This document shows, one piece after another, positions 1-64,000 of a DNA stretch of 64,000 bases. The notes beneath the pieces are model-generated. The model did no database searches. It was given only the letters and a program-made list of their open reading frames with translations, and was not told the origin of the DNA. Made by a program: the position numbers and the translations under genes. The DNA comes from Myxococcus landrumus. GTDB lineage: Bacteria; Myxococcota; Myxococcia; Myxococcales; Myxococcaceae. Within the stretch, counting starts at the first letter, position 1. Each line of letters opens with the position of its first letter. Location of the stretch: the NCBI RefSeq assembly GCF_017301635.1, contig NZ_CP071091.1, positions 9,230,501 to 9,294,500 of the forward strand. The letters are read 5' to 3'.

Positions 1-552
1 GACTGGTTCGGCCTGTTCCTGGTGATGCCCATCTTCGTCCCCATCCTCATCTCCTCGCAGAGTGTCGCGGGCGAGAAGGAGCGGCGGACGCTGGAGCCGC
101 TCCTGGCCTCGCCCCTGACGGCCGCGGAGCTGGTGGCGGGCAAGAGCCTGGCGTCGCTCGTTCCCGCCGTGTTCATCACCTGGGTGGCCTTCTTCTTCTT
201 CTGCGTGGGAGTGGACATCGTCGCGTGGCCGCTGGTGAAGGCGCCGCTGATGCCCAACGCGCTGTGGACGTTCGGCGTGCTGGTGATTGCGCCCCTGTTC
301 GCCTTCTTCGGCAACGGCGTCGCGGTGCTCATCTCCGCGCGGGTGAGCGAGGCGCGCATGGCCCAGCAAATCTCGGCGCTGGTGGTGCTGCCGCTGGTGG
401 GAATGGTGGGAGGACAGGTGGCGGGGGTCCTCCAGGCGGGGTTCGCCTTCTACGCCCTCCAGGGGGCGGTGGTGCTCGTCCTGGACCTGTTCCTCCTGTG
501 GGCCAGCATCCGCCTGCTGGACCGGGAGCGCCTGGTCAGCCGCTGGAGCTGA
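1..552 (+). CDS. ABC-2 type transporter permease (5' truncated)
   Basis: Membrane permease subunit of an ABC-2 type exporter, acting in the inner membrane with an ATPase expected upstream, outside the window. The reading frame is open from base 1 and ends at the TGA at 550-552, so 183 C-terminal residues are visible. After a first hydrophobic stretch comes GEKERRTLEPLLASP, the loop motif typical of ABC-2 permeases of the NatB type, followed by about four more hydrophobic segments and a short charged C-terminus. The GTG at 22 is only an internal codon. The substrate cannot be told from this half. Confidence 0.85.
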   Translation, partial: DWFGLFLVMPIFVPILISSQSVAGEKERRTLEPLLASPLTAAELVAGKSLASLVPAVFITWVAFFFFCVGVDIVAWPLVKAPLMPNALWTFGVLVIAPLFAFFGNGVAVLISARVSEARMAQQISALVVLPLVGMVGGQVAGVLQAGFAFYALQGAVVLVLDLFLLWASIRLLDRERLVSRWS

Positions 553-609
553 GCGTCGCACCCGCTCCCGCCTGTTCACCCGGCGGCCGGCCTGTCGGGC
601 GAGCGGCTA

Positions 610-634
610 GGCAATTGCCAATGAAACTGGCATG
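610..634. promoter_or_regulatory. Overlapping dyads upstream of the SPFH gene
   Basis: In the 207-bp gap before the SPFH gene, GGCAATTGCC (610-619) is a perfect 10-bp palindrome. It overlaps TGCCA-N7-TGGCA just downstream. Such clustered symmetry in otherwise GC-rich spacer suggests a regulator-binding or promoter region for the gene at 760. No confident -35/-10 pair can be assigned. Confidence 0.25.
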
Positions 635-759
635 TTGCAGGGAAGGCTTCGGGGGAAAGCGGGCGCGCTTTCGCCGCGGACGCCATGTTCTTAAGAGGGT
701 CGGGTGTGGTGGCGCGGATTTGCCGGCCGCCATGGCGGCCACGGAGGCGCTGACTAGCA

Positions 760-1818
760 ATGGGTATCTTCGACACCATCAAGGGTGAGGCGAAGCGCAA
801 CTTCATCGCCCGCGCGGACACGGCGAAGGGTCAAATCATCTACAAGTATCCGGAGAACAACATCCGGATGCTCACCCAGCTCACCGTCGACGCCGATGAG
901 GTCGCCCTCTTCGTCAAGGACGGCAAGGTGGAGGGCAAGCTGGGGCCGGGCCGCCACCAGCTCGACTCGAACAACATCCCGTTCCTCTCGCGCTTCATCG
1001 AGAAGTTCACGGGCGGCAACCTCTTCATCACCGAGGTCTACTTCGTCTCCGTCCGCGAGTTCGCGGGCGTGAAGTTCGGTGGCCCCATCGGTGACGTGCG
1101 GGACCCGGAGACGGGCCTCGGCATCGGCACCATGGTGTACGGCGACTTCTCCATCCGCGTGACGGACCCGGAGAAGCTCGTGGTGGGCCTGGTGGGCATG
1201 GGCCGCTCCAGCAACGAGGAGCTGCTGGGCTGGTTCAAGAACCAGGTGCTCAAGGTGACGCGGGACCGCATCGCCGAGCTGCTGGTGAAGAAGCGCTGGC
1301 CGCTGCTCGACGTGACGAGCGGCGCGTACACGGAGGAAATCGAGACGGAGGTCATCGCCGGCCTCAAGCCTCACGTGGACGACTACGGGCTCACCGTGGT
1401 GCGCATGGGCAACTTCCACGTCAGCATCAAGGAGGAGGACGAGGCGACGCTGAAGAAGCTGTCCAAGGACGTGGCCTACTCCCGTCTGGCGGGCGGTTTC
1501 CAGCAGTACGCCCAGGGGCAGGCGATGCTCGGCGCGGCGGAGGGAATGGCCAAGGGCGGCGACGGTTCCGGTTCCGGCAACGCGCTGGGCGGCATGGGCA
1601 TGGGCATGGGCTTCGGAATGGCCCAGCAGTTCATGAACATGAACAACCAGCAGCAACAGCAGCAGCAGCGTCCCCCGGAGCCCGCTCCCCAGGCGGCTCC
1701 CGCCGACACGCGCAGCCCCGCGCAGCGTCTGAAGGAAATCAAGGAGCTGAAGGACGCGGGCGTCCTCTCCGATGACGAGTACAACGCCAAGCGCGCGGAG
1801 CTGATGAAGCTCCTGTAG
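760..1818 (+). CDS. SPFH/Band-7 domain protein with C-terminal SHOCT domain
   Basis: A 352-residue soluble protein of the virion-core/YdjI-like SPFH group. Family members oligomerise and are thought to act as membrane-associated scaffolds; the function here is unknown. Residues ~1-265 form the SPFH-type region. Then come a Gly/Met-rich linker, a run of seven glutamines near residue 300, a Pro-rich segment, and a SHOCT module at ~318-352 (QRLKEIKELKDAGVLSDDEY), a short helical oligomerisation unit common at C-termini. The ATG at 760 is preceded by GGAGG. The gene is monocistronic and ends at a hairpin terminator facing the convergent peptidase gene. Confidence 0.88.
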   Translation: MGIFDTIKGEAKRNFIARADTAKGQIIYKYPENNIRMLTQLTVDADEVALFVKDGKVEGKLGPGRHQLDSNNIPFLSRFIEKFTGGNLFITEVYFVSVREFAGVKFGGPIGDVRDPETGLGIGTMVYGDFSIRVTDPEKLVVGLVGMGRSSNEELLGWFKNQVLKVTRDRIAELLVKKRWPLLDVTSGAYTEEIETEVIAGLKPHVDDYGLTVVRMGNFHVSIKEEDEATLKKLSKDVAYSRLAGGFQQYAQGQAMLGAAEGMAKGGDGSGSGNALGGMGMGMGFGMAQQFMNMNNQQQQQQQRPPEPAPQAAPADTRSPAQRLKEIKELKDAGVLSDDEYNAKRAELMKLL

Positions 1819-1848
1819 TTCCCCGCGCGCTTCACGGCGCACGACGTC

Positions 1849-1889
1849 AGGGCCTCCGTCCTTCCCGGGCGGAGGCCCTTCGTGTTTCT
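1849..1889. terminator. Hairpin terminator between convergent genes
   Basis: AGGGCCTCCG (1849-1858) pairs perfectly with CGGAGGCCCT (1870-1879) across an 11-nt loop, followed on the + strand by a T-rich stretch (TCGTGTTTCT). It sits 30 bp after the SPFH stop and just before the stop of the opposing peptidase gene, so it may serve the + strand and possibly both. Confidence 0.7.
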
Positions 1890-3609
1890 AGGGGGCCGGC
1901 GCGGCGGGGGCCGGGGTGACGGTGACGCCCTCGGGGCCCGGAGCCGGGACAGCGCTCGGCTCCTCGCCCTGCATGTCCAGGCGGATGGGGACCTGGAGCG
2001 TGGTGCCCAGCCGCAAGAGCAGCACGTCCGGCTCGATGCCCTTCTCGCCGATGGCCTGGGCCACCTCGCGCGCGGACAGCGCGTTGCCCTGCGTCCACAG
2101 GCCCTTGAGGAACTCGCCCGCCTGCGGCGCATGCCACCACGAGGGGCCGAAGCGCGCCTTGAGCTGGGCCTGGAGCTGGCCCGCCAGGAACCACGCCCGG
2201 AAGCTGTCCGCGGACTGGAAGAAGTCCTCCTGGTCCACGAGGTAGCGCTCCGTGTCCTCGTCCGTCATGGGGATGTCGTCCGTGCGGGACATGACCTCGC
2301 GGTAGAGCGCCTTGGGGTCCACCTCCGTCCCGCGACGGTGCAGCTCCAACTGGTACAGCAGGCGGCCGGCGGCGCGGCGGATGAGGTACAGCTTGTGCGC
2401 GCTGGAGGTCGCCAGGTACTTCGCGCGCTCCTCTCCGCTGACTCCCGCGTGCTCCTCCAGCCACACCGGGTCCTCGAGCAGGTCCTCGAAGAGCGACGAG
2501 TACGCCTCGCCCACCGTGGGGTTGCCCAGCCGCGCCAGCTCGAAGCGCTTCTCCTGCGTGAAGGCCGAGTGCAGCGCGTGACCGAACTCGTGCAGCACCC
2601 GCGCCTGATGCAACACGCCCGAGCCCGGCTTGAAGGACACGCGCACGTCGTCGGGGACGCGTACGGCCAGCGCCAGGGGGCGCGTGTTCTTGCGCGGCAA
2701 ATCCCTCGAATCAATCTGGACGTTCTTCAGGGCGGCCAGGTCCAGGTTCATCCCCGCGAGCGTCGCCTGGGCCTTGGTGAGTGACTCGCCCTTGGGGAAG
2801 GCATCCTCCACCTCTCGCGCGCGGAACAGGCGCGGGATGTCCGCGCGGGTGATGTCCTTGAAGGCAACGCCCAGCTCCCGCTGCGCCAGCCGCTCCATCA
2901 CCACGCGGTACGGGGCCTGCGTGGCCTGGAGAATCTCCTCCGCCAGCACGCTCAACTGGGCCAGGTCCGCCTGCCGCAGCTCGCCGCCGAATGACTCGTA
3001 GGAGGCGAAGCCCAGCTCCTTCACGAGCTCCTCGGCGCGCACCTCCTTGCGGCGCAGCGTCTGGTTGAGCCGCTCCAGCGCGGGCGTGGCCGCGGCGTAG
3101 AGCGCCTTGCGACGCGCGGCGCTCCGCTCGTTGGCGAGCAGGCGCTCCAAGTCCCGGTAGCGCAGCTCCCGGCCCTCCACCGTGAAGGTGAGCGACGCCT
3201 CCAGGTTGGCGGACGCGTCGTTGTATTCGGCCAGCGCGTGCGACAGGTACTCGCCCGCGAAGTGGGAGTGCAGGGCGGTGAGGGCCCGTACCTCCCGAGG
3301 GTCCTTCGTGAGTTGCCGCAGCCGGTCCACCTTGCGGATGTTGTCGAGGGTGAAGAGGTCCTCCTGCCCGGCATACGTCCCGGAGACGTCCACGTGACGC
3401 CCCTCCGTCCAGAACACCCAGACGAGCTGGTGCTGGGCCTCCAGCAGCGCCTCGGCGCGGGAGGCAAGCGAGCGCACGTCCGCCGTCAGCCTTTCCGCCT
3501 CGGTGGGCGGCGGCGGAAGGGGGGGCGCGGGAGGCGCTTTGTGGCAGGCCCCGAGGCAGCAGGCGACAGCGAGGAGCAGGGGAATCCTTGGGAGCATGTC
3601 GGGCCCCAT
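1888..3609 (-). CDS. M3-like zinc metallopeptidase lipoprotein
   Basis: A predicted secreted oligopeptidase tethered as a lipoprotein. The N-terminus has a hydrophobic signal with lipobox L-G-A-C, then a Pro-rich spacer. Around residue 340 is HEFGHALH, the HExxH zinc site in the HEFGH form typical of the M3 (thimet/oligopeptidase F) clan. A downstream GEAYSSLFED can supply the third zinc ligand. At about 573 aa it fits the family. I chose the ATG at 3609 (MGPDMLPRIP) because GGAAG lies just upstream; the ATG at 3597 is the alternative. Longer upstream extensions would run into epmA. It is divergent from epmA with only 18 bp between the start codons. Confidence 0.85.
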   Translation of the reverse strand: MGPDMLPRIPLLLAVACCLGACHKAPPAPPLPPPPTEAERLTADVRSLASRAEALLEAQHQLVWVFWTEGRHVDVSGTYAGQEDLFTLDNIRKVDRLRQLTKDPREVRALTALHSHFAGEYLSHALAEYNDASANLEASLTFTVEGRELRYRDLERLLANERSAARRKALYAAATPALERLNQTLRRKEVRAEELVKELGFASYESFGGELRQADLAQLSVLAEEILQATQAPYRVVMERLAQRELGVAFKDITRADIPRLFRAREVEDAFPKGESLTKAQATLAGMNLDLAALKNVQIDSRDLPRKNTRPLALAVRVPDDVRVSFKPGSGVLHQARVLHEFGHALHSAFTQEKRFELARLGNPTVGEAYSSLFEDLLEDPVWLEEHAGVSGEERAKYLATSSAHKLYLIRRAAGRLLYQLELHRRGTEVDPKALYREVMSRTDDIPMTDEDTERYLVDQEDFFQSADSFRAWFLAGQLQAQLKARFGPSWWHAPQAGEFLKGLWTQGNALSAREVAQAIGEKGIEPDVLLLRLGTTLQVPIRLDMQGEEPSAVPAPGPEGVTVTPAPAAPAP

Positions 3610-3627
3610 GTTACTTCCGCCTCGCGC

Positions 3628-4632
3628 ATGCCCAACCTTTCTCAATGGCGGGCCGCCCGAGGGCGCCAGGCTCTCTACTCCGCCCTGCGACGTTTCTTCA
3701 CCGCGGAAGGCTATCTTGAGGTGGAGACCCCGCTGCTCATCCCCACGCCGGGAATGGAGCCGCACATCACCGCCTTCGAGGCGGGCTTCATCCCGGAGAC
3801 GGGTGTCGGCACCGCCCGCCCCCTCTACCTGCACACCAGCCCCGAGTACGCCATGAAGCGGCTGCTCGCGGATGGCGCGGGCCCGTTGTTCCAGCTGTGC
3901 AAGGTGTTCCGGAACGGCGAGGTCTCACAGACGCACAATCCCGAGTTCACGATGCTGGAGTTCTACCGGCCGAACGCGGACTACCACGCCATCATGGCGG
4001 ACGTGGAAGGGGCGCTGGCGGAGGCGGGGCGCAGCGCGACGGAAGGGGAGCCCGGCGCGGATCCGGCCTTCTTCACCCGCACCCCGTACGAGCGCATCAC
4101 CGTGCGGGACGCCGTGCTGCGTGCGACGGGCGTGGACATCCGCGTGCACTCGGACGGGCCTTCGCTCAAGCGGGCCGCCGACGCCATTGGCGTGTGGACG
4201 GGCGAGTCCGTGAGCTTCGACGACGTGTTCTTCCACCTCTTCCTCGAGCGCGTGGAGCGGGGCCTGGGCCATGAGCGGCCCACGTTCCTCATCGAGTATC
4301 CCGCGTCGATGGCGGCGCTCTCGCGGCTCAAGCCGGGGGATTCGGCGGTGGCGGAGCGGGTGGAGCTGTATGCGAAGGGCCTGGAGCTGGCGAACGGGTT
4401 CTCCGAGCTGACGGACGCGGCGGAGCAACGGGCCCGATTGCTCGAGGAACAGGACCTCCGGCGCAAGCTGGGCCGTTCCGTGTATCCTCTGGACGAGCGG
4501 TTCCTCGACGCGGTAGGTCGAATGCCACCCTCGGCGGGTATCGCCGTGGGGCTCGATAGAATCCTGATGCTGCTGCTCGGGGTCCAGCGCATCGCGGACG
4601 TGCTCTTGTTCCCCGCCCACGAGTTCGTGTGA
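3628..4632 (+). CDS. epmA: EF-P--(R)-beta-lysine ligase EpmA (GenX/PoxA)
   Basis: Lysyl-tRNA-synthetase-like enzyme that, in the characterised family, attaches beta-lysine to elongation factor P. The 334 residues match the short, anticodon-domain-less GenX form (E. coli about 325 aa). Visible class II synthetase elements are motif 2 (CKVFRNGEVSQTHNPEF) and motif 3 (GIAVGLDRILMLL). The ATG at 3628 starts MPNLSQWRAARG, where family similarity begins; the frame stays open far upstream, but those codons are the antisense of the peptidase gene. Neither efp nor epmB is present here. The stop overlaps the plsC start by 4 bp (GTGA), implying coupled translation. Confidence 0.9.
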   Translation: MPNLSQWRAARGRQALYSALRRFFTAEGYLEVETPLLIPTPGMEPHITAFEAGFIPETGVGTARPLYLHTSPEYAMKRLLADGAGPLFQLCKVFRNGEVSQTHNPEFTMLEFYRPNADYHAIMADVEGALAEAGRSATEGEPGADPAFFTRTPYERITVRDAVLRATGVDIRVHSDGPSLKRAADAIGVWTGESVSFDDVFFHLFLERVERGLGHERPTFLIEYPASMAALSRLKPGDSAVAERVELYAKGLELANGFSELTDAAEQRARLLEEQDLRRKLGRSVYPLDERFLDAVGRMPPSAGIAVGLDRILMLLLGVQRIADVLLFPAHEFV

Positions 4633-5372
4633 TTCGAGACATCGTCCGGACAGCGTTCGCGGGTGTTTCGGCGGTGGGGTTGACGGGGGTCTTTTCGTCC
4701 CTGGTGTCGGCGCTCTCCATCGGGGGCGCACACCGCGAGGCGGACAAGGCCCTGCGGCTCTGGGCGCGCGGGGTGTTGGGGGCGGCGGGGGTGCGCCATG
4801 AGGCGGTGGGGTTGGAGAACATCCCGTCGGAAGGCCACGTCGTCTTCGTGTGCAACCACCAGTCGCACTACGACGCGCCGCTGCATCTGGCGTACGTGGA
4901 GAAGCACACGCGATACGTGGCGAAGGCGGAGCTGTTCAAGATTCCGGTGTTCGGCGCGGCGCTGCGGCGGGCGGGCAACATCCCCGTGGCGCGCAGCGGT
5001 GGAGGCGAGGACCGCGGCCGGATGGAAGAAGCCGTCACGGCGCTGCGTGAGCGCGTGAGCGTGCTGTTCTTCTCCGAGGGCACTCGCAGCGATGACGGGC
5101 GGCTGCGGCCGTTCAAGAAGGGGGCAGCGGCGCTCGCGATTCAAGCGGGGGTGCCGGTCGTGCCCATGGCCGTGTCAGGGACGCGGCTCATCCTTCCGAA
5201 GGGAGGACGGGCGGTGCGGTGGGGCCAGCGCGTGTCGCTGGTCGTGGGGAAGCCGATTCCCACGAAGGACCTGACGCTTCAAGACCGCGACTCACTCACA
5301 CGTGAGCTGGAGGACGCGGTCGCTCAACTCTATTCCGAGGCCTGCGCGCGCTCGGGAGATGTACCGACATGA
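4629..5372 (+). CDS. plsC: 1-acyl-sn-glycerol-3-phosphate acyltransferase
   Basis: Adds the second acyl chain to lysophosphatidic acid at the inner membrane, giving phosphatidic acid. The 247-residue protein has the acyltransferase block I NHQSHYD (HX4D, His near residue 77) and the block III motif FSEGTRS near residue 150, with a hydrophobic N-terminus. It starts with a GTG overlapping the epmA stop and ends in an ATGA overlap with ppa, so it is the middle gene of a three-gene coupled operon. Specificity for glycerophosphate over another lyso-acceptor is inferred only from the family. Confidence 0.9.
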   Translation: MIRDIVRTAFAGVSAVGLTGVFSSLVSALSIGGAHREADKALRLWARGVLGAAGVRHEAVGLENIPSEGHVVFVCNHQSHYDAPLHLAYVEKHTRYVAKAELFKIPVFGAALRRAGNIPVARSGGGEDRGRMEEAVTALRERVSVLFFSEGTRSDDGRLRPFKKGAAALAIQAGVPVVPMAVSGTRLILPKGGRAVRWGQRVSLVVGKPIPTKDLTLQDRDSLTRELEDAVAQLYSEACARSGDVPT

Positions 5373-6058
5373 AGAAGCCAGCACCTCAGAAGTCATTCGC
5401 ATCACATCCGTGGCACGGCATCACCCCGGGCGACAACTCGCCGGAGACTGTCACGGCGTACATCGAAATCGTCCCCACGGACGCGGTGAAGTACGAGCTG
5501 GACAAGGAGTCCGGCATCCTGATGCTGGACCGGCCGCAGCGCTTCAGCAGCCAGTGCCCCACGCTGTACGGCTTCATTCCCCAGACGTACTGCGACGAGC
5601 TGGTGGCGAAGCGTTGCGCGGAGCGCACGGGCCTGCGCGACGTGAAGGGCGACGGCGACCCCATCGACATCTGCGTGCTGACGGAGAAGGTGGTCAGCAA
5701 CGGCAACCTGCTGGTGCGCGCGGTGCCGGTGGGCGGCTTCCGGATGGTCGACGGCAACGAGGCGGATGACAAAATCATCGCGGTGCTCGAGTCGGACCTG
5801 GTCTACGGCGAGCTCCAGCACATCGCCCAGCTTCCGCGTCCGCTGCTGGACCGCCTGAAGCACTACTTCCTCACGTACAAGCAGATTCCCGGCGAGGGGA
5901 AGCGCAGCGTCGAAATCGCGGAGGTCTATGACCGGCCGGAGGCGCTGGAGGTCATCCGCCGCAGCATGAAGGACTACGACCGCGTCTTCAGGCAGACCCC
6001 GGCGACGCCGGTGCGCAGCCGGACGCGGCGGCCCGCGCGGAAGTCTCGCGCGTCCTGA
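5369..6058 (+). CDS. ppa: Inorganic pyrophosphatase (family I)
   Basis: Soluble Mg-dependent enzyme hydrolysing pyrophosphate to phosphate, pulling biosynthetic reactions forward. The signature DGDPIDICV lies at residues 95-103 and supplies metal-binding aspartates. At 229 aa it is longer than the E. coli type (about 175). The surplus is a short N-terminal extension and a basic C-terminal tail (RSRTRRPARKSR). The ATG overlaps the plsC stop (ATGA). The order EpmA-PlsC-PPase couples two enzymes that release pyrophosphate or use activated acyl groups with PPi removal, but a functional link is inference. A hairpin terminator follows. Confidence 0.92.
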   Translation: MKKPAPQKSFASHPWHGITPGDNSPETVTAYIEIVPTDAVKYELDKESGILMLDRPQRFSSQCPTLYGFIPQTYCDELVAKRCAERTGLRDVKGDGDPIDICVLTEKVVSNGNLLVRAVPVGGFRMVDGNEADDKIIAVLESDLVYGELQHIAQLPRPLLDRLKHYFLTYKQIPGEGKRSVEIAEVYDRPEALEVIRRSMKDYDRVFRQTPATPVRSRTRRPARKSRAS

Positions 6059-6064
6059 GGCATG

Positions 6065-6106
6065 AGGGACTTCGCGGAGCGGAGTGCTGTCCGCTCCGCG
6101 GTCCCT
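6065..6106 (+). terminator. Hairpin after the epmA-plsC-ppa operon
   Basis: An 11-bp perfect inner stem (CGCGGAGCGGA, 6073-6083, with 6090-6100) is extended, across a 2-nt bulge, by AGGGAC/GTCCCT (6065-6070 with 6101-6106). It starts 7 bp after the ppa stop. There is little T-tract, so it may work with Rho or only stabilise the 3' end. The rest of the gap up to 6382 shows no gene. Confidence 0.55.
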
Positions 6107-6382
6107 TCCAAGTCATCGGGGCCTGCGTGTGGCCTTGCCGCTCCCTCGATGACTCGCACCCGTATCGTCTGTTGAGCTCCCGCCATCGCGCCGTGCGCCC
6201 CGTCGGCGTGTGCTGATGGCGAACATCTGGACCGTTGAAACATGACGACCGGATGACGGCGTGTGGCCCCGCCTTTCTGGAGACGGACACTCCCGGCCAG
6301 CCCCCCATGGCTTGTGACGACAGCGATGTTTGAAAGGAGGGGTGCGGCCAGGGGGCCGTGGTTTCAACGGAGGTTCTGCTCG

Positions 6383-6895
6383 ATGCGTGTTTGTTCCTGG
6401 TGGGTGCTGTTGACGTGGGGGGTGTCGTTATCCGCGGGGGCGGCGTCGCCGGTGATGGGGGAGGGCGTCGGGGCCGAGGGGCTCGTGCCTCGGGTGTTCA
6501 TCGAAGACGTGTCCTACTTCCAGACCGATGATGAGTTTCACGCCTGGCTCGAGCTGCGCCGCAAGCTGAAGCAAGACTTCGACGACATCTGTGGCGACAC
6601 GTTCTGCGAGGGGGACTACTCCAACATCGAGTCCATCATCTTCCGCTGCTCCGTCGACCAGGGCTCGGGGCGCATCGGGCAGTGCTACTGGGTGTTCGGC
6701 GGGAGCTATGAGTCCGTCGACCCCGCCACGGGGAAGATTGCCGTCGAGGCGCGCACGTGGGCTTGCAAGAGTCCCCTGGCGCGCGGCACGACGATTCAGG
6801 CGTTGATGAAGGCGCTGGAGGGACCGAACCCGATGAACACGCCGCTGCCCAAGACGCGCAAGACGCTCTACGACGGGCTGATTGACTGTCTCTAG
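6383..6895 (+). CDS. Small secreted Cys-containing protein, unknown
   Basis: I do not recognise this protein. It has 170 residues with a clear signal peptide (MRVCSWWVLLTWGVSLSAGAA). The mature part, about 145 residues, holds six cysteines, including ICGDTFC and the pairs FRC/GQC, WAC and a near-terminal DC, which suggests a disulphide-stabilised periplasmic or secreted fold. GGAGG is placed 8-12 bp before the ATG at 6383, which decides the start; the frame is open for 120 bp further upstream with no such site. It is convergent with the TonB-like gene, with 2 bp between stops. Confidence 0.7.
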   Translation: MRVCSWWVLLTWGVSLSAGAASPVMGEGVGAEGLVPRVFIEDVSYFQTDDEFHAWLELRRKLKQDFDDICGDTFCEGDYSNIESIIFRCSVDQGSGRIGQCYWVFGGSYESVDPATGKIAVEARTWACKSPLARGTTIQALMKALEGPNPMNTPLPKTRKTLYDGLIDCL

Positions 6896-6897
6896 GT

Positions 6898-8178
6898 TCA
6901 GCGAACCTCGATGAGCCGCACGCGTTTGTAGATGCGCTTGTCGAGCGGCAAGCGGGTGTCGATGAAGCCGAGGGCTTCGTCGAACTCGAACGTGAAGACG
7001 GGGATGGGCGGGCTGATGGAGAGAATCAGCTCGAACTCCCAGAGGCTGACGATGCGCTGCCGGCTCCCCACGGCATCTGGAGGCGGCGGAGGGAGTTTCT
7101 GTGCGGCGGCGCGGACGTCCTTCAGCGCTTCCTGGTCCACCTCGAGCTGATGGCTGGGCTCCACGAGTACCACGTCGAGCAGGCGTCCGTGGCGGTCCTG
7201 GATGACGCGGATGAGGGCTCGGCGGGTGGAGCGGAACTCCTCGCGCATCTTCTCGCGCAGCTCGCGGCGCATGCGCAGGGAGGAGTCGCCGACCGTGCTG
7301 AGAGGACGGCGGCGGTCTTCCTCGGGTTGGTGCTTCGCGGCGAAGGCGCCCGAGGCACCGTACTGCGCGGCGCGCTCGCTCCAGACGCGGGCATAGGCTC
7401 GGCTGCGCTCCAGGCCCATGTCGAAGTAGCCCTGGAGGCCGTGCTCCTTCACGGAGCGGTCCGCGTCCCAGAGGCTCACCAGCGCCTTGCCGAGTTGGGT
7501 GAAGTAGGGATGCACGAGACCTCGGTCCACCTTGCCTCTTCCCACGCTCTCCGCGACCAGGTCCTCCACGAGGGCTTGTGGCGTGGGCGGTGCGGAGGTG
7601 GTGCTGAGGCCTTGTTCCGGTGGAGGGGGTGTTTCAACCGTGCCGCGATGGATGGGGGCCCCTTGGGTTCGAGCAGCCAACAGCAGCCGTGGGGCTGGAG
7701 GCTCCGAGGAGGAGATGGAGCCAGCGCTCCCAGGCGCGTCGCGTGCGAGTGGCACATCCGCGCGCGGGACATCCATGGCGCCCAGGCGGGGAGTGTCCGA
7801 CGCGAGGTGTCGCGGCGCATCGGCCATCGGCGTGTCCGACGCGCGCGCGGCCTGGTCTCTCGCGGAGACCTCGGACGTGTCATGGCGCGCGCCGTCCGCT
7901 GGAAGGGCTGCGGCCTTTCGCGAGGACGTGACATGGAGTGGGCGCGCATCGAGCGCTCGTGCACCGCGCGACGGAGGTGGCTCGGGTTGTTGAGGCTGCG
8001 ACGCCACGGGCGCGGGGACGTCCACCCAGGTGAGCCCGGCGGTTCGGCGAGATTCCTCGCGAGGGAATGCTCGCCGAGCAGGTCGGGGAACCGCGTCGAG
8101 AACCCACCCCACGAGCCCATGCACGGCCAGGCTGATGGCGAGCGTGGGGAGCAGGCGTCGGGGGGAAGCCGGCGGCAT
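6898..8178 (-). CDS. TonB-like energy-transducer protein
   Basis: A 426-residue protein with TonB-like architecture: a short cytoplasmic N-terminus, one membrane segment (LLPTLAISLAVHGLVGWVL), and a long Pro/Ala/Ser-rich spacer of about 200 residues. The folded C-terminal region (from ~280) contains RRALIRVIQDRHGRLLDVVL, similar to the TonB C-terminal fold. Such proteins carry proton-motive energy from ExbB/ExbD to outer-membrane receptors; no exbBD or receptor gene is adjacent. The extreme C-terminus, with a TFEFDEALGFIDTRLPLDKR segment, is longer than in classic TonB. Assignment is to the superfamily, not to a defined system. Confidence 0.6.
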   Translation of the reverse strand: MPPASPRRLLPTLAISLAVHGLVGWVLDAVPRPARRAFPREESRRTAGLTWVDVPAPVASQPQQPEPPPSRGARALDARPLHVTSSRKAAALPADGARHDTSEVSARDQAARASDTPMADAPRHLASDTPRLGAMDVPRADVPLARDAPGSAGSISSSEPPAPRLLLAARTQGAPIHRGTVETPPPPEQGLSTTSAPPTPQALVEDLVAESVGRGKVDRGLVHPYFTQLGKALVSLWDADRSVKEHGLQGYFDMGLERSRAYARVWSERAAQYGASGAFAAKHQPEEDRRRPLSTVGDSSLRMRRELREKMREEFRSTRRALIRVIQDRHGRLLDVVLVEPSHQLEVDQEALKDVRAAAQKLPPPPPDAVGSRQRIVSLWEFELILSISPPIPVFTFEFDEALGFIDTRLPLDKRIYKRVRLIEVR

Positions 8179-8291
8179 GGCCCCTGTTTCTAATCCAGCC
8201 GATTCAGCATGCCCGGGAAAGCGGGGTGGAAGGGTAGGAAACCCACCAGCACCCGCGTAGTCTCAAGTGACATCGGAGGAAGGCACCCAGG

Positions 8292-9737
8292 ATGGCGACC
8301 TCGCTGCTCGCGACGGATGGCTACAAGTTCAGCATGGCGGAGGCGGGATGGCCGCTTCGCCGCGAGACTTTCTATTACTCCCACCGCAGGGGTGGGCTCC
8401 AGGTCATGCCCCTGGACCTCGCCGCCTACGTGCGCTCGCTCCTTCCCGAGCCGAAGCCCGAGGACTACGACTACCTCGCCCGCTTCGACTACGAGATGGG
8501 CGTGGGCTTCAAGGCGGCCATCCTGCGCAAGGAGCGGCTCTCCGTCCGCGCCATCCCTCGCGGCGCTCACTTCTACTCCCGCGAGCCCATCCTCACCGTC
8601 ACCGGTCCCTCCGCCCTCGTCTCGTGGGTGGAGCCCATCCTCCTCCAGCTCAACTTCCGCGTTCAGGTGGCCACCCAGGCCCTCCTGGACCGTGACGGTC
8701 TGGCCCGCGCACTCGCTCGCGTCACGTGCGAGGAGCAGAAGGCCATCGTGTTGGAGACGCTCGATGCGGTGGGCGTCAAGCCAGTGCCGATGACGGTCGA
8801 CACGGAGGGCTACATGCAGCGCGTGCGCGCCACCGTGAAGGAGCTCATCGACGCGGTGGAGGACCCGGCCCGCATCTTCGAGGTCGGCCTTCGCGCGGCC
8901 ACGTGTCTCCAGCAACACGAAATCGCGTTGCAGGCCTGCAAGGACATGGGCGTGCAGCGCACCAGCAACGTGGAGGGTGCGCGCAAGCTGGGGATGATTC
9001 CCGTCGGCACCATGGGGCACGAGCACATCCAGCGCTACGGTTCGGACGATGCCGCGTTCCGCGCCATGCGCGAGCGGCGTCCTCAGCGCTCCAGCTATCT
9101 GCTGGACACCTTCGACACGCTCACCTCGGGCATCCCCGCCGCGTTCCAACTCATCCGGGACGAGCCGGGCGCCGGAGACTCCATCCGGTTCGACTCGGGC
9201 AACAAGAAGCTCCAGTACCTCTACGCGGTGACGCGGGCGCGGGACATCGGCATCCGTCCCGTCAACATCCTGGAGGACGGCCTGGACGCCGAGGCCACGC
9301 GCGAGTTCGAAGAGCTGCGCCGCCAGGTGGGGTGGGACCCGAGCGCGCAGTTCTACGGCTACGGAGGCCACATCGTCGCGCGCACCATGGAGTGCCCCTT
9401 CACGCGCGACAAGGTGGCGGCCATCTACAAGCTGTCGCAGACGGGCCCTCAGCCGGTGATGAAGTTCGGCAACGAGCTGGCCGAAGGCAAGCAGAGCATC
9501 CCGGGCGTCCCCGTCCTGTTCCGTCGCCGTCATGGCTCCGGGCCCATGGGCCTGGTGGGGCAGGAGGGAGAGCCGGTGCCAGAGGGCTACTTCCCGCTCT
9601 TCGAGGCGGAGCCCGAGGTGCCCTCCCTCGTCGGCACGCAGGAGGCCAGCGCGGAGAATGCGAAGGTCGCCCTGACGCCCACCACGCGCGCGCTCGTCGA
9701 TGAGCTGACGCGCCGCCACTTCCCCAAGGGTCGTTGA
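8292..9737 (+). CDS. pncB: Nicotinate phosphoribosyltransferase
   Basis: Converts nicotinate plus PRPP to nicotinate mononucleotide in the Preiss-Handler NAD salvage route; cytoplasmic. The 481-residue frame starts MATSLLATDGYKFSMAEAG, the characteristic NAPRTase N-terminus (TDxYxxSM), and contains FEVGLRAA, a GTMGHEHIQRYG block around the predicted phosphorylatable histidine, and LDTFDTLTSG. A GGAGG lies upstream of the ATG at 8292. The next gene begins 23 bp downstream and encodes an isochorismatase-family hydrolase that may make nicotinate from nicotinamide, so the two form a salvage operon. Confidence 0.92.
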   Translation: MATSLLATDGYKFSMAEAGWPLRRETFYYSHRRGGLQVMPLDLAAYVRSLLPEPKPEDYDYLARFDYEMGVGFKAAILRKERLSVRAIPRGAHFYSREPILTVTGPSALVSWVEPILLQLNFRVQVATQALLDRDGLARALARVTCEEQKAIVLETLDAVGVKPVPMTVDTEGYMQRVRATVKELIDAVEDPARIFEVGLRAATCLQQHEIALQACKDMGVQRTSNVEGARKLGMIPVGTMGHEHIQRYGSDDAAFRAMRERRPQRSSYLLDTFDTLTSGIPAAFQLIRDEPGAGDSIRFDSGNKKLQYLYAVTRARDIGIRPVNILEDGLDAEATREFEELRRQVGWDPSAQFYGYGGHIVARTMECPFTRDKVAAIYKLSQTGPQPVMKFGNELAEGKQSIPGVPVLFRRRHGSGPMGLVGQEGEPVPEGYFPLFEAEPEVPSLVGTQEASAENAKVALTPTTRALVDELTRRHFPKGR

Positions 9738-9760
9738 TTCGCGGGACTTCGGAGGACGCC

Positions 9761-10732
9761 ATGCCACTGCCCATTCCCCGCTTCCATGACGACGCTCGCG
9801 CGGGACAGCTCTACCTGGAGCGCACGGGAGAGGTCGCCGCCGAGGCCCGTCGCTACGCGGCCGAGCACGGCATCCGACCGGCGCGAGAGGACCGCGTGCG
9901 TGTCGCCGCCTTCGGCATCGACGTGCAGGTGGGCTTCTGCATCCCGGGCGCCAGCCTCTTCGTCCCTGGCGCGGTCGAGGACACGCAGCGCTCGCTGCGC
10001 TGGCTCTACTCGCACCTGGGCCGGCTGACGGAGCTGGTGTTCTCGCTCGACACGCATCGCGTCTTCCAAATCTTCCATCCGGCATGGTGGCGGGATGCGG
10101 AGGGGAATCCCCCCGCGCCCTTCACGAACATCTCCGCGGCGGAGGTCCGCTCAGGCCGCTGGCGCGCCACGCGCTTCCCGGAGGAGAGCCTGGAGTACTG
10201 CGAGCGGCTGGAGGCTCAGGGGCGCTACGTGCTCACCGTGTGGCCGTTCCATGCGCTGCTGGGCGGCGTGAGCCACGCACTGGTGCCGGCGTTCTATGAG
10301 GCCAGCGCGTTCCACGCCATCGCGCGTGACACGGCGACGCACTTCGAGCTCAAGGGCGAGCATCCGCTCACGGAGAACTACTCCGTGCTCTCGCCCGAGG
10401 TAACGGAGGTGAAGGGGCAGCGCGTGGGCGAGTTCAACACGCGCCTCTTCGAGCGACTCATGACCTTCGACCGCATCTACGTGTTCGGTCAGGCCAAGTC
10501 CCACTGCGTGCTCTCCACGCTGCGGGACTTGCGCGAGCACATCGAGAAGACGGACCGCTCGAAGATGGGGCGGGTCCACATCCTCGTAGACACGATGAGT
10601 CCGGTGCCCGCGCCGCCGCTAGAGCCGCTGCCGCCGTCGGTCGACTTTCCCCGACTGGCGGACGAAGGCATCGAGGAGCTGCGCCGCGCGGGGATGAAGG
10701 TGGTGCGCACGACCGACTCGCTCGACGTCTGA
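9761..10732 (+). CDS. Isochorismatase-family cysteine hydrolase, nicotinamidase-like
   Basis: Probably a nicotinamidase deamidating nicotinamide to nicotinate for the adjacent PncB. Candidate catalytic residues of the family are visible: Asp in FGIDVQVGFC, a Lys in FELKGEH, and the nucleophile Cys in FGQAKSHCVL. The 323 residues are much longer than typical PncA (about 210), with an insert between the first strand and the Lys region. The ATG at 9761 has GGAGG 5 bp before it, which favours it over the upstream GTG/ATG codons. Substrate is inferred from family and operon; another amide or isochorismate-like substrate is possible. Confidence 0.75.
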   Translation: MPLPIPRFHDDARAGQLYLERTGEVAAEARRYAAEHGIRPAREDRVRVAAFGIDVQVGFCIPGASLFVPGAVEDTQRSLRWLYSHLGRLTELVFSLDTHRVFQIFHPAWWRDAEGNPPAPFTNISAAEVRSGRWRATRFPEESLEYCERLEAQGRYVLTVWPFHALLGGVSHALVPAFYEASAFHAIARDTATHFELKGEHPLTENYSVLSPEVTEVKGQRVGEFNTRLFERLMTFDRIYVFGQAKSHCVLSTLRDLREHIEKTDRSKMGRVHILVDTMSPVPAPPLEPLPPSVDFPRLADEGIEELRRAGMKVVRTTDSLDV

Positions 10733-10749
10733 GCGAGGCTGTTCGCGAG

Positions 10750-10809
10750 CCGCCGTCCAGCGGGCCACGGCGTCGTGTCGCACGTCCGCGGCGGAGGCGC
10801 CCGGACGTG
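10750..10809 (-). pseudogene. Decayed copy of the glycerate kinase 3' end
   Basis: These 60 bases match 10861-10920, inside the 3' end of the glycerate kinase gene, at 54 of 60 positions. Read on the minus strand they encode RPGASAADVRHDAVARWTAA, against RPGASASDVLRDAVARWTAA in the intact gene. Similarity fades over roughly another 15-20 bp. The fragment has no start and lies 111 bp beyond the intact copy, in the convergent gap, so it is a relic of a local duplication rather than a gene. Confidence 0.75.
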
Positions 10810-10837
10810 ACAGGGCGTCAGGTGGAGCGCCCATCCG

Positions 10838-11956
10838 TCAGCGAGCCGTCTTGAGTCGCGCCGCCGTCCAGCGGGCCACGGCGTCGCGCAGCACATCCGA
10901 GGCTGAGGCGCCCGGACGTGCCTGGGTGCTCAGGTCCACCACCGTGTGGAACAAGGCGAGCTCCAGTCCGTCATCGCGCCGCACCGAGCCCGCGAACAGC
11001 TCCACCGGAGTGCCGTGCTCACGCGCCAGCCGCGCCAGTCCTCCAGGCCCCTTGCCCAGTGAGGTCTGCCGGTCGAAGCGGCCCTCGCCCGTGAGTACCA
11101 CCTCCGCGAGCAACACGCGCCGCTCCAGCCCCAGCGCGCGAGACACCAGCTCATAACCCGGCACCAGCCGAGCCCCCGCGAGCGCCGTCAGTCCAAAGCC
11201 AAAGCCACCCGCCGCGCCCGCTCCGGGCCAGCCCGAGCTCGTGTCTCCCGCCACGCTGGCGAAGTGCGCCAGCGCCGCCTCCAGGGCCTCCACCGTCGAC
11301 GCGTCCGCGCCCTTCTGCGGGCTGAACAGTCGCGCCGCGCCATCCGGGCCCAGGAGCGGCGACGTGACATCCGTCGCGCCCATCAGCTCCACCTGACCCA
11401 GCCGGGGATGGCGTCCCGAGGCATCCACACGCGCCAGCGCGGACAGGGCGGCGCCGCCAGGAGGGAGCGGATTCCCGTGCACGTCCAGGAAGCGATAGCC
11501 CAGCGCGGTGAGCGCGCCCGTGCCGCCATCCGTGGTGGCGCTTCCACCCAGTCCCACGATGAGCCGCTCACAACCCGCGTCCAGCGCGGCGCGCATCAGC
11601 TCACCGGCGCCGTAGCTGGAAGCCCGTCGGGCGTTGCTTGGCGTGGGCTCCATGCGCGTCAGGCCCGAGGCCGCCGCCATCTCCACCACCGCCGTGCGCC
11701 CGTCCTCGAGCAGCGCCCAGGCGGCCTCCACCGACTGCCCCAGCGGACCATGCACCTGGCACACGCGGCGCTCGCCCCGAGTGCCCGACAGCAACGCATC
11801 CACCGTGCCCGGGCCCCCGTCCGCGAGCGGCGCGATGTCCAGCACCACCTCCGGAGAGACCTCTCGCACACCCTTGGCCATGGCCTCGGCTGCTTCCGTG
11901 GCGGTGAGGGTGCCCTTGAATTCCTGCGGCGCGACGAGCCAACGAGGAGGAATCAC
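10838..11956 (-). CDS. Glycerate kinase (GarK/GlxK family)
   Basis: Phosphorylates D-glycerate with ATP, feeding glyoxylate or serine-derived carbon into glycolysis; cytoplasmic. The 372 residues carry family blocks: APQEFKGTLTATEAAEAM at the N-terminus, LADGGPGTVDALL, VGLGGSATTDGGTGALTALG and the C-terminal VLTGEGRFDRQTSLGKGP. It starts at GTG 11956 with no clear ribosome site. Whether the product is 2- or 3-phosphoglycerate cannot be told; most of this family make 2-phosphoglycerate. It is monocistronic. Its own 3' end was partly duplicated just downstream. Confidence 0.88.
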   Translation of the reverse strand: MIPPRWLVAPQEFKGTLTATEAAEAMAKGVREVSPEVVLDIAPLADGGPGTVDALLSGTRGERRVCQVHGPLGQSVEAAWALLEDGRTAVVEMAAASGLTRMEPTPSNARRASSYGAGELMRAALDAGCERLIVGLGGSATTDGGTGALTALGYRFLDVHGNPLPPGGAALSALARVDASGRHPRLGQVELMGATDVTSPLLGPDGAARLFSPQKGADASTVEALEAALAHFASVAGDTSSGWPGAGAAGGFGFGLTALAGARLVPGYELVSRALGLERRVLLAEVVLTGEGRFDRQTSLGKGPGGLARLAREHGTPVELFAGSVRRDDGLELALFHTVVDLSTQARPGASASDVLRDAVARWTAARLKTAR

Positions 11957-12185
11957 GACCAGGACACCCGGCCCTTCAGCGACAGCCCTCGATGACCTGT
12001 TGCCCTCGACGTCCTACTTCTCCGCAAGCCCACGCCTCCCAGGCCGATTCGTGGACCAATCATTGCCTCGTCAGCGCGTGAGTTCACGCTGATACATCCG
12101 AGGGCACGCTGGAAGAGTTCAGGATTTGCGGTGATGGCTCGAATCAAAGAGCCGGATTCCGGTGCAGACCGGGCATGGGGCGCCG

Positions 12186-12689
12186 TCAGCGCGTCTTGCG
12201 CGCCGAGGCGAGTGCCTCCGCATGCCAGTCCAGCAGCGGGCGAGGGCCTCGGAGCGAGGGCTCCCTGCGCTGGGACGCCCACTCCAGGCGCTCCAGGAGC
12301 GTACCCACCGTTTCGGCGGGTTGGCGCGCGGGGCCGCGGATTCGTTCACAGAAGAACGTCCGGCATCCGAAGGGACGGTCCGCGTAGACGGTGCAGCGCA
12401 GTCCCGCGGCGTCCAGGTACGGACAGCCTCCGTCCTCGCGGGGAGGAGGCAGGGGGCGGCCCTTCGTCAGCAGCTCCCACTCGGGGAGCCACAGCCACGG
12501 CTGGCGCCCCGTGCGCGAGAGCTGGCAGCACTCGCCGCTGGCCTGGCACGAGAAGGGGGCATAGGCCGCGTCCGCCTGACGGTAGATGGCGCGCACTTCC
12601 TTCAGTGCGCGCTCACATGCATGCGTGCCGCCAGGAGCGGGTGAGTCCTCCTGCTCCTCGTCGTCGTCCCCCCAGTCGTGAGTCCGCAT
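12186..12689 (-). CDS. YkgJ-family cysteine-cluster protein
   Basis: A 167-residue protein of the YkgJ (Zn/Fe-chelating, UPF0153-like) family, thought to bind a metal ion or cluster; its biochemical role is not established. Visible cysteines are CQASGECCQ, GGCPYL, LRCTVYADRPFGCR and FFCERIRG, the order expected of the family. It lies 28 bp after the methyltransferase gene on the same strand and is probably cotranscribed with it. The acidic N-terminus (DWGDDDEEQED) precedes the domain. The upstream gap, 11957-12185, shows no gene. Confidence 0.8.
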   Translation of the reverse strand: MRTHDWGDDDEEQEDSPAPGGTHACERALKEVRAIYRQADAAYAPFSCQASGECCQLSRTGRQPWLWLPEWELLTKGRPLPPPREDGGCPYLDAAGLRCTVYADRPFGCRTFFCERIRGPARQPAETVGTLLERLEWASQRREPSLRGPRPLLDWHAEALASARKTR

Positions 12690-12717
12690 GTCTCCGCCTG
12701 ACCCGCGCCGCGGTGCC

Positions 12718-14028
12718 TTACAGCACGCGCAGCACGAAGCACTTCAGGTAGCGGGTCTCCCGCAGGTTCAGCAACACGGGATGGTCCTTGCCCGCGCCGC
12801 GCCGTTCGATGATTTGCAGTCGGCGGCGCGCGTCGGCCGCGGCGGAGGCGAGCATGTCCTCGAAGGCCTGCTCATCCACGTGGTACGTGCAGCTCGCGGT
12901 GATGAGGATTCCGCCAGGCCGCAGCAGCTGCATGGCGCGCAGGTTGATTTCCTTGTACCCGCGCACCGCGGCGGCGATGGCGTCCTTGTTCTTCGCGAAG
13001 GACGGCGGGTCCAGGACGATGGTGTCGAACTTGCGACCCTCGTCCACCGCGTCGCGCAGGAAGTCGAAGGCGTTGGCCACGACGACATTCACGTTGGAGA
13101 GCTTGTTGGCCGCGGCGTTCTCACGAAGCTGCGCGGAGGCCTGCTCGGAAATCTCGACCGCGGTGACCGTCTTGGCACGCGTGGCGAGCTGGAGCGCGAA
13201 GCCGCCCACGTAGGAGAAGCAGTCCAGCGCCTCGCCATGGGCGTACTGCGCCGCCACGATGTGGTTCTCACGCTGGTCCAGGAAGGCGCCCGTCTTCTGG
13301 CCTTCCAGCAGGTCCGCGCGCACGCGCACCAGGCCCTCGTCGAAGGAGATGGGACCGGGGAGCTGGCCCCGGAGCAGGCCCTTCTCCGGCGTGAGCCCTT
13401 CCAGGTTGCGCACGCCCACGTCCGAGCGGTTCACGATGCCGCGCGGCTTGAGCAGCTCCTCCAGGAGGTCCGCGATGAGCGCCTTGCGCTGCTCGGTGGC
13501 GGGCACGAGGAACTGGACGCTGAGGGAGTCGCCGTAGCGGTCCACCACGAGGCCGGGGATTCCGTCCGCCTCGCCGTGGATGAGCCGGTACGTCGTCTCA
13601 CCCTGGAGCGCGCGCGTACGCAGGTCCAGCGCGGACTGGAGCTTCTGGCGGAAGAAGTCCGCGTCCACGGCCACATCGTCGTAGCTGAGCCAGCGCAGGG
13701 AAATCTTCGACTGGCGCGAATAGAACGCCTTGCCGATGAACCAGCCGCGGCCGTCCGTCACCCGGACGACTTCTCCACCCTCGAGTCCCGGGTCGCCGTT
13801 GAGGTCCGCGCGATAAATCCACGGGTGGCCCGCCTGCCAGCGCTCGACGCCGCGGCGCAGCAGGGAGACCTGGGGGACGCCATCCGGCCCCAAATCGGGG
13901 GAGGTCCGGTCCGGCGCGGTCTTCTCCGGGCGGTGGTGGGGGCGGCCTCCCCGGTGGGGCGAGGACGGCGGGGAGGAGGGCCTGCCACCGCGATGGGGGC
14001 CAGAAGGGGGCTTGGATGAGGTGGGCAT
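12718..14028 (-). CDS. RlmI/RlmK-type class I rRNA methyltransferase
   Basis: SAM-dependent RNA 5-methylcytosine methyltransferase family (COG1092; E. coli RlmI modifies 23S rRNA). The 436 residues consist of a disordered basic Pro/Gly/Arg leader of about 45 residues and a PUA-type RNA-binding domain (~50-130; HPWIYRADL). A Rossmann methyltransferase domain follows, with GAFLDQRENH, DCFSYVGGFAL, TAVEISEQA, motif IV LDPPSFAKNK and an SCTYHVDEQAF segment holding a candidate catalytic Cys. The exact target base is unknown. The low-complexity leader is unusual compared with the E. coli protein. The next gene downstream is the YkgJ-like gene. Confidence 0.88.
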   Translation of the reverse strand: MPTSSKPPSGPHRGGRPSSPPSSPHRGGRPHHRPEKTAPDRTSPDLGPDGVPQVSLLRRGVERWQAGHPWIYRADLNGDPGLEGGEVVRVTDGRGWFIGKAFYSRQSKISLRWLSYDDVAVDADFFRQKLQSALDLRTRALQGETTYRLIHGEADGIPGLVVDRYGDSLSVQFLVPATEQRKALIADLLEELLKPRGIVNRSDVGVRNLEGLTPEKGLLRGQLPGPISFDEGLVRVRADLLEGQKTGAFLDQRENHIVAAQYAHGEALDCFSYVGGFALQLATRAKTVTAVEISEQASAQLRENAAANKLSNVNVVVANAFDFLRDAVDEGRKFDTIVLDPPSFAKNKDAIAAAVRGYKEINLRAMQLLRPGGILITASCTYHVDEQAFEDMLASAAADARRRLQIIERRGAGKDHPVLLNLRETRYLKCFVLRVL

Positions 14029-14041
14029 GACGTTGGGCGGC

Positions 14042-14047
14042 GTATAC
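14042..14047. promoter_or_regulatory. Candidate shared -10 element between divergent genes
   Basis: Only 30 bp separate the divergent start codons at 14028 (-) and 14059 (+). The single AT-rich spot is the palindrome GTATAC, which gives TATACT on the + strand and TATACG on the - strand. Either could act as a -10 element, with start sites 5-10 bp from each initiation codon. No -35 match is visible. Confidence 0.3.
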
Positions 14048-14058
14048 TCGCAACCCGC

Positions 14059-14589
14059 GTGAGATACGAGTTGCTCCTACAGACGATGACGCCGGGCACG
14101 CCCTACGAGGCTGCGCGGGTGGATGGCCTCCTCTCGGAGAAGCGGGTGACCGTCCGCGCGGATGGCAACCGCCTCTGGCACTTCCAGCACGGGGACGTGG
14201 AGGTGGGTGTGCTGCGCGAGGGAGGCCAGGTGGTGGCCACCGAGCTGCGCATCCCCCTCTCCGAGCGGACGGACCTGGTGCGGGAGGTGGTCTCCGAGGC
14301 GGCCCTCCTGGCGAACAGCGCCGGGGCCCGGCTGGTGGACCCCCAGCTTGGCCGCTCCCTGTCCGCCAGCGACGACGGCGTGGTGGTGGACCAGTACCTG
14401 CGAACCGTGCGCTATGCGGGAGAGGTCGCCGGCGTCCCCGAGGCGATGAGCACCTCGTATGGGCTGAGTACGAGCGAGGGAGCACGTGGCTTCCAGCCCG
14501 GGGTGAAGTTCTTCCTCATCGCACTGGGGGTCTTCTTCTTCCTGTACCTCCTGGTGGACTCGATGACGACGAGCCTCGGAGGTCGGTGA
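14059..14589 (+). CDS. Hypothetical protein with C-terminal membrane anchor
   Basis: I do not recognise this 176-residue protein. Residues 1-140 look soluble, mixed alpha/beta and acidic, with no signal peptide. A single strongly hydrophobic helix near the C-terminus (FFLIALGVFFFLYLLVDSM) would make it a tail-anchored protein with its bulk in the cytoplasm. It starts with GTG (VRYELLLQTMTPGTP), 30 bp from the divergent methyltransferase, and could be translated from a near-leaderless mRNA. FxsA follows 83 bp downstream, so they may share a transcript. Confidence 0.65.
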   Translation: MRYELLLQTMTPGTPYEAARVDGLLSEKRVTVRADGNRLWHFQHGDVEVGVLREGGQVVATELRIPLSERTDLVREVVSEAALLANSAGARLVDPQLGRSLSASDDGVVVDQYLRTVRYAGEVAGVPEAMSTSYGLSTSEGARGFQPGVKFFLIALGVFFFLYLLVDSMTTSLGGR

Positions 14590-14672
14590 AATCCAGGGGG
14601 CGGGCGCGATGGCGCCGCCCTTTCCGCTGGGTTGTCCAGGCACGAGGCGCCAGGCGGCGTTAGGTTGAGGGC

Positions 14673-15227
14673 GTGTTCAAGTACCTCGTGTTCGGACTCA
14701 TCGTCGTCCCGTTCGTGGAGCTGTACCTGCTGGTCGCCATCGGCCGGGGGATAGGCTTCGCGCCCACCCTGGCCCTGGTGCTGTTGACGGGGCTGGTGGG
14801 CTCGTGGCTCGCCCGGCGCGAGGGCTCGCGGGTGATGCGCCGCTGGCAGACGTCCCTGGCCATGAGGCAGGTGCCGGAGGAGGGGCTGTTCAGCGGCGCA
14901 CTCATCATGCTCGCGGGCGTGTTGCTGGTGATTCCCGGCGTCCTCACCGACGTGGCGGGGCTGTTGTTGCTGCTGCCTCCCGTGCGGCGGTTCGTGACGG
15001 TGCGGCTGCGCCGGGCCGTCGAGCGGCGCATGCGCGAGGGCTCGCTGCACGTCACCACCATTGGCGGGATGGGCTTTCCGGGCCCCTTCGCCGGGACGCC
15101 TCCGGGTGGGAACTCGTTCCCCCGGTCGTGGGATCAGGACCCGCAGGGACCGTCAGCGAGGATTCGCTCGGGCCCGTCCCGGTCCGAGGTCGACGCGGAG
15201 TTCACCGAGGAAGAGCCGCGTCACTGA
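14673..15227 (+). CDS. fxsA: FxsA family inner-membrane protein
   Basis: A 184-residue integral membrane protein of the FxsA family; E. coli FxsA overproduction relieves phage T7 exclusion by the F plasmid, but its normal role is unknown. Three to four hydrophobic helices fill residues 1-110. The typical family segment is FVELYLLVAIGRGIGF, and GVLLVIPGVLTDVAGLLLLL forms the second hairpin. The C-terminal ~75 residues are a Gly/Pro-rich hydrophilic tail. It starts at GTG with GAGG upstream. A CGGTCC-GTC-GGACCG mini-hairpin lies at 15230-15244 in the short convergent gap. Confidence 0.85.
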   Translation: MFKYLVFGLIVVPFVELYLLVAIGRGIGFAPTLALVLLTGLVGSWLARREGSRVMRRWQTSLAMRQVPEEGLFSGALIMLAGVLLVIPGVLTDVAGLLLLLPPVRRFVTVRLRRAVERRMREGSLHVTTIGGMGFPGPFAGTPPGGNSFPRSWDQDPQGPSARIRSGPSRSEVDAEFTEEEPRH

Positions 15228-15256
15228 GTCGGTCCGTCGGACCGGGGCCGCGTGCT

Positions 15257-16363
15257 TCAGGCCCGCGGGCTCATCCGCGTGCCGCCGATGCTGGCGTTCA
15301 ACGTGGTGGAGCCCGCCCTCCACGGGCGGGCTTGGTCCGTCACCCAGCGGCCCACCTTCGCCACCACCGCGCAGACCAGGAGCAGGGCCGTGGCCACGCC
15401 CAGGGCGGCGGGAATCCCCAGCGTCGGGCCCACCCGCGAGGCGAGTCCGGCGATGTCCGCCCAGCCGTACACCACGGGCAGGTGCAGCACGTAGATCCAC
15501 AGCGACAGCCGCCCCAGGGGCGCCAGCAGGCCACTGAGGCGCGTGGGGGCCAGCGTCACCGCGCCCAGGACGAGCAACCCCTGTCCCACGCGATAGGCCA
15601 CCATCCACGCGCTCGCGGGGCCCCAGTCCGGCACCAGGAGGCCCTGGGTGATGCCCAGCAGGGCCGCGCCCACCGCGAGCAGCGCCAGGCCCTGAGGCAG
15701 TCCCGGCTTCAGCACATTCAGCAGGGAGGCGGCGAAGGCACCGGCGAAGAAGAAGCCCGCCCACGGGAAGAAGGGGAAGCGGCTTCCCTCGGCGCTGCCC
15801 AGGAACTGCTGCACGGGCGCGGGCAGTCCCACGCCCAGCTTCCACATCGTCACGCTGGCCACGGGGACGGCCACGGCCAGGGCCAGCAGGACCAGCGGAC
15901 GCCCGCCACGTGCGGGCACGAGCGCGAGCAGCACGGAGCCGATGAGCAGCGCGAAGCCGATGCACTGGAGCGCATCGAAGGCGAAGACGCGCGAGAGCAT
16001 CGCGTCCGTCCAGCCCATGTTCCGCACCGCATGCCATCCAGGCCAGTGCAGCAGGTAGCCGAGGAAGAGCAACAGCAACGAGCGGCGGACCCTGCGTCCC
16101 AGGGTGTCTCGCGCGCTGTTGGGCTTGGTTCCCAGCGCGGCCACCACCGCCCATCCACTCACCAGGAGGAACAGGGGGGCGGTGACGCCACGGAATGCCC
16201 AATAGTGTTGCACCCACGGGTGCAGACGCGCTTCGGGCGACAGCAGCGCGTCCAGCGTGTGTCCGAGCACCATGGCGAGGACCGCCAGACCGCGCGCTCC
16301 GTCGAGCCCGGGGTGCCGGTTCGATTGCTGCTGGAAGGTGAACGAGGGGCCGAGTCGTTTCAC
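15257..16363 (-). CDS. Polytopic membrane acyltransferase (HGSNAT/DUF1624-like)
   Basis: A membrane protein with about ten hydrophobic helices. The N-terminal block HPGLDGARGLAVLAMVLGHT followed by FLLVSGWAVV resembles the heparan-alpha-glucosaminide N-acetyltransferase-like/DUF1624 group and, more loosely, acyltransferase family 3. Such proteins move acyl groups across the membrane onto sugars; the substrate here is unknown. I place the start at GTG 16363 (VKRLGPSF), just before conserved sequence. An ATG at 16483 would add 40 polar residues and overlap the divergent gene start. Neither start has a convincing ribosome site. Confidence 0.65.
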   Translation of the reverse strand: MKRLGPSFTFQQQSNRHPGLDGARGLAVLAMVLGHTLDALLSPEARLHPWVQHYWAFRGVTAPLFLLVSGWAVVAALGTKPNSARDTLGRRVRRSLLLLFLGYLLHWPGWHAVRNMGWTDAMLSRVFAFDALQCIGFALLIGSVLLALVPARGGRPLVLLALAVAVPVASVTMWKLGVGLPAPVQQFLGSAEGSRFPFFPWAGFFFAGAFAASLLNVLKPGLPQGLALLAVGAALLGITQGLLVPDWGPASAWMVAYRVGQGLLVLGAVTLAPTRLSGLLAPLGRLSLWIYVLHLPVVYGWADIAGLASRVGPTLGIPAALGVATALLLVCAVVAKVGRWVTDQARPWRAGSTTLNASIGGTRMSPRA

Positions 16364-16481
16364 GCGACCCGGAGCATAGGCCGAGCGGCTGGCCGCGTCT
16401 CGAAAACACACGGACCGCGAAGCTTCGCCTTGCTCCGGGGCATCCCACCTGGACGGTCCGTGGGATGCTACATCCCTGGAC

Positions 16482-17300
16482 ATGTGGCCTTCCTCCCCAT
16501 GGCTCCTCGTCCCATTCCTGGCTCTGGCCCCTGTGTCGTCCGCGCTTGCCTCGTCTGGGGATGACTGGCTGGGCCCCGACAAGCCCAAGCATTTCGCGGC
16601 GTGTTTCGCGCTCGCGGGCGTGGGCTATGGCGCGGGAGCGCTCCTCTTCGAGTCACCCGAAGCGCGACTGTGGAGCGGCGCGGGCTTGTCGCTCGGGGTC
16701 GGTGTGGGAAAGGAACTGTACGACCTGGGGCGAGGGACCCGCTTCTCGCTCAAGGACCTGGCGTGGGACGCGGCGGGAGCGGCGACGGGGCTCGGGGTGG
16801 CGTGGCTCGTCGACCGGCTCGTGTTCGGACCGCCGTCAGCTCCTCGTGTGACTCGAGTCACCGGGTTGCGAGAGGCCCCGCTCGTCGGGCTCCTCCCGAG
16901 GGGACAGGAGGTCCTCGTCGGGACGCGCTCGCGCTTCGATGAGTCGCATCAGCTTCTCGCGCTGAAGGAGCGGATCCACCGTCATGAGCGCGCTGCCCTG
17001 TCGGGCGCCGCCTCCAGTGACGAGCACGGTGACCTGGTCGCGAGGGCATTGCCGCAGACAGCCCGTGGGCATGACGCGGACGTGGTCCGCCAGCCCTCGC
17101 TCGCTCAGCGTGCGTTGGAGCCAGCGGGGCAGCTCGATGCCTCCCGTCCGGGCGCCGCCGCGCATCAAACACTTGCGGCAGACGAGCACCTCGACGTCGT
17201 CGTCCCCACCACGTTCATCTCGCATCCATCCTCCGGGTCCGGGGGGCGGGGCACCGCGCTGGCGCGCCACGGTGCGGATGCGCCGCTGCGTGGCCGCTGA
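16482..17300 (+). CDS. YfiM/DUF2279-like membrane protein, ORF overrunning an opposing gene
   Basis: Residues 1-22 form a signal peptide. Residues ~30-118 resemble the YfiM/DUF2279 lipoprotein family (DKPKHFAACFALAGVGYG, SLGVGVGKELYDL, FSLKDLAWDAAGAATG), with two hydrophobic segments. Family members end at about this point. Here the frame continues another ~150 residues, to 17300, fully across the ferredoxin gene on the other strand, and that extension looks like antisense sequence. A one-base shift near 16845 would end the protein at a TGA around 16850. So the genuine product is probably ~120 aa and the tail is either a recent stop loss or a sequence error. Confidence 0.55.
   Translation: MWPSSPWLLVPFLALAPVSSALASSGDDWLGPDKPKHFAACFALAGVGYGAGALLFESPEARLWSGAGLSLGVGVGKELYDLGRGTRFSLKDLAWDAAGAATGLGVAWLVDRLVFGPPSAPRVTRVTGLREAPLVGLLPRGQEVLVGTRSRFDESHQLLALKERIHRHERAALSGAASSDEHGDLVARALPQTARGHDADVVRQPSLAQRALEPAGQLDASRPGAAAHQTLAADEHLDVVVPTTFISHPSSGSGGRGTALARHGADAPLRGR
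16836..17225 (-). CDS. (2Fe-2S) thioredoxin-like ferredoxin
   Basis: A 129-residue protein with the N-terminal pattern VEVLVCRKC and a second pair in PTGCLRQCPRDQVTVLV. Together these match thioredoxin-fold [2Fe-2S] ferredoxins (the (2Fe-2S) ferredoxin domain family, related to NuoE C-terminal and Shethna-type folds). It would act as a cytoplasmic electron carrier; the partner is not evident. The ATG at 17225 has GGAGG 4 bp upstream. Its whole length lies opposite the overrunning YfiM-like frame, and the strong Cys pattern makes this strand the credible coding one. A 14-bp perfect palindrome (GTGACTCGAGTCAC, 16848-16861) sits in its last codons. Confidence 0.75.
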   Translation of the reverse strand: MRDERGGDDDVEVLVCRKCLMRGGARTGGIELPRWLQRTLSERGLADHVRVMPTGCLRQCPRDQVTVLVTGGGARQGSALMTVDPLLQREKLMRLIEARARPDEDLLSPREEPDERGLSQPGDSSHTRS

Positions 17301-17556
17301 TGCGTGCTCGACATTCCCGGAGGGGCCGTCGTCCCGCTCCGTGAACAGTCCCAGACAGTCCCAAGGAGGTAGTCGTCGGCGTGGGGCCGCGCAGCCCGCG
17401 CCGGGACGTCCGAGGGGCAGGGGAGCGGCGAGGGGCCCGCTGACGCCCGTCTGATGGAAGCTGGAAGCGACGGTGGGGTGCGTCATCAAGACGCGCACGC
17501 CCTCTCGGAGTCCTGCTGATAGCGTGTCGTCCAGGCGCACACTCTCGGAGTCCCTC
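17226..17556. other. Intergenic region before the peroxidase gene
   Basis: 331 bp without a supported gene. It must contain divergent promoters for the ferredoxin (-) and the peroxidase (+). A short direct repeat, CAGTCCCA, recurs 9 bp apart near 17346-17365. No consensus promoter stands out. Confidence 0.4.
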
Positions 17557-18666
17557 ATGTCGCGAACCCGGTTCTACTCATTGCTCACGCTGGCCTCCTT
17601 GGGCGCGGGTGGGCTCGTGGCCTGTGAGCGGAAGCAGGAGCCGGTGGTCTCGCCCGGGGTGGTGGCCGAGGCGCCGAAGCCCCGCGCACCCAAGCCGCTG
17701 ACCCCCGACCAGCTCGCGCACTTCTTCCAGCCCGTGCCGCCCAGGAAGGACGCGAAGCCGGCGCCCAAGGACACACCTTCCCAGGTGGAGCTGGGCCGGA
17801 TGCTCTTCTTCGAGCCGCGCCTGTCGAAGAACCACGATGTCTCCTGCAACACCTGCCACGGCCTGGGCACCTACGGCGTGGACAACAAGGCGCTGTCGGA
17901 CGGGCACAAGGGACTGAAGGGCGCGCGCAACTCGCCCACGGTCTACAACGCGGCGGGACACATCGCGCAGTTCTGGGATGGGCGCGCGGACACGCTGGAG
18001 GCGCAGGCCACCGGGCCCATCCTCAATCCGGTGGAGATGGCCATGCCGGACGCGCGTCGGGTGGTGTCGACGCTGTCCTCCATGCCGGAGTACGTCGCGC
18101 GCTTCCGCGAGGCGTTCCCGGGTGAGAAGAAGCCGGTGTCGCTGGAGAACGCCGCGAAGGCGCTGGCCGCGTTCGAGCGGGGCCTCACCACCACGTCGCG
18201 CTTCGACCGGTTCGTCGCGGGGGAGCACTCCGCGCTGACGGAGACGGAGCAGCGGGGGCTCCAGCTCTTCGCGAACACGGGCTGCACCACGTGCCACAAC
18301 GGGCCCACGGTGGGCGGGCTGTCCTTCCAGCGGCTGGGGTTGGTGGAGGACTACCCGGGGCTGAAGGACGCGGGCCGGTTCGACGTGACGAAGAACGAGG
18401 ATGACCGGGGCAAGTTCCGGGTGCCCACGCTGCTCAACGTCGAGCGCACGGGACCGTACCTCCATGACGGCAGCGTGAGTGACTTGCCGACGATGGTCCG
18501 GTTGATGGCGCGCCATCAGCTCGCGAGGACGCTCACGGACGCGGAGGTGGATGACCTGGTGGCCTTCCTCAAGAGCCTCACCGGGGAGCTTCCGCCCGCG
18601 GAGCGCATCGCCGCGCCCGTGCTCCCGCCGAGTACGAAGAAGACTCCGAAGCCGGACCCGTCTTGA
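17557..18666 (+). CDS. Di-haem cytochrome c peroxidase (MauG/CcpA type) lipoprotein
   Basis: Periplasmic or membrane-anchored enzyme family that reduces H2O2 with electrons from small cytochromes, or oxidises protein side chains in the MauG branch. The 369 residues begin with a lipoprotein signal (lipobox L-V-A-C). Two c-haem sites are CNTCH (Cys97) and CTTCH (Cys243), in the spacing expected for the family. The region between holds the FWDGRADTLEAQA segment common to MauG-type proteins. The ATG at 17557 follows a GGAG. The small membrane protein gene starts 42 bp downstream and is probably in the same operon. Confidence 0.88.
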   Translation: MSRTRFYSLLTLASLGAGGLVACERKQEPVVSPGVVAEAPKPRAPKPLTPDQLAHFFQPVPPRKDAKPAPKDTPSQVELGRMLFFEPRLSKNHDVSCNTCHGLGTYGVDNKALSDGHKGLKGARNSPTVYNAAGHIAQFWDGRADTLEAQATGPILNPVEMAMPDARRVVSTLSSMPEYVARFREAFPGEKKPVSLENAAKALAAFERGLTTTSRFDRFVAGEHSALTETEQRGLQLFANTGCTTCHNGPTVGGLSFQRLGLVEDYPGLKDAGRFDVTKNEDDRGKFRVPTLLNVERTGPYLHDGSVSDLPTMVRLMARHQLARTLTDAEVDDLVAFLKSLTGELPPAERIAAPVLPPSTKKTPKPDPS

Positions 18667-18708
18667 AACGTGCTTCCCGCCGTACCCGTTGGTAAACCGC
18701 GAGGCCTC

Positions 18709-19107
18709 ATGGAACGAATCTTCTTCAGTGCCCACTCCGGACTCCGCTACCTGGTGCTGCTCGCGGGCGTGCTGGCCATTGCCTATTTCGCCTTCGGGCT
18801 CGCCACGAAGCGCCCGTTCGACAAGGGCGGCCGCATCCTGGGCGCGTCCTTCGCGGGCCTGCTGCACCTCCAGGTGCTGCTGGGCATCCTCGTGCTGGTG
18901 ACGCGCTTCTACTACCCGGCGCTGATTGGCCACATCGTGATGATGGTGGCGGCCGCGGGCGTGGCGCAGGCGCTCATCTCGGTCAATCGCCGCAAGGCGC
19001 AGCCGGGCTACGGGCTCCCCCTGGCGGGCGTGGGGCTCGCGGTGCTCTTCATCATCGGTGGCATCATGGCCATTGGCCGTGGCGTGTTCTCCTCCACCGT
19101 GATGTGA
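18709..19107 (+). CDS. Small four-helix membrane protein, unknown
   Basis: 132 residues with about four transmembrane helices (LRYLVLLAGVLAIAYFAFGL, LLHLQVLLGILVLV, IGHIVMMVAAAGVAQALI, LAGVGLAVLFIIGGIMAIG). Several histidines sit at helix ends (AHSGLRY, LLHLQ, IGHIV), which could bind haem or metal, but no family is recognised with certainty. The ATG at 18709 follows GAGG. Position directly after a di-haem peroxidase suggests a membrane partner in electron transfer; this is inference. Confidence 0.7.
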   Translation: MERIFFSAHSGLRYLVLLAGVLAIAYFAFGLATKRPFDKGGRILGASFAGLLHLQVLLGILVLVTRFYYPALIGHIVMMVAAAGVAQALISVNRRKAQPGYGLPLAGVGLAVLFIIGGIMAIGRGVFSSTVM

Positions 19108-19150
19108 GCTTCATCCACGCGGGTCGAGCCCTGGGCTCCCCGCGACGCCC

Positions 19151-20035
19151 ATGACGCGAGCGACCCAAGAGTCCATGACGACGGCGGCGTGGCAGGGCGT
19201 GGGCATGGTCCTCTACTGGCAGCCGCAGTTGGATGCGGGCGAGCATCACCACTCCTCGCTCCAACTGCTCATGCCCCTGGGGCGCGGGGGCATCCGGGGG
19301 CACTGGCGGACCGCGGGGCGGCCCGTGGATCTCCGCCTGACTTGCGACGAGGTCGGTGTCGTCGGCTCCGACCTGCCGCATGCCTTCGCATGGAGCGGAG
19401 GCACCCAGGTGGTGTCCTTCTTCCTCGACCCGCGACGACTGGCGTCGCTCCACGGAGAGCCCTCCACGGAAGACGCCCTGCGGCGGCTGGGCCCCTCGAA
19501 GCTGCGCGACCCGCTGGTCCGCGAGCTGCTGCGCGCGAGCGATGAAGCCCTGCGCGAAGACCGCGGGCCTTCGCGAATCGAGGTGGAGACCCTGGCCACG
19601 GTGCTGGCCTCGCGGCTGTTGCGGCTCGATGGTCAGCGACATCGAGCCCGGAGCCTCTCGGGCGCGCTCGCACCCTGGCAGGTCCAGCGCGTCACGGACT
19701 TCGTGGAGGCACACCTGGAGGAGTCGCTCGGCCTGGAGTCCTTGGCCGCCGTGGTGGGCCTGAGCCCGTCGCACTTCTCGCGGAGCTTCAAGCGGGAGAC
19801 CGGCACCACGCCGCACCAGTTCGTCCTGGCTCGGAGGCTCGAGCGCGCGCGGGAGTTGCTCGTCACCACTGCCCTGCCACTCGCGGACATCGCGCAGCGC
19901 ATCGGCGTCTCGAGCCAGAGTCACTTCACGGCGCTGTTCCGCGCGCGCTTCTCCGTGACTCCCGCGCGCTTCCGCCGCGCCGAGGCCTCGCCACCGAAGC
20001 GCGGTTTCACGACAAAGAGGGTCGGAACCCGATAG
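19151..20035 (+). CDS. AraC family transcriptional regulator
   Basis: A 294-residue DNA-binding regulator. The N-terminal ~170 residues form a cupin-like sensor part (DAGEHHHSSLQLLMPLG, VGSDLPHAFAW). The C-terminal ~100 residues carry the double helix-turn-helix: LESLAAVVGLSPSHFSRSFK with GTTPHQFVLARRLERA, and LADIAQRIGVSSQSHFTALF. The ligand is unknown. The GNAT gene starts 34 bp downstream on the same strand and may be cotranscribed. An alternative start is the ATG at 19175. Confidence 0.85.
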   Translation: MTRATQESMTTAAWQGVGMVLYWQPQLDAGEHHHSSLQLLMPLGRGGIRGHWRTAGRPVDLRLTCDEVGVVGSDLPHAFAWSGGTQVVSFFLDPRRLASLHGEPSTEDALRRLGPSKLRDPLVRELLRASDEALREDRGPSRIEVETLATVLASRLLRLDGQRHRARSLSGALAPWQVQRVTDFVEAHLEESLGLESLAAVVGLSPSHFSRSFKRETGTTPHQFVLARRLERARELLVTTALPLADIAQRIGVSSQSHFTALFRARFSVTPARFRRAEASPPKRGFTTKRVGTR

Positions 20036-20069
20036 ACGCCGTCGCGTGCGGTGGACGAAGGTGTCGGGC

Positions 20070-20876
20070 ATGTCTCACGCATTCCTGTCTTCCCGTGTCA
20101 CCGTGGACGCGGCCCTGGCCCGTCGCATCGAGCGGGCCCAGGCCGAGCAGAATCGCAGCGCCACGCCCGTGCACGGAGTCCTCGAGGTCGCCGGAGGGCT
20201 GGCGCTCTTCAACGGCCCGGGCTCGCCGCTCACCCAGGCCATCGCGCTGGGACTCGACGGCCCCATCGACGCGGCGACGCTCGACCGCGTGGAGGCCCAC
20301 CTGGGTCAAGGGGGCGGTCCGGTGCCCATCGAGCTGACGCCGTTCTCGGACCCTTCGCTGGCCCAGGAGCTGGCGCGGCGTGGCTATCGCGTGGCGGAGT
20401 TCCAGCAGGTCCTCGCGCGCGCATTGCCCGGTGCCCCGTTCCCCGCGCACACCGCGGAGGTCCGCCCCATCCAGCCCGGCGAGGCGGAGCTGTTCTCGCG
20501 CACGGTGGGCCAGGGCTTCATGGGCCGCGAGGAGCTGACCGACGACGAGGCCACGCTGATGATATCCACCGCGACGATGCCCGGGACGACGTGCTTCCTC
20601 GCGTGGGTCGGCGGTGAGCCGGCGGGCGGTGGCACGGCGGCCGTACACGACGGCATCTCGACCTTGGCCGGCACGGGCGTGCGCGAGCGCTTCCGAGGCC
20701 AGGGCATCCAACAGGCGCTCATCACCACGCGATTGGAGTGGGCACTGCGCCACGGCTGCACGCTGGCCTCGACCAGCACGCACCCGGGCACGCCGTCCCA
20801 GCGCAACATGGAGCGATTGGGGTTCTTCGTCGCGTACCCCAAGCTGGTGATGGTGCGTGACGCGTCGAGCGTCTAG
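20070..20876 (+). CDS. GNAT family N-acetyltransferase
   Basis: A 268-residue acetyltransferase-fold protein. The C-terminal half has the acetyl-CoA-binding motif A region, GTGVRERFRGQGIQQALITT, and the following ASTSTHPGTPSQRNMERLGF block. The N-terminal half, with a second, degenerate GNAT-like lobe, is less conserved. The substrate is unknown. The ATG at 20070 (MSHAFLSS) was chosen over the ORF's earlier GTG because it sits after the AraC stop with GTGTCGGGC spacing. It shares a likely transcript with the AraC regulator. Confidence 0.8.
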   Translation: MSHAFLSSRVTVDAALARRIERAQAEQNRSATPVHGVLEVAGGLALFNGPGSPLTQAIALGLDGPIDAATLDRVEAHLGQGGGPVPIELTPFSDPSLAQELARRGYRVAEFQQVLARALPGAPFPAHTAEVRPIQPGEAELFSRTVGQGFMGREELTDDEATLMISTATMPGTTCFLAWVGGEPAGGGTAAVHDGISTLAGTGVRERFRGQGIQQALITTRLEWALRHGCTLASTSTHPGTPSQRNMERLGFFVAYPKLVMVRDASSV

Positions 20877-20880
20877 CTGG

Positions 20881-21495
20881 CTTCAGGCGAGCAGTTCGCG
20901 GTGGCGGTGGCCATGCCTCTGGCGAGGGACGCCTGGGTGGCGCGCGCGCCCGAGCCCCATCTTCGAGTCGGAGTCCTTCTACGGGAAAGTGAGGATCTTC
21001 CGCTCGCAGGACGACGACGGTGACGAGAAGCTGGAGTTCATGCCGTCGCGGGACTCCGTGCACTCCACCGTCTACCCGGGCCGGCCGTTGAAGGACCAGT
21101 TCACCACGGCCTACGCGAACGTGAGGCTCGCGCGCGGGGCAAATCGCTACGGCTCTACGCGGAGGTAGGGGCGTCCGGGGTCGCCGTCGTACGGCGGTTA
21201 CCGCGCGTTCATGAAGGGCGCGGGTGGGGATGCCTACTGCAAGGAGGTGCTGGCGTGGGTGGAGCAGGCGCCTGCCGAGACGATGTTCGTGGACCTGGCG
21301 CGCTACCTCCACACGCGTGTCATCCGCGACTGTGACCGCGTCTTCGGTCCGGGGGCAAACGACGCGCCAGACGCCTGGACGACCGAGGGAGCCTTCCGCC
21401 TCTACGTCACGGGCGCGCTCCTGGTGGATGACAACCAGGGCGCGAAGGCGGTGCCGGCGCTGTCGGAGTTGCTCCGGGCCCAAGTGTCGCTCTGA
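20881..21495 (+). pseudogene. Broken gene with in-frame stop and frameshifts
   Basis: A real-looking protein sequence is broken up here. From about 20955 one frame reads ESFYGKVRIFRSQDDDGDEK and continues through YPGRPLKDQFTTAYANVRL. Near 21135 sense passes to another frame (KSLRLYAEVGASGVAVV), while the first frame hits TAG at 21166-21168. From 21211 the first frame again reads sensibly (YCKEVLAWVEQAPAETMFVD) to a TGA at 21493-21495. No good start codon is present. I read it as one decayed gene for a protein of roughly 200 residues. Its family is not recognised. Confidence 0.55.
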
Positions 21496-21542
21496 GCCCG
21501 GGGCCCACGCGGGGCGGGCCTTGGTACTTCATCCGGGCGCTC

Positions 21543-21731
21543 CGGCGCCCTTCTGACTTCGAATGTCGTGCAGTGGATTTCTCCCGTGTGAAGGTGGCAC
21601 GCCTCGTAGTCATCGACAAAGGTGATGGTGTTTCCGGATGGCTGGAGCGCACTTGTGATGTGTTTCTCGAAGCCGCAACTGGCAGAGGGTTGCAGTGCCG
21701 AGTCCGGGCCCAAAGGTCTGGGAATGCTGTT
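21543..21731 (-). pseudogene. Fragment resembling C-terminus of protein-arginine deiminase
   Basis: On the minus strand the segment NSIPRPLGP...FEKHITSAL...NTITFVDDYEACHLHTGEIHC is found. Its pattern (N-x-FGP-like turn, FE, FVDD, YH-like, GE[IV]HC) matches the end of the protein-arginine deiminase catalytic domain, where the Cys of GEVHCGTN is the nucleophile. Here HC is followed by TTFEVRR, so the GTN part is lost. There is no matching upstream domain; before it the strand is open but unrelated. The rest of 21496-21833 holds no supported gene. Resemblance is by eye only. Confidence 0.45.
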
Positions 21732-21833
21732 GGGAGTTCGCGAGGTGCCGAGCGCGGCATGGCCTCCGTGGCGGAATCCCCAAGCCGACGGTTCCATTGC
21801 CGTGAAGTTTCACCATCGATGTATCCTGCCTCG

Positions 21834-23339
21834 ATGGCCAGGATGAAGAGCCCACCGAGCCCACCGAGCCCGCCGAGGTTCGCCGAGGCCAGGCAGAAGG
21901 TCGCCGAATGCATGGAGCTCAAGTCGCCCACGAAGCGGCTGGAGACTCTCGAGTGGCTGGCCGCGCTCGAGCCGGCGCTGCGCAAGCGGCTGCGCTATCC
22001 GAACGGCGGTGGCACCTTCGATCCCGCGTCGGAGATGGCTCGCACGCGTTTCGACATCGCGCTCTCGCTCTTCGCGAAAGAGGACCGCGTGTACTGGTCG
22101 CAGCACGACCCCGCTGCGTTTCCTTTCATCCCGAACACGTCGCTCGGCGACGCCTGGGCCCCGGCGCAGAGAGCCATCGAAGCCGCGACGAAGCGCTGGC
22201 GCGCGAAGGCGGCCCTCGCACGGCCGGATTACTCGGAAGCGAAGCGTCTGCTTGAAGCACTCTTTGCCGACAAGCAGGCCCATTATCGGCGGGACGTGAC
22301 GCAGGTTCTCGCCGTCATCGCGCTGCGCGAGGATGAGCCGAAGCAGGTGTTCGCGCGCATCGGAGTCAAGCGGGGCGACATTCCGACCGACTATGCGCTG
22401 TATGCAGGTGCTGCCTATCTCGCGCTCGGCGACGTGAAGCGGGCACTCGCCTGTTACAACGGGAGCGTCGTGAACCAAGGCTTCCTCGCGGAGGCGCGGG
22501 GCGACTTCGCGGAGGCGCAGTGTCTGTATCGCGAAGGACTCGAAGCAGGTTGGCACGCGGTGCGTCCTTACGCGAAGCTGCGCGTCGCACGCCTTGAGCA
22601 GCGCCTCGGCAAACGCGAGCTCGAACGCCTGCGTGCCGAAGACACCGGCGACAAGGTCGTCATCACCACGCTGGACGACTTCTACGCGCGCTTCGCCGAC
22701 ATCGCCGACGCGCTCCGCCAAGAAGGTGGCGTGCGCGCGCCGAAGAAGCCGCTGCCCGAAGCCGACATCGACAAGCTGCGACTATCGATGACCCGCCACG
22801 GCAAGAGCGAAGGCGTTCCCGTGCCCGAAAGCGTCAAGACGATCCTCCGCTACGACTGCGACTTCTCGCTGTTCAAGGATGCGCAGCCGCTCTTGGCACC
22901 GCTGCTCCGCGCGAAGGGGGTCGTGCCATCGGCCGACGTCGAGAAGCTCGTGCGCGCCGCGGTGAAGCAAGACGACACGATGGGCCTGCGTGCGCTGGCG
23001 AAGCTGCCGAAGGACGTGCCCGTTTGGAACTCCGCCGCCGACCTGCCCGCGTGCATCGAACTCGCGAGCCCCGGCGATCAGAAGCTGTTCCTCTACGTCG
23101 GCGAAGGCACCGCGGACGAGCACGGCGAGTACCCCATGGCGCGCTTCGACGACCAACCCGAGTTGTGGGTCAGCGAAGCATCGCTCATTCACTACGTGCT
23201 GGAGCAGGCCAGGTCCGTCGTCCATTGCACGCTCAATTTCGCCAAACCGCTGAAGGCCGCGAAGAAGCGCAATGCGAAGCACCGCGAAGGCTGGGGTGAG
23301 CATCCGGAAGTCACCGCCACGCTGAAGCGAGTCGGCTAG
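21834..23339 (+). CDS. TPR-like protein with SUKH/SMI1-like C-terminal domain
   Basis: A 501-residue cytoplasmic protein. After a Ser/Pro-rich start (SPPSPPSPP, from a 9-bp tandem repeat) come helical, TPR-like segments to ~residue 270 (YALYAGAAYLALGDVKRALA). The C-terminal ~200 residues include VPVPESVKTILRYD and GDQKLFLYVGEGTADEHGEY, resembling the SUKH (SMI1/KNR4) fold that often occurs in immunity proteins of toxin systems. Codon use is foreign: in 22622-22845 all six Glu codons are GAA, whereas neighbours prefer GAG. The start at 21834 lacks a strong ribosome site; 21843 is an alternative. No toxin gene lies adjacent. Confidence 0.6.
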   Translation: MARMKSPPSPPSPPRFAEARQKVAECMELKSPTKRLETLEWLAALEPALRKRLRYPNGGGTFDPASEMARTRFDIALSLFAKEDRVYWSQHDPAAFPFIPNTSLGDAWAPAQRAIEAATKRWRAKAALARPDYSEAKRLLEALFADKQAHYRRDVTQVLAVIALREDEPKQVFARIGVKRGDIPTDYALYAGAAYLALGDVKRALACYNGSVVNQGFLAEARGDFAEAQCLYREGLEAGWHAVRPYAKLRVARLEQRLGKRELERLRAEDTGDKVVITTLDDFYARFADIADALRQEGGVRAPKKPLPEADIDKLRLSMTRHGKSEGVPVPESVKTILRYDCDFSLFKDAQPLLAPLLRAKGVVPSADVEKLVRAAVKQDDTMGLRALAKLPKDVPVWNSAADLPACIELASPGDQKLFLYVGEGTADEHGEYPMARFDDQPELWVSEASLIHYVLEQARSVVHCTLNFAKPLKAAKKRNAKHREGWGEHPEVTATLKRVG

Positions 23340-23545
23340 ACCGAAGTTTGTGATTCGCGAACTGGTTGGAGAGCAAGCGGGCGCAGGAGGCGCGGGAAGA
23401 GAGCGCAGGGGCACCTCTCGTTCGGCTCTGTGTGCGCAGTGCTTTCGGCAGTCGAGGCAGCGGCACACGCCGACGCGGAACGGCCGTCCCGACGCGACGC
23501 CGCCGCACAGTCAGCCGCCGGTGAAGCGCTTGGGGCCTTCGACGC

Positions 23546-24100
23546 TCATCCCGCTTTGCGACGGAAGTGGAGCGCCTGCACGCCGGACTTGAACCGCTGC
23601 GTCGATAGGAGCTCGAGCTGCCGCGCACTCGACAGGCCATGAAACAACGTCGGTCCACGGCCACTGATGATGGGATGAACGACGAGGCGGTACTCGTCGA
23701 TGAGCCCCATCTCCTCGAGCGCAGCCGCGAGCTTGGGCGCTCCGACGAGGACACCCCGCTCGGTCTTCGCTTTCAGCGCCAGAATCGCCTCGCGAAGGTC
23801 ACCCTCCACCTTGATCGTGTTCTGCCACGGAAAGTCGCTCCGTGAGCCCGACACGACGTACTTCGCCTTCGCGTCGAGCTTCTGTGCCCACTCGCGCATC
23901 GCGCGCGGCGCCTTTTCGTCGCGGGCCACGGAGGGCCAGGCTCCCTCCATCAGCTCGTAGGTGTTGCGCCCGAAGAGCATCGCCCCGCTCTGCTCCATGA
24001 GCAGCCTCCAATAGTCGTGCAGCTCGTCGTCCACGATTCCCTGGGTGTGGTCGATGCACCCGTCCAAAGTCACGTTGAGACCGAAGGTGAGGAGGCCCAT
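23546..24100 (-). CDS. RibD/dihydrofolate reductase-like domain protein
   Basis: A 184-residue stand-alone RibD C-terminal/DHFR-like reductase domain. It starts MGLLTFGLNVTLDGCIDHTQ, and contains MLFGRNTYELMEGAWP, the NADPH-loop region GVLVGAPKLAAALEEMGLIDEY and the terminal LVVHPIISGRGPTLF, all in family order. Members are NADPH-dependent reductases of mostly unknown substrate. The ATG at 24100 was chosen because similarity begins there; the frame opens 66 bp earlier. Codon use is ordinary for the genome. The gap 23340-23545 shows no gene. Confidence 0.82.
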   Translation of the reverse strand: MGLLTFGLNVTLDGCIDHTQGIVDDELHDYWRLLMEQSGAMLFGRNTYELMEGAWPSVARDEKAPRAMREWAQKLDAKAKYVVSGSRSDFPWQNTIKVEGDLREAILALKAKTERGVLVGAPKLAAALEEMGLIDEYRLVVHPIISGRGPTLFHGLSSARQLELLSTQRFKSGVQALHFRRKAG

Positions 24101-24296
24101 GGCGTGGGACTCTACGAAAAACCCGCCTGGTGCACAGCAGTCCAATCCATCGACGCAATGCCCCATCGCGGACGATGGTCCACGCGATTCGTCGACCGGA
24201 TACGAGCTTCAGCAGGGCTCGGGGCGAAGCTCACAACTTCGCCCATCGCCTCCATGACACGGCGACCAGATGGGAGGGAGGCACAGGCGCGGAGCC

Positions 24297-26213
24297 TCAC
24301 GGACGCTGTCGCAGGTACTGGTCCAGGAAGGCGAGGATCCGAATGGACGTCTCCGCTTCGTTCTTCTTGTTGCTGAAGCCATGTCCTTCGTCCTGGAGGA
24401 CGAAGTAGTCGAGGGGCACTGCGTTCTTCCGGACGACATCGACGAACGCGTCCGTCCCAGCCTTGGGGACCCGCGGGTCATTGGCGCCCTGGATGACGAG
24501 CAGGGGTTTTCGAATCTTCTCCGCGTGGAACAGCGGGGAGATTTCTCGCAGCATCGCCAGCTGCGTCTGGGGATTGCCCATCTCCTGGTAGAGCGCCTCG
24601 CGCATCGCCTGCTTGTGGGGTGGCAGCTCTTGCAGCGTGCTCACCCAGTCGGAGATGCCGAATGCGTCCACGCCCACGGCGAAGATGTCGGGATGGAAGG
24701 TGAGCGCCGCGAGAACCATGTAGCCGCCGTAGCTGGCCCCCAGGATTCCCACCCGCGAGCCATCGACGTAGGGGAGGCTGGCCAGGTACTTCTTCGCCTC
24801 GACGCAGTCCTGGAGCGGGGCCTTGCCGTGCTGCTGGTCATCCGCCGCGGCGAATGACTTGCCGTAGCCCGTGCTGCCTCGGTGGTTGACGGCCAGCACC
24901 ACGTAGCCGTGGTGGACGAGGTACTGGAAGAAGCTGCTGTAGCCCTGGGTGGACTGTCCTCCGGGGCCTCCCGTAACGAAGACGATGGCGGGGGCTCGGT
25001 GCTTCGCGGTGGCCTGGTGGGGTTTGTAGAGCAGCGCGGGAATCTCCAACCCGTCGAACGACTTGAAGCGAAGGGTCTCCGACTCCACCAGGTCTCGAGG
25101 GTCCAGGGCGGGGCTCAGCGTGTTCGTCACCCGGGTGAGCTTCTTCGTCGCGAAGTCGTGGACATACAGGTTGCCGGGTGCGCGGTCCCCGTCGATGAGG
25201 AAGGCCATGCGCTTCTCACCACGCGACAGCGCCACATCGGAGAGGGTGCCCGAGGGAATCCCTGAGAGAGGCAGGGGCTTGCCGGTCTTCGTGTCGTGGA
25301 CCCGGAGCGAGGTGCGGCCGTCCTCGTTGACGAGGGTGACTCGCCAGGTACCGCGCTTCGAGAACGTCGTGGACACCACATCCCAGGTGGGCTTCTCCAC
25401 CAGCTCACGCTTTCCGGTGGCGAGGACGTGCCGCTCCACGCGCATGAACTCAGACTCCTGGTTGGTGAGCAGATAGAGCGCGGAGGACGACGGGTCGAAG
25501 GTTGCCGCCTTCCAGGTGGCCGAGCCTGTATGGGCGGTGAGGTGCTGGCGTTGCTGGGTGGCGACGTCGAAGAGGTACACATCGCTGTCGGACAGCGTCC
25601 GTGACTTCACCAGCGCCAGCCATTTCTCGTCTGGAGAGATGGCGCCGAGGACGTGCTCGCCATCTCCCGTGTAGAGAAGGGTGCGGACATAGGTCTTCGC
25701 GTCGTAGCGATAGAGGTCCTGGGCCCGCGCGTCACGCTCGTTGGTGAGGACGTAGAAGGCGGAGTCGTCCTGGCTCCAGCCGAAGAAGGACGCGCGATGT
25801 TTGTCGCCCGGAGTGAGGTCCTTCTCTTGGCCATCGGGCGTGCGCACGTAGACGTGGGTGAGCTCGTTGCCGCCCGAGTCCCGCGTGAAGAGGACCCGGT
25901 CATCGGTGGGGAAGTAACCGATGGCGATGGTGGCGTCCTGGGTCGAGCGGGTGAGTTGGGTGGGCTTGCCGCCCGTCACCGGCACGGAGAAGACGTTGAA
26001 GACGCCGGTCTCGTTCGACGAGTACAGCACCCGTTGCTCGTCCGAAGAGAAGGACGGGCCGAGGACGGAGGTTGTCTCCATGAACTGCTCGAGGGTGTAG
26101 CGCTTCGTCGGGCCTGGGGGCCTGGCCACTCCGGGGCGAGGGGCGGCCAGTGCCAGGGCGGGCAGGAGCGCGATGACTGTGAGGGCGTGTGACAGAGAGG
26201 ACCAGGGATTCAT
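24297..26213 (-). CDS. S9 family (prolyl oligopeptidase-type) serine peptidase, secreted
   Basis: A 638-residue secreted peptidase of the S9 family (acylaminoacyl-peptidase/DPP-like). A signal peptide (VIALLPALALAAP) is followed by a seven-bladed beta-propeller region with repeated WD/TolB-like strands (SSDEQRVLYSSNETGVFNVF) to about residue 370. The C-terminal alpha/beta-hydrolase domain has the nucleophile Ser in GASYGGYM near residue 494, the Asp in GANDPRVPKAG and the His in DEGHGFSN. It would cleave short peptides in the periplasm or medium. Monocistronic; the PLD-like gene ends 17 bp upstream on the same strand and could be cotranscribed. Confidence 0.9.
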   Translation of the reverse strand: MNPWSSLSHALTVIALLPALALAAPRPGVARPPGPTKRYTLEQFMETTSVLGPSFSSDEQRVLYSSNETGVFNVFSVPVTGGKPTQLTRSTQDATIAIGYFPTDDRVLFTRDSGGNELTHVYVRTPDGQEKDLTPGDKHRASFFGWSQDDSAFYVLTNERDARAQDLYRYDAKTYVRTLLYTGDGEHVLGAISPDEKWLALVKSRTLSDSDVYLFDVATQQRQHLTAHTGSATWKAATFDPSSSALYLLTNQESEFMRVERHVLATGKRELVEKPTWDVVSTTFSKRGTWRVTLVNEDGRTSLRVHDTKTGKPLPLSGIPSGTLSDVALSRGEKRMAFLIDGDRAPGNLYVHDFATKKLTRVTNTLSPALDPRDLVESETLRFKSFDGLEIPALLYKPHQATAKHRAPAIVFVTGGPGGQSTQGYSSFFQYLVHHGYVVLAVNHRGSTGYGKSFAAADDQQHGKAPLQDCVEAKKYLASLPYVDGSRVGILGASYGGYMVLAALTFHPDIFAVGVDAFGISDWVSTLQELPPHKQAMREALYQEMGNPQTQLAMLREISPLFHAEKIRKPLLVIQGANDPRVPKAGTDAFVDVVRKNAVPLDYFVLQDEGHGFSNKKNEAETSIRILAFLDQYLRQRP

Positions 26214-26229
26214 GGAGGGCTCAGGAGGC

Positions 26230-27942
26230 TCACACGGTTGCGCCAGTGAGCGCAGCGCGTAGGCGGAACTTGGGGTGGTTCTTCTTGAAGAACGGCACGG
26301 TCCACTTGGATGTCTCGTCGAGGTATCGCGGGCCCATCACTTCGCCGGTCTTCTCAGCGATCTTGTTCACGATGAACCGGAATCGGTGATGTCTCCACAG
26401 TCGCATGAACTCACCCGCGTAGATGTCTGCGACGCGGCGGTCGCCACGGATAATCAGCATGTTCTCGTCGTTGCCGCTGGTCGAGGCATCGCTGAAGTTG
26501 GCCGAGCCCGTGATGACTGTTGGCTGCGGGCCGAATGCATCAATCAGGGCGAACTTGGTGTGGACGTACTTGATGTTCTTGCTGAGGGTGTTGGTCTGCT
26601 CGAGCAGCCAGCGGTGGAGAATGTCGTCTTGCATGGTGGTGCCCACTGCGACCATCACGTCGGGGTCGATTCCGAGCTTCTCGCGGGTTTCGGCGGCGAC
26701 CTTGGCGTTCGTGCCCCAACGTTCGAGGAACAGGTAGCGAAGGTAGTCACGGTCCTCTTGATATTTGGCGAGAAGTTTCTTGTTCACTCCAAACGCGCCG
26801 GTGAAGCAACTCAGGGCGCTGGCGCCGTCCAACTCGTCGGCGTACCACTGCAGTTGCGTGGTGCCCTTGCGTGGACTGAATAGCGGGGTGATGCCTGGCG
26901 GGCATGGGTGGTCGACCAGCGTGGGTGTCTCGTCCTCGTTCTGTTCGCGGAGGTCGCTGATGGCAGGGTCTTCGACCAGTCGATTCCAGTAGTCGAGATA
27001 CGCTTGCGCGACATCACGGTCACGGACAAGGTGCCCGACGTTCGCGTGGCCGAACACGCCAGACTCGGTGAGGTTCATCGAGCCGGTCCACACAGCGACG
27101 GGCTGACGGCCCCGGAGCAAAACGACGAACTTGTTGTGCGAGATGTTGTTCGGGTCCGACTTTCGCGGCGTTGCGTCGAGGCCGTAACGCTTGAATAGTG
27201 CTTTCGCCCTTTTGACCCGGCTGAGCTCGCTGGAGTCGGGTTTGCCGTCTCGGCCGGTCTTGAGCCGGGCGTCGTAGACGAACTTGACGTCCTTGCATAC
27301 CTTGGCAGCGGCGGCGAAGGTGGCGGCGAATGGTTCGTGGCTAAACTCATAGAGCGCGGCACGCAACCCCGCGCCGGGCGTCTTCGCCTCGTCGATGAAA
27401 TCGTTCAATGCCTCTTCCAGCCCGCGGGAGAGCCACTTGTATGCGTCTTTGCGTTCCTGTCCCTCCAGCTTGTCAGGTGGAAGCTTCCACTTGGTCGAGT
27501 ATGCCTGTGAGCCAATGACGGCGCGATTGAACCAGATGGAGTGGCCGGACTTGTTTGCCGGTAGGCGCTCGGGCTCAGTCTCGACCTCAATCGTGGTGCC
27601 AAGGTCGTACCGGAGGTTCTTTGGCCGGCCTCGGACCGGGATCACCTCGTAGGTGTAGTTCCTTCCGGGCTTGGCTGTGAAGTCGCTCCAGAAGAAGTCC
27701 TGGACAGGGTGTTCGCGTGTGGATGCCAGCAGGCCGGCCGGTGGGTTGGGGTATGACGCCTCGAATGTGCGCATACCCCGGAGATAGTAGTCCTCGTCTT
27801 CCTCAGGGTCTGCCCGGCGGATGGCAAAGCCAAGCAGTCCCTTGGCCTTCGCTGGAGGTAAGTCGATGCCGAGTATGACGACGTGGGTGCCTGCGATGGA
27901 GGTGACGGTCAGGCCGTCCCTGTTTGTCTTCCTATGGCGCAT
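26230..27942 (-). CDS. Phospholipase D-fold protein with FN3-like N-terminal domain
   Basis: A 570-residue protein without a signal peptide. Residues ~10-130 look like a fibronectin-III-type beta sandwich (LLGFAIRRADPEEDEDYYL, GRNYTYEVIPVRG). Two PLD repeats follow. The first has HNKFVVLL and TGSMNLTESG near residue 268, keeping H-x-K but lacking the usual Asp. The second has HTKFALID and TGSANFSDAS near residue 462, a full HxKx4D. The fold hydrolyses phosphodiesters in lipids or nucleic acids; which applies here is unknown. The ATG at 27942 follows GGAAAGG. Base composition is visibly less GC-rich than in neighbours, hinting at transfer. Confidence 0.8.
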   Translation of the reverse strand: MRHRKTNRDGLTVTSIAGTHVVILGIDLPPAKAKGLLGFAIRRADPEEDEDYYLRGMRTFEASYPNPPAGLLASTREHPVQDFFWSDFTAKPGRNYTYEVIPVRGRPKNLRYDLGTTIEVETEPERLPANKSGHSIWFNRAVIGSQAYSTKWKLPPDKLEGQERKDAYKWLSRGLEEALNDFIDEAKTPGAGLRAALYEFSHEPFAATFAAAAKVCKDVKFVYDARLKTGRDGKPDSSELSRVKRAKALFKRYGLDATPRKSDPNNISHNKFVVLLRGRQPVAVWTGSMNLTESGVFGHANVGHLVRDRDVAQAYLDYWNRLVEDPAISDLREQNEDETPTLVDHPCPPGITPLFSPRKGTTQLQWYADELDGASALSCFTGAFGVNKKLLAKYQEDRDYLRYLFLERWGTNAKVAAETREKLGIDPDVMVAVGTTMQDDILHRWLLEQTNTLSKNIKYVHTKFALIDAFGPQPTVITGSANFSDASTSGNDENMLIIRGDRRVADIYAGEFMRLWRHHRFRFIVNKIAEKTGEVMGPRYLDETSKWTVPFFKKNHPKFRLRAALTGATV

Positions 27943-28274
27943 CGGTTCGCCTTTCCTTGCGATGCATTGGCCAGGCGTGGTGGCTGGTTTGTGGTGCAGG
28001 CATGTTTGGTTGTCATTGTGCTTGGATGGCTCCCGGTCAGTGGGGCAGCAGTGTCCAAGTCCACTCGCCTCATTGCATCGTAGCAACTCCTTCTCCAGCC
28101 TGGGACTGTCCCTGGGTTGGTGTTGGGAAAACAACTCGACAGGCCGAACATTCAGCTCGGCCAACTCCAAGTCGAGCGAGGTTGCTGGCAGGGGCCCTGC
28201 GTGCTCAGTGCAGGCCCATGCGCCGACATGAGTGTTGACGACAGCGGGACGCGAGAAGTTGGCCCGTTCTTCTT
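27943..28274. other. Lower-GC intergenic region upstream of the PLD-like gene
   Basis: 332 bp between the response-regulator stop and the PLD-like start, with no supported gene. It is noticeably richer in A/T than the surroundings, like the PLD-like gene itself, and should hold that gene's promoter. No clear -35/-10 pair or repeat was identified. Confidence 0.4.
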
Positions 28275-29003
28275 TCAGGCGAGCAGCTCCCGAACGCGCA
28301 CGGCGTAGCGCCGGCTCATGCTGAGCGGCTCCACGAGTCCTCTCACGTGCACGAGCCACGAGTCGTTCTCCTCGCGGGAGAGGCGCTCCACGTGCTCCAG
28401 ATTCACGACGGTGGAGCGGTGCACTCGCACGAAGTGACGCGGAGGCAGGCGCGCCTCCCAGCTCTTGAGCGACTCGTGGACCAGGTGCTCGCGTCCGTTG
28501 GCCAGTACCAGCCGGGAGTAGTCATCCTCGGCGCGGATGCAGCGCACGTCGCTGACGCGGACCAGCTCGCTGCGAGCCCCCTCCTGGACGAGCACCCGGT
28601 CCTCGAGGGTGAGTTTGCGTTCGCCGGAAGGACGCTGCGCGGCCATCGCGGAGCGCAGCCGCTCCAGCGTGCGCTCCAGCCTCGCCGGTGAGACGGGCTT
28701 GAGGAGGTAGTCGAGCGCATTCACCTCGAAGGCGCGCACGGCGTGGGCAGGCATCGCGGTGACGAACACCACCGCGGTCTCTCCCAGCTCCTCGTCGAGG
28801 AGCTCGAAGCCGGACGCGTCCGCGAGGTGGATGTCGAGGAACACCACATCCGGGCGCCGGGCCCGCAGTGCGCTGGTGGCGCCAGGGATGTCCTCGGCTT
28901 CACCCACCACCTCGACGTCCGGGTGAGCGGCGAGCAGCCGGCGCAGCTCCACGCGAGCCAGCCGCTCGTCATCGACCAGCAGCGCTGAGAGCCGTCGTTC
29001 CAT
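28275..29003 (-). CDS. LytTR family response regulator
   Basis: A 242-residue two-component response regulator. The receiver domain (1-120) has the acidic pocket LLVDDERLA and the phospho-acceptor Asp57 in VVFLDIHLAD. The LytTR DNA-binding domain occupies ~135-242 (IRAEDDYSRLVLANGREHLV, FVRVHRSTVVNLEHVERL). It starts at ATG 29003 inside the end of the sensor kinase gene (35-bp overlap), so the pair is translationally coupled. The target genes are unknown; LytTR regulators often control exported factors, and the nearby secreted cassette would be a natural candidate to test. Confidence 0.9.
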   Translation of the reverse strand: MERRLSALLVDDERLARVELRRLLAAHPDVEVVGEAEDIPGATSALRARRPDVVFLDIHLADASGFELLDEELGETAVVFVTAMPAHAVRAFEVNALDYLLKPVSPARLERTLERLRSAMAAQRPSGERKLTLEDRVLVQEGARSELVRVSDVRCIRAEDDYSRLVLANGREHLVHESLKSWEARLPPRHFVRVHRSTVVNLEHVERLSREENDSWLVHVRGLVEPLSMSRRYAVRVRELLA

Positions 29004-30057
29004 CGGGCACCTTCAACCGGAGCGTGGCGTAGACCCATCCGTCCCGCTCCTCCAGGACGAACGAGTTCCGGCTGGGGAAGAGTACATCCAGCCGCTCCTG
29101 CACGTTGCGCAGGCCGATGCGCGTCGAGCGAGGGGCTCCCTCCGCCTCCGCCGCGTGCTTCAAGGCGCCGGTGTTGGCCACCTCGATGCGCAGCTCGTTG
29201 CCCTCCAGGTCGGCCCGGAGGGTGACTCGCAGCACGGAGTCGCGCCGTGAGCCGTGCTTGAGCGCGTTCTCCACCAAGGGCTGAAGCGTGAGGGCGGGGA
29301 GGTAGGCCCGAGCGGCGGCGGGTGACACCACCACCTCGACTTGCAACCTCTCCTCGAAGCGGACCTTCTCCAACGCCAGATAGTTGTGAATGCTCTCCAG
29401 CTCTTCCTCCAGCGGAATGAGCACCTGTTGCGGTCCGGTGAGTGTGTGCCGGAGCAGCTCCGCCAACTGGGTCACCATCGTCTGCGCGCGGCCCGAGTCC
29501 TCGGAGATGGTGGCGCGCAAGGAATTGAGCGCGTTGAAGAGGAAGTGAGGATTGAGCTGGTACTGCAACGCCTGGAGCCGGGCTTCGTTGGCCAGGGCGC
29601 GTGCCTCGATGTTCGCCCGCTCCTCGGCCTGTCGCTCGTGCCAGATCTTCACCGCGTAATAGGCACCGCACCACAAGGCGAAGACCCAGCCCAGGTTCTG
29701 GCCCACGCGCGGCACCATTGCCCAATCCAACGGGGTGCGATCCGGGAAGAAGGACGACGATGCCACGCGCAAGAGCAGTCCCCACGCTGTACCAAACACC
29801 CAGCACACGAGGAGGAGCAGCAGCGCCTGGCTCCACGGAGGGAGCCGGCCCGCGCGCACGCGTTGGCAGATGCGGTGCAGCCCCAGACTGAGGACGAAGC
29901 CGAGCGCCATGCGCAGGGCCTTGTAGAGGGCCATGGTCTCGCGCTGTTCCGCCGTCATCTCCACCAGCACGGGGGCATAGGTGGCGTAGGTGACCACGCC
30001 ATAGCCGAGCCAACCGGCTGTGTTCAGCTTCCAGAAGAGTCGGCGGAAGTCCGTCAT
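28969..30057 (-). CDS. LytS/YehU-type sensor histidine kinase
   Basis: A 362-residue membrane sensor kinase paired with the LytTR regulator downstream. Four hydrophobic helices lie in residues 10-135. The His-kinase domain begins with YQLNPHFLFNALNSL, where His171 is the predicted phosphorylation site. The ATPase part has LQPLVENALKHG (N box) and a degenerate G-box region, TRIGLRNVQERL. There is no separate periplasmic sensor domain, so the stimulus is probably sensed in or near the membrane. It starts at ATG 30057, 3 bp from the DJ-1-like remnant on the same strand. Confidence 0.9.
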   Translation of the reverse strand: MTDFRRLFWKLNTAGWLGYGVVTYATYAPVLVEMTAEQRETMALYKALRMALGFVLSLGLHRICQRVRAGRLPPWSQALLLLLVCWVFGTAWGLLLRVASSSFFPDRTPLDWAMVPRVGQNLGWVFALWCGAYYAVKIWHERQAEERANIEARALANEARLQALQYQLNPHFLFNALNSLRATISEDSGRAQTMVTQLAELLRHTLTGPQQVLIPLEEELESIHNYLALEKVRFEERLQVEVVVSPAAARAYLPALTLQPLVENALKHGSRRDSVLRVTLRADLEGNELRIEVANTGALKHAAEAEGAPRSTRIGLRNVQERLDVLFPSRNSFVLEERDGWVYATLRLKVPDGTTALSAAGR

Positions 30058-30177
30058 GGGTCAGGGCGAGGCGGGGCGGGCGAAGCGTGTCACGACTTGC
30101 CGGTTGAAGGCGGGAAGATCATCCGGCCAGCGGCTGGTGACGAGCATGCCATCGACGTCCTCTTCGTTCACCCATGT
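30058..30177. repeat. Direct repeat, left copy (partner 34863-34985)
   Basis: About 120 bp match 34863-34985 with six substitutions and one 3-base indel (roughly 95% identity). Both copies are in the same orientation and begin at GGGTCAGGGCGAGG. They bracket 4.7 kb holding the orphan 568-aa gene and the three secreted-protein genes. Confidence 0.85.
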
Positions 30178-30180
30178 GCG
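30061..30180 (-). pseudogene. 3' remnant of an NTF2-DJ-1 fusion gene
   Basis: The minus strand encodes TWVNEEDVDGMLVTSRW...VVTRFARPASP and a stop, nearly identical to the last ~38 codons of the intact DJ-1/PfpI fusion gene at 34866-35861 (TWVNEEVVVDGMLVTSRW...). The 3-base difference keeps the frame. Upstream of this segment, similarity stops abruptly and no start or catalytic region exists, so this is the tail of a lost copy. Confidence 0.85.
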
Positions 30181-30869
30181 CTGACACCGTGTGGGCCCCA
30201 TGTTCGACGTCGCCAGCGGTGGCGATGGCCATGAATGCCACTTTGGCATGGGTGGGTTTGGGACGCCGCCTGAACCCCTGCCTCGCGAGCAGGCTTGTTC
30301 TTGCCATGGAGGCGCTACGCGCAAGACTCCCGCGAATTGCTGCACTTCGCGAGACAGCAAGCGAGTGCGGGATTGAAGCCGTCGGGCCGATGCTCCGCGG
30401 GCGCGTTGCGTTCACGACGGGCCTTCCTCCAGGTCGCTCATCGGGTCCACTTCCGCGGCCCGGTGTGGCCCAGGCTTCCCTGCCGCGGCGGGGCTCAAAG
30501 AGCGACAGGGCCCGCCGCCGAATTCTCAAGGACCGACGAAACATTCGCCGCGACATCAGGAGAATGCAGGAAGTTCCTCGATGCGAATGTCCATCCCCCC
30601 CGGGCAGGAGCCTTCCATGTCGTGCTTCATGTCCTCGCATCCCGCGGGGGGCTTCAGTCCAGGGTGCATCACCCGCATGCGTCCAGAGGATGAAGGCCGT
30701 TTCTGAAGTTCGAGGAGGGCGTGTCGGGGCGGCATGCCTCGCACTCCCGCGCGAGCGGGCGACGCGCTTCATGACGCCCCTCTCGCTCCCACCCCAACCC
30801 CAGTGAACCGGCGGTGTCCGCGTCACTCCGTGAGGAGCAGGCGGACGCTCGCCCCAACCAGGACATCCC
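30181..30869. other. Gene-free stretch inside the repeat-bounded segment
   Basis: 689 bp with no supported gene. Open frames exist on both strands, but their peptides are Arg/Pro/Cys-rich and look like non-coding reading of GC-rich DNA. A minus-strand tail near 30556-30690 (ending RIEELPAFS) could be another gene remnant. The promoter of the gene at 30870 should lie near the right end, where GTCCGC and GCGGAC form a short inverted repeat around 30807-30845. Confidence 0.4.
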
Positions 30870-32576
30870 ATGGGAATCGGCGGAATCATCAGTGGCGCGG
30901 CGGAGGCCGCTCGACGCGCGGTGGAAGCAGCGAAGCTCGCGGCGGAGGCGGCCGCGAAGAAGGCCGCGGAGGCGGTGACGGCGACGGCGACGAAGTCCAA
31001 GGAGCCGATGGAGCCGGTCGCCCAGAAGCACACGCAGGACGTCTTCGAGCGACACGCGGCGCCGGGCGACGGCGGGCGCGACGTGAAGCAGCAGGGCCAC
31101 GACACGGTGGGCGACTTCTTCGAGGACCTGCGGACCCAGGCGGGCGACGCGCTGAAGGACACGGCCCAGAAGGTGGGCGATGAACTGGACCAGGCGACGA
31201 ACGTCGTGGCCAACGGGCTGGACCAACTGGGGCAGGCCATCCAGGGCGCGCCGGCGCGCAATCCGCTGCAGGACTTCGCTCAGGACGTCGTCGGGGGCGC
31301 CCTCCAGGGCGCGGCCGGTGTGGTGCGCGACTCGGCGAAGACCGTGGGCGCGGTCAAGGATGCGCTCGACTTCAACACGCAGATGGAACAGCTCAAGCCC
31401 GGAGAGAGCATCTCCGTGGGCCTCAATGCCGAGGCGGATATCTACGCCGTCGGCATCACCGGCAAGGGTGACCTGACCGTCAGCCGTAGCGACGAGGCGG
31501 GTGGGGGCTACACCGTCTCCGCCAGCGGAGAGGTGGGGGCGGGCATCGTCGGGAAGATGGGCGGCAAGGGGGCCGCGGAAGCGAGCGCCAGCGCGTCCGG
31601 GACCGCGGGCGCCAAGGTGGAATACCAGTTCGACACCCTGGAGGAGGCCCAGCACGCCGCCGGCCTCATCGCGGCCACGGCCGCCGTGTCGGGCGCCTCG
31701 GGGAGCAACCCGCTGCTGGGCCTGGGCTTGAATGTCGCGCTGGGCGACCCACGGTCGGAGCTCGCGGGCCTGCGCGACAAGGTGAGCGCGGTGGAGTTCG
31801 AGCTGGGCGCGGAGGGGGGCCTCGCGGGCGACCTGGGCATGAAGGGCCTGCAGGAGGTGCTGGGCGCGGGCGCGAGCGCGGGCGTGGACATGAACCAGTC
31901 CACCACGGCGCGCATCGAGATGGAGGGAGGCAAGCCGACGTCGCTGACGCTCACCCAGTCGCAGGAGATTTCGGCCAACGTGGGCGCGAATGTGGGCCTG
32001 GGGGTTCCGAGTCAGGGCAAGGGCGGCGCCAGCGCATCGCTGCCGACGAATGCCTCGGCCGGAGCCGATGGGTCGCTCAAGGTGGAGCTGGAGCAGAGCA
32101 TCGACCTGACGGAGGACTTCAACCTGGACGACTTCATGAGGGACCCGAAGAGCTCCGCGCATGAGCTGGGCCAGTCGGTCCTCCACGCGAGCGAGGCGAA
32201 GGTGACGCTCACCGACTCGCGCCAGGGCACCGCGCAGGCGCTGGGTCTGGGCGGGAGCACGGGCCGCGAGGTGAATGTGGAAATCACCGGCAACCTCCAG
32301 GACATCGCGAACAGCGGCGCGTTCACCAGCATCGCCAACGGCGACGTGGGTCAGGCGGTGACGCAGCTGGGCGGCAAGGTCGACATCAAGGCCACCGTGC
32401 AGGACAAGACCACGGTGAACGGTGACATCGGCGTCGGGGTGCACGCCGGCGTGGTCGGCGCCGAGATGGGGGTCACCACCGAGCGCACCACGGTGGGCGA
32501 GGAGCACGAGCTCACCCCCGCGCAGCTCGTGGAGCTGTACCTCACGCAGCGCTGGTCCGCCGGAATCGCCGGCTGA
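30870..32576 (+). CDS. Orphan 568-aa helical/beta-repeat protein, unknown
   Basis: I do not recognise this protein. It has no signal peptide or membrane helix. Residues 8-45 are an Ala/Lys-rich amphipathic helix (EAAKLAAEAAAKKAAEA). Residues 70-150 are further amphipathic helices (GDALKDTAQKVGDELDQATN). From ~155 to the end it is Gly/Ala/Ser-rich with alternating hydrophobic strands (SISVGLNAEADIYAVGITGK, VNVEITGNLQDIAN), suggesting a large beta structure, and it ends in a short helix (LTPAQLVELYLTQRW). Helix-then-beta layout resembles effector or pore-forming proteins, but that is only an impression. The ATG at 30870 has a weak ribosome site (CAGGA). It stands alone, convergent with the secreted-protein operon. 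Confidence 0.75.
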   Translation: MGIGGIISGAAEAARRAVEAAKLAAEAAAKKAAEAVTATATKSKEPMEPVAQKHTQDVFERHAAPGDGGRDVKQQGHDTVGDFFEDLRTQAGDALKDTAQKVGDELDQATNVVANGLDQLGQAIQGAPARNPLQDFAQDVVGGALQGAAGVVRDSAKTVGAVKDALDFNTQMEQLKPGESISVGLNAEADIYAVGITGKGDLTVSRSDEAGGGYTVSASGEVGAGIVGKMGGKGAAEASASASGTAGAKVEYQFDTLEEAQHAAGLIAATAAVSGASGSNPLLGLGLNVALGDPRSELAGLRDKVSAVEFELGAEGGLAGDLGMKGLQEVLGAGASAGVDMNQSTTARIEMEGGKPTSLTLTQSQEISANVGANVGLGVPSQGKGGASASLPTNASAGADGSLKVELEQSIDLTEDFNLDDFMRDPKSSAHELGQSVLHASEAKVTLTDSRQGTAQALGLGGSTGREVNVEITGNLQDIANSGAFTSIANGDVGQAVTQLGGKVDIKATVQDKTTVNGDIGVGVHAGVVGAEMGVTTERTTVGEEHELTPAQLVELYLTQRWSAGIAG

Positions 32577-32643
32577 GACCGGTCCATGGCGAGGGCTTCT
32601 CGCTCCGAGGCCCTCCCATCCCACGCTCGAGTGACGCCAGGAG

Positions 32644-32679
32644 CCGCCGCGGGTCATCACCCTGCGGCGGTTGGGTTGG
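32644..32679. terminator. Hairpin between convergent genes
   Basis: CCGCCGC-GGGT (32644-32654) pairs with ACCC-(T)-GCGGCGG (32659-32670) over a CATC loop, with one bulged T, followed by TTGGGTTGG on the + strand. It lies between the stop of the 568-aa gene and that of the secreted-protein operon and could end both transcripts. Confidence 0.5.
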
Positions 32680-32691
32680 CGTCCGTGTCGC

Positions 32692-33453
32692 TTACAGCCC
32701 CGCGTCCTTGCAGAGGTCGTCCTGCAGCTCCGTCAGCGCCTTCCGCGCCCGCATGGGCACACAGGTGTTGGCCAGGAAGTAGGCCGAGGCGCCCACCGTC
32801 GCGGTCTTGAGCCTCGCGCCGAGCGCCGACCAGCACCACTCGAACCCCACCTTCCTCGCGTCACCCGCGCGGGCATCCGTCGTGGGCAGGTCCAGTGCGG
32901 CCAGCACCGCCTCCGCGAGCGCCTCGTCCTTGCAGGCACCCGCCTCCTTTCCACCCCGCACCGCCGCGGCGAAGAGCGGCATCGCGACGTAGGCGAAGTG
33001 GCCTCTCTTCACGAGCCGCGCGGCCTGGAGTGTGGTCTCCGTGCTCGCGTCCGCCGCCAGCTCCCGGTACGTGTCGATGCAGTCACTCTTCTTGCTCTCG
33101 AGGCATCGCTCCAGGTCCTTCAATCCCCGCGCATCGCGCGCGGAGGAGAAGCCGGGCGCCTTGGCGAGGAAGGCATACCGCTGCCTCAGGGCGTGCGCCT
33201 TCCGGGCGACGGCAAACGGGTCCTTGTCATCCGGAGCCGTGGCCGATTCGACCGCGGCCGTCGCGGCTTCCGTCACGAGCGTGCGCCAGGTGTCGGAGCG
33301 CGCGGCGGGAGGAAGCTCCTCCGCTCGCTCCAGCAGCTCCGCCCAGGACTTCTGCGCGGCCAGCGCCCGAAGGTCTTCGAGCGTCGCGGCCGGGCGAGCC
33401 AGCACCGGTGCCGCCAGCAGGGACGCCAGCACCATGGCCAGTCGACGCGTCAC
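32692..33453 (-). CDS. Secreted protein, third gene of the secreted cassette, unknown
   Basis: A 253-residue protein with a signal peptide (MTRRLAMVLASLLAAPVLAR). The mature part is mostly helical and Ala/Leu-rich, with repeat-like helices (WAELLERAEELPPAARSDTW) and six or so cysteines in the C-terminal half (ERCLESKKSDC, GACKDEA, WCWSALG, NTCVPM, DDLCKDAG). No family is recognised. The GTG start at 33453 overlaps the previous gene's stop by 4 bp (GTGA), so it is translationally coupled to it. It is the last gene of a three-gene operon of exported proteins. Confidence 0.75.
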   Translation of the reverse strand: MTRRLAMVLASLLAAPVLARPAATLEDLRALAAQKSWAELLERAEELPPAARSDTWRTLVTEAATAAVESATAPDDKDPFAVARKAHALRQRYAFLAKAPGFSSARDARGLKDLERCLESKKSDCIDTYRELAADASTETTLQAARLVKRGHFAYVAMPLFAAAVRGGKEAGACKDEALAEAVLAALDLPTTDARAGDARKVGFEWCWSALGARLKTATVGASAYFLANTCVPMRARKALTELQDDLCKDAGL

Positions 33454-34217
33454 TGGAGCCTCGCTTCCAGGAACGAGGGCCCTTCGGCCGCGCCCCCTTG
33501 AGTGGTGGTGAAGATGAGCGCGCCGGTCCCCCGTTCGAGCGAGAGGGCAGGCCCGAAGCGGCAGGTCAGGACCGTGACATCCTTCACGGTGGCACAGCGA
33601 GCCCGGGCCCGCGTCGCGAGTGGCGCACACGCCGCCCACACGTCCAGCTCCGCCATCACCTCGTCGTCGAAGGTCTTCCAATCGAACGTGAAGGTCGGTG
33701 ACGTGCCACACGCCTTGCGCAACGCCGCCATGGCCTCGGCGGCGCGCGCGGTGTACTTCTTCTCGAGGAAGGGCCAGGCCTTCTTCTCGAAAGCCGTGAG
33801 CCGCCCGGACTCCCGTTGCAGCAGGTGCGCGGAAATCACCTCGGCGGCAGACGCCTTGTCCGTCGCCTCCTGGTTGAACTTGACGCGGAAGGATGGCTTC
33901 CCGGGAACAAAGGCATCGACATCGCCAGCGCGCTGGGAGAGCAGCACCCAGTCCGCGCCGCGATGACGGACGACGAAGTCGATACCCCGCCCCGTGGTCC
34001 GGGCCTTGCCGCGCACCGAGAGACCGTCCTGCTCGGAGTCCGTGCCCTGAAGCCGCAGCACCACCTCCGACGCCTCGCGGGGCGCCAGCGTCACGACCTC
34101 GATGGACTGGCCGTCGGTGCCCCGATAGACCTTGATGGCCAGCGACTCCAGTGACTCCTCCGCCATGGCCGCCTGGGCGAAGAGCAGCAGGAGAAGCATC
34201 GAGATCTTCCGCGCCAT
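33450..34217 (-). CDS. Secreted protein with C-terminal four-Cys domain, second gene of cassette
   Basis: A 255-residue exported protein (signal MARKISMLLLLLFAQAAMA). Residues ~22-130 are beta-rich (IKVYRGTDGQSIEVVTL). From ~160 the sequence KACGTSPTFTFDWKTF...AACAPLA...ARCATVKDVTVLTCRFG...LSLERGTG follows the same cysteine and motif order as the whole mature protein of the preceding gene (CGT-C-C-C, then LE+GT). So it is a fusion of a unique N-terminal domain to that shared domain. I know no name for the domain. It starts at ATG 34217, 2 bp after the upstream gene's stop, and overlaps the downstream gene by 4 bp. Confidence 0.75.
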   Translation of the reverse strand: MARKISMLLLLLFAQAAMAEESLESLAIKVYRGTDGQSIEVVTLAPREASEVVLRLQGTDSEQDGLSVRGKARTTGRGIDFVVRHRGADWVLLSQRAGDVDAFVPGKPSFRVKFNQEATDKASAAEVISAHLLQRESGRLTAFEKKAWPFLEKKYTARAAEAMAALRKACGTSPTFTFDWKTFDDEVMAELDVWAACAPLATRARARCATVKDVTVLTCRFGPALSLERGTGALIFTTTQGGAAEGPSFLEARLQ

Positions 34218-34219
34218 GC

Positions 34220-34696
34220 TCAGTTCAGCGCCTTCTCGAGGATGGCCTTGGTGTTGTCCGTGATGTTCGTGTGGTCCTTGTTCATGCGGTACGTGAGGGT
34301 GCCCTTCTCGAGCGTGATGTTGCGCTGCGTCGCGCTGTTGGTGCCATCGTCCTTCTCCGCGGGCTTGACGCCCGTGAAGAGACACGACACGCCGGTCACC
34401 TTCTTCGCGATGGCCTTCTTGTAGGCGGGGCGCTCGCAGAGGGCCTCCACGCCATTGAGTGCCGCTTCACAGTACGAGCCGTTGCTGCTGCTGCCCCACT
34501 CCTCGGGCTTGAAGTTCTGGAAGTCGCTCTTGACGGTGAGCTTGGTGCCGCACTTGTCGTTGGCGGCCTTCAGCGCCGGGGCAATCGTCTGCTCGAAGGA
34601 CTCCTTGGCCTCTTCCTGCGAGGGCTTGAGGTCTTCCTCGGCGAAGGCGGACGTCGAGAGCAGGGCCACTGCGGCGAATACGAGCTTTGAGTGCAT
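34220..34696 (-). CDS. Small secreted four-Cys protein, first gene of cassette
   Basis: A 158-residue exported protein with signal peptide MHSKLVFAAVALLSTSAFA. The mature ~138 residues begin with an acidic helix (SQEEAKESFEQTIAPALKAA), followed by KCGTKLTVKSDFQNF, then SYCEAAL, EALCERP, VTGVSCLFTG and ITLEKGTLTYRM. Four cysteines in this order are shared with the C-terminal domain of the next gene's product. The ATG at 34696 has GGAG upstream (GGAGAAACATCCCGC) and leads the operon. Function is unknown; likely periplasmic or released. Confidence 0.78.
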   Translation of the reverse strand: MHSKLVFAAVALLSTSAFAEEDLKPSQEEAKESFEQTIAPALKAANDKCGTKLTVKSDFQNFKPEEWGSSSNGSYCEAALNGVEALCERPAYKKAIAKKVTGVSCLFTGVKPAEKDDGTNSATQRNITLEKGTLTYRMNKDHTNITDNTKAILEKALN

Positions 34697-34862
34697 GCGG
34701 GATGTTTCTCCAGGAATGGAAAGCAATCGCGATTTTCTGTGTATTCTGGCCCAGATGCAAGGTTGCGGGGAGTCGACCCTGGGGTGCTGGGCGAGCGATG
34801 CAGTGGCGTGACGATGCGCCTGGTGCGGACGCGTATGCCGCGACATGCGTCCGCTCTCTCAG

Positions 34863-34985
34863 GGGTCAGGGCGAGGCGGGGCGGGCGAAGCGCGTCACCA
34901 CTTGCCGGTTGAAGGCGGGAAGGTCATCCGGCCAGCGGCTGGTGACGAGCATGCCATCGACGACGACCTCCTCGTTCACCCACGT
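34863..34985. repeat. Direct repeat, right copy (partner 30058-30177)
   Basis: This copy is the 3' end of the intact NTF2-DJ-1 gene plus 3 bases beyond its stop. It matches the left copy at about 95% over ~120 bp in the same orientation. The intact gene continues beyond the repeat, so this is the parental copy and the left one the derived tail. Confidence 0.85.
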
Positions 34986-35861
34986 GGCGCCCGCATTCTG
35001 CAGGTCGAGGCGCAGGGAGGGGAAGGAGGTGACTCTGCGCCCCTTCACGCCCCCCGCGTCGGCGAGCAGCCACAGGCCGTGACAGATGGCGGCGACAGGT
35101 TTCTTCGCCTGGAGGAATCCCTGCACGAACGTGACGGCCTCGGGGACCAGGCGCAGGCTGTCCGCGCTGGGGGTGCCTCCAGGCAGGTAGAGCGCGTGAT
35201 AGGCGTCCGGGCGGGCTTCACTGAGCACGCGGTCCACGGAGAACTCGCTCGTCCGGCCTGCCTTCGTCTCCGCGCGCACGGTGCCCTCATTGGGGGCGAT
35301 GAGCTCCACGCGGGCCCCGGCCTCCTCGAGCGCGCGGCGGGTCTCCGTCATCTCGGGGAGATTGAAGCCGTGGGTGACGAGGATCGCCACGGTGCGACCG
35401 GCGAGCGGGCTGCTCTTCGCCGTCAGAGGCGCGGCGGGAGTGGCGGCGTCCGTCCGGGGTTCGCGGTGGAACACCTTGCTGACGATGGTCCACTTGCCTC
35501 CCAGCTTGAGCAGGGAGATGTAGTCGATGAAGTCGAACTTCGGCGTGCGCACGGACACCTTGGCCATCGCCGCGGTGCCGGCGACATCAAGCTGAAGGAC
35601 CTTGTCCTCGCGTCCGGTGGCGGGGTTCTTCACCACGGTCTCGATGTAGTCCGCGCTGGCCCAGGCGGTGAAAGTGCCATCGGGCTTCACGTAGAGGAGC
35701 TTCGATTCGAGATGGAAGGCGCGATGAAGGCGCGCGCTGTCGCCGGACTTCACCCCCTCCGTGTAGTCGGCGACCACCGCGCGGACGGCCTCCGCGTCGT
35801 CGGCGGGTGTGGCCGACAGCCAGATGGCGAGCAGAATCGAAGGGAGTGGGGCGAGCGTCAT
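34866..35861 (-). CDS. NTF2-like domain fused to DJ-1/PfpI domain
   Basis: A 331-residue exported fusion protein. A signal peptide (LPSILLAIWLSATPA) is followed by an NTF2/lumazine-binding-2-like domain (~20-130: VRAVVADYTEGVKSGDSARL, GGKWTIVSKVFHREP). A DJ-1/PfpI domain occupies ~150-331, with the nucleophile-elbow Cys260 in VAAICHGLW. DJ-1/PfpI members include glyoxalase III, deglycase-like and protease-like proteins; the reaction here is not known. The export signal is unusual, as most DJ-1 proteins are cytoplasmic. The last ~120 bp are duplicated at 30058-30177. Confidence 0.85.
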   Translation of the reverse strand: MTLAPLPSILLAIWLSATPADDAEAVRAVVADYTEGVKSGDSARLHRAFHLESKLLYVKPDGTFTAWASADYIETVVKNPATGREDKVLQLDVAGTAAMAKVSVRTPKFDFIDYISLLKLGGKWTIVSKVFHREPRTDAATPAAPLTAKSSPLAGRTVAILVTHGFNLPEMTETRRALEEAGARVELIAPNEGTVRAETKAGRTSEFSVDRVLSEARPDAYHALYLPGGTPSADSLRLVPEAVTFVQGFLQAKKPVAAICHGLWLLADAGGVKGRRVTSFPSLRLDLQNAGATWVNEEVVVDGMLVTSRWPDDLPAFNRQVVTRFARPASP

Positions 35862-36233
35862 GGACTTCTCCGTGAAGATGGGCGGCGACTCTCGGCTCTT
35901 GTCAGCGCCGCGGCGGAGGCTTTCCGCCAGTGGCGGCGGCCGTCGGTGAGCGGCGGCTGATGTCGGTCAGCGGTCGTGTGTCGCCGCACTCGAGACGAGT
36001 GGGGGGGCGCGCGTGGATGCAGAAGCAGACCTCCACGTCGCATGAGTTCCGCTGTGTCTCAGGCACGCGCGGCACACGTGTCTGCCGCGAGTTCATCCAG
36101 GAACTGGGGACGCGTGTTTGTTATCGGCGCATGCACTCCACCGAATCCCACCACGTGGAGACAGGACGCAGTCACCGTGCTCGCGCCCGTGGCTCAGTGA
36201 TGCTCCTCGCGAGTGCGGCACTGACGCCTTCGT

Positions 36234-36249
36234 CTGTTCGAGCAAACAG
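36234..36249. promoter_or_regulatory. Dyad CTGTTCGAGCAAACAG, possible activator site
   Basis: CTGTT and AACAG form 5-bp arms around CGAGCA. The centre lies about 120 bp upstream of the start site predicted from the sigma-54-like element, the distance at which enhancer-binding activators often bind. It also fits the enterobacterial LexA pattern CTGT-N8-ACAG, which is less likely to apply in this phylum. Confidence 0.25.
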
Positions 36250-36336
36250 TGCGTCCGCGCGAGTCCTGTCGCGCAAATGCTGCGCACCCTTCGCTGGATT
36301 TCCCGTCCTCAGCGCCAGTGTGGGCCGGTGAGCACT

Positions 36337-36353
36337 CTGGCCTTCACGTTGCA
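36337..36353 (+). promoter_or_regulatory. Candidate sigma-54 (-24/-12) promoter of the ACIII operon
   Basis: CTGGCCTTCACGTTGCA has the invariant GG (36339-36340) and GC (36351-36352) separated by exactly 10 bases, plus full matches to CTGGC and TTGCA of the consensus. The middle ACG-R positions do not match. The predicted start site near 36364 would leave a ~50-nt leader carrying GAGGAGG before the ATG at 36413. Confidence 0.4.
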
Positions 36354-36412
36354 CTGACGCCGTGCGTGCCGGGCACTGGGCCCGGCTTCCCCGTGAGGAG
36401 GGGCACGCAGCA

Positions 36413-37258
36413 ATGCGGACACGTGTGCTGGGAGGACGGCCGCGTCAGGAGCGCAGGCTCGTTCCCATCATCCCGCTCCTGGCTGTACTGGGCGCGCCGG
36501 TCGCGATGGCCGAGGGCGCCGCGCGGCAGGGCGCGCAGCTCTTCACCCAACGGTGCGCGACTTGTCACTCGGTGGGAGAGGGCGACCGGATTGGCCCTGA
36601 CCTGCACGGAGTGCTGGAGCGGCGTGACGAAGCCTGGGTGACCCGCTTCATCACGAGCCCGGGCGCGCTCATCGATTCGGGAGACCCGGTCGCCACCGAG
36701 CTGCTCGCGAAGTTCAACGGCGTGCGCATGCCCGACCAGTCGCTCACCGACTCCGAGCGCGCGAGCCTCTACGCCTTCTTCCGCGACTGCACCCAGAAGG
36801 GGAAGGGCGGTTGCAAGCCCTCGCCCGCGGAGAAGATGGGCACGGACGCCGCGCCCGAGGAAATCGCGCGAGGCCGCCGACTCTTCGAGGGCACCGAGTC
36901 CCTGAAGAACGGCGGCGCCGCCTGCATCGGTTGTCACGACGTGCGAGGCGCGGGCGTGGCGGGGGGTGGAACGCTGGGACCCAACCTGACCTTCGCCTTC
37001 GCGCGCATGGGGGAGAAGGGGATGCGCCCCGCCCTGGCGAAGCTGGAGGGGCCCATGATGGGTGCGCTGTACGCGAAGGCGCCGCTCGATGAGGAAGAGC
37101 AGTACGCCCTCAAGGCGTACTTCGCGGAGGCCTCTCGAGACGGCAGCCGTCCTCGCGCGGACCGGGACTTCTTCTACCTGGGCGTCGTCGGACTGGCCGC
37201 GGCGCTGGGCTTCATCGGCGTGGTGTTCGCCTCGCCGTCCTCGCGAGGCAAGTCGTGA
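36413..37258 (+). CDS. Membrane-anchored di-haem cytochrome c
   Basis: First gene of the ACIII operon. The 281 residues have an N-terminal signal/anchor helix (VPIIPLLAVLGAPVAMA) and two class I cytochrome c domains: CATCHS near residue 45, with axial Met in NGVRMPDQSL, and CIGCHD near 174, with Met in GPMMGAL or GMRP. A C-terminal membrane helix follows (YLGVVGLAAALGFIGVVFA). It would hold haem c on the periplasmic face and pass electrons between the NarI-like cytochrome b and ACIII or an oxidase. GAGGAGG precedes the ATG. The next gene overlaps by 4 bp. Confidence 0.85.
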   Translation: MRTRVLGGRPRQERRLVPIIPLLAVLGAPVAMAEGAARQGAQLFTQRCATCHSVGEGDRIGPDLHGVLERRDEAWVTRFITSPGALIDSGDPVATELLAKFNGVRMPDQSLTDSERASLYAFFRDCTQKGKGGCKPSPAEKMGTDAAPEEIARGRRLFEGTESLKNGGAACIGCHDVRGAGVAGGGTLGPNLTFAFARMGEKGMRPALAKLEGPMMGALYAKAPLDEEEQYALKAYFAEASRDGSRPRADRDFFYLGVVGLAAALGFIGVVFASPSSRGKS

Positions 37259-37881
37259 GCGACTCCATCCTGTTCAACGTGGTTCCCTATGCGGCCGCGC
37301 TCGTCACCTTGGCGGGCGGCATCGCGCGGCTGACGGCGCGAGAGCCCGCGGCGCCTCCTTCACCGTGGACGCCCGCGGGCCGCACGGTGTTGGCGGGCTC
37401 CTCCATCGTCCTGTTCCTGCACCTGGTGGGGCTCGCGGCGCCTCGCGCGATGCAGGTCTTCAACGCCTCTCCCGCGCGTCTCTTCACGCTGGAGTCGCTC
37501 AGCCTCATCGGTGCGCTCCTGCTGAGCTGGGGCCTGTTGACGCTGGGCCTTCGCCGGGCGCGTGAAGGGCAGTGGGGGGCCGTCGTCGCGCTCGCCCTCG
37601 TCCTGTCGCAAGTGCTCACCGGTGTGTACGTGGCCGTGGCCCTGCGCTGGGCCTCCGCCTGGTACCTGCATGTCACGGTGCCCTACCTGCGCTCGCTGAT
37701 GTCCTTCCAGCCGGACGCGACGCTGTTGCAGGCCGCGCCGCTCGTCATCCAGGTGCACGTGCTCGCCAGCATCGCCCTCTTGGGAGTGGCGCCCTTCCTG
37801 CGCTTCGGCCGCGTGCCCGCGCGCACGCCAGAGTCCGTCGAGCCCGGTCTGCTCGCCACGCCTCGCGAGGAGACACCATGA
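37255..37881 (+). CDS. NarI-like cytochrome b membrane subunit
   Basis: A 208-residue polytopic protein with five hydrophobic helices. It resembles the gamma (cytochrome b) subunit of respiratory nitrate reductases: FNVVPYAAALVTLAGGIAR at the start, VLFLHLVGLAAPRAM, LSQVLTGVYVAVALRW, and a last helix with APLVIQVHVLASIALL followed by PFLRFGR. Histidines in FLHLV, YLHVTV and VQVH-type positions are candidate haem b ligands. No catalytic nitrate reductase subunits are present, so it may pass quinol electrons to the fused-operon cytochrome c. GTG start; 4-bp overlaps on both sides. Confidence 0.7.
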   Translation: MSDSILFNVVPYAAALVTLAGGIARLTAREPAAPPSPWTPAGRTVLAGSSIVLFLHLVGLAAPRAMQVFNASPARLFTLESLSLIGALLLSWGLLTLGLRRAREGQWGAVVALALVLSQVLTGVYVAVALRWASAWYLHVTVPYLRSLMSFQPDATLLQAAPLVIQVHVLASIALLGVAPFLRFGRVPARTPESVEPGLLATPREETP

Positions 37882-38501
37882 GCCGCGCTTCCTTCCGTGT
37901 CCTCGGGTACGCCGGTGCCCTCGCCGCGCTGAGCCTGGGCGGGTGCAACAGCCCCGTGAACAACCAGCAGGGCCACATGCCGGCGCAGCCCGTGGCCTTC
38001 TCCCACGCGGTCCACGCGGGCCAGTACGAGCTGGATTGTCAGTACTGCCACGTGGGCGCCGAGAGCAGCCGTCACGCGGGTGTCCCCTCCACGAGCGTGT
38101 GCTTGAACTGCCACTCGCAGGTGAAGAAGGACTCGCCCGAAGTCCAGAAGGTCATCGCCGCCGTGGCCGCGAAGGCGTCCATCGAGTGGGTGCGTGTCCA
38201 CCGTCTCCCGGACCACGCCTACTTCAACCACGCGAGCCATGTCACCGCGGGCGTGGCGTGCCAGACGTGCCACGGCAAGGTGGAGGAGATGGTGCGCGTG
38301 GAGCAGGTGGAGCCCATGACCATGGGCTGGTGCCTGGACTGTCACCGCAAGACGCTGGCGCAGGAGCAGACCGCGCCGCTGCCTTCCACGCCGCGAAAGG
38401 GCGAGCTGTTGGCCCTGACGTCCGGCTCACCGTTGCCCGAGCCGTCGAAAACCCCTCGCATCTTGCGGCCGCCCTCGGACTGCTCGAGCTGCCACCGCTG
38501 A
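37878..38501 (+). CDS. actA: ACIII subunit ActA, penta-haem cytochrome c
   Basis: Periplasmic multihaem subunit of Alternative Complex III, which oxidises quinol and reduces cytochrome c or an oxidase. The 207 residues have a lipoprotein signal (SLGGC) and five CxxCH sites: CQYCH, CLNCH, CQTCH, CLDCH and CSSCH, with extra histidines (FSHAVHAG, NHASHV) as likely distal ligands. The haem count matches ActA. The ATG overlaps the preceding stop (ATGA), and ActB begins 13 bp after its stop. Confidence 0.92.
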   Translation: MSRASFRVLGYAGALAALSLGGCNSPVNNQQGHMPAQPVAFSHAVHAGQYELDCQYCHVGAESSRHAGVPSTSVCLNCHSQVKKDSPEVQKVIAAVAAKASIEWVRVHRLPDHAYFNHASHVTAGVACQTCHGKVEEMVRVEQVEPMTMGWCLDCHRKTLAQEQTAPLPSTPRKGELLALTSGSPLPEPSKTPRILRPPSDCSSCHR

Positions 38502-38514
38502 GGACCTCCGCGCC

Positions 38515-41496
38515 ATGTCCGACACCCTTCCCAAGTACTGGCAGAGCCTGGCCCAGCGAGCGACCGACGGCACGGGACTCGAGCCACGGCACAACGAGTT
38601 CGCGGAGGAGCTCCCGGTGGGCGTCGCCGCTGTCCCTCCGGATGCGAGCTCCCGCCGCGACTTCTTCAAGATGATGGGCCTGAGCGCCGCCGCGGCGATG
38701 GTCGCGTGTCAGCGCGCGCCGGTGCAGAAGCTTGTCCCCTACGTGTCCAGACCGGACGAGGTGATGCCGGGCACCGCGCTCTGGTACGCGTCCACCTGCG
38801 AGGGCTGCTCCGCGCGCTGCGGTCTGTTGTTGAAGACGCGCGACGGGCGTCCCATCAAGGTCGAGGGCAATGACGAGCACCCCGTCTCGCGCGGAGGCGT
38901 GTGCGCGGTGGGGCAGGCCTCGGTGCTCTCGCTCTACGACGCGAGCCGGGCGCGCTTCCCCACGCGCACCCACGGCCGCATCACCTGGACGGACCTGGAC
39001 GCCGAGGTGAAGGCGGGGCTGCTCAAGGCGAAGGAAGACGGCAAGGCCATCCGGCTGGTGTTGCCCTGGGTGATGGGGCCTTCGCTGGAGGCGGGCGTGA
39101 AGCGCTTCCTCGCCGCGCACCCCACGGCGCGCACGGTGCGCTACGAGCCGCTGGGCGAGCTGTCGGCCATCGGTGACGCCTACCGCATCACCCACGGCGC
39201 CCGGGTGGTGCCGGACTACCGCTTCGAGCGGACGAAGGTCATCGCCAGCTTCGGCGCGGACTTCCTGGGCACGTGGGTGTCGCCCGTGGCCTTCACGCGC
39301 CAGTACTCGGAAGCGCGAGACGCCGCCGGACGCAGGGCGATGTCGCGGCACTATCAGGTCGAGCCCGTGATGACGCTCACGGGCGCGGCGGCGGACCGCC
39401 GCTTCGTGGTGGCACCGTCCGACGTGACGCTGGCGCTCGGAGACGTGGTGCGCGGGCTCGCGGCGAAGGCTGGGCGCACCCTTCCAGGGCTGACGGCGCT
39501 GCCGGCCTCCAAGCTGGACAAGACCTCCGTGGACGAGCTCGTCGACGCGCTGTGGTCGCATCGCACCGAGTCGCTCGTGGTGTGCGGCGGCGACGACGTG
39601 GCGGGCCAGGCGCTGGCGGCGACGGCGAACCAGTTGCTCGGCAACGAAGGCACCACGGTGCTTCCGATGGACGGTGTCCGGCTGGATGAGGACGCACTGT
39701 CCTACGGCGAGCTGCTCGCCGAGCTGGGCGCGGGAAGCGTGGGCGCGGTGCTCTTCGCGGGCGTCAACCCCGCGCACGCGGACCCTCGGGGAGGGGAGCT
39801 GGGCAGCCTGTTGAAGGCCGTGCCCCTCACGGTGACGCTGAATGACCGCCTGGACGAGACGACGCTGCTGACCCGGCTGCACGCGCCGGCCTCCACGCCG
39901 CTGGAGTCGTGGGGCGACGCGGAGCCTCGCCGGGGTGTGCTCTCCCTGCGCCAGCCCGCGGTGTCTCCGCTGCACGACACGCGCGACCTGATGGACTCCC
40001 TCCTGGCATGGGCGGGCCTCTCCGCGACTCACTACGACTTCCTGCGCGCGCGCTGGGAGGCGGAGGTCTTCCCTTGCGCTGGGACGGCGGGGCAGGACTC
40101 GGGCACCGCCTGGGACGACGCGGTCCGGCGGGGCGTGGTGACGCTGCCCTCGACGCCGGTGGAGCCGCTGTCGTTCCGCGAGGAGTCACTGGCGAAGGCG
40201 CTGGCCTCGGTGTCGCGGCCTTCGGGGGAGTGGGAGCTGGTGTTGTTCTCGTCGGTGGCGATGCGCGATGGCGCGCCCGCGAACAACGCCTGGCTCCACG
40301 AGGTGCCGGACCCCATCACCAAGGCGACCTGGGGCAACCAGGCGCTCATCGCCCCCTCGCGGGCGAAGGAGCAGGGCCTGTCCGATGGCGACGTCGTGAA
40401 GGTGAGCGTGAGCGGCAAGTCGGTGTCGCTCCCGGTGCTGGTGCAGGCGGGAACCCATCCCTCCACGCTGGCCGTGGCGGTGGGCTATGGCCGCACGCGG
40501 GCCGGGCGCATCGGCGATGGCGTGGGCTCGCATGTCTTCCCGCTCGCGGCGGTGGTGGGCGGGCGCGCGTGCCGTACCGTACCGGGCGCGACGGTGGCCG
40601 GGACGGGCGAGCGTCAGAAGCTCGCGCTCACGCAGACGCACTCCAGCCTGGAAGGCCGTCCGCACGTGCGAGAGGCGGAGCTGGCCGCGTTCCTGGCGAA
40701 TCCCCGCGCGGGCAACGAGGGCCACGGCGGGCACGGCACCAACGGCGCCCATCCGCTCTCCATCTGGTCCGGCCACGAGTACAACGGCCACCGGTGGGCG
40801 CTCGCGGTGGACCTGAGCATGTGCACGGGCTGCTCGGCGTGTGTGGTGTCCTGCCAGGCGGAGAACAACATCCCCAGCGTGGGCCGCGAGGAGGTGCTGC
40901 GTCAGCGCGAGATGCACTGGATGCGCATCGACCGGTACTACCAGGGCGACGAGGCGAACCCGCAGGTGGTGCACCAGCCGATGATGTGCCAGCACTGCGA
41001 GAACGCGCCGTGCGAGACGGTGTGCCCGGTGCTCGCGACGGTGCACTCGAGCGAGGGGCTCAACCAGCAGGTCTACAACCGCTGCGTCGGGACTCGGTAC
41101 TGCGCGAACAACTGCCCGACGAAGGTGCGCCGCTTCAACTGGTTCGACTACCCGCACGACGAGCCGCTCGAGCGGATGGTGCTCAACCCGGACGTGGTGG
41201 TCCGCAGCCGGGGCGTCATGGAGAAGTGCTCCATGTGCGTGCAGCGCATCAACGAGGGCAAGGCGACGGCGAACCGCGAGGGCCGGCCGCTGAAGGACGG
41301 CGACGTCCAGACGGCCTGTCAGCAGAGCTGTCCCGCCAAGGCCATCCACTTCGGCGACCTGAATGACCCGAACAGCCGGGTGGCGAAGCTGGCGAAGGAC
41401 GGGCGCTCGTTCCGGTTGCTGGAGGAGCTGAACATCGGGCCGTCCATCACCTACCTCACGAAGATCCGGAACACCGGGTCGGGAAGCGGAACATGA
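38515..41496 (+). CDS. actB: ACIII subunit ActB, molybdopterin-oxidoreductase-like/Fe-S fusion
   Basis: The large 993-residue periplasmic subunit. A twin-arginine signal ([20 protein letters not shown]) starts near residue 44 after a cytoplasmic leader, as usual for ActB. Residues ~80-680 are the molybdopterin-oxidoreductase-like domain, which in known ACIII lacks the Mo cofactor; [11 protein letters not shown] marks its N-terminal Cys cluster. From ~768 a ferredoxin-like domain carries [39 protein letters not shown] and KCSMC/ACQQSCP, enough for three 4Fe-4S and one 3Fe-4S cluster. It contacts ActA and ActC. It overlaps actC by 4 bp. Confidence 0.93.
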
Positions 41497-42973
41497 GCAA
41501 CCAGCACCTGTCCCCGCTGCGCGTGCCGCTGGTCAGCGAGCCGCGCAGCATGGGCCAGCTCACCGAGGAGATTTGCGCCCCCATGGAGCGCGCGCCCACG
41601 TGGAAGTGGTGGGTGGCGTTCGGCATCGCGGTGGCGGTGTTGGCCACGGGCGCGGGCATCGTCGCGTACCAGGTGGGCACTGGCATCGGCGTGTGGGGCC
41701 TCAACAAGACCATCGGCTGGGCGTTCGACATCACCAACTTCGTGTTCTGGGTGGGCATCGGCCACGCGGGCACGCTCATCTCCGCCATCCTCTTCCTCTT
41801 CCGGCAGAAGTGGCGCACCAGCATCAACCGTGCGGCGGAGGCGATGACGCTGTTCGCCGTGATGTGCGCGGCGCTCTTCCCGCTCATCCACATGGGGCGG
41901 CCCTGGCTGGCCTTCTGGGTGCTGCCGTATCCCAATACGCGCGGAAGCCTCTGGGTGAACTTCCGCTCGCCGCTCCTGTGGGACGTGTTCGCCATCTCCA
42001 CGTACTTCACCGTGTCCGCGGTGTTCTGGTACGTGGGCCTGATTCCGGACCTGGCCACCGTCCGTGACAGGCTGAAGGCGGGCGTCCGCAAGGCCATCTT
42101 CAAGGTGATGTCGCTGGGGTGGACGGGCTCGAACCGGACGTGGAGCCGCTACGAGACGGTGTACCTGCTGCTCGCGGGCCTGGCGACGCCGCTGGTGCTC
42201 AGCGTGCACACCATCGTCTCCATGGACTTCGCCACGTCGGTGATTCCCGGCTGGCACACCACCATCTTCCCGCCGTACTTCGTCGCGGGCGCGGTGTTCA
42301 GCGGCTTCGCGATGGTGCTGACGTTGATGATCATCACCCGCGTGGTGCTGGGCTACGAGCACCTCATCACCCTGCGCCACCTGGAGAACATGACGAAGGT
42401 CATCATCGTCACCGGTGGACTGGTGTCGCTGGCGTACGCCACGGAGTTCTTCATCGCCTGGTACTCGGGCAACCCCTACGAGCGCTTCGCCTTCATGAAC
42501 CGCGCGTTCGGCCCGTATGCCTGGGCGTATTGGACGATGGTGACGTGCAACGTGGTGTCGCCGCACCTGTTCTGGTTCAAGAAGATTCGCACCTCGCCCG
42601 CGGCCATCTTCGTGCTGTCGCTGGTCATCAACGTGGGCATGTGGTTCGAGCGCTTCGTCATCATCGTGACGAGCCTCCACCGGGACTACCTGCCCAGCAG
42701 TTGGTCCATGTACACGCCGACGATGGTGGAGGTGGGGACCTTCATCGGCACCTTCGGTCTCTTCTTCACCCTGTTCCTGCTCTTCGTGCGAGTGCTGCCC
42801 ATCATCTCCATCGGCGAGGTGAAGAGCGTGCTGGGCTTCGCGCGAAGCACGCCGGCGCACCCCGAGACTCCGCCGTCGACGCGTCCTGCCCCCGTGCTCG
42901 ACGCGCCGGAGGAGGCCTCGGCGGCCCGGAACCACCCGCCGCTGGCCATCGCCACCCGGAAGGATGTCCCCGT

Positions 42974-42977
<4 letters not shown>
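41493..42977 (+). CDS. actC: ACIII subunit ActC, NrfD-like quinol-site membrane protein
   Basis: A 494-residue NrfD/PsrC family protein with about ten membrane helices; ActC is the proposed quinol-binding, possibly proton-conducting subunit. Segments such as [19 protein letters not shown] and [18 protein letters not shown] match the family, with acidic and histidine residues near the periplasmic side expected at the quinol pocket. The final ~50 residues are a polar Pro/Ala-rich tail. The ATG overlaps the actB stop (ATGA) and its own stop overlaps actD, continuing the tightly coupled operon. Confidence 0.92.
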
Positions 42978-43491
<514 letters not shown>

Positions 43492-43495
<4 letters not shown>

Positions 43496-44061
43496 GCAAG
43501 AGGTGGGCAGGACTGGCGGCGCTGGGGCTGGCCGTGGCGGGCTGCGAGCAGGACGAGACGAAGCCCAACTTCGAGTACGCGCCGGACATGGTGGCGTCCG
43601 TCCCCTACGACAGCTTCGCGAACAACCCGAACACGCCCGACGGCAAGACGCTCGTGACGCCGGCGAAGGGCACGGTGCCTCGGGGGCATCTGCCCCTGCA
43701 CCTGGCCTCCGGACCGGAGGCGGCCGAGCGCGCCGGAGCGGACCTGCGCAATCCATATCCGTCCTCGCCCGACGTGCTCGCGCGTGGGCAGACGGCGTTC
43801 CTGCGCTACTGCTCGCCGTGCCATGGCTCGGGGGGACTGGGAGACGGGCCGGTGACGGCGCGCTTCCCGATGCCGCCGTCGCTGCTCGCGGAGCACGCGG
43901 TGGGGCTGCCCGATGGGCGCATCTTCCACATCATCACCCATGGGCAGGGGCTGATGCCGGCCCATGGGTCGCAAGTGGCGCCGGAGGACCGGTGGAAGCT
44001 GGTCCACTACGTGCGCTCGCTCCAGAACCCCGCGCGCACCGCGCACAAGGAGACGCCATGA
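43492..44061 (+). CDS. actE: ACIII subunit ActE, mono-haem cytochrome c lipoprotein
   Basis: A 189-residue lipoprotein (lipobox V-A-G-C) with one class I haem site, CSPCHGSGG near residue 103, and a candidate axial Met in QGLMPAHGSQV. The N-terminal half holds the YDSFANNPNTPDGKTL segment typical of the ACIII cytochrome, with a mature lipid anchor at the periplasmic face. It is the probable exit point for electrons towards cytochrome c or the oxidase. GTG start, overlapping actD and actF. Confidence 0.9.
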
Positions 44062-45254
44062 GCGCCCCGGTCCACGCCTCCGCGAATGAGTCGCGCGGCG
44101 GCTTCGCTGTCTCGCCCGTCTTCCATCGCGCCGCGCAGGTGGCGGCGGGCGCGGGGTTGGGGGTGCTGGTCCTGGGGCTGGTACAGGCCCCGGAGCGCGC
44201 GCTGACGAGCCTGCTCACCAGCGGCTTCTACTTCCTGTGCCTCGGGTTGGGCGGGGCGGTGTTCCTCGCGTTGATGTACGTGGCGAACGCGGGCTGGTTC
44301 ACTGTCTTCAAGCGCATCCCGGAGGCGTTCACCGCCTATGTGCCTTGGGGCGCGGTGACGATGCTGGCGCTCCTGCCCTTCATGGCGACGCTCTACCCGT
44401 GGGCGAAGCCGGGCGTCATGGAGACGGACCACCTGCTGCACCAGAAGGAGGCGTTCCTCAACGTCCCGTTCTTCGCCATCCGCATGGTCGTCATGCTGGC
44501 GCTGTGGGTGGCCTTCACGTGGGTGTTGCGGCGCAACTCGCTCCGGCAGGACGTGGAGCAGGGCGAGGTGCTCACGCGGCGCAACGTGAAGGTGTCCGCG
44601 GTGTTCCTGGTGCTCTTCTCGCTGACCTTCTGCCTGGCCGCGTTCGACTGGCTGATGAGCCTGGAGCCGCACTGGTTCAGCACCATCTATGCGCTCTACA
44701 ACGTGGCGGGGCTGCTCAGCTCCAGCGTGTGTGCCATCACCGTGGTGGCGGTGCTGCTCCACCGGGCGGGGGCCCTGCCGCAGCTCAACAGCAGCCATCT
44801 CCATGACCTGGGCAAGCTGATGTTCGGCTTCGCCACGCTGTGGGCCTACCTCTGGTTCTCGCAGTTCATGCTCATCTGGTACGCGAACATCCCCGAGGAG
44901 ACGGTGTACTTCATCGCGCGCATGCACGGCGGCTGGGAGGTTCCGTTCTACGCGAACGTGGCGCTGAACTGGGCGCTGCCGTTCGTGCTGCTGCTGCCTC
45001 GCCCGGCGAAGATGAACCCGTCGCACCTCTTGCGAGTGGCGGCGGTGCTGCTCGTGGGGCGCTGGTTGGATTTGTACCTGATGGTGGCTCCGGCGCATCA
45101 GCCGGAGGGCTTGAGTGTTGGCGTGTACGAGCTGGCGGGCTTCCTGGGCCTGGGCGCGCTGTTCACGCTGGCGGTGACCCGGGCCGTGCGCACCACGCCG
45201 CTGCTTCCGGTGGGGGACCCGTACCTGGTGGAGAGCCTGCATCACCACACCTGA
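44058..45254 (+). CDS. actF: ACIII subunit ActF, second NrfD-like membrane protein
   Basis: The 398-residue last subunit, paralogous in fold to ActC, with about ten helices. Recognisable pieces are WFTVFKRIPEAFTAYVPWG, SLTFCLAAFDWLMSLEPHWF, YLWFSQFMLIWYANIPEET and HQPEGLSVGVYELAGFLG, standard for ActF/DUF-type quinol:cytochrome c oxidoreductase membrane subunits. It ends the operon; a strong hairpin terminator lies ~90 bp downstream. No cytochrome c oxidase (aa3) genes follow, unlike in many ACIII loci; the cbb3 genes are 8 kb further on. Confidence 0.92.
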   Translation: MSAPVHASANESRGGFAVSPVFHRAAQVAAGAGLGVLVLGLVQAPERALTSLLTSGFYFLCLGLGGAVFLALMYVANAGWFTVFKRIPEAFTAYVPWGAVTMLALLPFMATLYPWAKPGVMETDHLLHQKEAFLNVPFFAIRMVVMLALWVAFTWVLRRNSLRQDVEQGEVLTRRNVKVSAVFLVLFSLTFCLAAFDWLMSLEPHWFSTIYALYNVAGLLSSSVCAITVVAVLLHRAGALPQLNSSHLHDLGKLMFGFATLWAYLWFSQFMLIWYANIPEETVYFIARMHGGWEVPFYANVALNWALPFVLLLPRPAKMNPSHLLRVAAVLLVGRWLDLYLMVAPAHQPEGLSVGVYELAGFLGLGALFTLAVTRAVRTTPLLPVGDPYLVESLHHHT

Positions 45255-45345
45255 GCCGTTGAGGACTTGAACGAAATAAGCCCGGGGTCACGGACCCTCT
45301 CGGACCCAGGCCCCATGGAGCCTTGGTGCGAGGTGACCCCGGCGG

Positions 45346-45393
45346 CGATGCCACCCGCAGTTCCTCCTCGGGCGGGTGGCATCGTTCTTTTTG
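45346..45393 (+). terminator. Strong intrinsic terminator of the ACIII operon
   Basis: CGATGCCACCCGC (45346-45358) and GCGGGTGGCATCG (45372-45384) form a perfect 13-bp stem with a 13-nt loop, followed directly by TTCTTTTTG. An outer 8-bp inverted repeat, GGGGTCAC/GTGACCCC (45284-45291 with 45333-45340), lies just upstream. The oxidoreductase gene starts 18 bp after the T-run, so its transcription is either independent or attenuated here. Confidence 0.85.
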
Positions 45394-45410
45394 TGCTCCA
45401 ATCCGGCGCC

Positions 45411-46520
45411 ATGGCTTCTTCCGAGACGCTCCGCGTCGCCTTGCTGGGCTATGGCTTCGCGGGCAAGTCCTTCCACGCTCCACTGCTGCGCACGGTGGAA
45501 GGACTGTCGTTGAGGGTCGTGGCGTCCAGCCGGCCCGAGGCCGTCCACACGGACCTGCCCGAGGTCACCGTGCTGTCGTCCGCGCGCGAGGCGGCCACAC
45601 ACCCCGACGTGGACCTCGTTGTCGTGGCGACGCCGAATGAGACGCACGCCTCGCTCGCGGAGGCGGCGCTCCGGGCTGGCAAGCACGTGGTCGTCGACAA
45701 GCCCTTCACCGTCACGCTGGCGCAGGCGCGCGGACTGGCGGCGCTCGCGAAAGAGCAGGGGCGGGTGCTCTCCGTGTTCCAGAACCGGCGCTGGGACAGC
45801 GACTTCCTCGCGCTCAAGGCCCTGCTCGCGCGCGGCGCCCTGGGGCGCGTCACGCATGTCGAGTCGCGGTTCGACCGCTTCCGTCCGGAGGTCCGCTCGC
45901 GTTGGCGCGAGCAGCCCGTTCCTGGCGCGGGAATCTGGTTCGACCTGGGGCCGCACCTCGTGGACCAGGCGCTGCAACTGTTCGGCGTGCCCGACACGGT
46001 GGTGGCGTTGCTGTCGGCGAGCCGCGATGGCTCGGCCATCGAGGACTGGAGCCAGGTGACGCTGGTGTATCCGCGCCGGTACGTCGTGCTCCAGGCGTCC
46101 ATGCTCGTCGCGGGAGGGCTGCCGCGCTTCGCTGTCCACGGGACGCGAGGCTCCTGGCTGAAGCACGGAATGGATGCGCAGGAGCGCAGGCTCGTCGCCG
46201 GAGAGCTTCCAGGCGCGGAGGACTGGGGGACGGACCCGTCTCCGGGGCGGCTGTTCACGGGGGCCGCTGGAGACTCCCTGGTGACGGAAGCGCCGCGCGG
46301 CGACTACCGCCTGTACTACGCGGGAGTTCGGGATGCCGTGCGGGGGCTCGCACGCAACCCGGTGACTCCCGCGCAGGCGGTGGCGGTGTCTTCGGTGCTG
46401 GAGGCCGCGCTCCAGTCCGCGCGTCGAGGGTGTGCCCGTGAACCGGACCTCACCCCCGAGGAGCGCCGTGCCTTTCAGGCGGACACGGACGTTGCGGAGG
46501 CCGGCTCACGGGCTCCGTGA
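45411..46520 (+). CDS. Gfo/Idh/MocA family oxidoreductase
   Basis: A 369-residue NAD(P)-dependent oxidoreductase. The N-terminal Rossmann domain starts LRVALLGYGFAGKSFHAPLL. VVVATPNETHASLAEAALRAGKHVVVDKP is the family signature region, with catalytic Lys in DKPFTVT. The C-terminal domain has WFDLGPHLVDQALQLFG, where Asp/His are the usual catalytic pair. It resembles the YhhX/YvaA branch with G-x-G-x-x-G-K-S-F-H-x-P, acting on sugars or inositol-like polyols; the substrate is unknown. The ATG at 45411 follows a strong terminator, so it may have its own short promoter or depend on read-through. Confidence 0.88.
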   Translation: MASSETLRVALLGYGFAGKSFHAPLLRTVEGLSLRVVASSRPEAVHTDLPEVTVLSSAREAATHPDVDLVVVATPNETHASLAEAALRAGKHVVVDKPFTVTLAQARGLAALAKEQGRVLSVFQNRRWDSDFLALKALLARGALGRVTHVESRFDRFRPEVRSRWREQPVPGAGIWFDLGPHLVDQALQLFGVPDTVVALLSASRDGSAIEDWSQVTLVYPRRYVVLQASMLVAGGLPRFAVHGTRGSWLKHGMDAQERRLVAGELPGAEDWGTDPSPGRLFTGAAGDSLVTEAPRGDYRLYYAGVRDAVRGLARNPVTPAQAVAVSSVLEAALQSARRGCAREPDLTPEERRAFQADTDVAEAGSRAP

Positions 46521-46531
46521 AGAGGGGACCG

Positions 46532-47164
46532 TCAGAACTGTCCCGTCAGGCCCAGCGCGCTTCCCTTCGTGTCCACGGAGACCGCCGGCAGGATGCTCAC
46601 CGTCGTGTCCGTGGACCGCGACGGCAGGTTCGACGCGTGTGACAGCTCGTAGCCGATGAGCGAGCCGAGCATGGAGAAGGCTGGCACGAGCAGGAACATG
46701 GTGTCTTCGACCTTCTCCTGCGGGCGCAGGTGCGCGGTCAGCACCGCCATGCCGCCTCCCGCGAGGGCTCCCAGCAAGACTCCCTCCGGGGCGCCTTTCC
46801 CCTTCGCCATCTTTCCGCCCAGCATGACGCCGAAGGGGGCTCCAACGGCGGCGCCCAGCAGGAACCCTCGTTCCCAGTCCGCGTACTTCTGGGTGCTGGA
46901 GGGGGAGTCATCGTCATCGGGCTGGGACGCACCGATGAGCAGTCCGGCGAAGCCCGTGCCCATCGCGGCCGCCCACATCATTCCGGCCTCGGCCGCGACG
47001 CGCCCCACCTTCCTCCCGCCACTCTCGCCGCGAGGTGCATCCAGGCGCGGAAGGGGCTCGAGCGGGGGTGGTGCTTCCACCGCGAGACCCACGCCAGGAA
47101 GCATGAGGACACATCCGAGTGCCACGAACCGATTCCATGTCGACAGGCGCTTGATGGCTTTCAT
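46532..47164 (-). CDS. Exported glycine-rich protein, outer-membrane-like, unknown
   Basis: A 210-residue protein with a signal peptide (FVALGCVLMLPGVGLAVE), a Pro-rich spacer, then alternating Gly/Ala-rich hydrophobic stretches (MWAAAMGTGFAGLLIGA, GFLLGAAVGAPFGVMLGGKM, GVLLGALAGGGMAVL). It ends in a beta-strand-like tail finishing in Phe (ALGLTGQF), a feature of outer-membrane beta proteins. No named family is recognised. The ATG at 47164 has GGGTGGGG upstream. It is divergent from the SEC-C gene, and its stop is 11 bp from that of the oxidoreductase. Confidence 0.65.
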   Translation of the reverse strand: MKAIKRLSTWNRFVALGCVLMLPGVGLAVEAPPPLEPLPRLDAPRGESGGRKVGRVAAEAGMMWAAAMGTGFAGLLIGASQPDDDDSPSSTQKYADWERGFLLGAAVGAPFGVMLGGKMAKGKGAPEGVLLGALAGGGMAVLTAHLRPQEKVEDTMFLLVPAFSMLGSLIGYELSHASNLPSRSTDTTVSILPAVSVDTKGSALGLTGQF

Positions 47165-47409
47165 GTCCCCACCCTTTTGCAAAGGAGTTGCCGGGAGTTC
47201 TTCCCCTGGGGCCTGCCGGGGAAGGGGCTCCCAACGTGAAGTCGCGTGCTCAAGCGTCACGTGGATGTGCACGCCGTTGCACGATACGTGTGAACCGGAT
47301 GGCTTCCGAGCGACACCCGGAGGCAGGTGGCCCCCCCAGCCCGGGCATCGCCTGATAGGTTGCGCCCACGATTTCACCGCTCGCCAGGCGAGCCGAGAGG
47401 CCACTCCCC

Positions 47410-48708
47410 TTGAGTCAGAAGAAACCCGGACGCAACGACCCGTGCCCCTGCGGCAGCGGCAAGAAGTACAAGGTGTGCCACGCCGCCCAGGACCGCGCGA
47501 GCGCGCCGCCTCCGAGTGTCCCCGTTCACCGTCCCCAAGAGGCGTCCTTCCTGGCGACGAAGGGGCGACAGCGGCAGGCGGATGGGAGCTATCCGATGTT
47601 CGCGTTGGAGCGGTTCGGTCAGCTCCTCGCGGAGTGGGGACCGGAGCCGAGGCTGCGCTTCAAGTCGGACGCTTTCGACGGTTTCGTGAACACGCACCTG
47701 GCGCGCCTCACGGAGGAGGAGGCCACGGACGCGGCCAGCATGTATCAGGCGTTGTTCACGGGGTGGATGCGGGAGCTGGGCGCGGAGCAGGCGGGCATCT
47801 TCCTGACGGGCCTCGCGCTGGAGACGCTCAACCGGTCCACGAAGCCTGGACAGTCGCGCGAGGACCAGGGCGTCCTGGGTGCGGTCTCCCGATTGTCGCT
47901 CAAGGCGAACCGGCCGAAGGGCCTCCGGTTGGAGGACCACCCCATCATCAAGGTGGTGTTCGACGTGCAGTTCCGCGAGTGGCGGGCGCGGCACAAGGAG
48001 TGGCTGGAGAAGCACGAGGCGTTGCTCGATGAGTCCTCGTTGACGGAGCAGGCGCGCGAGGCGCTCAAGCAGGCGCGCGAGGGGAACGTGGATGCGCTCC
48101 TGAACTTCGTGAAGGAGGACCCGGAGCTCGCCGAGCGCATCGCGCGTGAGGCCAAGGAGCGCGCGGGCCGCGTCGAGGCGAAGCTGCGCGAGGCGTCCAC
48201 CCCGCCGGTGTTCGCGCCGGAGGAGGAGCTCTGGCTCACGTGTGTCCTCTGGGAGCCGATGCAGGCGCTCAAGGGCCTGCCGCCAGGCTCCGAGCCCACG
48301 GTGCGCAGGGAAGCGGTGACGGCGCTGCTGCGCGGCGTGAAGGGCGCGCTCGATGAGGACTTCCTCGCGGGGATGTTGGGGCGCATGCGTGAGAAGGCCC
48401 AGGATGCCTCGCTCGATGAGGCCCTGCGCGCCTGGTACACGGACGCGTCCATTGCGTTCGAGGCCGAGCCCGCGCGCATGGCGCTGGCCGCGTTGCTGAC
48501 GGCGCGGCAGGAGGCGGTGGGGCGTTCGGCGGAGGAGATGGTGGCGCTCGCGGACTTGAAGGCGCTGACCACGTGGACGCCGGAGGGCTTCGAGCCCTAC
48601 CGGATGCTGCTGCTCCAGATGGGACTGCCCGCCTCGGCCGAGCGCATCGCCCGGTGCCAGGAGTGGCTGCGCACCCATCCGGTCGCGCTGCGCGCGGCAG
48701 CGGAGTGA
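47410..48708 (+). CDS. SEC-C motif protein, otherwise uncharacterised
   Basis: A 432-residue cytoplasmic protein beginning with a SEC-C zinc motif (RNDPCPCGSGKKYKVCH, Cys12, Cys14, Cys23, His24), the metal-binding module known from the C-terminus of SecA. The rest is long, helical and rich in Glu, Ala and Arg, with no recognised domain. It starts with TTG, fixed by the fact that the motif begins at residue 9 and GAGAGG lies upstream. It could be a translation- or secretion-linked adaptor, but this is a guess. Convergent with the TetR gene after 160 bp without a gene. Confidence 0.72.
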   Translation: MSQKKPGRNDPCPCGSGKKYKVCHAAQDRASAPPPSVPVHRPQEASFLATKGRQRQADGSYPMFALERFGQLLAEWGPEPRLRFKSDAFDGFVNTHLARLTEEEATDAASMYQALFTGWMRELGAEQAGIFLTGLALETLNRSTKPGQSREDQGVLGAVSRLSLKANRPKGLRLEDHPIIKVVFDVQFREWRARHKEWLEKHEALLDESSLTEQAREALKQAREGNVDALLNFVKEDPELAERIAREAKERAGRVEAKLREASTPPVFAPEEELWLTCVLWEPMQALKGLPPGSEPTVRREAVTALLRGVKGALDEDFLAGMLGRMREKAQDASLDEALRAWYTDASIAFEAEPARMALAALLTARQEAVGRSAEEMVALADLKALTTWTPEGFEPYRMLLLQMGLPASAERIARCQEWLRTHPVALRAAAE

Positions 48709-48868
48709 CCAGGGCCGGGCGTTAGCGGAAGGGGCTGCCCGAGCGCTCCTTCCGCAAGCCGCATCGGCGTGAGAGGCGTTGTGTCGGCCGGGCGCATGGC
48801 CCGGCGTCAGCGGCGAGGCTCCTCCAGGCGGTGGTGCTACTTTCCTCGCCGGAGTGTGGTGGTGCCCG

Positions 48869-49489
48869 TCACTTCGACGCGCCGCCCTTGTCCCCGGTCG
48901 CTGACTCGGAGGTGTCCGCCGAGAGCACGGCGACCCTCCGGGCGGCCTTGAGCAGCTCATCGGACAGCGGCGTGCCCGCGGTCGCCTTGGCCAGCGTCAA
49001 CGTCCCGATGCACAGCGCATAGGTCGCCAGCGCACGCTCCCTCGCGCTGGCCCGCTCGTCCGAGGGGAGATGGGCGGCGAAGTTCTCCGCCGTCAGGTCC
49101 AGCTCGTGCGCCAGCGCCTGCTTCAGCTCCGGCTCGCCGCGCACCACGTCGGACAGCACGGCGGGCAGGGGACACGTGGGCACCTCCGCGTCCCGGTGCG
49201 TGCGCGAGAGATACCGCCGCACCAGATGGCTCAGCCACTCCTCGCCGCGCAGGTCCTCGAGCCCCTGCGGCCAGTCCACCCGCTGGCGGCTCATGATGCG
49301 CTGGAGCGATTCGATGAGCAGCGCCTGCTTCGAGCTGAAGTGCGCATAGAAGCCGCCCACCGTGAGGCCCGCGGCGCGCATCACCGTCTCGACGCTGGCC
49401 CCCAGGAAGCCCTTCTGGCGGAACAGCCCTCCGGCCGCCTCCAGGATTCGCTCATGGGTCGTCTGCTTCTGCTCCGGGGGATGCGGCAC
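48869..49489 (-). CDS. TetR family transcriptional regulator
   Basis: A 206-residue repressor-type regulator. The N-terminal HTH is HERILEAAGGLFRQKGF...VETVMRAAGLTVGGFYAHF. The C-terminal ligand-binding part has a Cys-Pro-Leu (VPTCPLPAVLSDVV) as in the TetR_C_11 group. I chose GTG 49489 (VPHPPEQKQT) since GAGGTGA lies 7 bp upstream; an ATG at 49549 would add 20 residues. It is divergent from the thiolase gene, with palindromes in between, and probably represses that gene. Confidence 0.82.
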   Translation of the reverse strand: MPHPPEQKQTTHERILEAAGGLFRQKGFLGASVETVMRAAGLTVGGFYAHFSSKQALLIESLQRIMSRQRVDWPQGLEDLRGEEWLSHLVRRYLSRTHRDAEVPTCPLPAVLSDVVRGEPELKQALAHELDLTAENFAAHLPSDERASARERALATYALCIGTLTLAKATAGTPLSDELLKAARRVAVLSADTSESATGDKGGASK

Positions 49490-49513
49490 CTGGGTCTCAC
49501 CTCGCGTGACACA

Positions 49514-49527
49514 ATGATACACATCAT
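49514..49527. promoter_or_regulatory. Palindrome ATGAT-ACAC-ATCAT, possible TetR operator
   Basis: A 5-bp-arm inverted repeat (ATGATACACATCAT) lies 25 bp upstream of the chosen TetR start in AT-rich sequence, placed so that bound regulator would block its own gene. It is one of two palindromes in this gap. Confidence 0.35.
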
Positions 49528-49581
49528 CGCGCCGATTTCCGCTTTCCATCAAGGGACGCCTGGACGCCCGCCACCTTCGAA

Positions 49582-49610
49582 TTGCGACCATATTATGCTC
49601 ATCATATGGT
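49582..49610 (+). promoter_or_regulatory. Thiolase promoter with overlapping palindrome
   Basis: TTGCGA (49582-49587), 17 bp, then TATGGT (49605-49610) fits a sigma-70-type promoter, 4 of 6 matches in each box. The 7-bp inverted repeat ACCATAT/ATATGGT (49587-49593, 49604-49610) covers spacer and -10, a typical repressor site. The predicted start near 49617 precedes GGAGGG and the ATG at 49658. Confidence 0.5.
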
Positions 49611-49657
49611 TGGGGCGAGGGCGAGCGTGGCGCCGCCCGTGACTGGAGGGAGCGTCG

Positions 49658-50890
49658 ATGGATGCCTACATCGTGGATGCGGTGCGTACCCCGCGGGCCC
49701 GGGCCAAGCCTGGGAAGGGGGCCCTCAGTGGGCTCCACCCGCAGGAGTTGATGGCCCAGACGTTGAAGCAGCTTCCGCTGCGCACCGGCATCGACGTGGC
49801 GGAGGTGGACGACGTGGTGGTGGGGGTCGTCTCGCAAATCGAGGCCCAGGGCGCGAACCTCGCGCGCAACGCGGTCCTCGCCGCGGGCTGGCCCATTGGC
49901 ATTCCGGGCTTCAGCCTCAATCGCTTCTGTGGCTCGGGGCTCCAGTCCCTGTCGCTGGCGGCCATGGGCGTGGCGTCCGGCGCACAGCACCTGGTCATCG
50001 CGGGCGGTGTCGAGCAGATGAGCCGGTATGGCCTCAATGCCGACGGCGGCGGCACGGATGGCGGCAACGTCGACCTGCGCGAGCGCTTCTTCCAGGTCCC
50101 CCAGGGCATCTCCTCGGACCTCATCGCGACGCTGGAGGGCTTCACGCGGCAGGAGCTGGATGCGTGGGGACTGCGCTCGCAGCAGCACGCGGTGCTCGCC
50201 CAGAAGGAGGGCCGGTTCGCCCGAAGCCTGTTCCCGGTGAAGAACCCGCACACGGGAGAGGTGTTGCTCGCGGCGGATGATTCTCCGCGAGCCGACACGA
50301 CGGCGGAGAAGCTGGCCGCCCTCGCGCCGTCCTTCGTGCAACTGGGGGCCCGCGTCGAAGGGCCTGGGGGCGAGACGTTGGATGCGCTGGCGCTGCGGGC
50401 CTATCCCCGGGCGGGCGCGGTGCGCCACCTGCACACGGCGGGCACCGCGAGTGGCATCGCGGACGGCGCGGGTGCCGTGCTGGTGGCGTCGCGGGAGTAC
50501 CTGCGTGCGCATGGTTTGAAGGCGCGTGCTCGCGTGAGGTCCGTGGCGGCGGTGGGCAGTGACCCGGTGCTGATGTTGACCGGGCCGGCGCTGGCCGCGC
50601 GCAAGGCACTGGATGCCGCGGGGCTGACGACTCGCGACATCGACCTCTGGGAAATCAACGAAGCGTTCGCGGCCGTGGTGCTACAGACGGCGCGGGCGTT
50701 GGAGCTCGACCTGGACCGCGTCAACGTCAACGGAGGGGCCATCGCCCTGGGGCATCCCCTGGGCGCGACGGGGAGCATCCTGGTCGGCACCGCCCTGGAT
50801 GAGCTCGAGCGGCGGGGCCAGTCGCTCGCGCTGGTGACGTTGTGCACCAGTGGAGGTCAAGCGGTGGCGGCCGTGCTCGAGCGCCACTGA
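49658..50890 (+). CDS. Thiolase (acetyl-CoA acetyltransferase/3-ketoacyl-CoA thiolase)
   Basis: A 410-residue thiolase catalysing Claisen condensation or thiolytic cleavage of acyl-CoA. The nucleophile Cys91 is in NRFCGSGLQS. The C-terminal catalytic His lies in NVNGGAIALGHPLGATG and the second Cys in TLCTSGGQ. Chain-length preference (biosynthetic or beta-oxidation) is not evident; typical thiolases are about 390-400 aa. GGAGGG precedes the ATG. The TetR gene is divergent, suggesting fatty-acid or related ligand control. It is convergent with the SRPBCC gene, 65 bp away. Confidence 0.9.
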   Translation: MDAYIVDAVRTPRARAKPGKGALSGLHPQELMAQTLKQLPLRTGIDVAEVDDVVVGVVSQIEAQGANLARNAVLAAGWPIGIPGFSLNRFCGSGLQSLSLAAMGVASGAQHLVIAGGVEQMSRYGLNADGGGTDGGNVDLRERFFQVPQGISSDLIATLEGFTRQELDAWGLRSQQHAVLAQKEGRFARSLFPVKNPHTGEVLLAADDSPRADTTAEKLAALAPSFVQLGARVEGPGGETLDALALRAYPRAGAVRHLHTAGTASGIADGAGAVLVASREYLRAHGLKARARVRSVAAVGSDPVLMLTGPALAARKALDAAGLTTRDIDLWEINEAFAAVVLQTARALELDLDRVNVNGGAIALGHPLGATGSILVGTALDELERRGQSLALVTLCTSGGQAVAAVLERH

Positions 50891-50955
50891 GCCTGTCTGA
50901 CCAAACAGCATTCGCATCAGCATGGGGAGCTCCCGGAGTGTTGGGACTGGGAGCT

Positions 50956-51549
50956 TCAGTGCGCGAGCGCGGGCGTGACGCGGTTGCGCTCGGCCTGCGC
51001 CGACTGGGTGGACTTGAGCGCCTCCTCACGCGCGGCGGTGTCCAGGTCCTCCAGGCCCTTCTCCAACTGCGTGCCCACGAAGGACTCCATGAAGCCGAAG
51101 CCCATCATCGCCTTCCCCATGAAGGTGTTCGGGCCCGACATGCTCCAGGTGACCTGGGTGGTGTTGTTGCTCGAGGCGAGGACGAACTCGGCCTGGTTGA
51201 CGGCGGCGAAGGGCTCGATGAACTCGAGGCGGATGGTGATGCGCTCACCGGGCTTGCTGTCGACGATGGTCATCCGGCCCGCGCCGATGTTCTTGTTCCC
51301 CTTCCACGCGTAGCCCGCGCCCACGCCTTCCGCGGCGCCTTCATAGGTGCGCTCCATGTTGGGGTCGACCTTCTCGTACGGCGACCACTGGGGCCACTTC
51401 GAGAAGTTGTTGATGAGCGCGTGCACGACTTCCGGCGAGGCCTGGATGGACCTCGTGCGGGAGATGAGGAACGAATCAGGACGCGTGACGATGAAGACAA
51501 TCAAGCCGGCGATGAGCACGACGACAGCGGAACCAATGAGCTTGGCCAT
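50956..51549 (-). CDS. SRPBCC (START-like) protein with N-terminal membrane anchor
   Basis: A 197-residue protein with one N-terminal membrane helix (LIGSAVVVLIAGLIVFIV) and a START/Bet v1-like ligand-binding domain: SFLISRTRSIQASPEVVHAL, NNFSKWPQWSPYEK, EGVGAGYAWKGN and TQVTWSMSGPNTFMGKAM follow the polyketide-cyclase/SRPBCC pattern. These domains bind hydrophobic ligands; the ligand is unknown. The ATG at 51549 follows AAGGAG. It stands alone. Confidence 0.85.
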   Translation of the reverse strand: MAKLIGSAVVVLIAGLIVFIVTRPDSFLISRTRSIQASPEVVHALINNFSKWPQWSPYEKVDPNMERTYEGAAEGVGAGYAWKGNKNIGAGRMTIVDSKPGERITIRLEFIEPFAAVNQAEFVLASSNNTTQVTWSMSGPNTFMGKAMMGFGFMESFVGTQLEKGLEDLDTAAREEALKSTQSAQAERNRVTPALAH

Positions 51550-51923
51550 GTGAGTTTCTCCTTGTGGGAAGCGTCGGGAATAGGGGAGTCGGCCGGGTCT
51601 CCGGAGGACTCCGCCATGGGTTTGAATCCCGCCTTCAATGCGGCGACGAAATGGCCTTGGGGCGATCGACATGACCCCTGTTTTTCCCCTCTTCGTCCTC
51701 GCAACCCATGGAAACCATTGAGGATTGTCCCTCGTCGAAAATGCCCGGAAAAATCGGGTGCGAGCGGGTGCGAACCCCTGGGAGCGCAGGTCGTATAGCG
51801 GCCGCGAGGGTGCGCAAGAGCGGCGTGTCGAACCTCGTGTGTCTCGTTCGTCGCGAGGCTGGAGCCACGATGAATTTCGCGTGGATGGCGTCGGGTGTGT
51901 GGCTCTGGAACCGATGAGGAGAC
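51550..51923. other. Divergent intergenic region
   Basis: 374 bp with no supported gene, holding the promoters of the SRPBCC (-) and YCII-like (+) genes. It has two AT-richer patches, around 51680-51690 (TTTTTCCCC) and 51735-51755 (GAAAATGCCCGGAAAAAT). The T-loop-like GGGTTTGAATCCC at 51618-51630 is not part of a tRNA. Confidence 0.4.
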
Positions 51924-52352
51924 ATGACGATGCGATTCATGCTGCTGCTGAAGGCCAGCCAGGACACCGAATCAGAGCTGTGGCCGAGCGAGGCCCTCGT
52001 CAGGGAGATGGACCGCTACAATGATGAGCTGGTGAGAGCAGGCGTGCTCCTGGATGCGGCGGGCCTTCATCCCAGCGCGTCCGGTGCACGCATCGAATTC
52101 TCACAAGGCAAGCGCACGGTGACACATGGGCCCTTCTCGGAAACGCAGCAACTGATTGCTGGATTCTGGATGATTCAAGTGAGGTCCCTGGAGGAGGCGC
52201 TGGAGTGGGGGCGGCGCTGGCTGCATCCCCACGGAGGCTCCGACTCACAAATCGAGCTGCGTCAGGTGTTCGAGCCGAAAGATGCGTTGGTGGTGGAGGA
52301 AGAGCCCATGGTGCATGACGCGTGGCTGCATGCGGGCCGCTCGCGCTCTTGA
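51924..52352 (+). CDS. YCII-related (DGPF) domain protein
   Basis: A 142-residue YCII/DGPF-domain protein. The pattern MRFMLLLKAS, EMDRYNDELVRAGVLLDAAGLHPS, GPFSETQQLIAGFWMIQVRSLEEALEW is the standard DGPF order. These small dimeric-barrel proteins are often encoded with ECF sigma factors and may be enzymes, but no activity is established. GAGGAG lies 5 bp before the ATG at 51924. No sigma factor gene is adjacent; the following hypothetical gene starts 46 bp later. Confidence 0.88.
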   Translation: MTMRFMLLLKASQDTESELWPSEALVREMDRYNDELVRAGVLLDAAGLHPSASGARIEFSQGKRTVTHGPFSETQQLIAGFWMIQVRSLEEALEWGRRWLHPHGGSDSQIELRQVFEPKDALVVEEEPMVHDAWLHAGRSRS

Positions 52353-52398
52353 GGGGAACGTGGTCCACTGCCGCTGAACGCGGAAGCGAGGTGGACAC

Positions 52399-53214
52399 AT
52401 GAAGGTCGTCGCACTCGTGGAAGCGCCGCCGGACATGCAAGCGGCGGCGATGGCCCTGGCCTCGGTGACGGGGATGGCTCCCGCGGAGGCTCGGATGCGC
52501 CTGGCGCCAGAGCCGCCCGCATTGCTGGCCCGGCTCGCGCCGGAGGCCGCGGAGTCGTTGGTGGAGAAGCTCCGGCACGTGGGGCTCTCGGTGCTGGCGG
52601 TGGATGAGCGGGGCCTGGGCGCGGACTGGTTGATGGCGCGCCGGGTGACGCTGGGCGAGGAGTCGGCGGTCTTCACGTCGCGCGCCGGTGAGTCCCTGGA
52701 GCTGCGCTGGGGAGAGGTGGTCGCGGTGCTGCGGGCGGCCAGCTCGGTGCGCACGCGCAGCGAGCATCGGGAGCAGCCCAGCAAGCTGGATACCGCCAAG
52801 GCATACGGGCTTGCCATCGCCTCGCATGGACTGCTGTTGCCGCGCACGGGCCCGAAGATGGTGAAGCAGGAGACCGAGGAGACTTCTCAAGTCATCTACG
52901 TCTTCTCACGCGATGGCCGGAGCGCGCTGCTGGGGGAGCACGGGATGGACTTCTCGTGCCTGGGCACGTCGATGCAGCCCTCGCGCATCGCGAACATGAT
53001 GAAGTTGATGGGGATGCTGTGCATGTGCGCGCCCGATGCGTTTCATGACGAGCGGCTGCTGCGCCTGGGGCGGCGTCCGCTGCCCTTCGTGGTTGGAGAC
53101 TCCACGCAGCTGTCGGCGGGAGATGTCTCCGTGCGGCGCGTGAGCACGGTGCAGGGGATGGATGTGCTCGCGGAGGTGATGCGTCAGGCGCTGCTCCAGG
53201 GGCTGTTGGGCTGA
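52399..53214 (+). CDS. Hypothetical protein, unknown
   Basis: A 271-residue cytoplasmic protein I do not recognise. Residues 1-75 have a ferredoxin-like alternation (MKVVALVEAPPDMQAAAMAL, EKLRHVGLSVLAVDERGLG). Residues 85-270 are alpha/beta, with SAVFTSRAGESLELRWGEVV, AYGLAIASHGLLLPRTG and SQVIYVFSRDGRSALLGEHG, which reads like a PH-like or TcmA-like beta domain. The first ~70 residues recall ribosomal L7/L12-like or SPOR-like 'VGL' segments in other myxobacterial hypotheticals, only by eye. The ATG at 52399 has AGGTGG upstream. The 3' end is 24 bp from the TauE-like stop. Confidence 0.6.
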   Translation: MKVVALVEAPPDMQAAAMALASVTGMAPAEARMRLAPEPPALLARLAPEAAESLVEKLRHVGLSVLAVDERGLGADWLMARRVTLGEESAVFTSRAGESLELRWGEVVAVLRAASSVRTRSEHREQPSKLDTAKAYGLAIASHGLLLPRTGPKMVKQETEETSQVIYVFSRDGRSALLGEHGMDFSCLGTSMQPSRIANMMKLMGMLCMCAPDAFHDERLLRLGRRPLPFVVGDSTQLSAGDVSVRRVSTVQGMDVLAEVMRQALLQGLLG

Positions 53215-53237
53215 CGGGGCCCGGTGACGCCGGGACG

Positions 53238-53939
53238 TCAGTGGCACGACGCTGACGTCTCCACCGCGCGGACGGCGAGCACCACGGCCGCCGCGAGGGG
53301 CATGGCCCGCTTCAGGAGGAAGTGGGAGAGGCGAGGCCGCTTGCTCCACAAGCCCACCTGGAGCTGAGCGCCCAGCAGCGCGGGGAGCCCGCCCATCGCG
53401 AAGGCGCCCATCACCAGCGCGCCACCGCCGAACGAGCCGCTGGCGAGCGCCATGGCGAACACTCCGTAGAGCAAGCCGCAGGGGAGCAGGGGCGTCACCG
53501 CACCCATTGCGCCCGCGCGAACCGTCCACGAAAACTTTGCGCTCCACCGCGAGAGCAGGCGGGCCAGCCGTGCGAGTCCTGGGAGCGGAGGCAGTCGCTT
53601 TCCGAGGTCCAGCGCCGATGCCACGAGTGCGGCGATCATCAACCATGGGAGATAGGGCCGCGTGGAGACCGCGAGCGCGCGTGTGACACCGCCGCCCAGC
53701 GCGCCCAGCAGTCCGCCCACGAGTGCATACGCGCCCAGCCGCGCGCCTTGATAGGCGAGCAGGGCCCGGCGTCTGTCGGGCCCTTGTATCGATGGGAGGC
53801 TCGCGCAGGCGAGCGGCCCACACATGAGGAAGCAGTGCACGCTGCCCGTGAGCCCCACGGTGAGTGCGCCCAGCGCCGCCGTGAGCAGCGTGGTCGAGGG
53901 CGCCAGGAGAGCGAGCAGGGCGGGGACGTCGATGGACAT
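53238..53939 (-). CDS. TauE/SafE (DsbD_2-like) membrane protein of the cbb3 locus
   Basis: A polytopic protein of ~233 residues with about six helices. GSVHCFLMCGPLACASLP near the N-terminus and TPLLPCGLLYGVFAMALASG later are the Cys pairs typical of the DsbD_2/'sulfite exporter TauE/SafE' proteins that accompany cbb3 oxidase genes; they are thought to help copper or thiol-redox delivery. Possible starts are ATG 53939 (chosen), 53951 and 53963. None has a good ribosome site. The divergent ccoI starts 25-48 bp away. The much longer minus ORF reaching 57170 is antisense to ccoI and ccoNO. Confidence 0.75.
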   Translation of the reverse strand: MSIDVPALLALLAPSTTLLTAALGALTVGLTGSVHCFLMCGPLACASLPSIQGPDRRRALLAYQGARLGAYALVGGLLGALGGGVTRALAVSTRPYLPWLMIAALVASALDLGKRLPPLPGLARLARLLSRWSAKFSWTVRAGAMGAVTPLLPCGLLYGVFAMALASGSFGGGALVMGAFAMGGLPALLGAQLQVGLWSKRPRLSHFLLKRAMPLAAAVVLAVRAVETSASCH

Positions 53940-53987
53940 GCACGGGTCCATCGCAACAGGCATGCCGTTCGCAAGGTGGGGGCCTGC

Positions 53988-56453
53988 ATGCCTGTCTCCG
54001 CGCAAAGCCAGCCCGATGAGGCCCCCTGCCTTCACTGCGGCAGCCGCGTGCCGGAGGGCGCTGCCTCGCGCGACTTCTGTTGCGCGGGCTGCGAGGCGGT
54101 CCACGGCCTGCTCGTGTCGCAAGGGCTGACCCGCTACTACGACCTCGCGGCGGGAGGCACGGCGCCGGCGGCGGAGCCTGCTCGAGGACGTGGGCTCGCG
54201 TGGCTGGAGCCGCTCGTCGCCCGCGCGGAGGCGGCGCCTGGCGCGGTGTGTTCGCTGGAGCTCGACGTGCAGGGCATCCACTGCGCCGCGTGTGTCTGGT
54301 TGATGAATGAGTTGTTTCGCCGCCAGCCTGGAGGCGCGGGGCTGACGGTGGACCCGGCGCTGGGCAAGGCGCGCATGCAGTGGAAGCGCGGCGCCTTCGA
54401 CGTGCGAGGGTATCTGCGCGCGGTGGAGGGGTTTGGCTATCTCTTCGGCCCCAGCCGCAAGCGCCCCGCGCCCGCGAGCCTGGACCTGCCCATCCGCCTG
54501 GGCATCTGCGTGGCGCTCTCGATGAACGTGATGTTGTTCTCGGTGAGCTTCTATGTGGGGCTCACGCCGGAGGAGGGAGACGTCTTCGGACTCTTCACGT
54601 GGCTGAGCCTGGGGCTGTCCACGCTCGTGGTGGCGGTGGGTGGGTGGCCGTTCTTCCGCTCGGCGTGGCAGGGGCTCCGGCGAGGTGTGCCGCACCTGGA
54701 CCTGCCCATCGCGCTGGGCATCCTGATGGTGTTCGGCACGTCGCTGGTGCAGGCCCGGAGCGGGCGAGGCGACCTGGCGTACTTCGACACGCTCAACACC
54801 TTCGTCACGTTGATGCTGGTGGGCCGCTGGCTTCAGCAGCGGGTGCTGGAGCGCAACAAGAGATTCCTCCTCGAGGACGATGGCGCGGAGGGGCTCTTCG
54901 TCCGCCGGCAGGCCGGTGAGCGGCTCGAGACGGTGCGGGTGTCGCAGGTGGCGGAAGGGGACCTGCTCGTCATCACGCCCGGCGACCTGGTGCCGGTGGA
55001 GGCGGAGCTGCTCGACAAGAATGCCCGCGTCTCCACGGACTGGATGACGGGCGAGCCCGACGAGCGTGACGTCGTGTCGGGCGAGGTGCTGCCCGCGGGG
55101 GCCTTCAACGCGGGCCGCGAGGCGGTGCGCGCGCGAGCACGGCAGTCCTTCCAGGACTCGCCGCTGGTGGCGTTGCTGCGCCGTCCTCCGGAAGGCGTGG
55201 GCCGGGGCGCGGGGCATACGCGCTTCTGGGAGTCGGTGTCGCGGCGTTGGGTGGTGACGGTGCTCGCGGTCTCCGCGCTGGGGCTGGTGTTGTGGTGGCC
55301 GTCGGGGCCGGACAAGGCGCTCGAGGTGGCGGTGGCGCTGCTGGTGGTGACGTGTCCGTGCGCCATCGGGATTGCCACGCCGCTGGCATACGAGCTGGTG
55401 CAGGCGCGGCTGCGGCGCGAGGGCTTCTTCATCCGGTCGACGGACCTGCTGGACCGGTTGCCTCGCGTGCGGCGGGTGCTGTTCGACAAGACGGGGACGT
55501 TGACGCTCGGGCGGATGGAGCTGGTGGACCGCGCGGGCCTGGAGTCGCTCGGCGGGGAAGCGCGTGACGTCGCCTTCAACCTGGCCTCGCGCAGCAACCA
55601 CCCCGTGAGCCGATGTCTCTCGGACGCGCTCTCGCGGCTGGGGGCCCGGTTCGACGCGGACGCGCGTGTGACGGAGCACCCGGGCCACGGGCTGGAGTGG
55701 GTGCGCGGCGGCGTGTGCTGGCGGCTGGGGCGCGCGGATTGGCGCATGAGCGCGGAGGGGGCGACTCCCACTCCCGCGCTGTCGACTCCCGAGCGGGCTG
55801 TCGCCGAAGGGCTTCGCGGCACCGTGCTCTTCCGCGAGGGGACGCCTGTCGCCGCGTTCCCCGTGCGCGAGGCCCTGCGCCCGGATGCGCGGCGCGAAGT
55901 CCTCGCGCTCCAGGCGGAGGGCCACGAGGTGTGGCTCATCTCGGGTGACGCACCCGCGCGAGTCCAGGCGTTGGCCTCCTCCCTCGACGTTCCGGTGGAG
56001 CGGGCCCTGGGCGGTCTGCGGCCCGAGGAGAAGGCCTATGCCGTCTCGCGCCTGGGCGCGGCGGACACGCTCTATCTGGGGGATGGCGTCAACGACAGCC
56101 TCGCCTTCGAGCGGGCGCTGTGCGCGGGGACGCCCGCCATCGACCGGCCGGTGATGCCGGGCAAGAGCGACTTCTTCCTGGTGGGCGAGGGACTCTCGTC
56201 GCTGCGAGAGGCCCTGCGGCTGTCCCGACATCTTCAGCAGGTGGTGCGGCGGCTGCTGCACCTGGCCATCGGCTACAACACCGTGGCCGTCGCCGTGTGC
56301 CTCGCGGGCTGGATGACGCCGCTGCGCGCCGCGGTGGCGATGCCCGCCATCAGCCTGGCCACGGTCCTCTTCACCGTGTGGCGCCTGTCCGAGCCTCGGG
56401 CTTCGCACGGGGACTCGACACCGTTGGGGCGACCCACGGAGGTGCCCGCATGA
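53988..56453 (+). CDS. ccoI: CcoI-type copper-transporting P1B-ATPase
   Basis: Exports copper across the inner membrane for insertion into the cbb3 oxidase. The 821-residue protein has an N-terminal Cys-rich ATPase metal-binding region (CLHCG, FCCAGC) and an HMA domain with CAAC near residue 99. Membrane helices follow, with CPCAIG at Cys456. Catalytic motifs are TGEPDER (A domain), DKTGTLT (Asp500), SNHPVSR (HP motif) and GDGVNDSLAF. Length and the downstream ccoS identify it as CcoI rather than CopA. AAGGTGGGGG precedes the ATG at 53988. The stop overlaps ccoS by 4 bp. Confidence 0.92.
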   Translation: MPVSAQSQPDEAPCLHCGSRVPEGAASRDFCCAGCEAVHGLLVSQGLTRYYDLAAGGTAPAAEPARGRGLAWLEPLVARAEAAPGAVCSLELDVQGIHCAACVWLMNELFRRQPGGAGLTVDPALGKARMQWKRGAFDVRGYLRAVEGFGYLFGPSRKRPAPASLDLPIRLGICVALSMNVMLFSVSFYVGLTPEEGDVFGLFTWLSLGLSTLVVAVGGWPFFRSAWQGLRRGVPHLDLPIALGILMVFGTSLVQARSGRGDLAYFDTLNTFVTLMLVGRWLQQRVLERNKRFLLEDDGAEGLFVRRQAGERLETVRVSQVAEGDLLVITPGDLVPVEAELLDKNARVSTDWMTGEPDERDVVSGEVLPAGAFNAGREAVRARARQSFQDSPLVALLRRPPEGVGRGAGHTRFWESVSRRWVVTVLAVSALGLVLWWPSGPDKALEVAVALLVVTCPCAIGIATPLAYELVQARLRREGFFIRSTDLLDRLPRVRRVLFDKTGTLTLGRMELVDRAGLESLGGEARDVAFNLASRSNHPVSRCLSDALSRLGARFDADARVTEHPGHGLEWVRGGVCWRLGRADWRMSAEGATPTPALSTPERAVAEGLRGTVLFREGTPVAAFPVREALRPDARREVLALQAEGHEVWLISGDAPARVQALASSLDVPVERALGGLRPEEKAYAVSRLGAADTLYLGDGVNDSLAFERALCAGTPAIDRPVMPGKSDFFLVGEGLSSLREALRLSRHLQQVVRRLLHLAIGYNTVAVAVCLAGWMTPLRAAVAMPAISLATVLFTVWRLSEPRASHGDSTPLGRPTEVPA

Positions 56454-56644
56454 ACGTGCTCGTGCTCCAGGTCTTCGTGAGCCTGATGCTCGTGGCCAGC
56501 TCGGTGCTGCTGTTCGTCTACAGCATGCGGCACCGGGACCATGAGCAGGCAGACCGGCTCTCGCTTTTTCCGCTCGAGGACGACAGCGCCAGACCCGTGG
56601 CGCGGTCCGACGGGCCGTCGTCGCCTTCGGCTTCTCAGGAGTGA
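56450..56644 (+). CDS. ccoS: cbb3 oxidase maturation protein CcoS
   Basis: A 64-residue single-pass membrane protein needed in other bacteria for haem and copper incorporation into CcoN. It has one N-terminal helix (VLVLQVFVSLMLVASSVLLF), then a typical polar tail (YSMRHRDHEQADRLSLFPLEDD). It lies between ccoI and ccoN with ATGA overlap, the classic position. It is short, but family length (50-70 aa) fits. Confidence 0.88.
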   Translation: MNVLVLQVFVSLMLVASSVLLFVYSMRHRDHEQADRLSLFPLEDDSARPVARSDGPSSPSASQE

Positions 56645-56648
56645 CTCC

Positions 56649-59008
<2,360 letters not shown>

Positions 59009-59009
<1 letters not shown>

Positions 59010-59188
59010 TGTACAAGCAATTCTACCAGGGGATGACGCTGGAGGAGCTGCCGCTCTTCGCGCTGGTCTTGTTCATCGCCGTCTTCCTGGGCGTCTGCGC
59101 CTGGTTGTTCGGAGCGCGCACGAGCCAGGACTACGACGGCCTCTCGCGATTGCCATTGTCGGAGCGCGGGGAGGGTGGCCATGAGTAG
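59009..59188 (+). CDS. ccoQ: cbb3 oxidase small subunit CcoQ-like
   Basis: A 59-residue single-helix protein (LPLFALVLFIAVFLGVCAWLF), with a polar tail holding DYDGLSRLPLSERG. Position between CcoO and CcoP fits CcoQ, which stabilises the complex elsewhere. The ATG overlaps the ccoNO stop by one base (TGATG). Its stop (TAG at 59186-59188) overlaps ccoP by 8 bp. Identification rests on size and order. Confidence 0.78.
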
Positions 59189-59732
59189 CGACAAGCCGCT
59201 GATTCATCACATCTATGACGGCATCGAGGAGCACGACAACAACCTGCCCAACTGGTGGCTGTTCCTCCTCTGGACGACGCTCGTCTTCGGGGCCGGCTAC
59301 TGGTTCTGGTACCACGTCGCGGAGCTGAGCCCGGGACAACTGGGCGAATACGCGGCCGAGTCCGCCGAGCACGCCCAGCGCATGGCCAGCAACACGCCCG
59401 CGTCGGATGAGCTGCTGCTGAAGCTGGTGAAGGACCCGACGTCTCTCGACAGCGGCAAGGCCGTGTTCCAGGCCAACTGCGCCGCCTGTCACGGGGCGCA
59501 GGGACAGGGCCTCATCGGCCCCAACCTGACGGACGGCTTCTGGCTGCACGGTGGAGCGCCCATGGCCATCCACAAGGTGGTGGCCGATGGCGCGGTGGCC
59601 AAGGGCATGCCCGCGTGGGAGCGGACCCTGGGCGCGGAGCGGGTGAAGGCCGTCACCGCGTATGTGCTGACGCTCAAGGGGACGAACGCGCCGGGCGGGA
59701 AGGCTCCGCAGGGAGAGGCCGAGAAGCCGTAA
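59181..59732 (+). CDS. ccoP: cbb3 oxidase subunit III, CcoP, with one haem site
   Basis: A 183-residue membrane-anchored cytochrome c subunit. The N-terminus has IYDGIEEHDNNLPNWWLFLL, the CcoP signature, one membrane helix, then one class I cytochrome domain with CAACHG (Cys100) and axial Met in AKGMPAWERTL. Canonical CcoP has two c-haem domains and ~300 residues; this is a single-haem short form. ATG 59181 is preceded by GGAGG at 59170-59174 and overlaps ccoQ. The GTG at 59175 is the alternative. A conserved DGFWLHGG segment also fits CcoP. Confidence 0.9.
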   Translation: MSSDKPLIHHIYDGIEEHDNNLPNWWLFLLWTTLVFGAGYWFWYHVAELSPGQLGEYAAESAEHAQRMASNTPASDELLLKLVKDPTSLDSGKAVFQANCAACHGAQGQGLIGPNLTDGFWLHGGAPMAIHKVVADGAVAKGMPAWERTLGAERVKAVTAYVLTLKGTNAPGGKAPQGEAEKP

Positions 59733-59750
59733 GGCTCCGAGGACCCGCTC

Positions 59751-61169
59751 ATGGCGACCGCTCCCCATCAAGAAGGCCCGCCGCGCATCGACCAGCTCGG
59801 CTCCATCAACGCGGATGGCTCGCGGCGGGCGATTCATCCCTCGGATGTCCGGGGACGCTTCATCACCTGGCGACGGGTGGCGTTCGCGGTGCTCATCGCC
59901 ATCTACGTCGCGCTGCCCCTGGTGCAGGTGGGCGGTCGCCCCGCGATTCACCTGGACGTGGAGGCCCGGCGCTTCTTCCTCTTCGGCGCCACGTACAACG
60001 CGCAGGACTTCTGGCGGGTGCTCTTCCTGCTCACCGCCACGGGGTTCGGCCTGCTGTTCATCACTGCCTGGTTGGGACGCGTGTGGTGCGGCTGGGCGTG
60101 TCCGCAGACGGTGTTCCTGGAGGGCGTCTATCGCCCGCTGGAGCGCTTCTTCGACGGGCCTCGCGAGAGGCGGCTCCGGCTGGAGGGGGCGCCGTGGACG
60201 CCGGGTCGGGTGGCGCGCGCGGTGGCGAAGCATGGCGCGTACGTGGGCGTGTCGCTGCTCATCGCCCACGCCGCGCTCAGCCTCTTCGTGTCCGCCGGAG
60301 GGCTGGTGTCCATGGTGGCCGGAGGGCCGGGGGCTTCTCCGGTGGCCTTCACCTGGGCCATGGCCGTCTCGGGCGCGCTGTACTTCAACTTCGCGTGGTT
60401 TCGCGAGCAGCTCTGCGTGGTGGTGTGCCCCTATGGGCGGCTCCAGTCGGCCATGCAGGACGACCACTCGCTCATCGTCGGCTACGACGCGCGGCGCGGA
60501 GAGCCTCGGGGCCGGTTGCTGAAGGCGCTCGCGAAGGAGGCCCCCGCGCGGGGCGACTGCGTGGACTGCCGCAAGTGTGTCACCGCGTGTCCCACGGGCA
60601 TCGACATCCGCAATGGCTTGCAGATGGAGTGTCTGGCGTGCGCGCAGTGCATCGACGCGTGTGACGAGGTGATGGACCGGGTGGGCCGTCCGAGAGGACT
60701 CATCCGCTACGACTCGCTCAACGGGCTGGCTGGCAAGCCGCGCCGCATGTGGCGTCCCCGGCTGGCGCTGTATGGCGCGCTGCTCCTGGTCTCGGTGGTC
60801 GGCCTGGTGTGGAGCCTGGCGAAGCGGGTGCCCTTCGAGGCGAACCTGCTGCGCTTCCAGGGCATGCCCTACCTCGTGGAGGAAGGACGGGTGCGCAATC
60901 AGTTCGAATTGCACCTGGTGAACAAGAACCCGGAGCCCTCCACCTTCACCATCACCGTGCAGGTCCCCGCCTCCGTGCAGACGGTCATCCCTCAAGCCGA
61001 GGTGCGGCTCGCCTCGCTGGAGAACTTCCGGGTGCCGCTGTTCGTCCTCGCGGCGCAGGGACAGACCGAGATTCCCTTCACCTTCATCGTCGAGGTGACG
61101 GACTCGGCTTCGCGCGAGGTGAAGCGGATGGAGGCCCGCTTCCTCGGGCCGCCGACGCAGGGGCACTGA
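59751..61169 (+). CDS. ccoG: cbb3 oxidase accessory protein CcoG (FixG/RdxA)
   Basis: A 472-residue membrane Fe-S protein that reduces Cu(II) for cbb3 maturation in characterised relatives. Five helices occupy the N-terminal half; VWCGWACPQTVFLEGVYRPL and LCVVVCPYGRLQSAMQDDHS are family signatures. Two 4Fe-4S motifs are CVDCRKCVTACPTGID and CLACAQCIDACDEV. The C-terminal ~120 residues form the Ig-like FixG_C domain (FTITVQVPASVQTV). It starts 18 bp after the ccoP stop. No ccoH (FixH) follows; hemN is next after ~110 bp. Confidence 0.92.
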   Translation: MATAPHQEGPPRIDQLGSINADGSRRAIHPSDVRGRFITWRRVAFAVLIAIYVALPLVQVGGRPAIHLDVEARRFFLFGATYNAQDFWRVLFLLTATGFGLLFITAWLGRVWCGWACPQTVFLEGVYRPLERFFDGPRERRLRLEGAPWTPGRVARAVAKHGAYVGVSLLIAHAALSLFVSAGGLVSMVAGGPGASPVAFTWAMAVSGALYFNFAWFREQLCVVVCPYGRLQSAMQDDHSLIVGYDARRGEPRGRLLKALAKEAPARGDCVDCRKCVTACPTGIDIRNGLQMECLACAQCIDACDEVMDRVGRPRGLIRYDSLNGLAGKPRRMWRPRLALYGALLLVSVVGLVWSLAKRVPFEANLLRFQGMPYLVEEGRVRNQFELHLVNKNPEPSTFTITVQVPASVQTVIPQAEVRLASLENFRVPLFVLAAQGQTEIPFTFIVEVTDSASREVKRMEARFLGPPTQGH

Positions 61170-61278
61170 CGTCTTCCCGGGAGGGCTCGCGAAAGTCGTG
61201 CGGGCCCTCCGGGGCTCCTCGCAGATTCTGCGGGGGCTTGGGGGACGCCCAGGCGGTGCGCGTGGCACGCGGCTTGGA

Positions 61279-62664
61279 ATGGTGGGACGCGACATGGAAC
61301 TGCTTCCAGGTGTCCCCCGTCCCTCGCCGGAGCTGTTGAGCCGGTATGACGTCTCCGGGCCTCGCTACACGAGCTATCCCACCGCGCCGGAGTGGCGCCG
61401 GGACTTCGGCCCCGAAGCGCTGGACGAGCGGTTGAGGAGCGCGGGGGCACGCGAGCCCTCGGAGCCCCTCTCGCTCTATGTCCATCTGCCGTTCTGCCAC
61501 AGCCTCTGCTGGTACTGCGGCTGCAACGTGGTCATCAGCAAGGACTCGAGCGCGGCGGACCGGTACCTGGACCACCTCGTGATGGAGCTGGACCTGGTCG
61601 CGGAGCGGCTGGGGCCTCGCCGGCTGCTGTCGCAGATTCACTGGGGCGGAGGCACTCCGACGTTCCTCACGGAGCCGCAGCTCGAGCGGCTCTGGACGGA
61701 GCTCACCCGGCGCTTCACGCCCCTGCCCGATGCGGAGGTGGCCATCGAGGTCCATCCTTCCGTGACGACCGCGGCGCAGCTCTCGCTCCTGCGGGAGCTG
61801 GGCTTCAACCGGCTGTCCATGGGGTTGCAGGACTTCGACTCGCGCGTGCAGGAGGCGACGAACCGGCTCCAGACCCCCGAGCGGACCCGGAGCCTGTTGG
61901 ACCATGCGCGCGCGCTCGGCTTCACCGGCGTGAACTTCGACCTCATCTACGGCCTGCCGTATCAGGAGCCCCGGAGCTGGGCCCGGACGCTGAAGACCGT
62001 GCTGGAGATGCGGCCAGACCGGCTCGCCGTCTATTCCTTCGCGTTCATGCCGGAGGTGCTCAAGCACCAGCGGCGGATGCCGGCCGATGCGATTCCAGGG
62101 GCCTCCGTGAAGCTGGAGCTGTTCCGCGCGGCGGCGTCCGCCTTCGTGGGCGCGGGCTATCAGCCCATCGGCATGGACCACTTCGCGGTGCCGGAGGATG
62201 AGCTGGCCCGGGCCTTGTCGGAGCGGCGCCTGGGGCGCAACTTCCAGGGCTACACGGTGAAGGCGGCCTTGGACGTGGTGGCGCTGGGCAGCACGGGCAT
62301 CAGCGACGTGAGCGGAGCGTACGCGCAGAACGTCCGGCCGCTGCCCGCCTACTACGAGCGGATTTCCCAGGGGCGGCTCGCCACCGAGCGCGGACTGCTG
62401 CTCACGGAGGATGACCGGAAGCGCCGAGGCGTCATCACCCAGCTCATGTGCAATGCCTGGGTGGACCTGGGGGACGACGGCCTTCGCGACTTCGCGCCCG
62501 AGCTGGCGCGGCTGCGTCCGTTCGAGGAGGACGGGTTGCTCGTCCGCTCGGGGACGCAGCTCGAGCTGACGGCGCTGGGGAAGCTGTTCGTGCGCAACGT
62601 GGCCATGGTGTTCGATGCCCACCTCGCGAAGGCCGAGCGGCCGCGCTTCTCGAGGACCGTGTAG
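61279..62664 (+). CDS. hemN: Oxygen-independent coproporphyrinogen III dehydrogenase HemN
   Basis: Radical-SAM enzyme converting coproporphyrinogen III to protoporphyrinogen IX without O2. The frame has 461 residues against about 457 in E. coli HemN. The SAM cluster motif is CHSLCWYC (Cys73, Cys77, Cys80) within LPFCHSLCWYCGCN. Others are HWGGGTPTFL, EVHPSVTT, GFNRLSMGLQDFD and GMDHFAVPEDELA. The start is ATG 61279, or ATG 61294 (MELLPGVP), which has GTGGGA upstream. Placement after ccoG matches haem supply for the oxidase under low oxygen. Confidence 0.92.
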   Translation: MVGRDMELLPGVPRPSPELLSRYDVSGPRYTSYPTAPEWRRDFGPEALDERLRSAGAREPSEPLSLYVHLPFCHSLCWYCGCNVVISKDSSAADRYLDHLVMELDLVAERLGPRRLLSQIHWGGGTPTFLTEPQLERLWTELTRRFTPLPDAEVAIEVHPSVTTAAQLSLLRELGFNRLSMGLQDFDSRVQEATNRLQTPERTRSLLDHARALGFTGVNFDLIYGLPYQEPRSWARTLKTVLEMRPDRLAVYSFAFMPEVLKHQRRMPADAIPGASVKLELFRAAASAFVGAGYQPIGMDHFAVPEDELARALSERRLGRNFQGYTVKAALDVVALGSTGISDVSGAYAQNVRPLPAYYERISQGRLATERGLLLTEDDRKRRGVITQLMCNAWVDLGDDGLRDFAPELARLRPFEEDGLLVRSGTQLELTALGKLFVRNVAMVFDAHLAKAERPRFSRTV

Positions 62665-62763
62665 CGCCGGGCAGGCGAGCCTCGTGGGAGGCCCTTGCCC
62701 TGGCGCCCGCTCGAGGAAATGCCCACCTCTCCTGGACTGGGCGCTCCAGGGGCGGAGGTGGAC

Positions 62764-63300
62764 ATGGTGAGGCCAGGGACGGCGGTCCAGCGAGCAGCGC
62801 GCGCGTGCTGCCTGCTCACATGTCTCCTGGTGGCCACCGTGGCGAGCTCCGCTCCTCGGCCCGGCGAGGTGCTGCCAGGCTTCTCCGCCCAGGACCTGCT
62901 GGGCCGGACGCATCAGAGCCAGGAGTGGCTGGGGCGACGCACGCTGTTGGTGGTGCTCACCGACAAGGACGGTGGCGAACAGATGCGCCACTGGTTCGAG
63001 ACCGCCGCCACGCGAGTGCCCACCTCCGTGCATCGCGCTTCGCTGCTCAGCCTCCGTCTTCCCTTCTTCGTGAGCCTGGGCACCGCGCGGGCGCACGCGA
63101 AGAAGGACGTGCCTGGGGATGCGTGGGAGGACACCTGGCTCGACAAGAACGGTGGGATGGCGAGGGCGCTGGAGCTCTCCTCCGACCCGCTGCCGTATGC
63201 CTTCGCACTCGATGAGCGCGGAAAGGTGCTGGCCGCCGTGCACGGCCGCGCGGACTCCGCCGAGGGCCTGGCGCTGTTGGACCTGCTCGCGAAGCCGTGA
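62764..63300 (+). CDS. Secreted thioredoxin-like (YtfJ-like) protein
   Basis: A 178-residue exported protein with a signal peptide (ACCLLTCLLVATVASSAP) and a mature thioredoxin-like fold: GEVLPGFSAQDLLGRTHQSQ, RTLLVVLTDKDGGEQMRHWF, then PYAFALDERGKVLAAVHGRA. This is similar to the YtfJ/peroxiredoxin-like group, but with no CxxC pair in the mature part, so it is unlikely to be a redox enzyme of the usual type. GGAGGTGG precedes the ATG at 62764. It is convergent with the DUF4476 gene across a terminator. Confidence 0.65.
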   Translation: MVRPGTAVQRAARACCLLTCLLVATVASSAPRPGEVLPGFSAQDLLGRTHQSQEWLGRRTLLVVLTDKDGGEQMRHWFETAATRVPTSVHRASLLSLRLPFFVSLGTARAHAKKDVPGDAWEDTWLDKNGGMARALELSSDPLPYAFALDERGKVLAAVHGRADSAEGLALLDLLAKP

Positions 63301-63310
63301 GGCGCGGAGG

Positions 63311-63351
63311 GTGGAAACACAAAGGGCGTCGCGGTGGTGTCCGCGACGCCC
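63311..63351. terminator. Hairpin terminator between convergent genes
   Basis: GGGCGTCGCGG (63324-63334) and CCGCGACGCCC (63341-63351) form a perfect 11-bp stem with a 6-nt loop. On the minus strand it is followed by TTTGTGTTTCC, a good T-tract, so it mainly terminates the DUF4476 gene; the + strand side has only weak T content. Confidence 0.8.
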
Positions 63352-63378
63352 GAGTGCTTCAGGCCCTGCCTTCTGTCT

Positions 63379-64000
63379 TCAGCGCTGCGACAGGATTTCC
63401 TGGGCGCGCTTCTTGTCGCTGGAGAACTTGAAGGAGTTGGAGAGGATGAAGTGGTTCTCCGGGTCGATGATGCGCGGCTTGAGGGCGCGCAGCGCGTTCA
63501 GCTTGTCCTGGGTGAAGTTGAAGCGCTCCATCAGCGCGGCGACCTGCGAGCACAGGAAGTTGTTGTTGTGGATGCCCGCGTAGAGGACGCGGAGCTTGTC
63601 GTCGTTGAAGTTCTCGCGGGCGATGGCGTCATCGAGCTTCCCGAAGGCGTTCTGCGACATCGGGCGGATGACCGGCTCCCGCGGCGGCGGGGGCGGCTGC
63701 GGACGCGGCATCACCGTGGCGAGGAGGGGCGCTTCGGAGACCTGGCGCATCAGGGTGTTCAGGGTCTCCTGGGCGCGACGCAGCCGGGTGCGGGTGTTGC
63801 GGTCCGCGCGCTCGTCCAGGTACTCGAGCAGCTCCTCCATCCGCTCCAGGCGCTCCGTCAGCTCCTCGCGGCTGAGGACCACCAGCGTGCCCGTGTGGTT
63901 CGGCGGGTAGGGGTAGTTCGGGCCGGAGCCCGGCTCGTAGCCCGGGTAGTTCGGCATCGGGCGGCCCGGCGGGGGGGAGCGGAACTTCGCGGCGTCGGCG
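63379..64000 (-). CDS. DUF4476 protein (5' end beyond window)
   Basis: The C-terminal ~95 residues (FGKLDDAIARENFNDDKLRV, AALMERFNFTQDKLNAL, LKPRIIDPENHFILSNSF) match the DUF4476 domain found in many bacterial envelope proteins; function unknown. Before it are a coiled-coil-like helix (EELTERLERMEELLEYLDER) and a Pro/Tyr/Gly-rich stretch. The frame stays open through the right edge (ADAAKFRSPPPGRP before the ATG at 63957). The true start is therefore probably outside, and the ATG at 63957 may be internal. Confidence 0.75.
   Translation of the reverse strand, partial: ADAAKFRSPPPGRPMPNYPGYEPGSGPNYPYPPNHTGTLVVLSREELTERLERMEELLEYLDERADRNTRTRLRRAQETLNTLMRQVSEAPLLATVMPRPQPPPPPREPVIRPMSQNAFGKLDDAIARENFNDDKLRVLYAGIHNNNFLCSQVAALMERFNFTQDKLNALRALKPRIIDPENHFILSNSFKFSSDKKRAQEILSQR

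Follow-up and report, generated by a model that had tools for sequence, protein, structure and literature searches.

Genes of the cassette

The stretch of DNA analysed here (64,000 nucleotides, referred to as the window) belongs to a host genome assembled as a single 10.37-Mb contig, and carries three adjoining genes, designated A, B and C, that are read in this order from the reverse strand (Table 1). Genes A and B are separated by 2 bp (34218-34219) and genes B and C share 4 bp (33450-33453), as an earlier sequence-only reading of this DNA had described. That reading also assigned a signal peptide to each product, and closer analysis bears this out: all three N-termini are of the Sec/SPI type with an AxA ending (TSAFA/EED in A, QAAMA/EES in B and APVLA/RPA in C), the AxA alanines of A are at least 90% conserved in the orthologue alignment, and A19 is nearly invariant in C. 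The signal peptide of A corresponds approximately to residues 1-19, where the pLDDT of the structural model is below 50; the remainder of the protein lies at approximately 84-98. None of the three signal peptides contains a lipobox cysteine. Apart from the signal peptide, A and C show no similarity to each other, and no promoter or terminator consensus was found at the cassette.

Table 1. Position and character of the features discussed in the text
Feature	Position	Strand	Description
Gene A	34220..34696	-	158 aa, one domain, Sec signal; C49, C76, C87, C105
Gene B	33450..34217	-	255 aa, two domains, Sec signal
Gene C	32692..33453	-	253 aa, GTG start, Sec signal, probably helical, six invariant Cys
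Four-Cys domain of A	34226..34624	-	residues 25-157; AlphaFold2 model and four invariant Cys
N-terminal eight-stranded beta-barrel of B	33876..34145	-	residues 25-114; AlphaFold2 model
C-terminal four-Cys domain of B	33456..33773	-	residues 149-254; C170, C197, C208, C219
Transferable unit	32682..34737	-	homology between unrelated sites, from C stop codon to short leader before A
Direct repeat arm 1	34859..34990		3' end of DJ-1/PfpI-like gene
Direct repeat arm 2	30054..30181		truncated copy of DJ-1/PfpI-like gene end

Two other features of the window were noted. P0004 (30870-32576, forward strand) is convergent with gene C and encodes a Gly/Ala-rich protein of 568 aa with an amphipathic N-terminus and no known family; it lies beside A-B-C only in the host and in G113 (L054 10740-12389). 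On the other side, the gene order at 36506-45254 (forward strand) recalls a respiratory operon for alternative complex III, with multihaem cytochromes, an Fe-S protein and an NrfD-like protein, judging from translations only.

A four-cysteine domain shared by A and B

Compared as single sequences by BLASTP, A and the C-terminal part of B are weakly similar (E 0.011, 25% over 73 aa). The comparison of the A family with the B family by hhalign gives a probability of 93.9% and an E value of 1.6e-7, and a profile of A picks up B orthologues in other genomes at E values of 1e-5 to 1e-4. AlphaFold2 models built from alignments of relatives from public genomes are confident for both A (m69be82ea0e26; pLDDT 87.5, pTM 0.80) and B (pLDDT 88.9, pTM 0.64) and give the two regions the same topology. 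The order is H-E-H-H-(H)-E-E-E-H in residues 25-157 of A (H25-49, E55-57, H64-67, H72-86, H90-99, E102-106, E127-130, E133-137, H145-157) and H-E-H-H-E-E-E-H in residues 149-254 of B (H149-170, E175-178, H185-190, H193-206, E216-221, E226-230, E233-238, H242-254). The significant family alignment, the recovery of B orthologues by the A profile and the matching model topology place the similarity beyond chance; A and the C-terminal part of B have one genuine four-Cys domain in common.

The conserved core of this domain consists of C1-G, C2, C3 and C4, and the four cysteines are invariant across an alignment of 29 A orthologues and paralogues. In the broad family alignment only M1, C49 and C87 are invariant, with G50, C76, K93, C105 and G132 nearly so. 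We therefore define the family as C1-G...C2...C3...C4 on H-E-H-H-E-E-E-H, a description that fits both A and B. The sequence-only reading had listed a longer order of shared motifs ending in LE+GT. Its four-Cys core is common to A and B in profiles and models alike, but LE+GT, which falls in the last hairpin of the domain, is variable in B orthologues and is not a signature. A broad profile, A6, has three matches in the host genome; among the matches listed are A and a kinase-linked paralogue of B described below (B'), and the third is probably B.

All four cysteines are kept in approximately 102 of 105 distinct aligned domains, and in L183 the fourth is present on inspection. Six divergent copies lack two cysteines each, and the missing pair is always C2 and C4 (A and B of L146, the B-like protein of L194, the second domain of L200 and the first domain of L198) or C1 and C3 (L147); the losses in L194, L198 and L200 were read from alignments and are less certain. 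Were the lost pairs random, the chance that six of them would fit one pairing would be approximately 0.004 (3 x (1/3)^6), with the qualification that the L146 pair comes from one cassette and is not fully independent. Because the cysteines are lost in pairs in these copies, disulfides C1-C3 and C2-C4 are predicted, which would correspond to C49-C87 and C76-C105 in A and to C170-C208 and C197-C219 in B. The proteins at L198 (5209-6147) and L200 (5110-6255) each contain two tandem domains of the four-Cys type, one copy per protein being without C2 and C4.

Extent of the family

Of 195 Myxococcota genomes, 85 contain a match to the A6 profile; they come almost entirely from the host's own family plus families f11, f17, f27 and f28. 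Narrower patterns were used in a scan of 84,980 species, in which Myxococcota alone gave matches. The domain occurs as A, as a longer solo A, in tandem copies (L198, L200), in B and in B'. Searches of Pfam, NCBIfam, PHROGs and PADLOC with A, B, C and P0004, of Pfam with 15 diverse family members and of the PDB with sequence profiles gave only chance-level matches, and nothing was found in the literature on this family. This agrees with the earlier view that the domain has no named family; by these searches the four-Cys family is undescribed, and it is wider than the two proteins in which it was first noted. What had been described as a domain duplicated and fused within the operon has, however, an older history. 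The B' paralogues form a separate, near-universal lineage, and because A-only and B-type forms stand side by side across Myxococcota, their distribution dates the split as ancient; it did not arise in the A-B-C cassette. These results define, across Myxococcota, a family of exported domains that had not been catalogued and for which a disulfide pattern is predicted.

Kinase-linked paralogues of B

The host genome encodes a full-length relative of B, designated B' (G000:C1:8580619-8581341), which is 28% identical to B and near-universal in the host's family. A Ser/Thr kinase gene adjoins B' in all of the approximately 37 B' loci examined (families f1 and f8), and lies immediately upstream in the same direction except at L147, where the two genes are convergent. 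Behind its kinase domain, which matches PF00069 at E 2.5e-43, the kinase of the host genome has a single hydrophobic segment and then a short C-terminal domain. Loci L086-L092, L118-L137 and L147-L156 combine kinase and B' with a further exported protein, B''. The host copy of this STPK-B'-B'' operon, in which B' and B'' are without known family, lies at L086 7727-11501 (approximately G000:C1 8579726-8583500). In many genomes, including low-GC ones of other families, B' and B'' are fused; no kinase was found beside the fusions of G159 and G188 on the fragments read. By sequence, B is a cousin of B'.

No kinase lies next to the A-B-C cassette at any cassette examined. A solo A is directly beside a kinase at two loci only (L079 and L085), a number that chance could nearly give, and we judged these two immediate cases too weak to be used as evidence of linkage. 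Myxobacteria have many uncharacterised Ser/Thr kinases, and the STPK-B'-B'' arrangement provides extracytoplasmic candidate partners for one of them. The arrangement resembles the Hanks-type transmembrane Ser/Thr kinases that have extracytoplasmic domains (PASTA-type logic) in that such a kinase leads the operon (PF00069 E ~1e-43). It differs from them in that no PASTA domain was found and that the extracytoplasmic parts are encoded as individual exported proteins; A-B-C is without a kinase. Exported partners related to membrane kinase accessory proteins do not form a wholly new category of system, although the domain family is new.

Mobility of the cassette and its insertion site

Alignments of cassettes from different sites span approximately 32682-32696 to 34697-34737 and usually end no more than approximately 40 bp upstream of the A start (34801 at most), and the flanks consist of at least nine unrelated gene sets that depend on the lineage. 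Comparison of these sites identifies A-B-C as a self-contained, sporadic and horizontally mobile unit of approximately 2 kb. Since part of the leader before A is conserved, a promoter may move together with the cassette. A three-gene exported unit can thus move between sites with nothing else attached.

In G112 the same flanking genes occur without A-B-C, with approximately 1.6 kb of other DNA in between. The two direct repeat arms (92% over 132 bp) enclose P0004 together with A-B-C in the window; no flanking repeats were found at other cassettes. The end of the DJ-1/PfpI-like gene is also partly duplicated in G112 (L185 4249-4345 and 5648-5931), around different cargo, which suggests that this gene end may be an exchangeable site. 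No relatives were found in viral contigs, phages or plasmids.

Between the M. stipitatus-like and M. xanthus-like groups (presumptive names, based in part on the named loci L093-L098), B and C have a dS of 0.13-0.18, compared with 0.42-0.68 for the vertically inherited kinase operon. Since this divergence is too low for vertical descent, dS identifies B and C as recently exchanged between Myxococcus groups; the dS of A, 0.48, fits either vertical descent or an older exchange. The dN/dS of A-B-C between close relatives is 0.25-0.48, compared with 0.11-0.24 for the adjoining respiratory and two-component genes and 0.32-0.37 for the DJ-1-like gene; on these ratios the cassette is under selection, yet fast-evolving. 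A decayed copy of A was seen in G111 (L055 2264-5614), where the A beside B-C is broken (matches at 3875-4264 and 3795-3938, in different frames) and an intact A lies nearby in the opposite orientation.

Co-occurrence of A, B and C

Whether the three genes stay together in other genomes had been left by the sequence-only reading as a matter to be checked, and they do. Among 145 genomes of the order, 26 have a close A orthologue; these 26 and no others have C, and 25 of them have B. The pattern extends to unlinked genes: in G053, G094 and G049 they are partly on separate contigs, with all three still present. Under independence, and ignoring phylogeny, such co-occurrence has a probability of approximately 1e-27 to 1e-29. 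Linkage recurs in distant families: A comes directly after C in f17 (L192, L193), and the order C-B-A-A, with a B-like protein, occurs in f28 (L194). C itself belongs to a wider Myxococcota family, some members of which stand alone at unrelated loci (for instance behind an ABC transporter operon of the maltose type), and so is not exclusive to the cassette. The shared set of genomes, together with the C-A and C-B-A-A neighbourhoods in distant families, supports a functional link among A, B and C.

The proposal that A, B and C are unrelated exported proteins, co-transcribed by chance and without a common function, is in conflict with their identical phyletic pattern, the order kept over many sites and the C-A linkage in distant families, and we regard it as highly improbable.

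Proposed function

We tentatively favour the view that A-B-C is a mobile operon whose exported products form a binding or sensing complex without catalytic activity, akin to the B'-B'' pair of the kinase operon; this is possible, though short of an even chance. The three products would be exported as disulfide-stabilised envelope proteins and would act jointly as an extracytoplasmic binding complex. In it the four-Cys domain of A and B would dock the proteins to one another, the beta-barrel of B would bind the ligand and the putatively helical C would provide a scaffold. Since the broad family conserves no polar residues other than one lysine and the cysteines, the complex is presumably non-catalytic. 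A-B-C would be related, as an accessory version, to the B'-B'' pair found with a transmembrane Hanks-type Ser/Thr kinase in the same genomes, and it would most likely sense an envelope or extracellular ligand or present it, perhaps to such a kinase; any connection of A-B-C itself with a kinase is inferred.

Comparison of the models with known structures brings in other possible roles. Foldseek searches of the PDB with the A and B models gave nothing at E <=0.001. With VIA-align, the barrel of B (residues 19-116) has PliC, MliC and PhiA of Brucella, Salmonella and Pseudomonas as its top five rows (Z 6.6-7.3), the best PliC/MliC superposition reaching Z 7.3 and 3.0 A over 84 residues, which is below the level that separates relatives. 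As predatory myxobacteria secrete lytic enzymes, the cassette could serve in envelope protection, the barrel of B blocking a lysozyme or another glycan hydrolase, the cell's own or a competitor's, while A and C stabilise it in the periplasm. We consider this unlikely. Avidins score alike (the barrel matches PliC/MliC and avidins at Z 5-7.3) and are ranked first by Foldseek; the PF09864 (MliC) profile, run against the host genome with E values up to 1 allowed, has no match there, and a Pfam search of B likewise shows no MliC, so that the profiles do not place B in this family. B does resemble the MliC/PliC c-type lysozyme inhibitors in having a small exported beta-barrel in its model, but it differs from them in its additional four-Cys domain and two operon partners. 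The modelled barrel is eight-stranded and antiparallel, as in the bacterial avidins and factor H-binding-protein-type barrels, but the sequence of B is unrelated to theirs, with E >0.01 and TM ~0.45 of target.

For A, the nearest structures are the N-lobes of zincins, led by residues 551-693 of anthrax lethal factor (Z 6.2, 3.6 A, 115 residues) and including Wss1 (Z 5.2), PPEP-3 and ERAP1; the four-Cys domain of B matches an M61 peptidase at Z 6.2. The helix-sheet arrangement is similar and the last helix of A superposes on the zincin active-site helix, and the domain could be what is left of a zinc metallopeptidase N-lobe, with binding of peptides or proteases retained. HExxH is, however, absent from every aligned A and B sequence, there is no histidine in the last helix of A and no second lobe, and HECT C-lobes match as well, making such an origin quite improbable. 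All of the fold matches lie below Z 8 and may reflect common arrangements.

The sporadic distribution of A-B-C, its exchange between species and its exchangeable locus would also suit a module for antagonism or kin discrimination, in which one protein acts as effector and a second one neutralises it. Mobile cassettes for exported toxins are known in myxobacteria: the SitBAI outer-membrane-exchange toxins are, like A-B-C, compact, mobile three-gene cassettes with exported proteins and overlapping genes (PMC5562445). SitA, however, is a lipoprotein of the outer membrane whose C-terminus is a variable nuclease (PMC5562445), whereas A, B and C have SPI signals without a lipobox, were assigned by Pfam, NCBIfam and PADLOC to no family of toxins or immunity proteins, and are conserved rather than polymorphic. 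All three are exported, leaving no obvious cytoplasmic immunity protein, and a competitive role is rather improbable.

An extension of the favoured binding or sensing complex is that freely transferred extracytoplasmic parts act as a mobile accessory signalling complex that re-tunes or decoys a resident and near-universal STPK-B'-B'' receptor. This is doubtful, but if true, ligand recognition would travel horizontally apart from the kinase. With one 2-kb cassette or one kinase operon to delete, the question of function is directly testable. Beside the kinase operon of the host genome, L086 2735-5661 encodes three tandem VWA/copine-like proteins, with a metal P-type ATPase adjacent.
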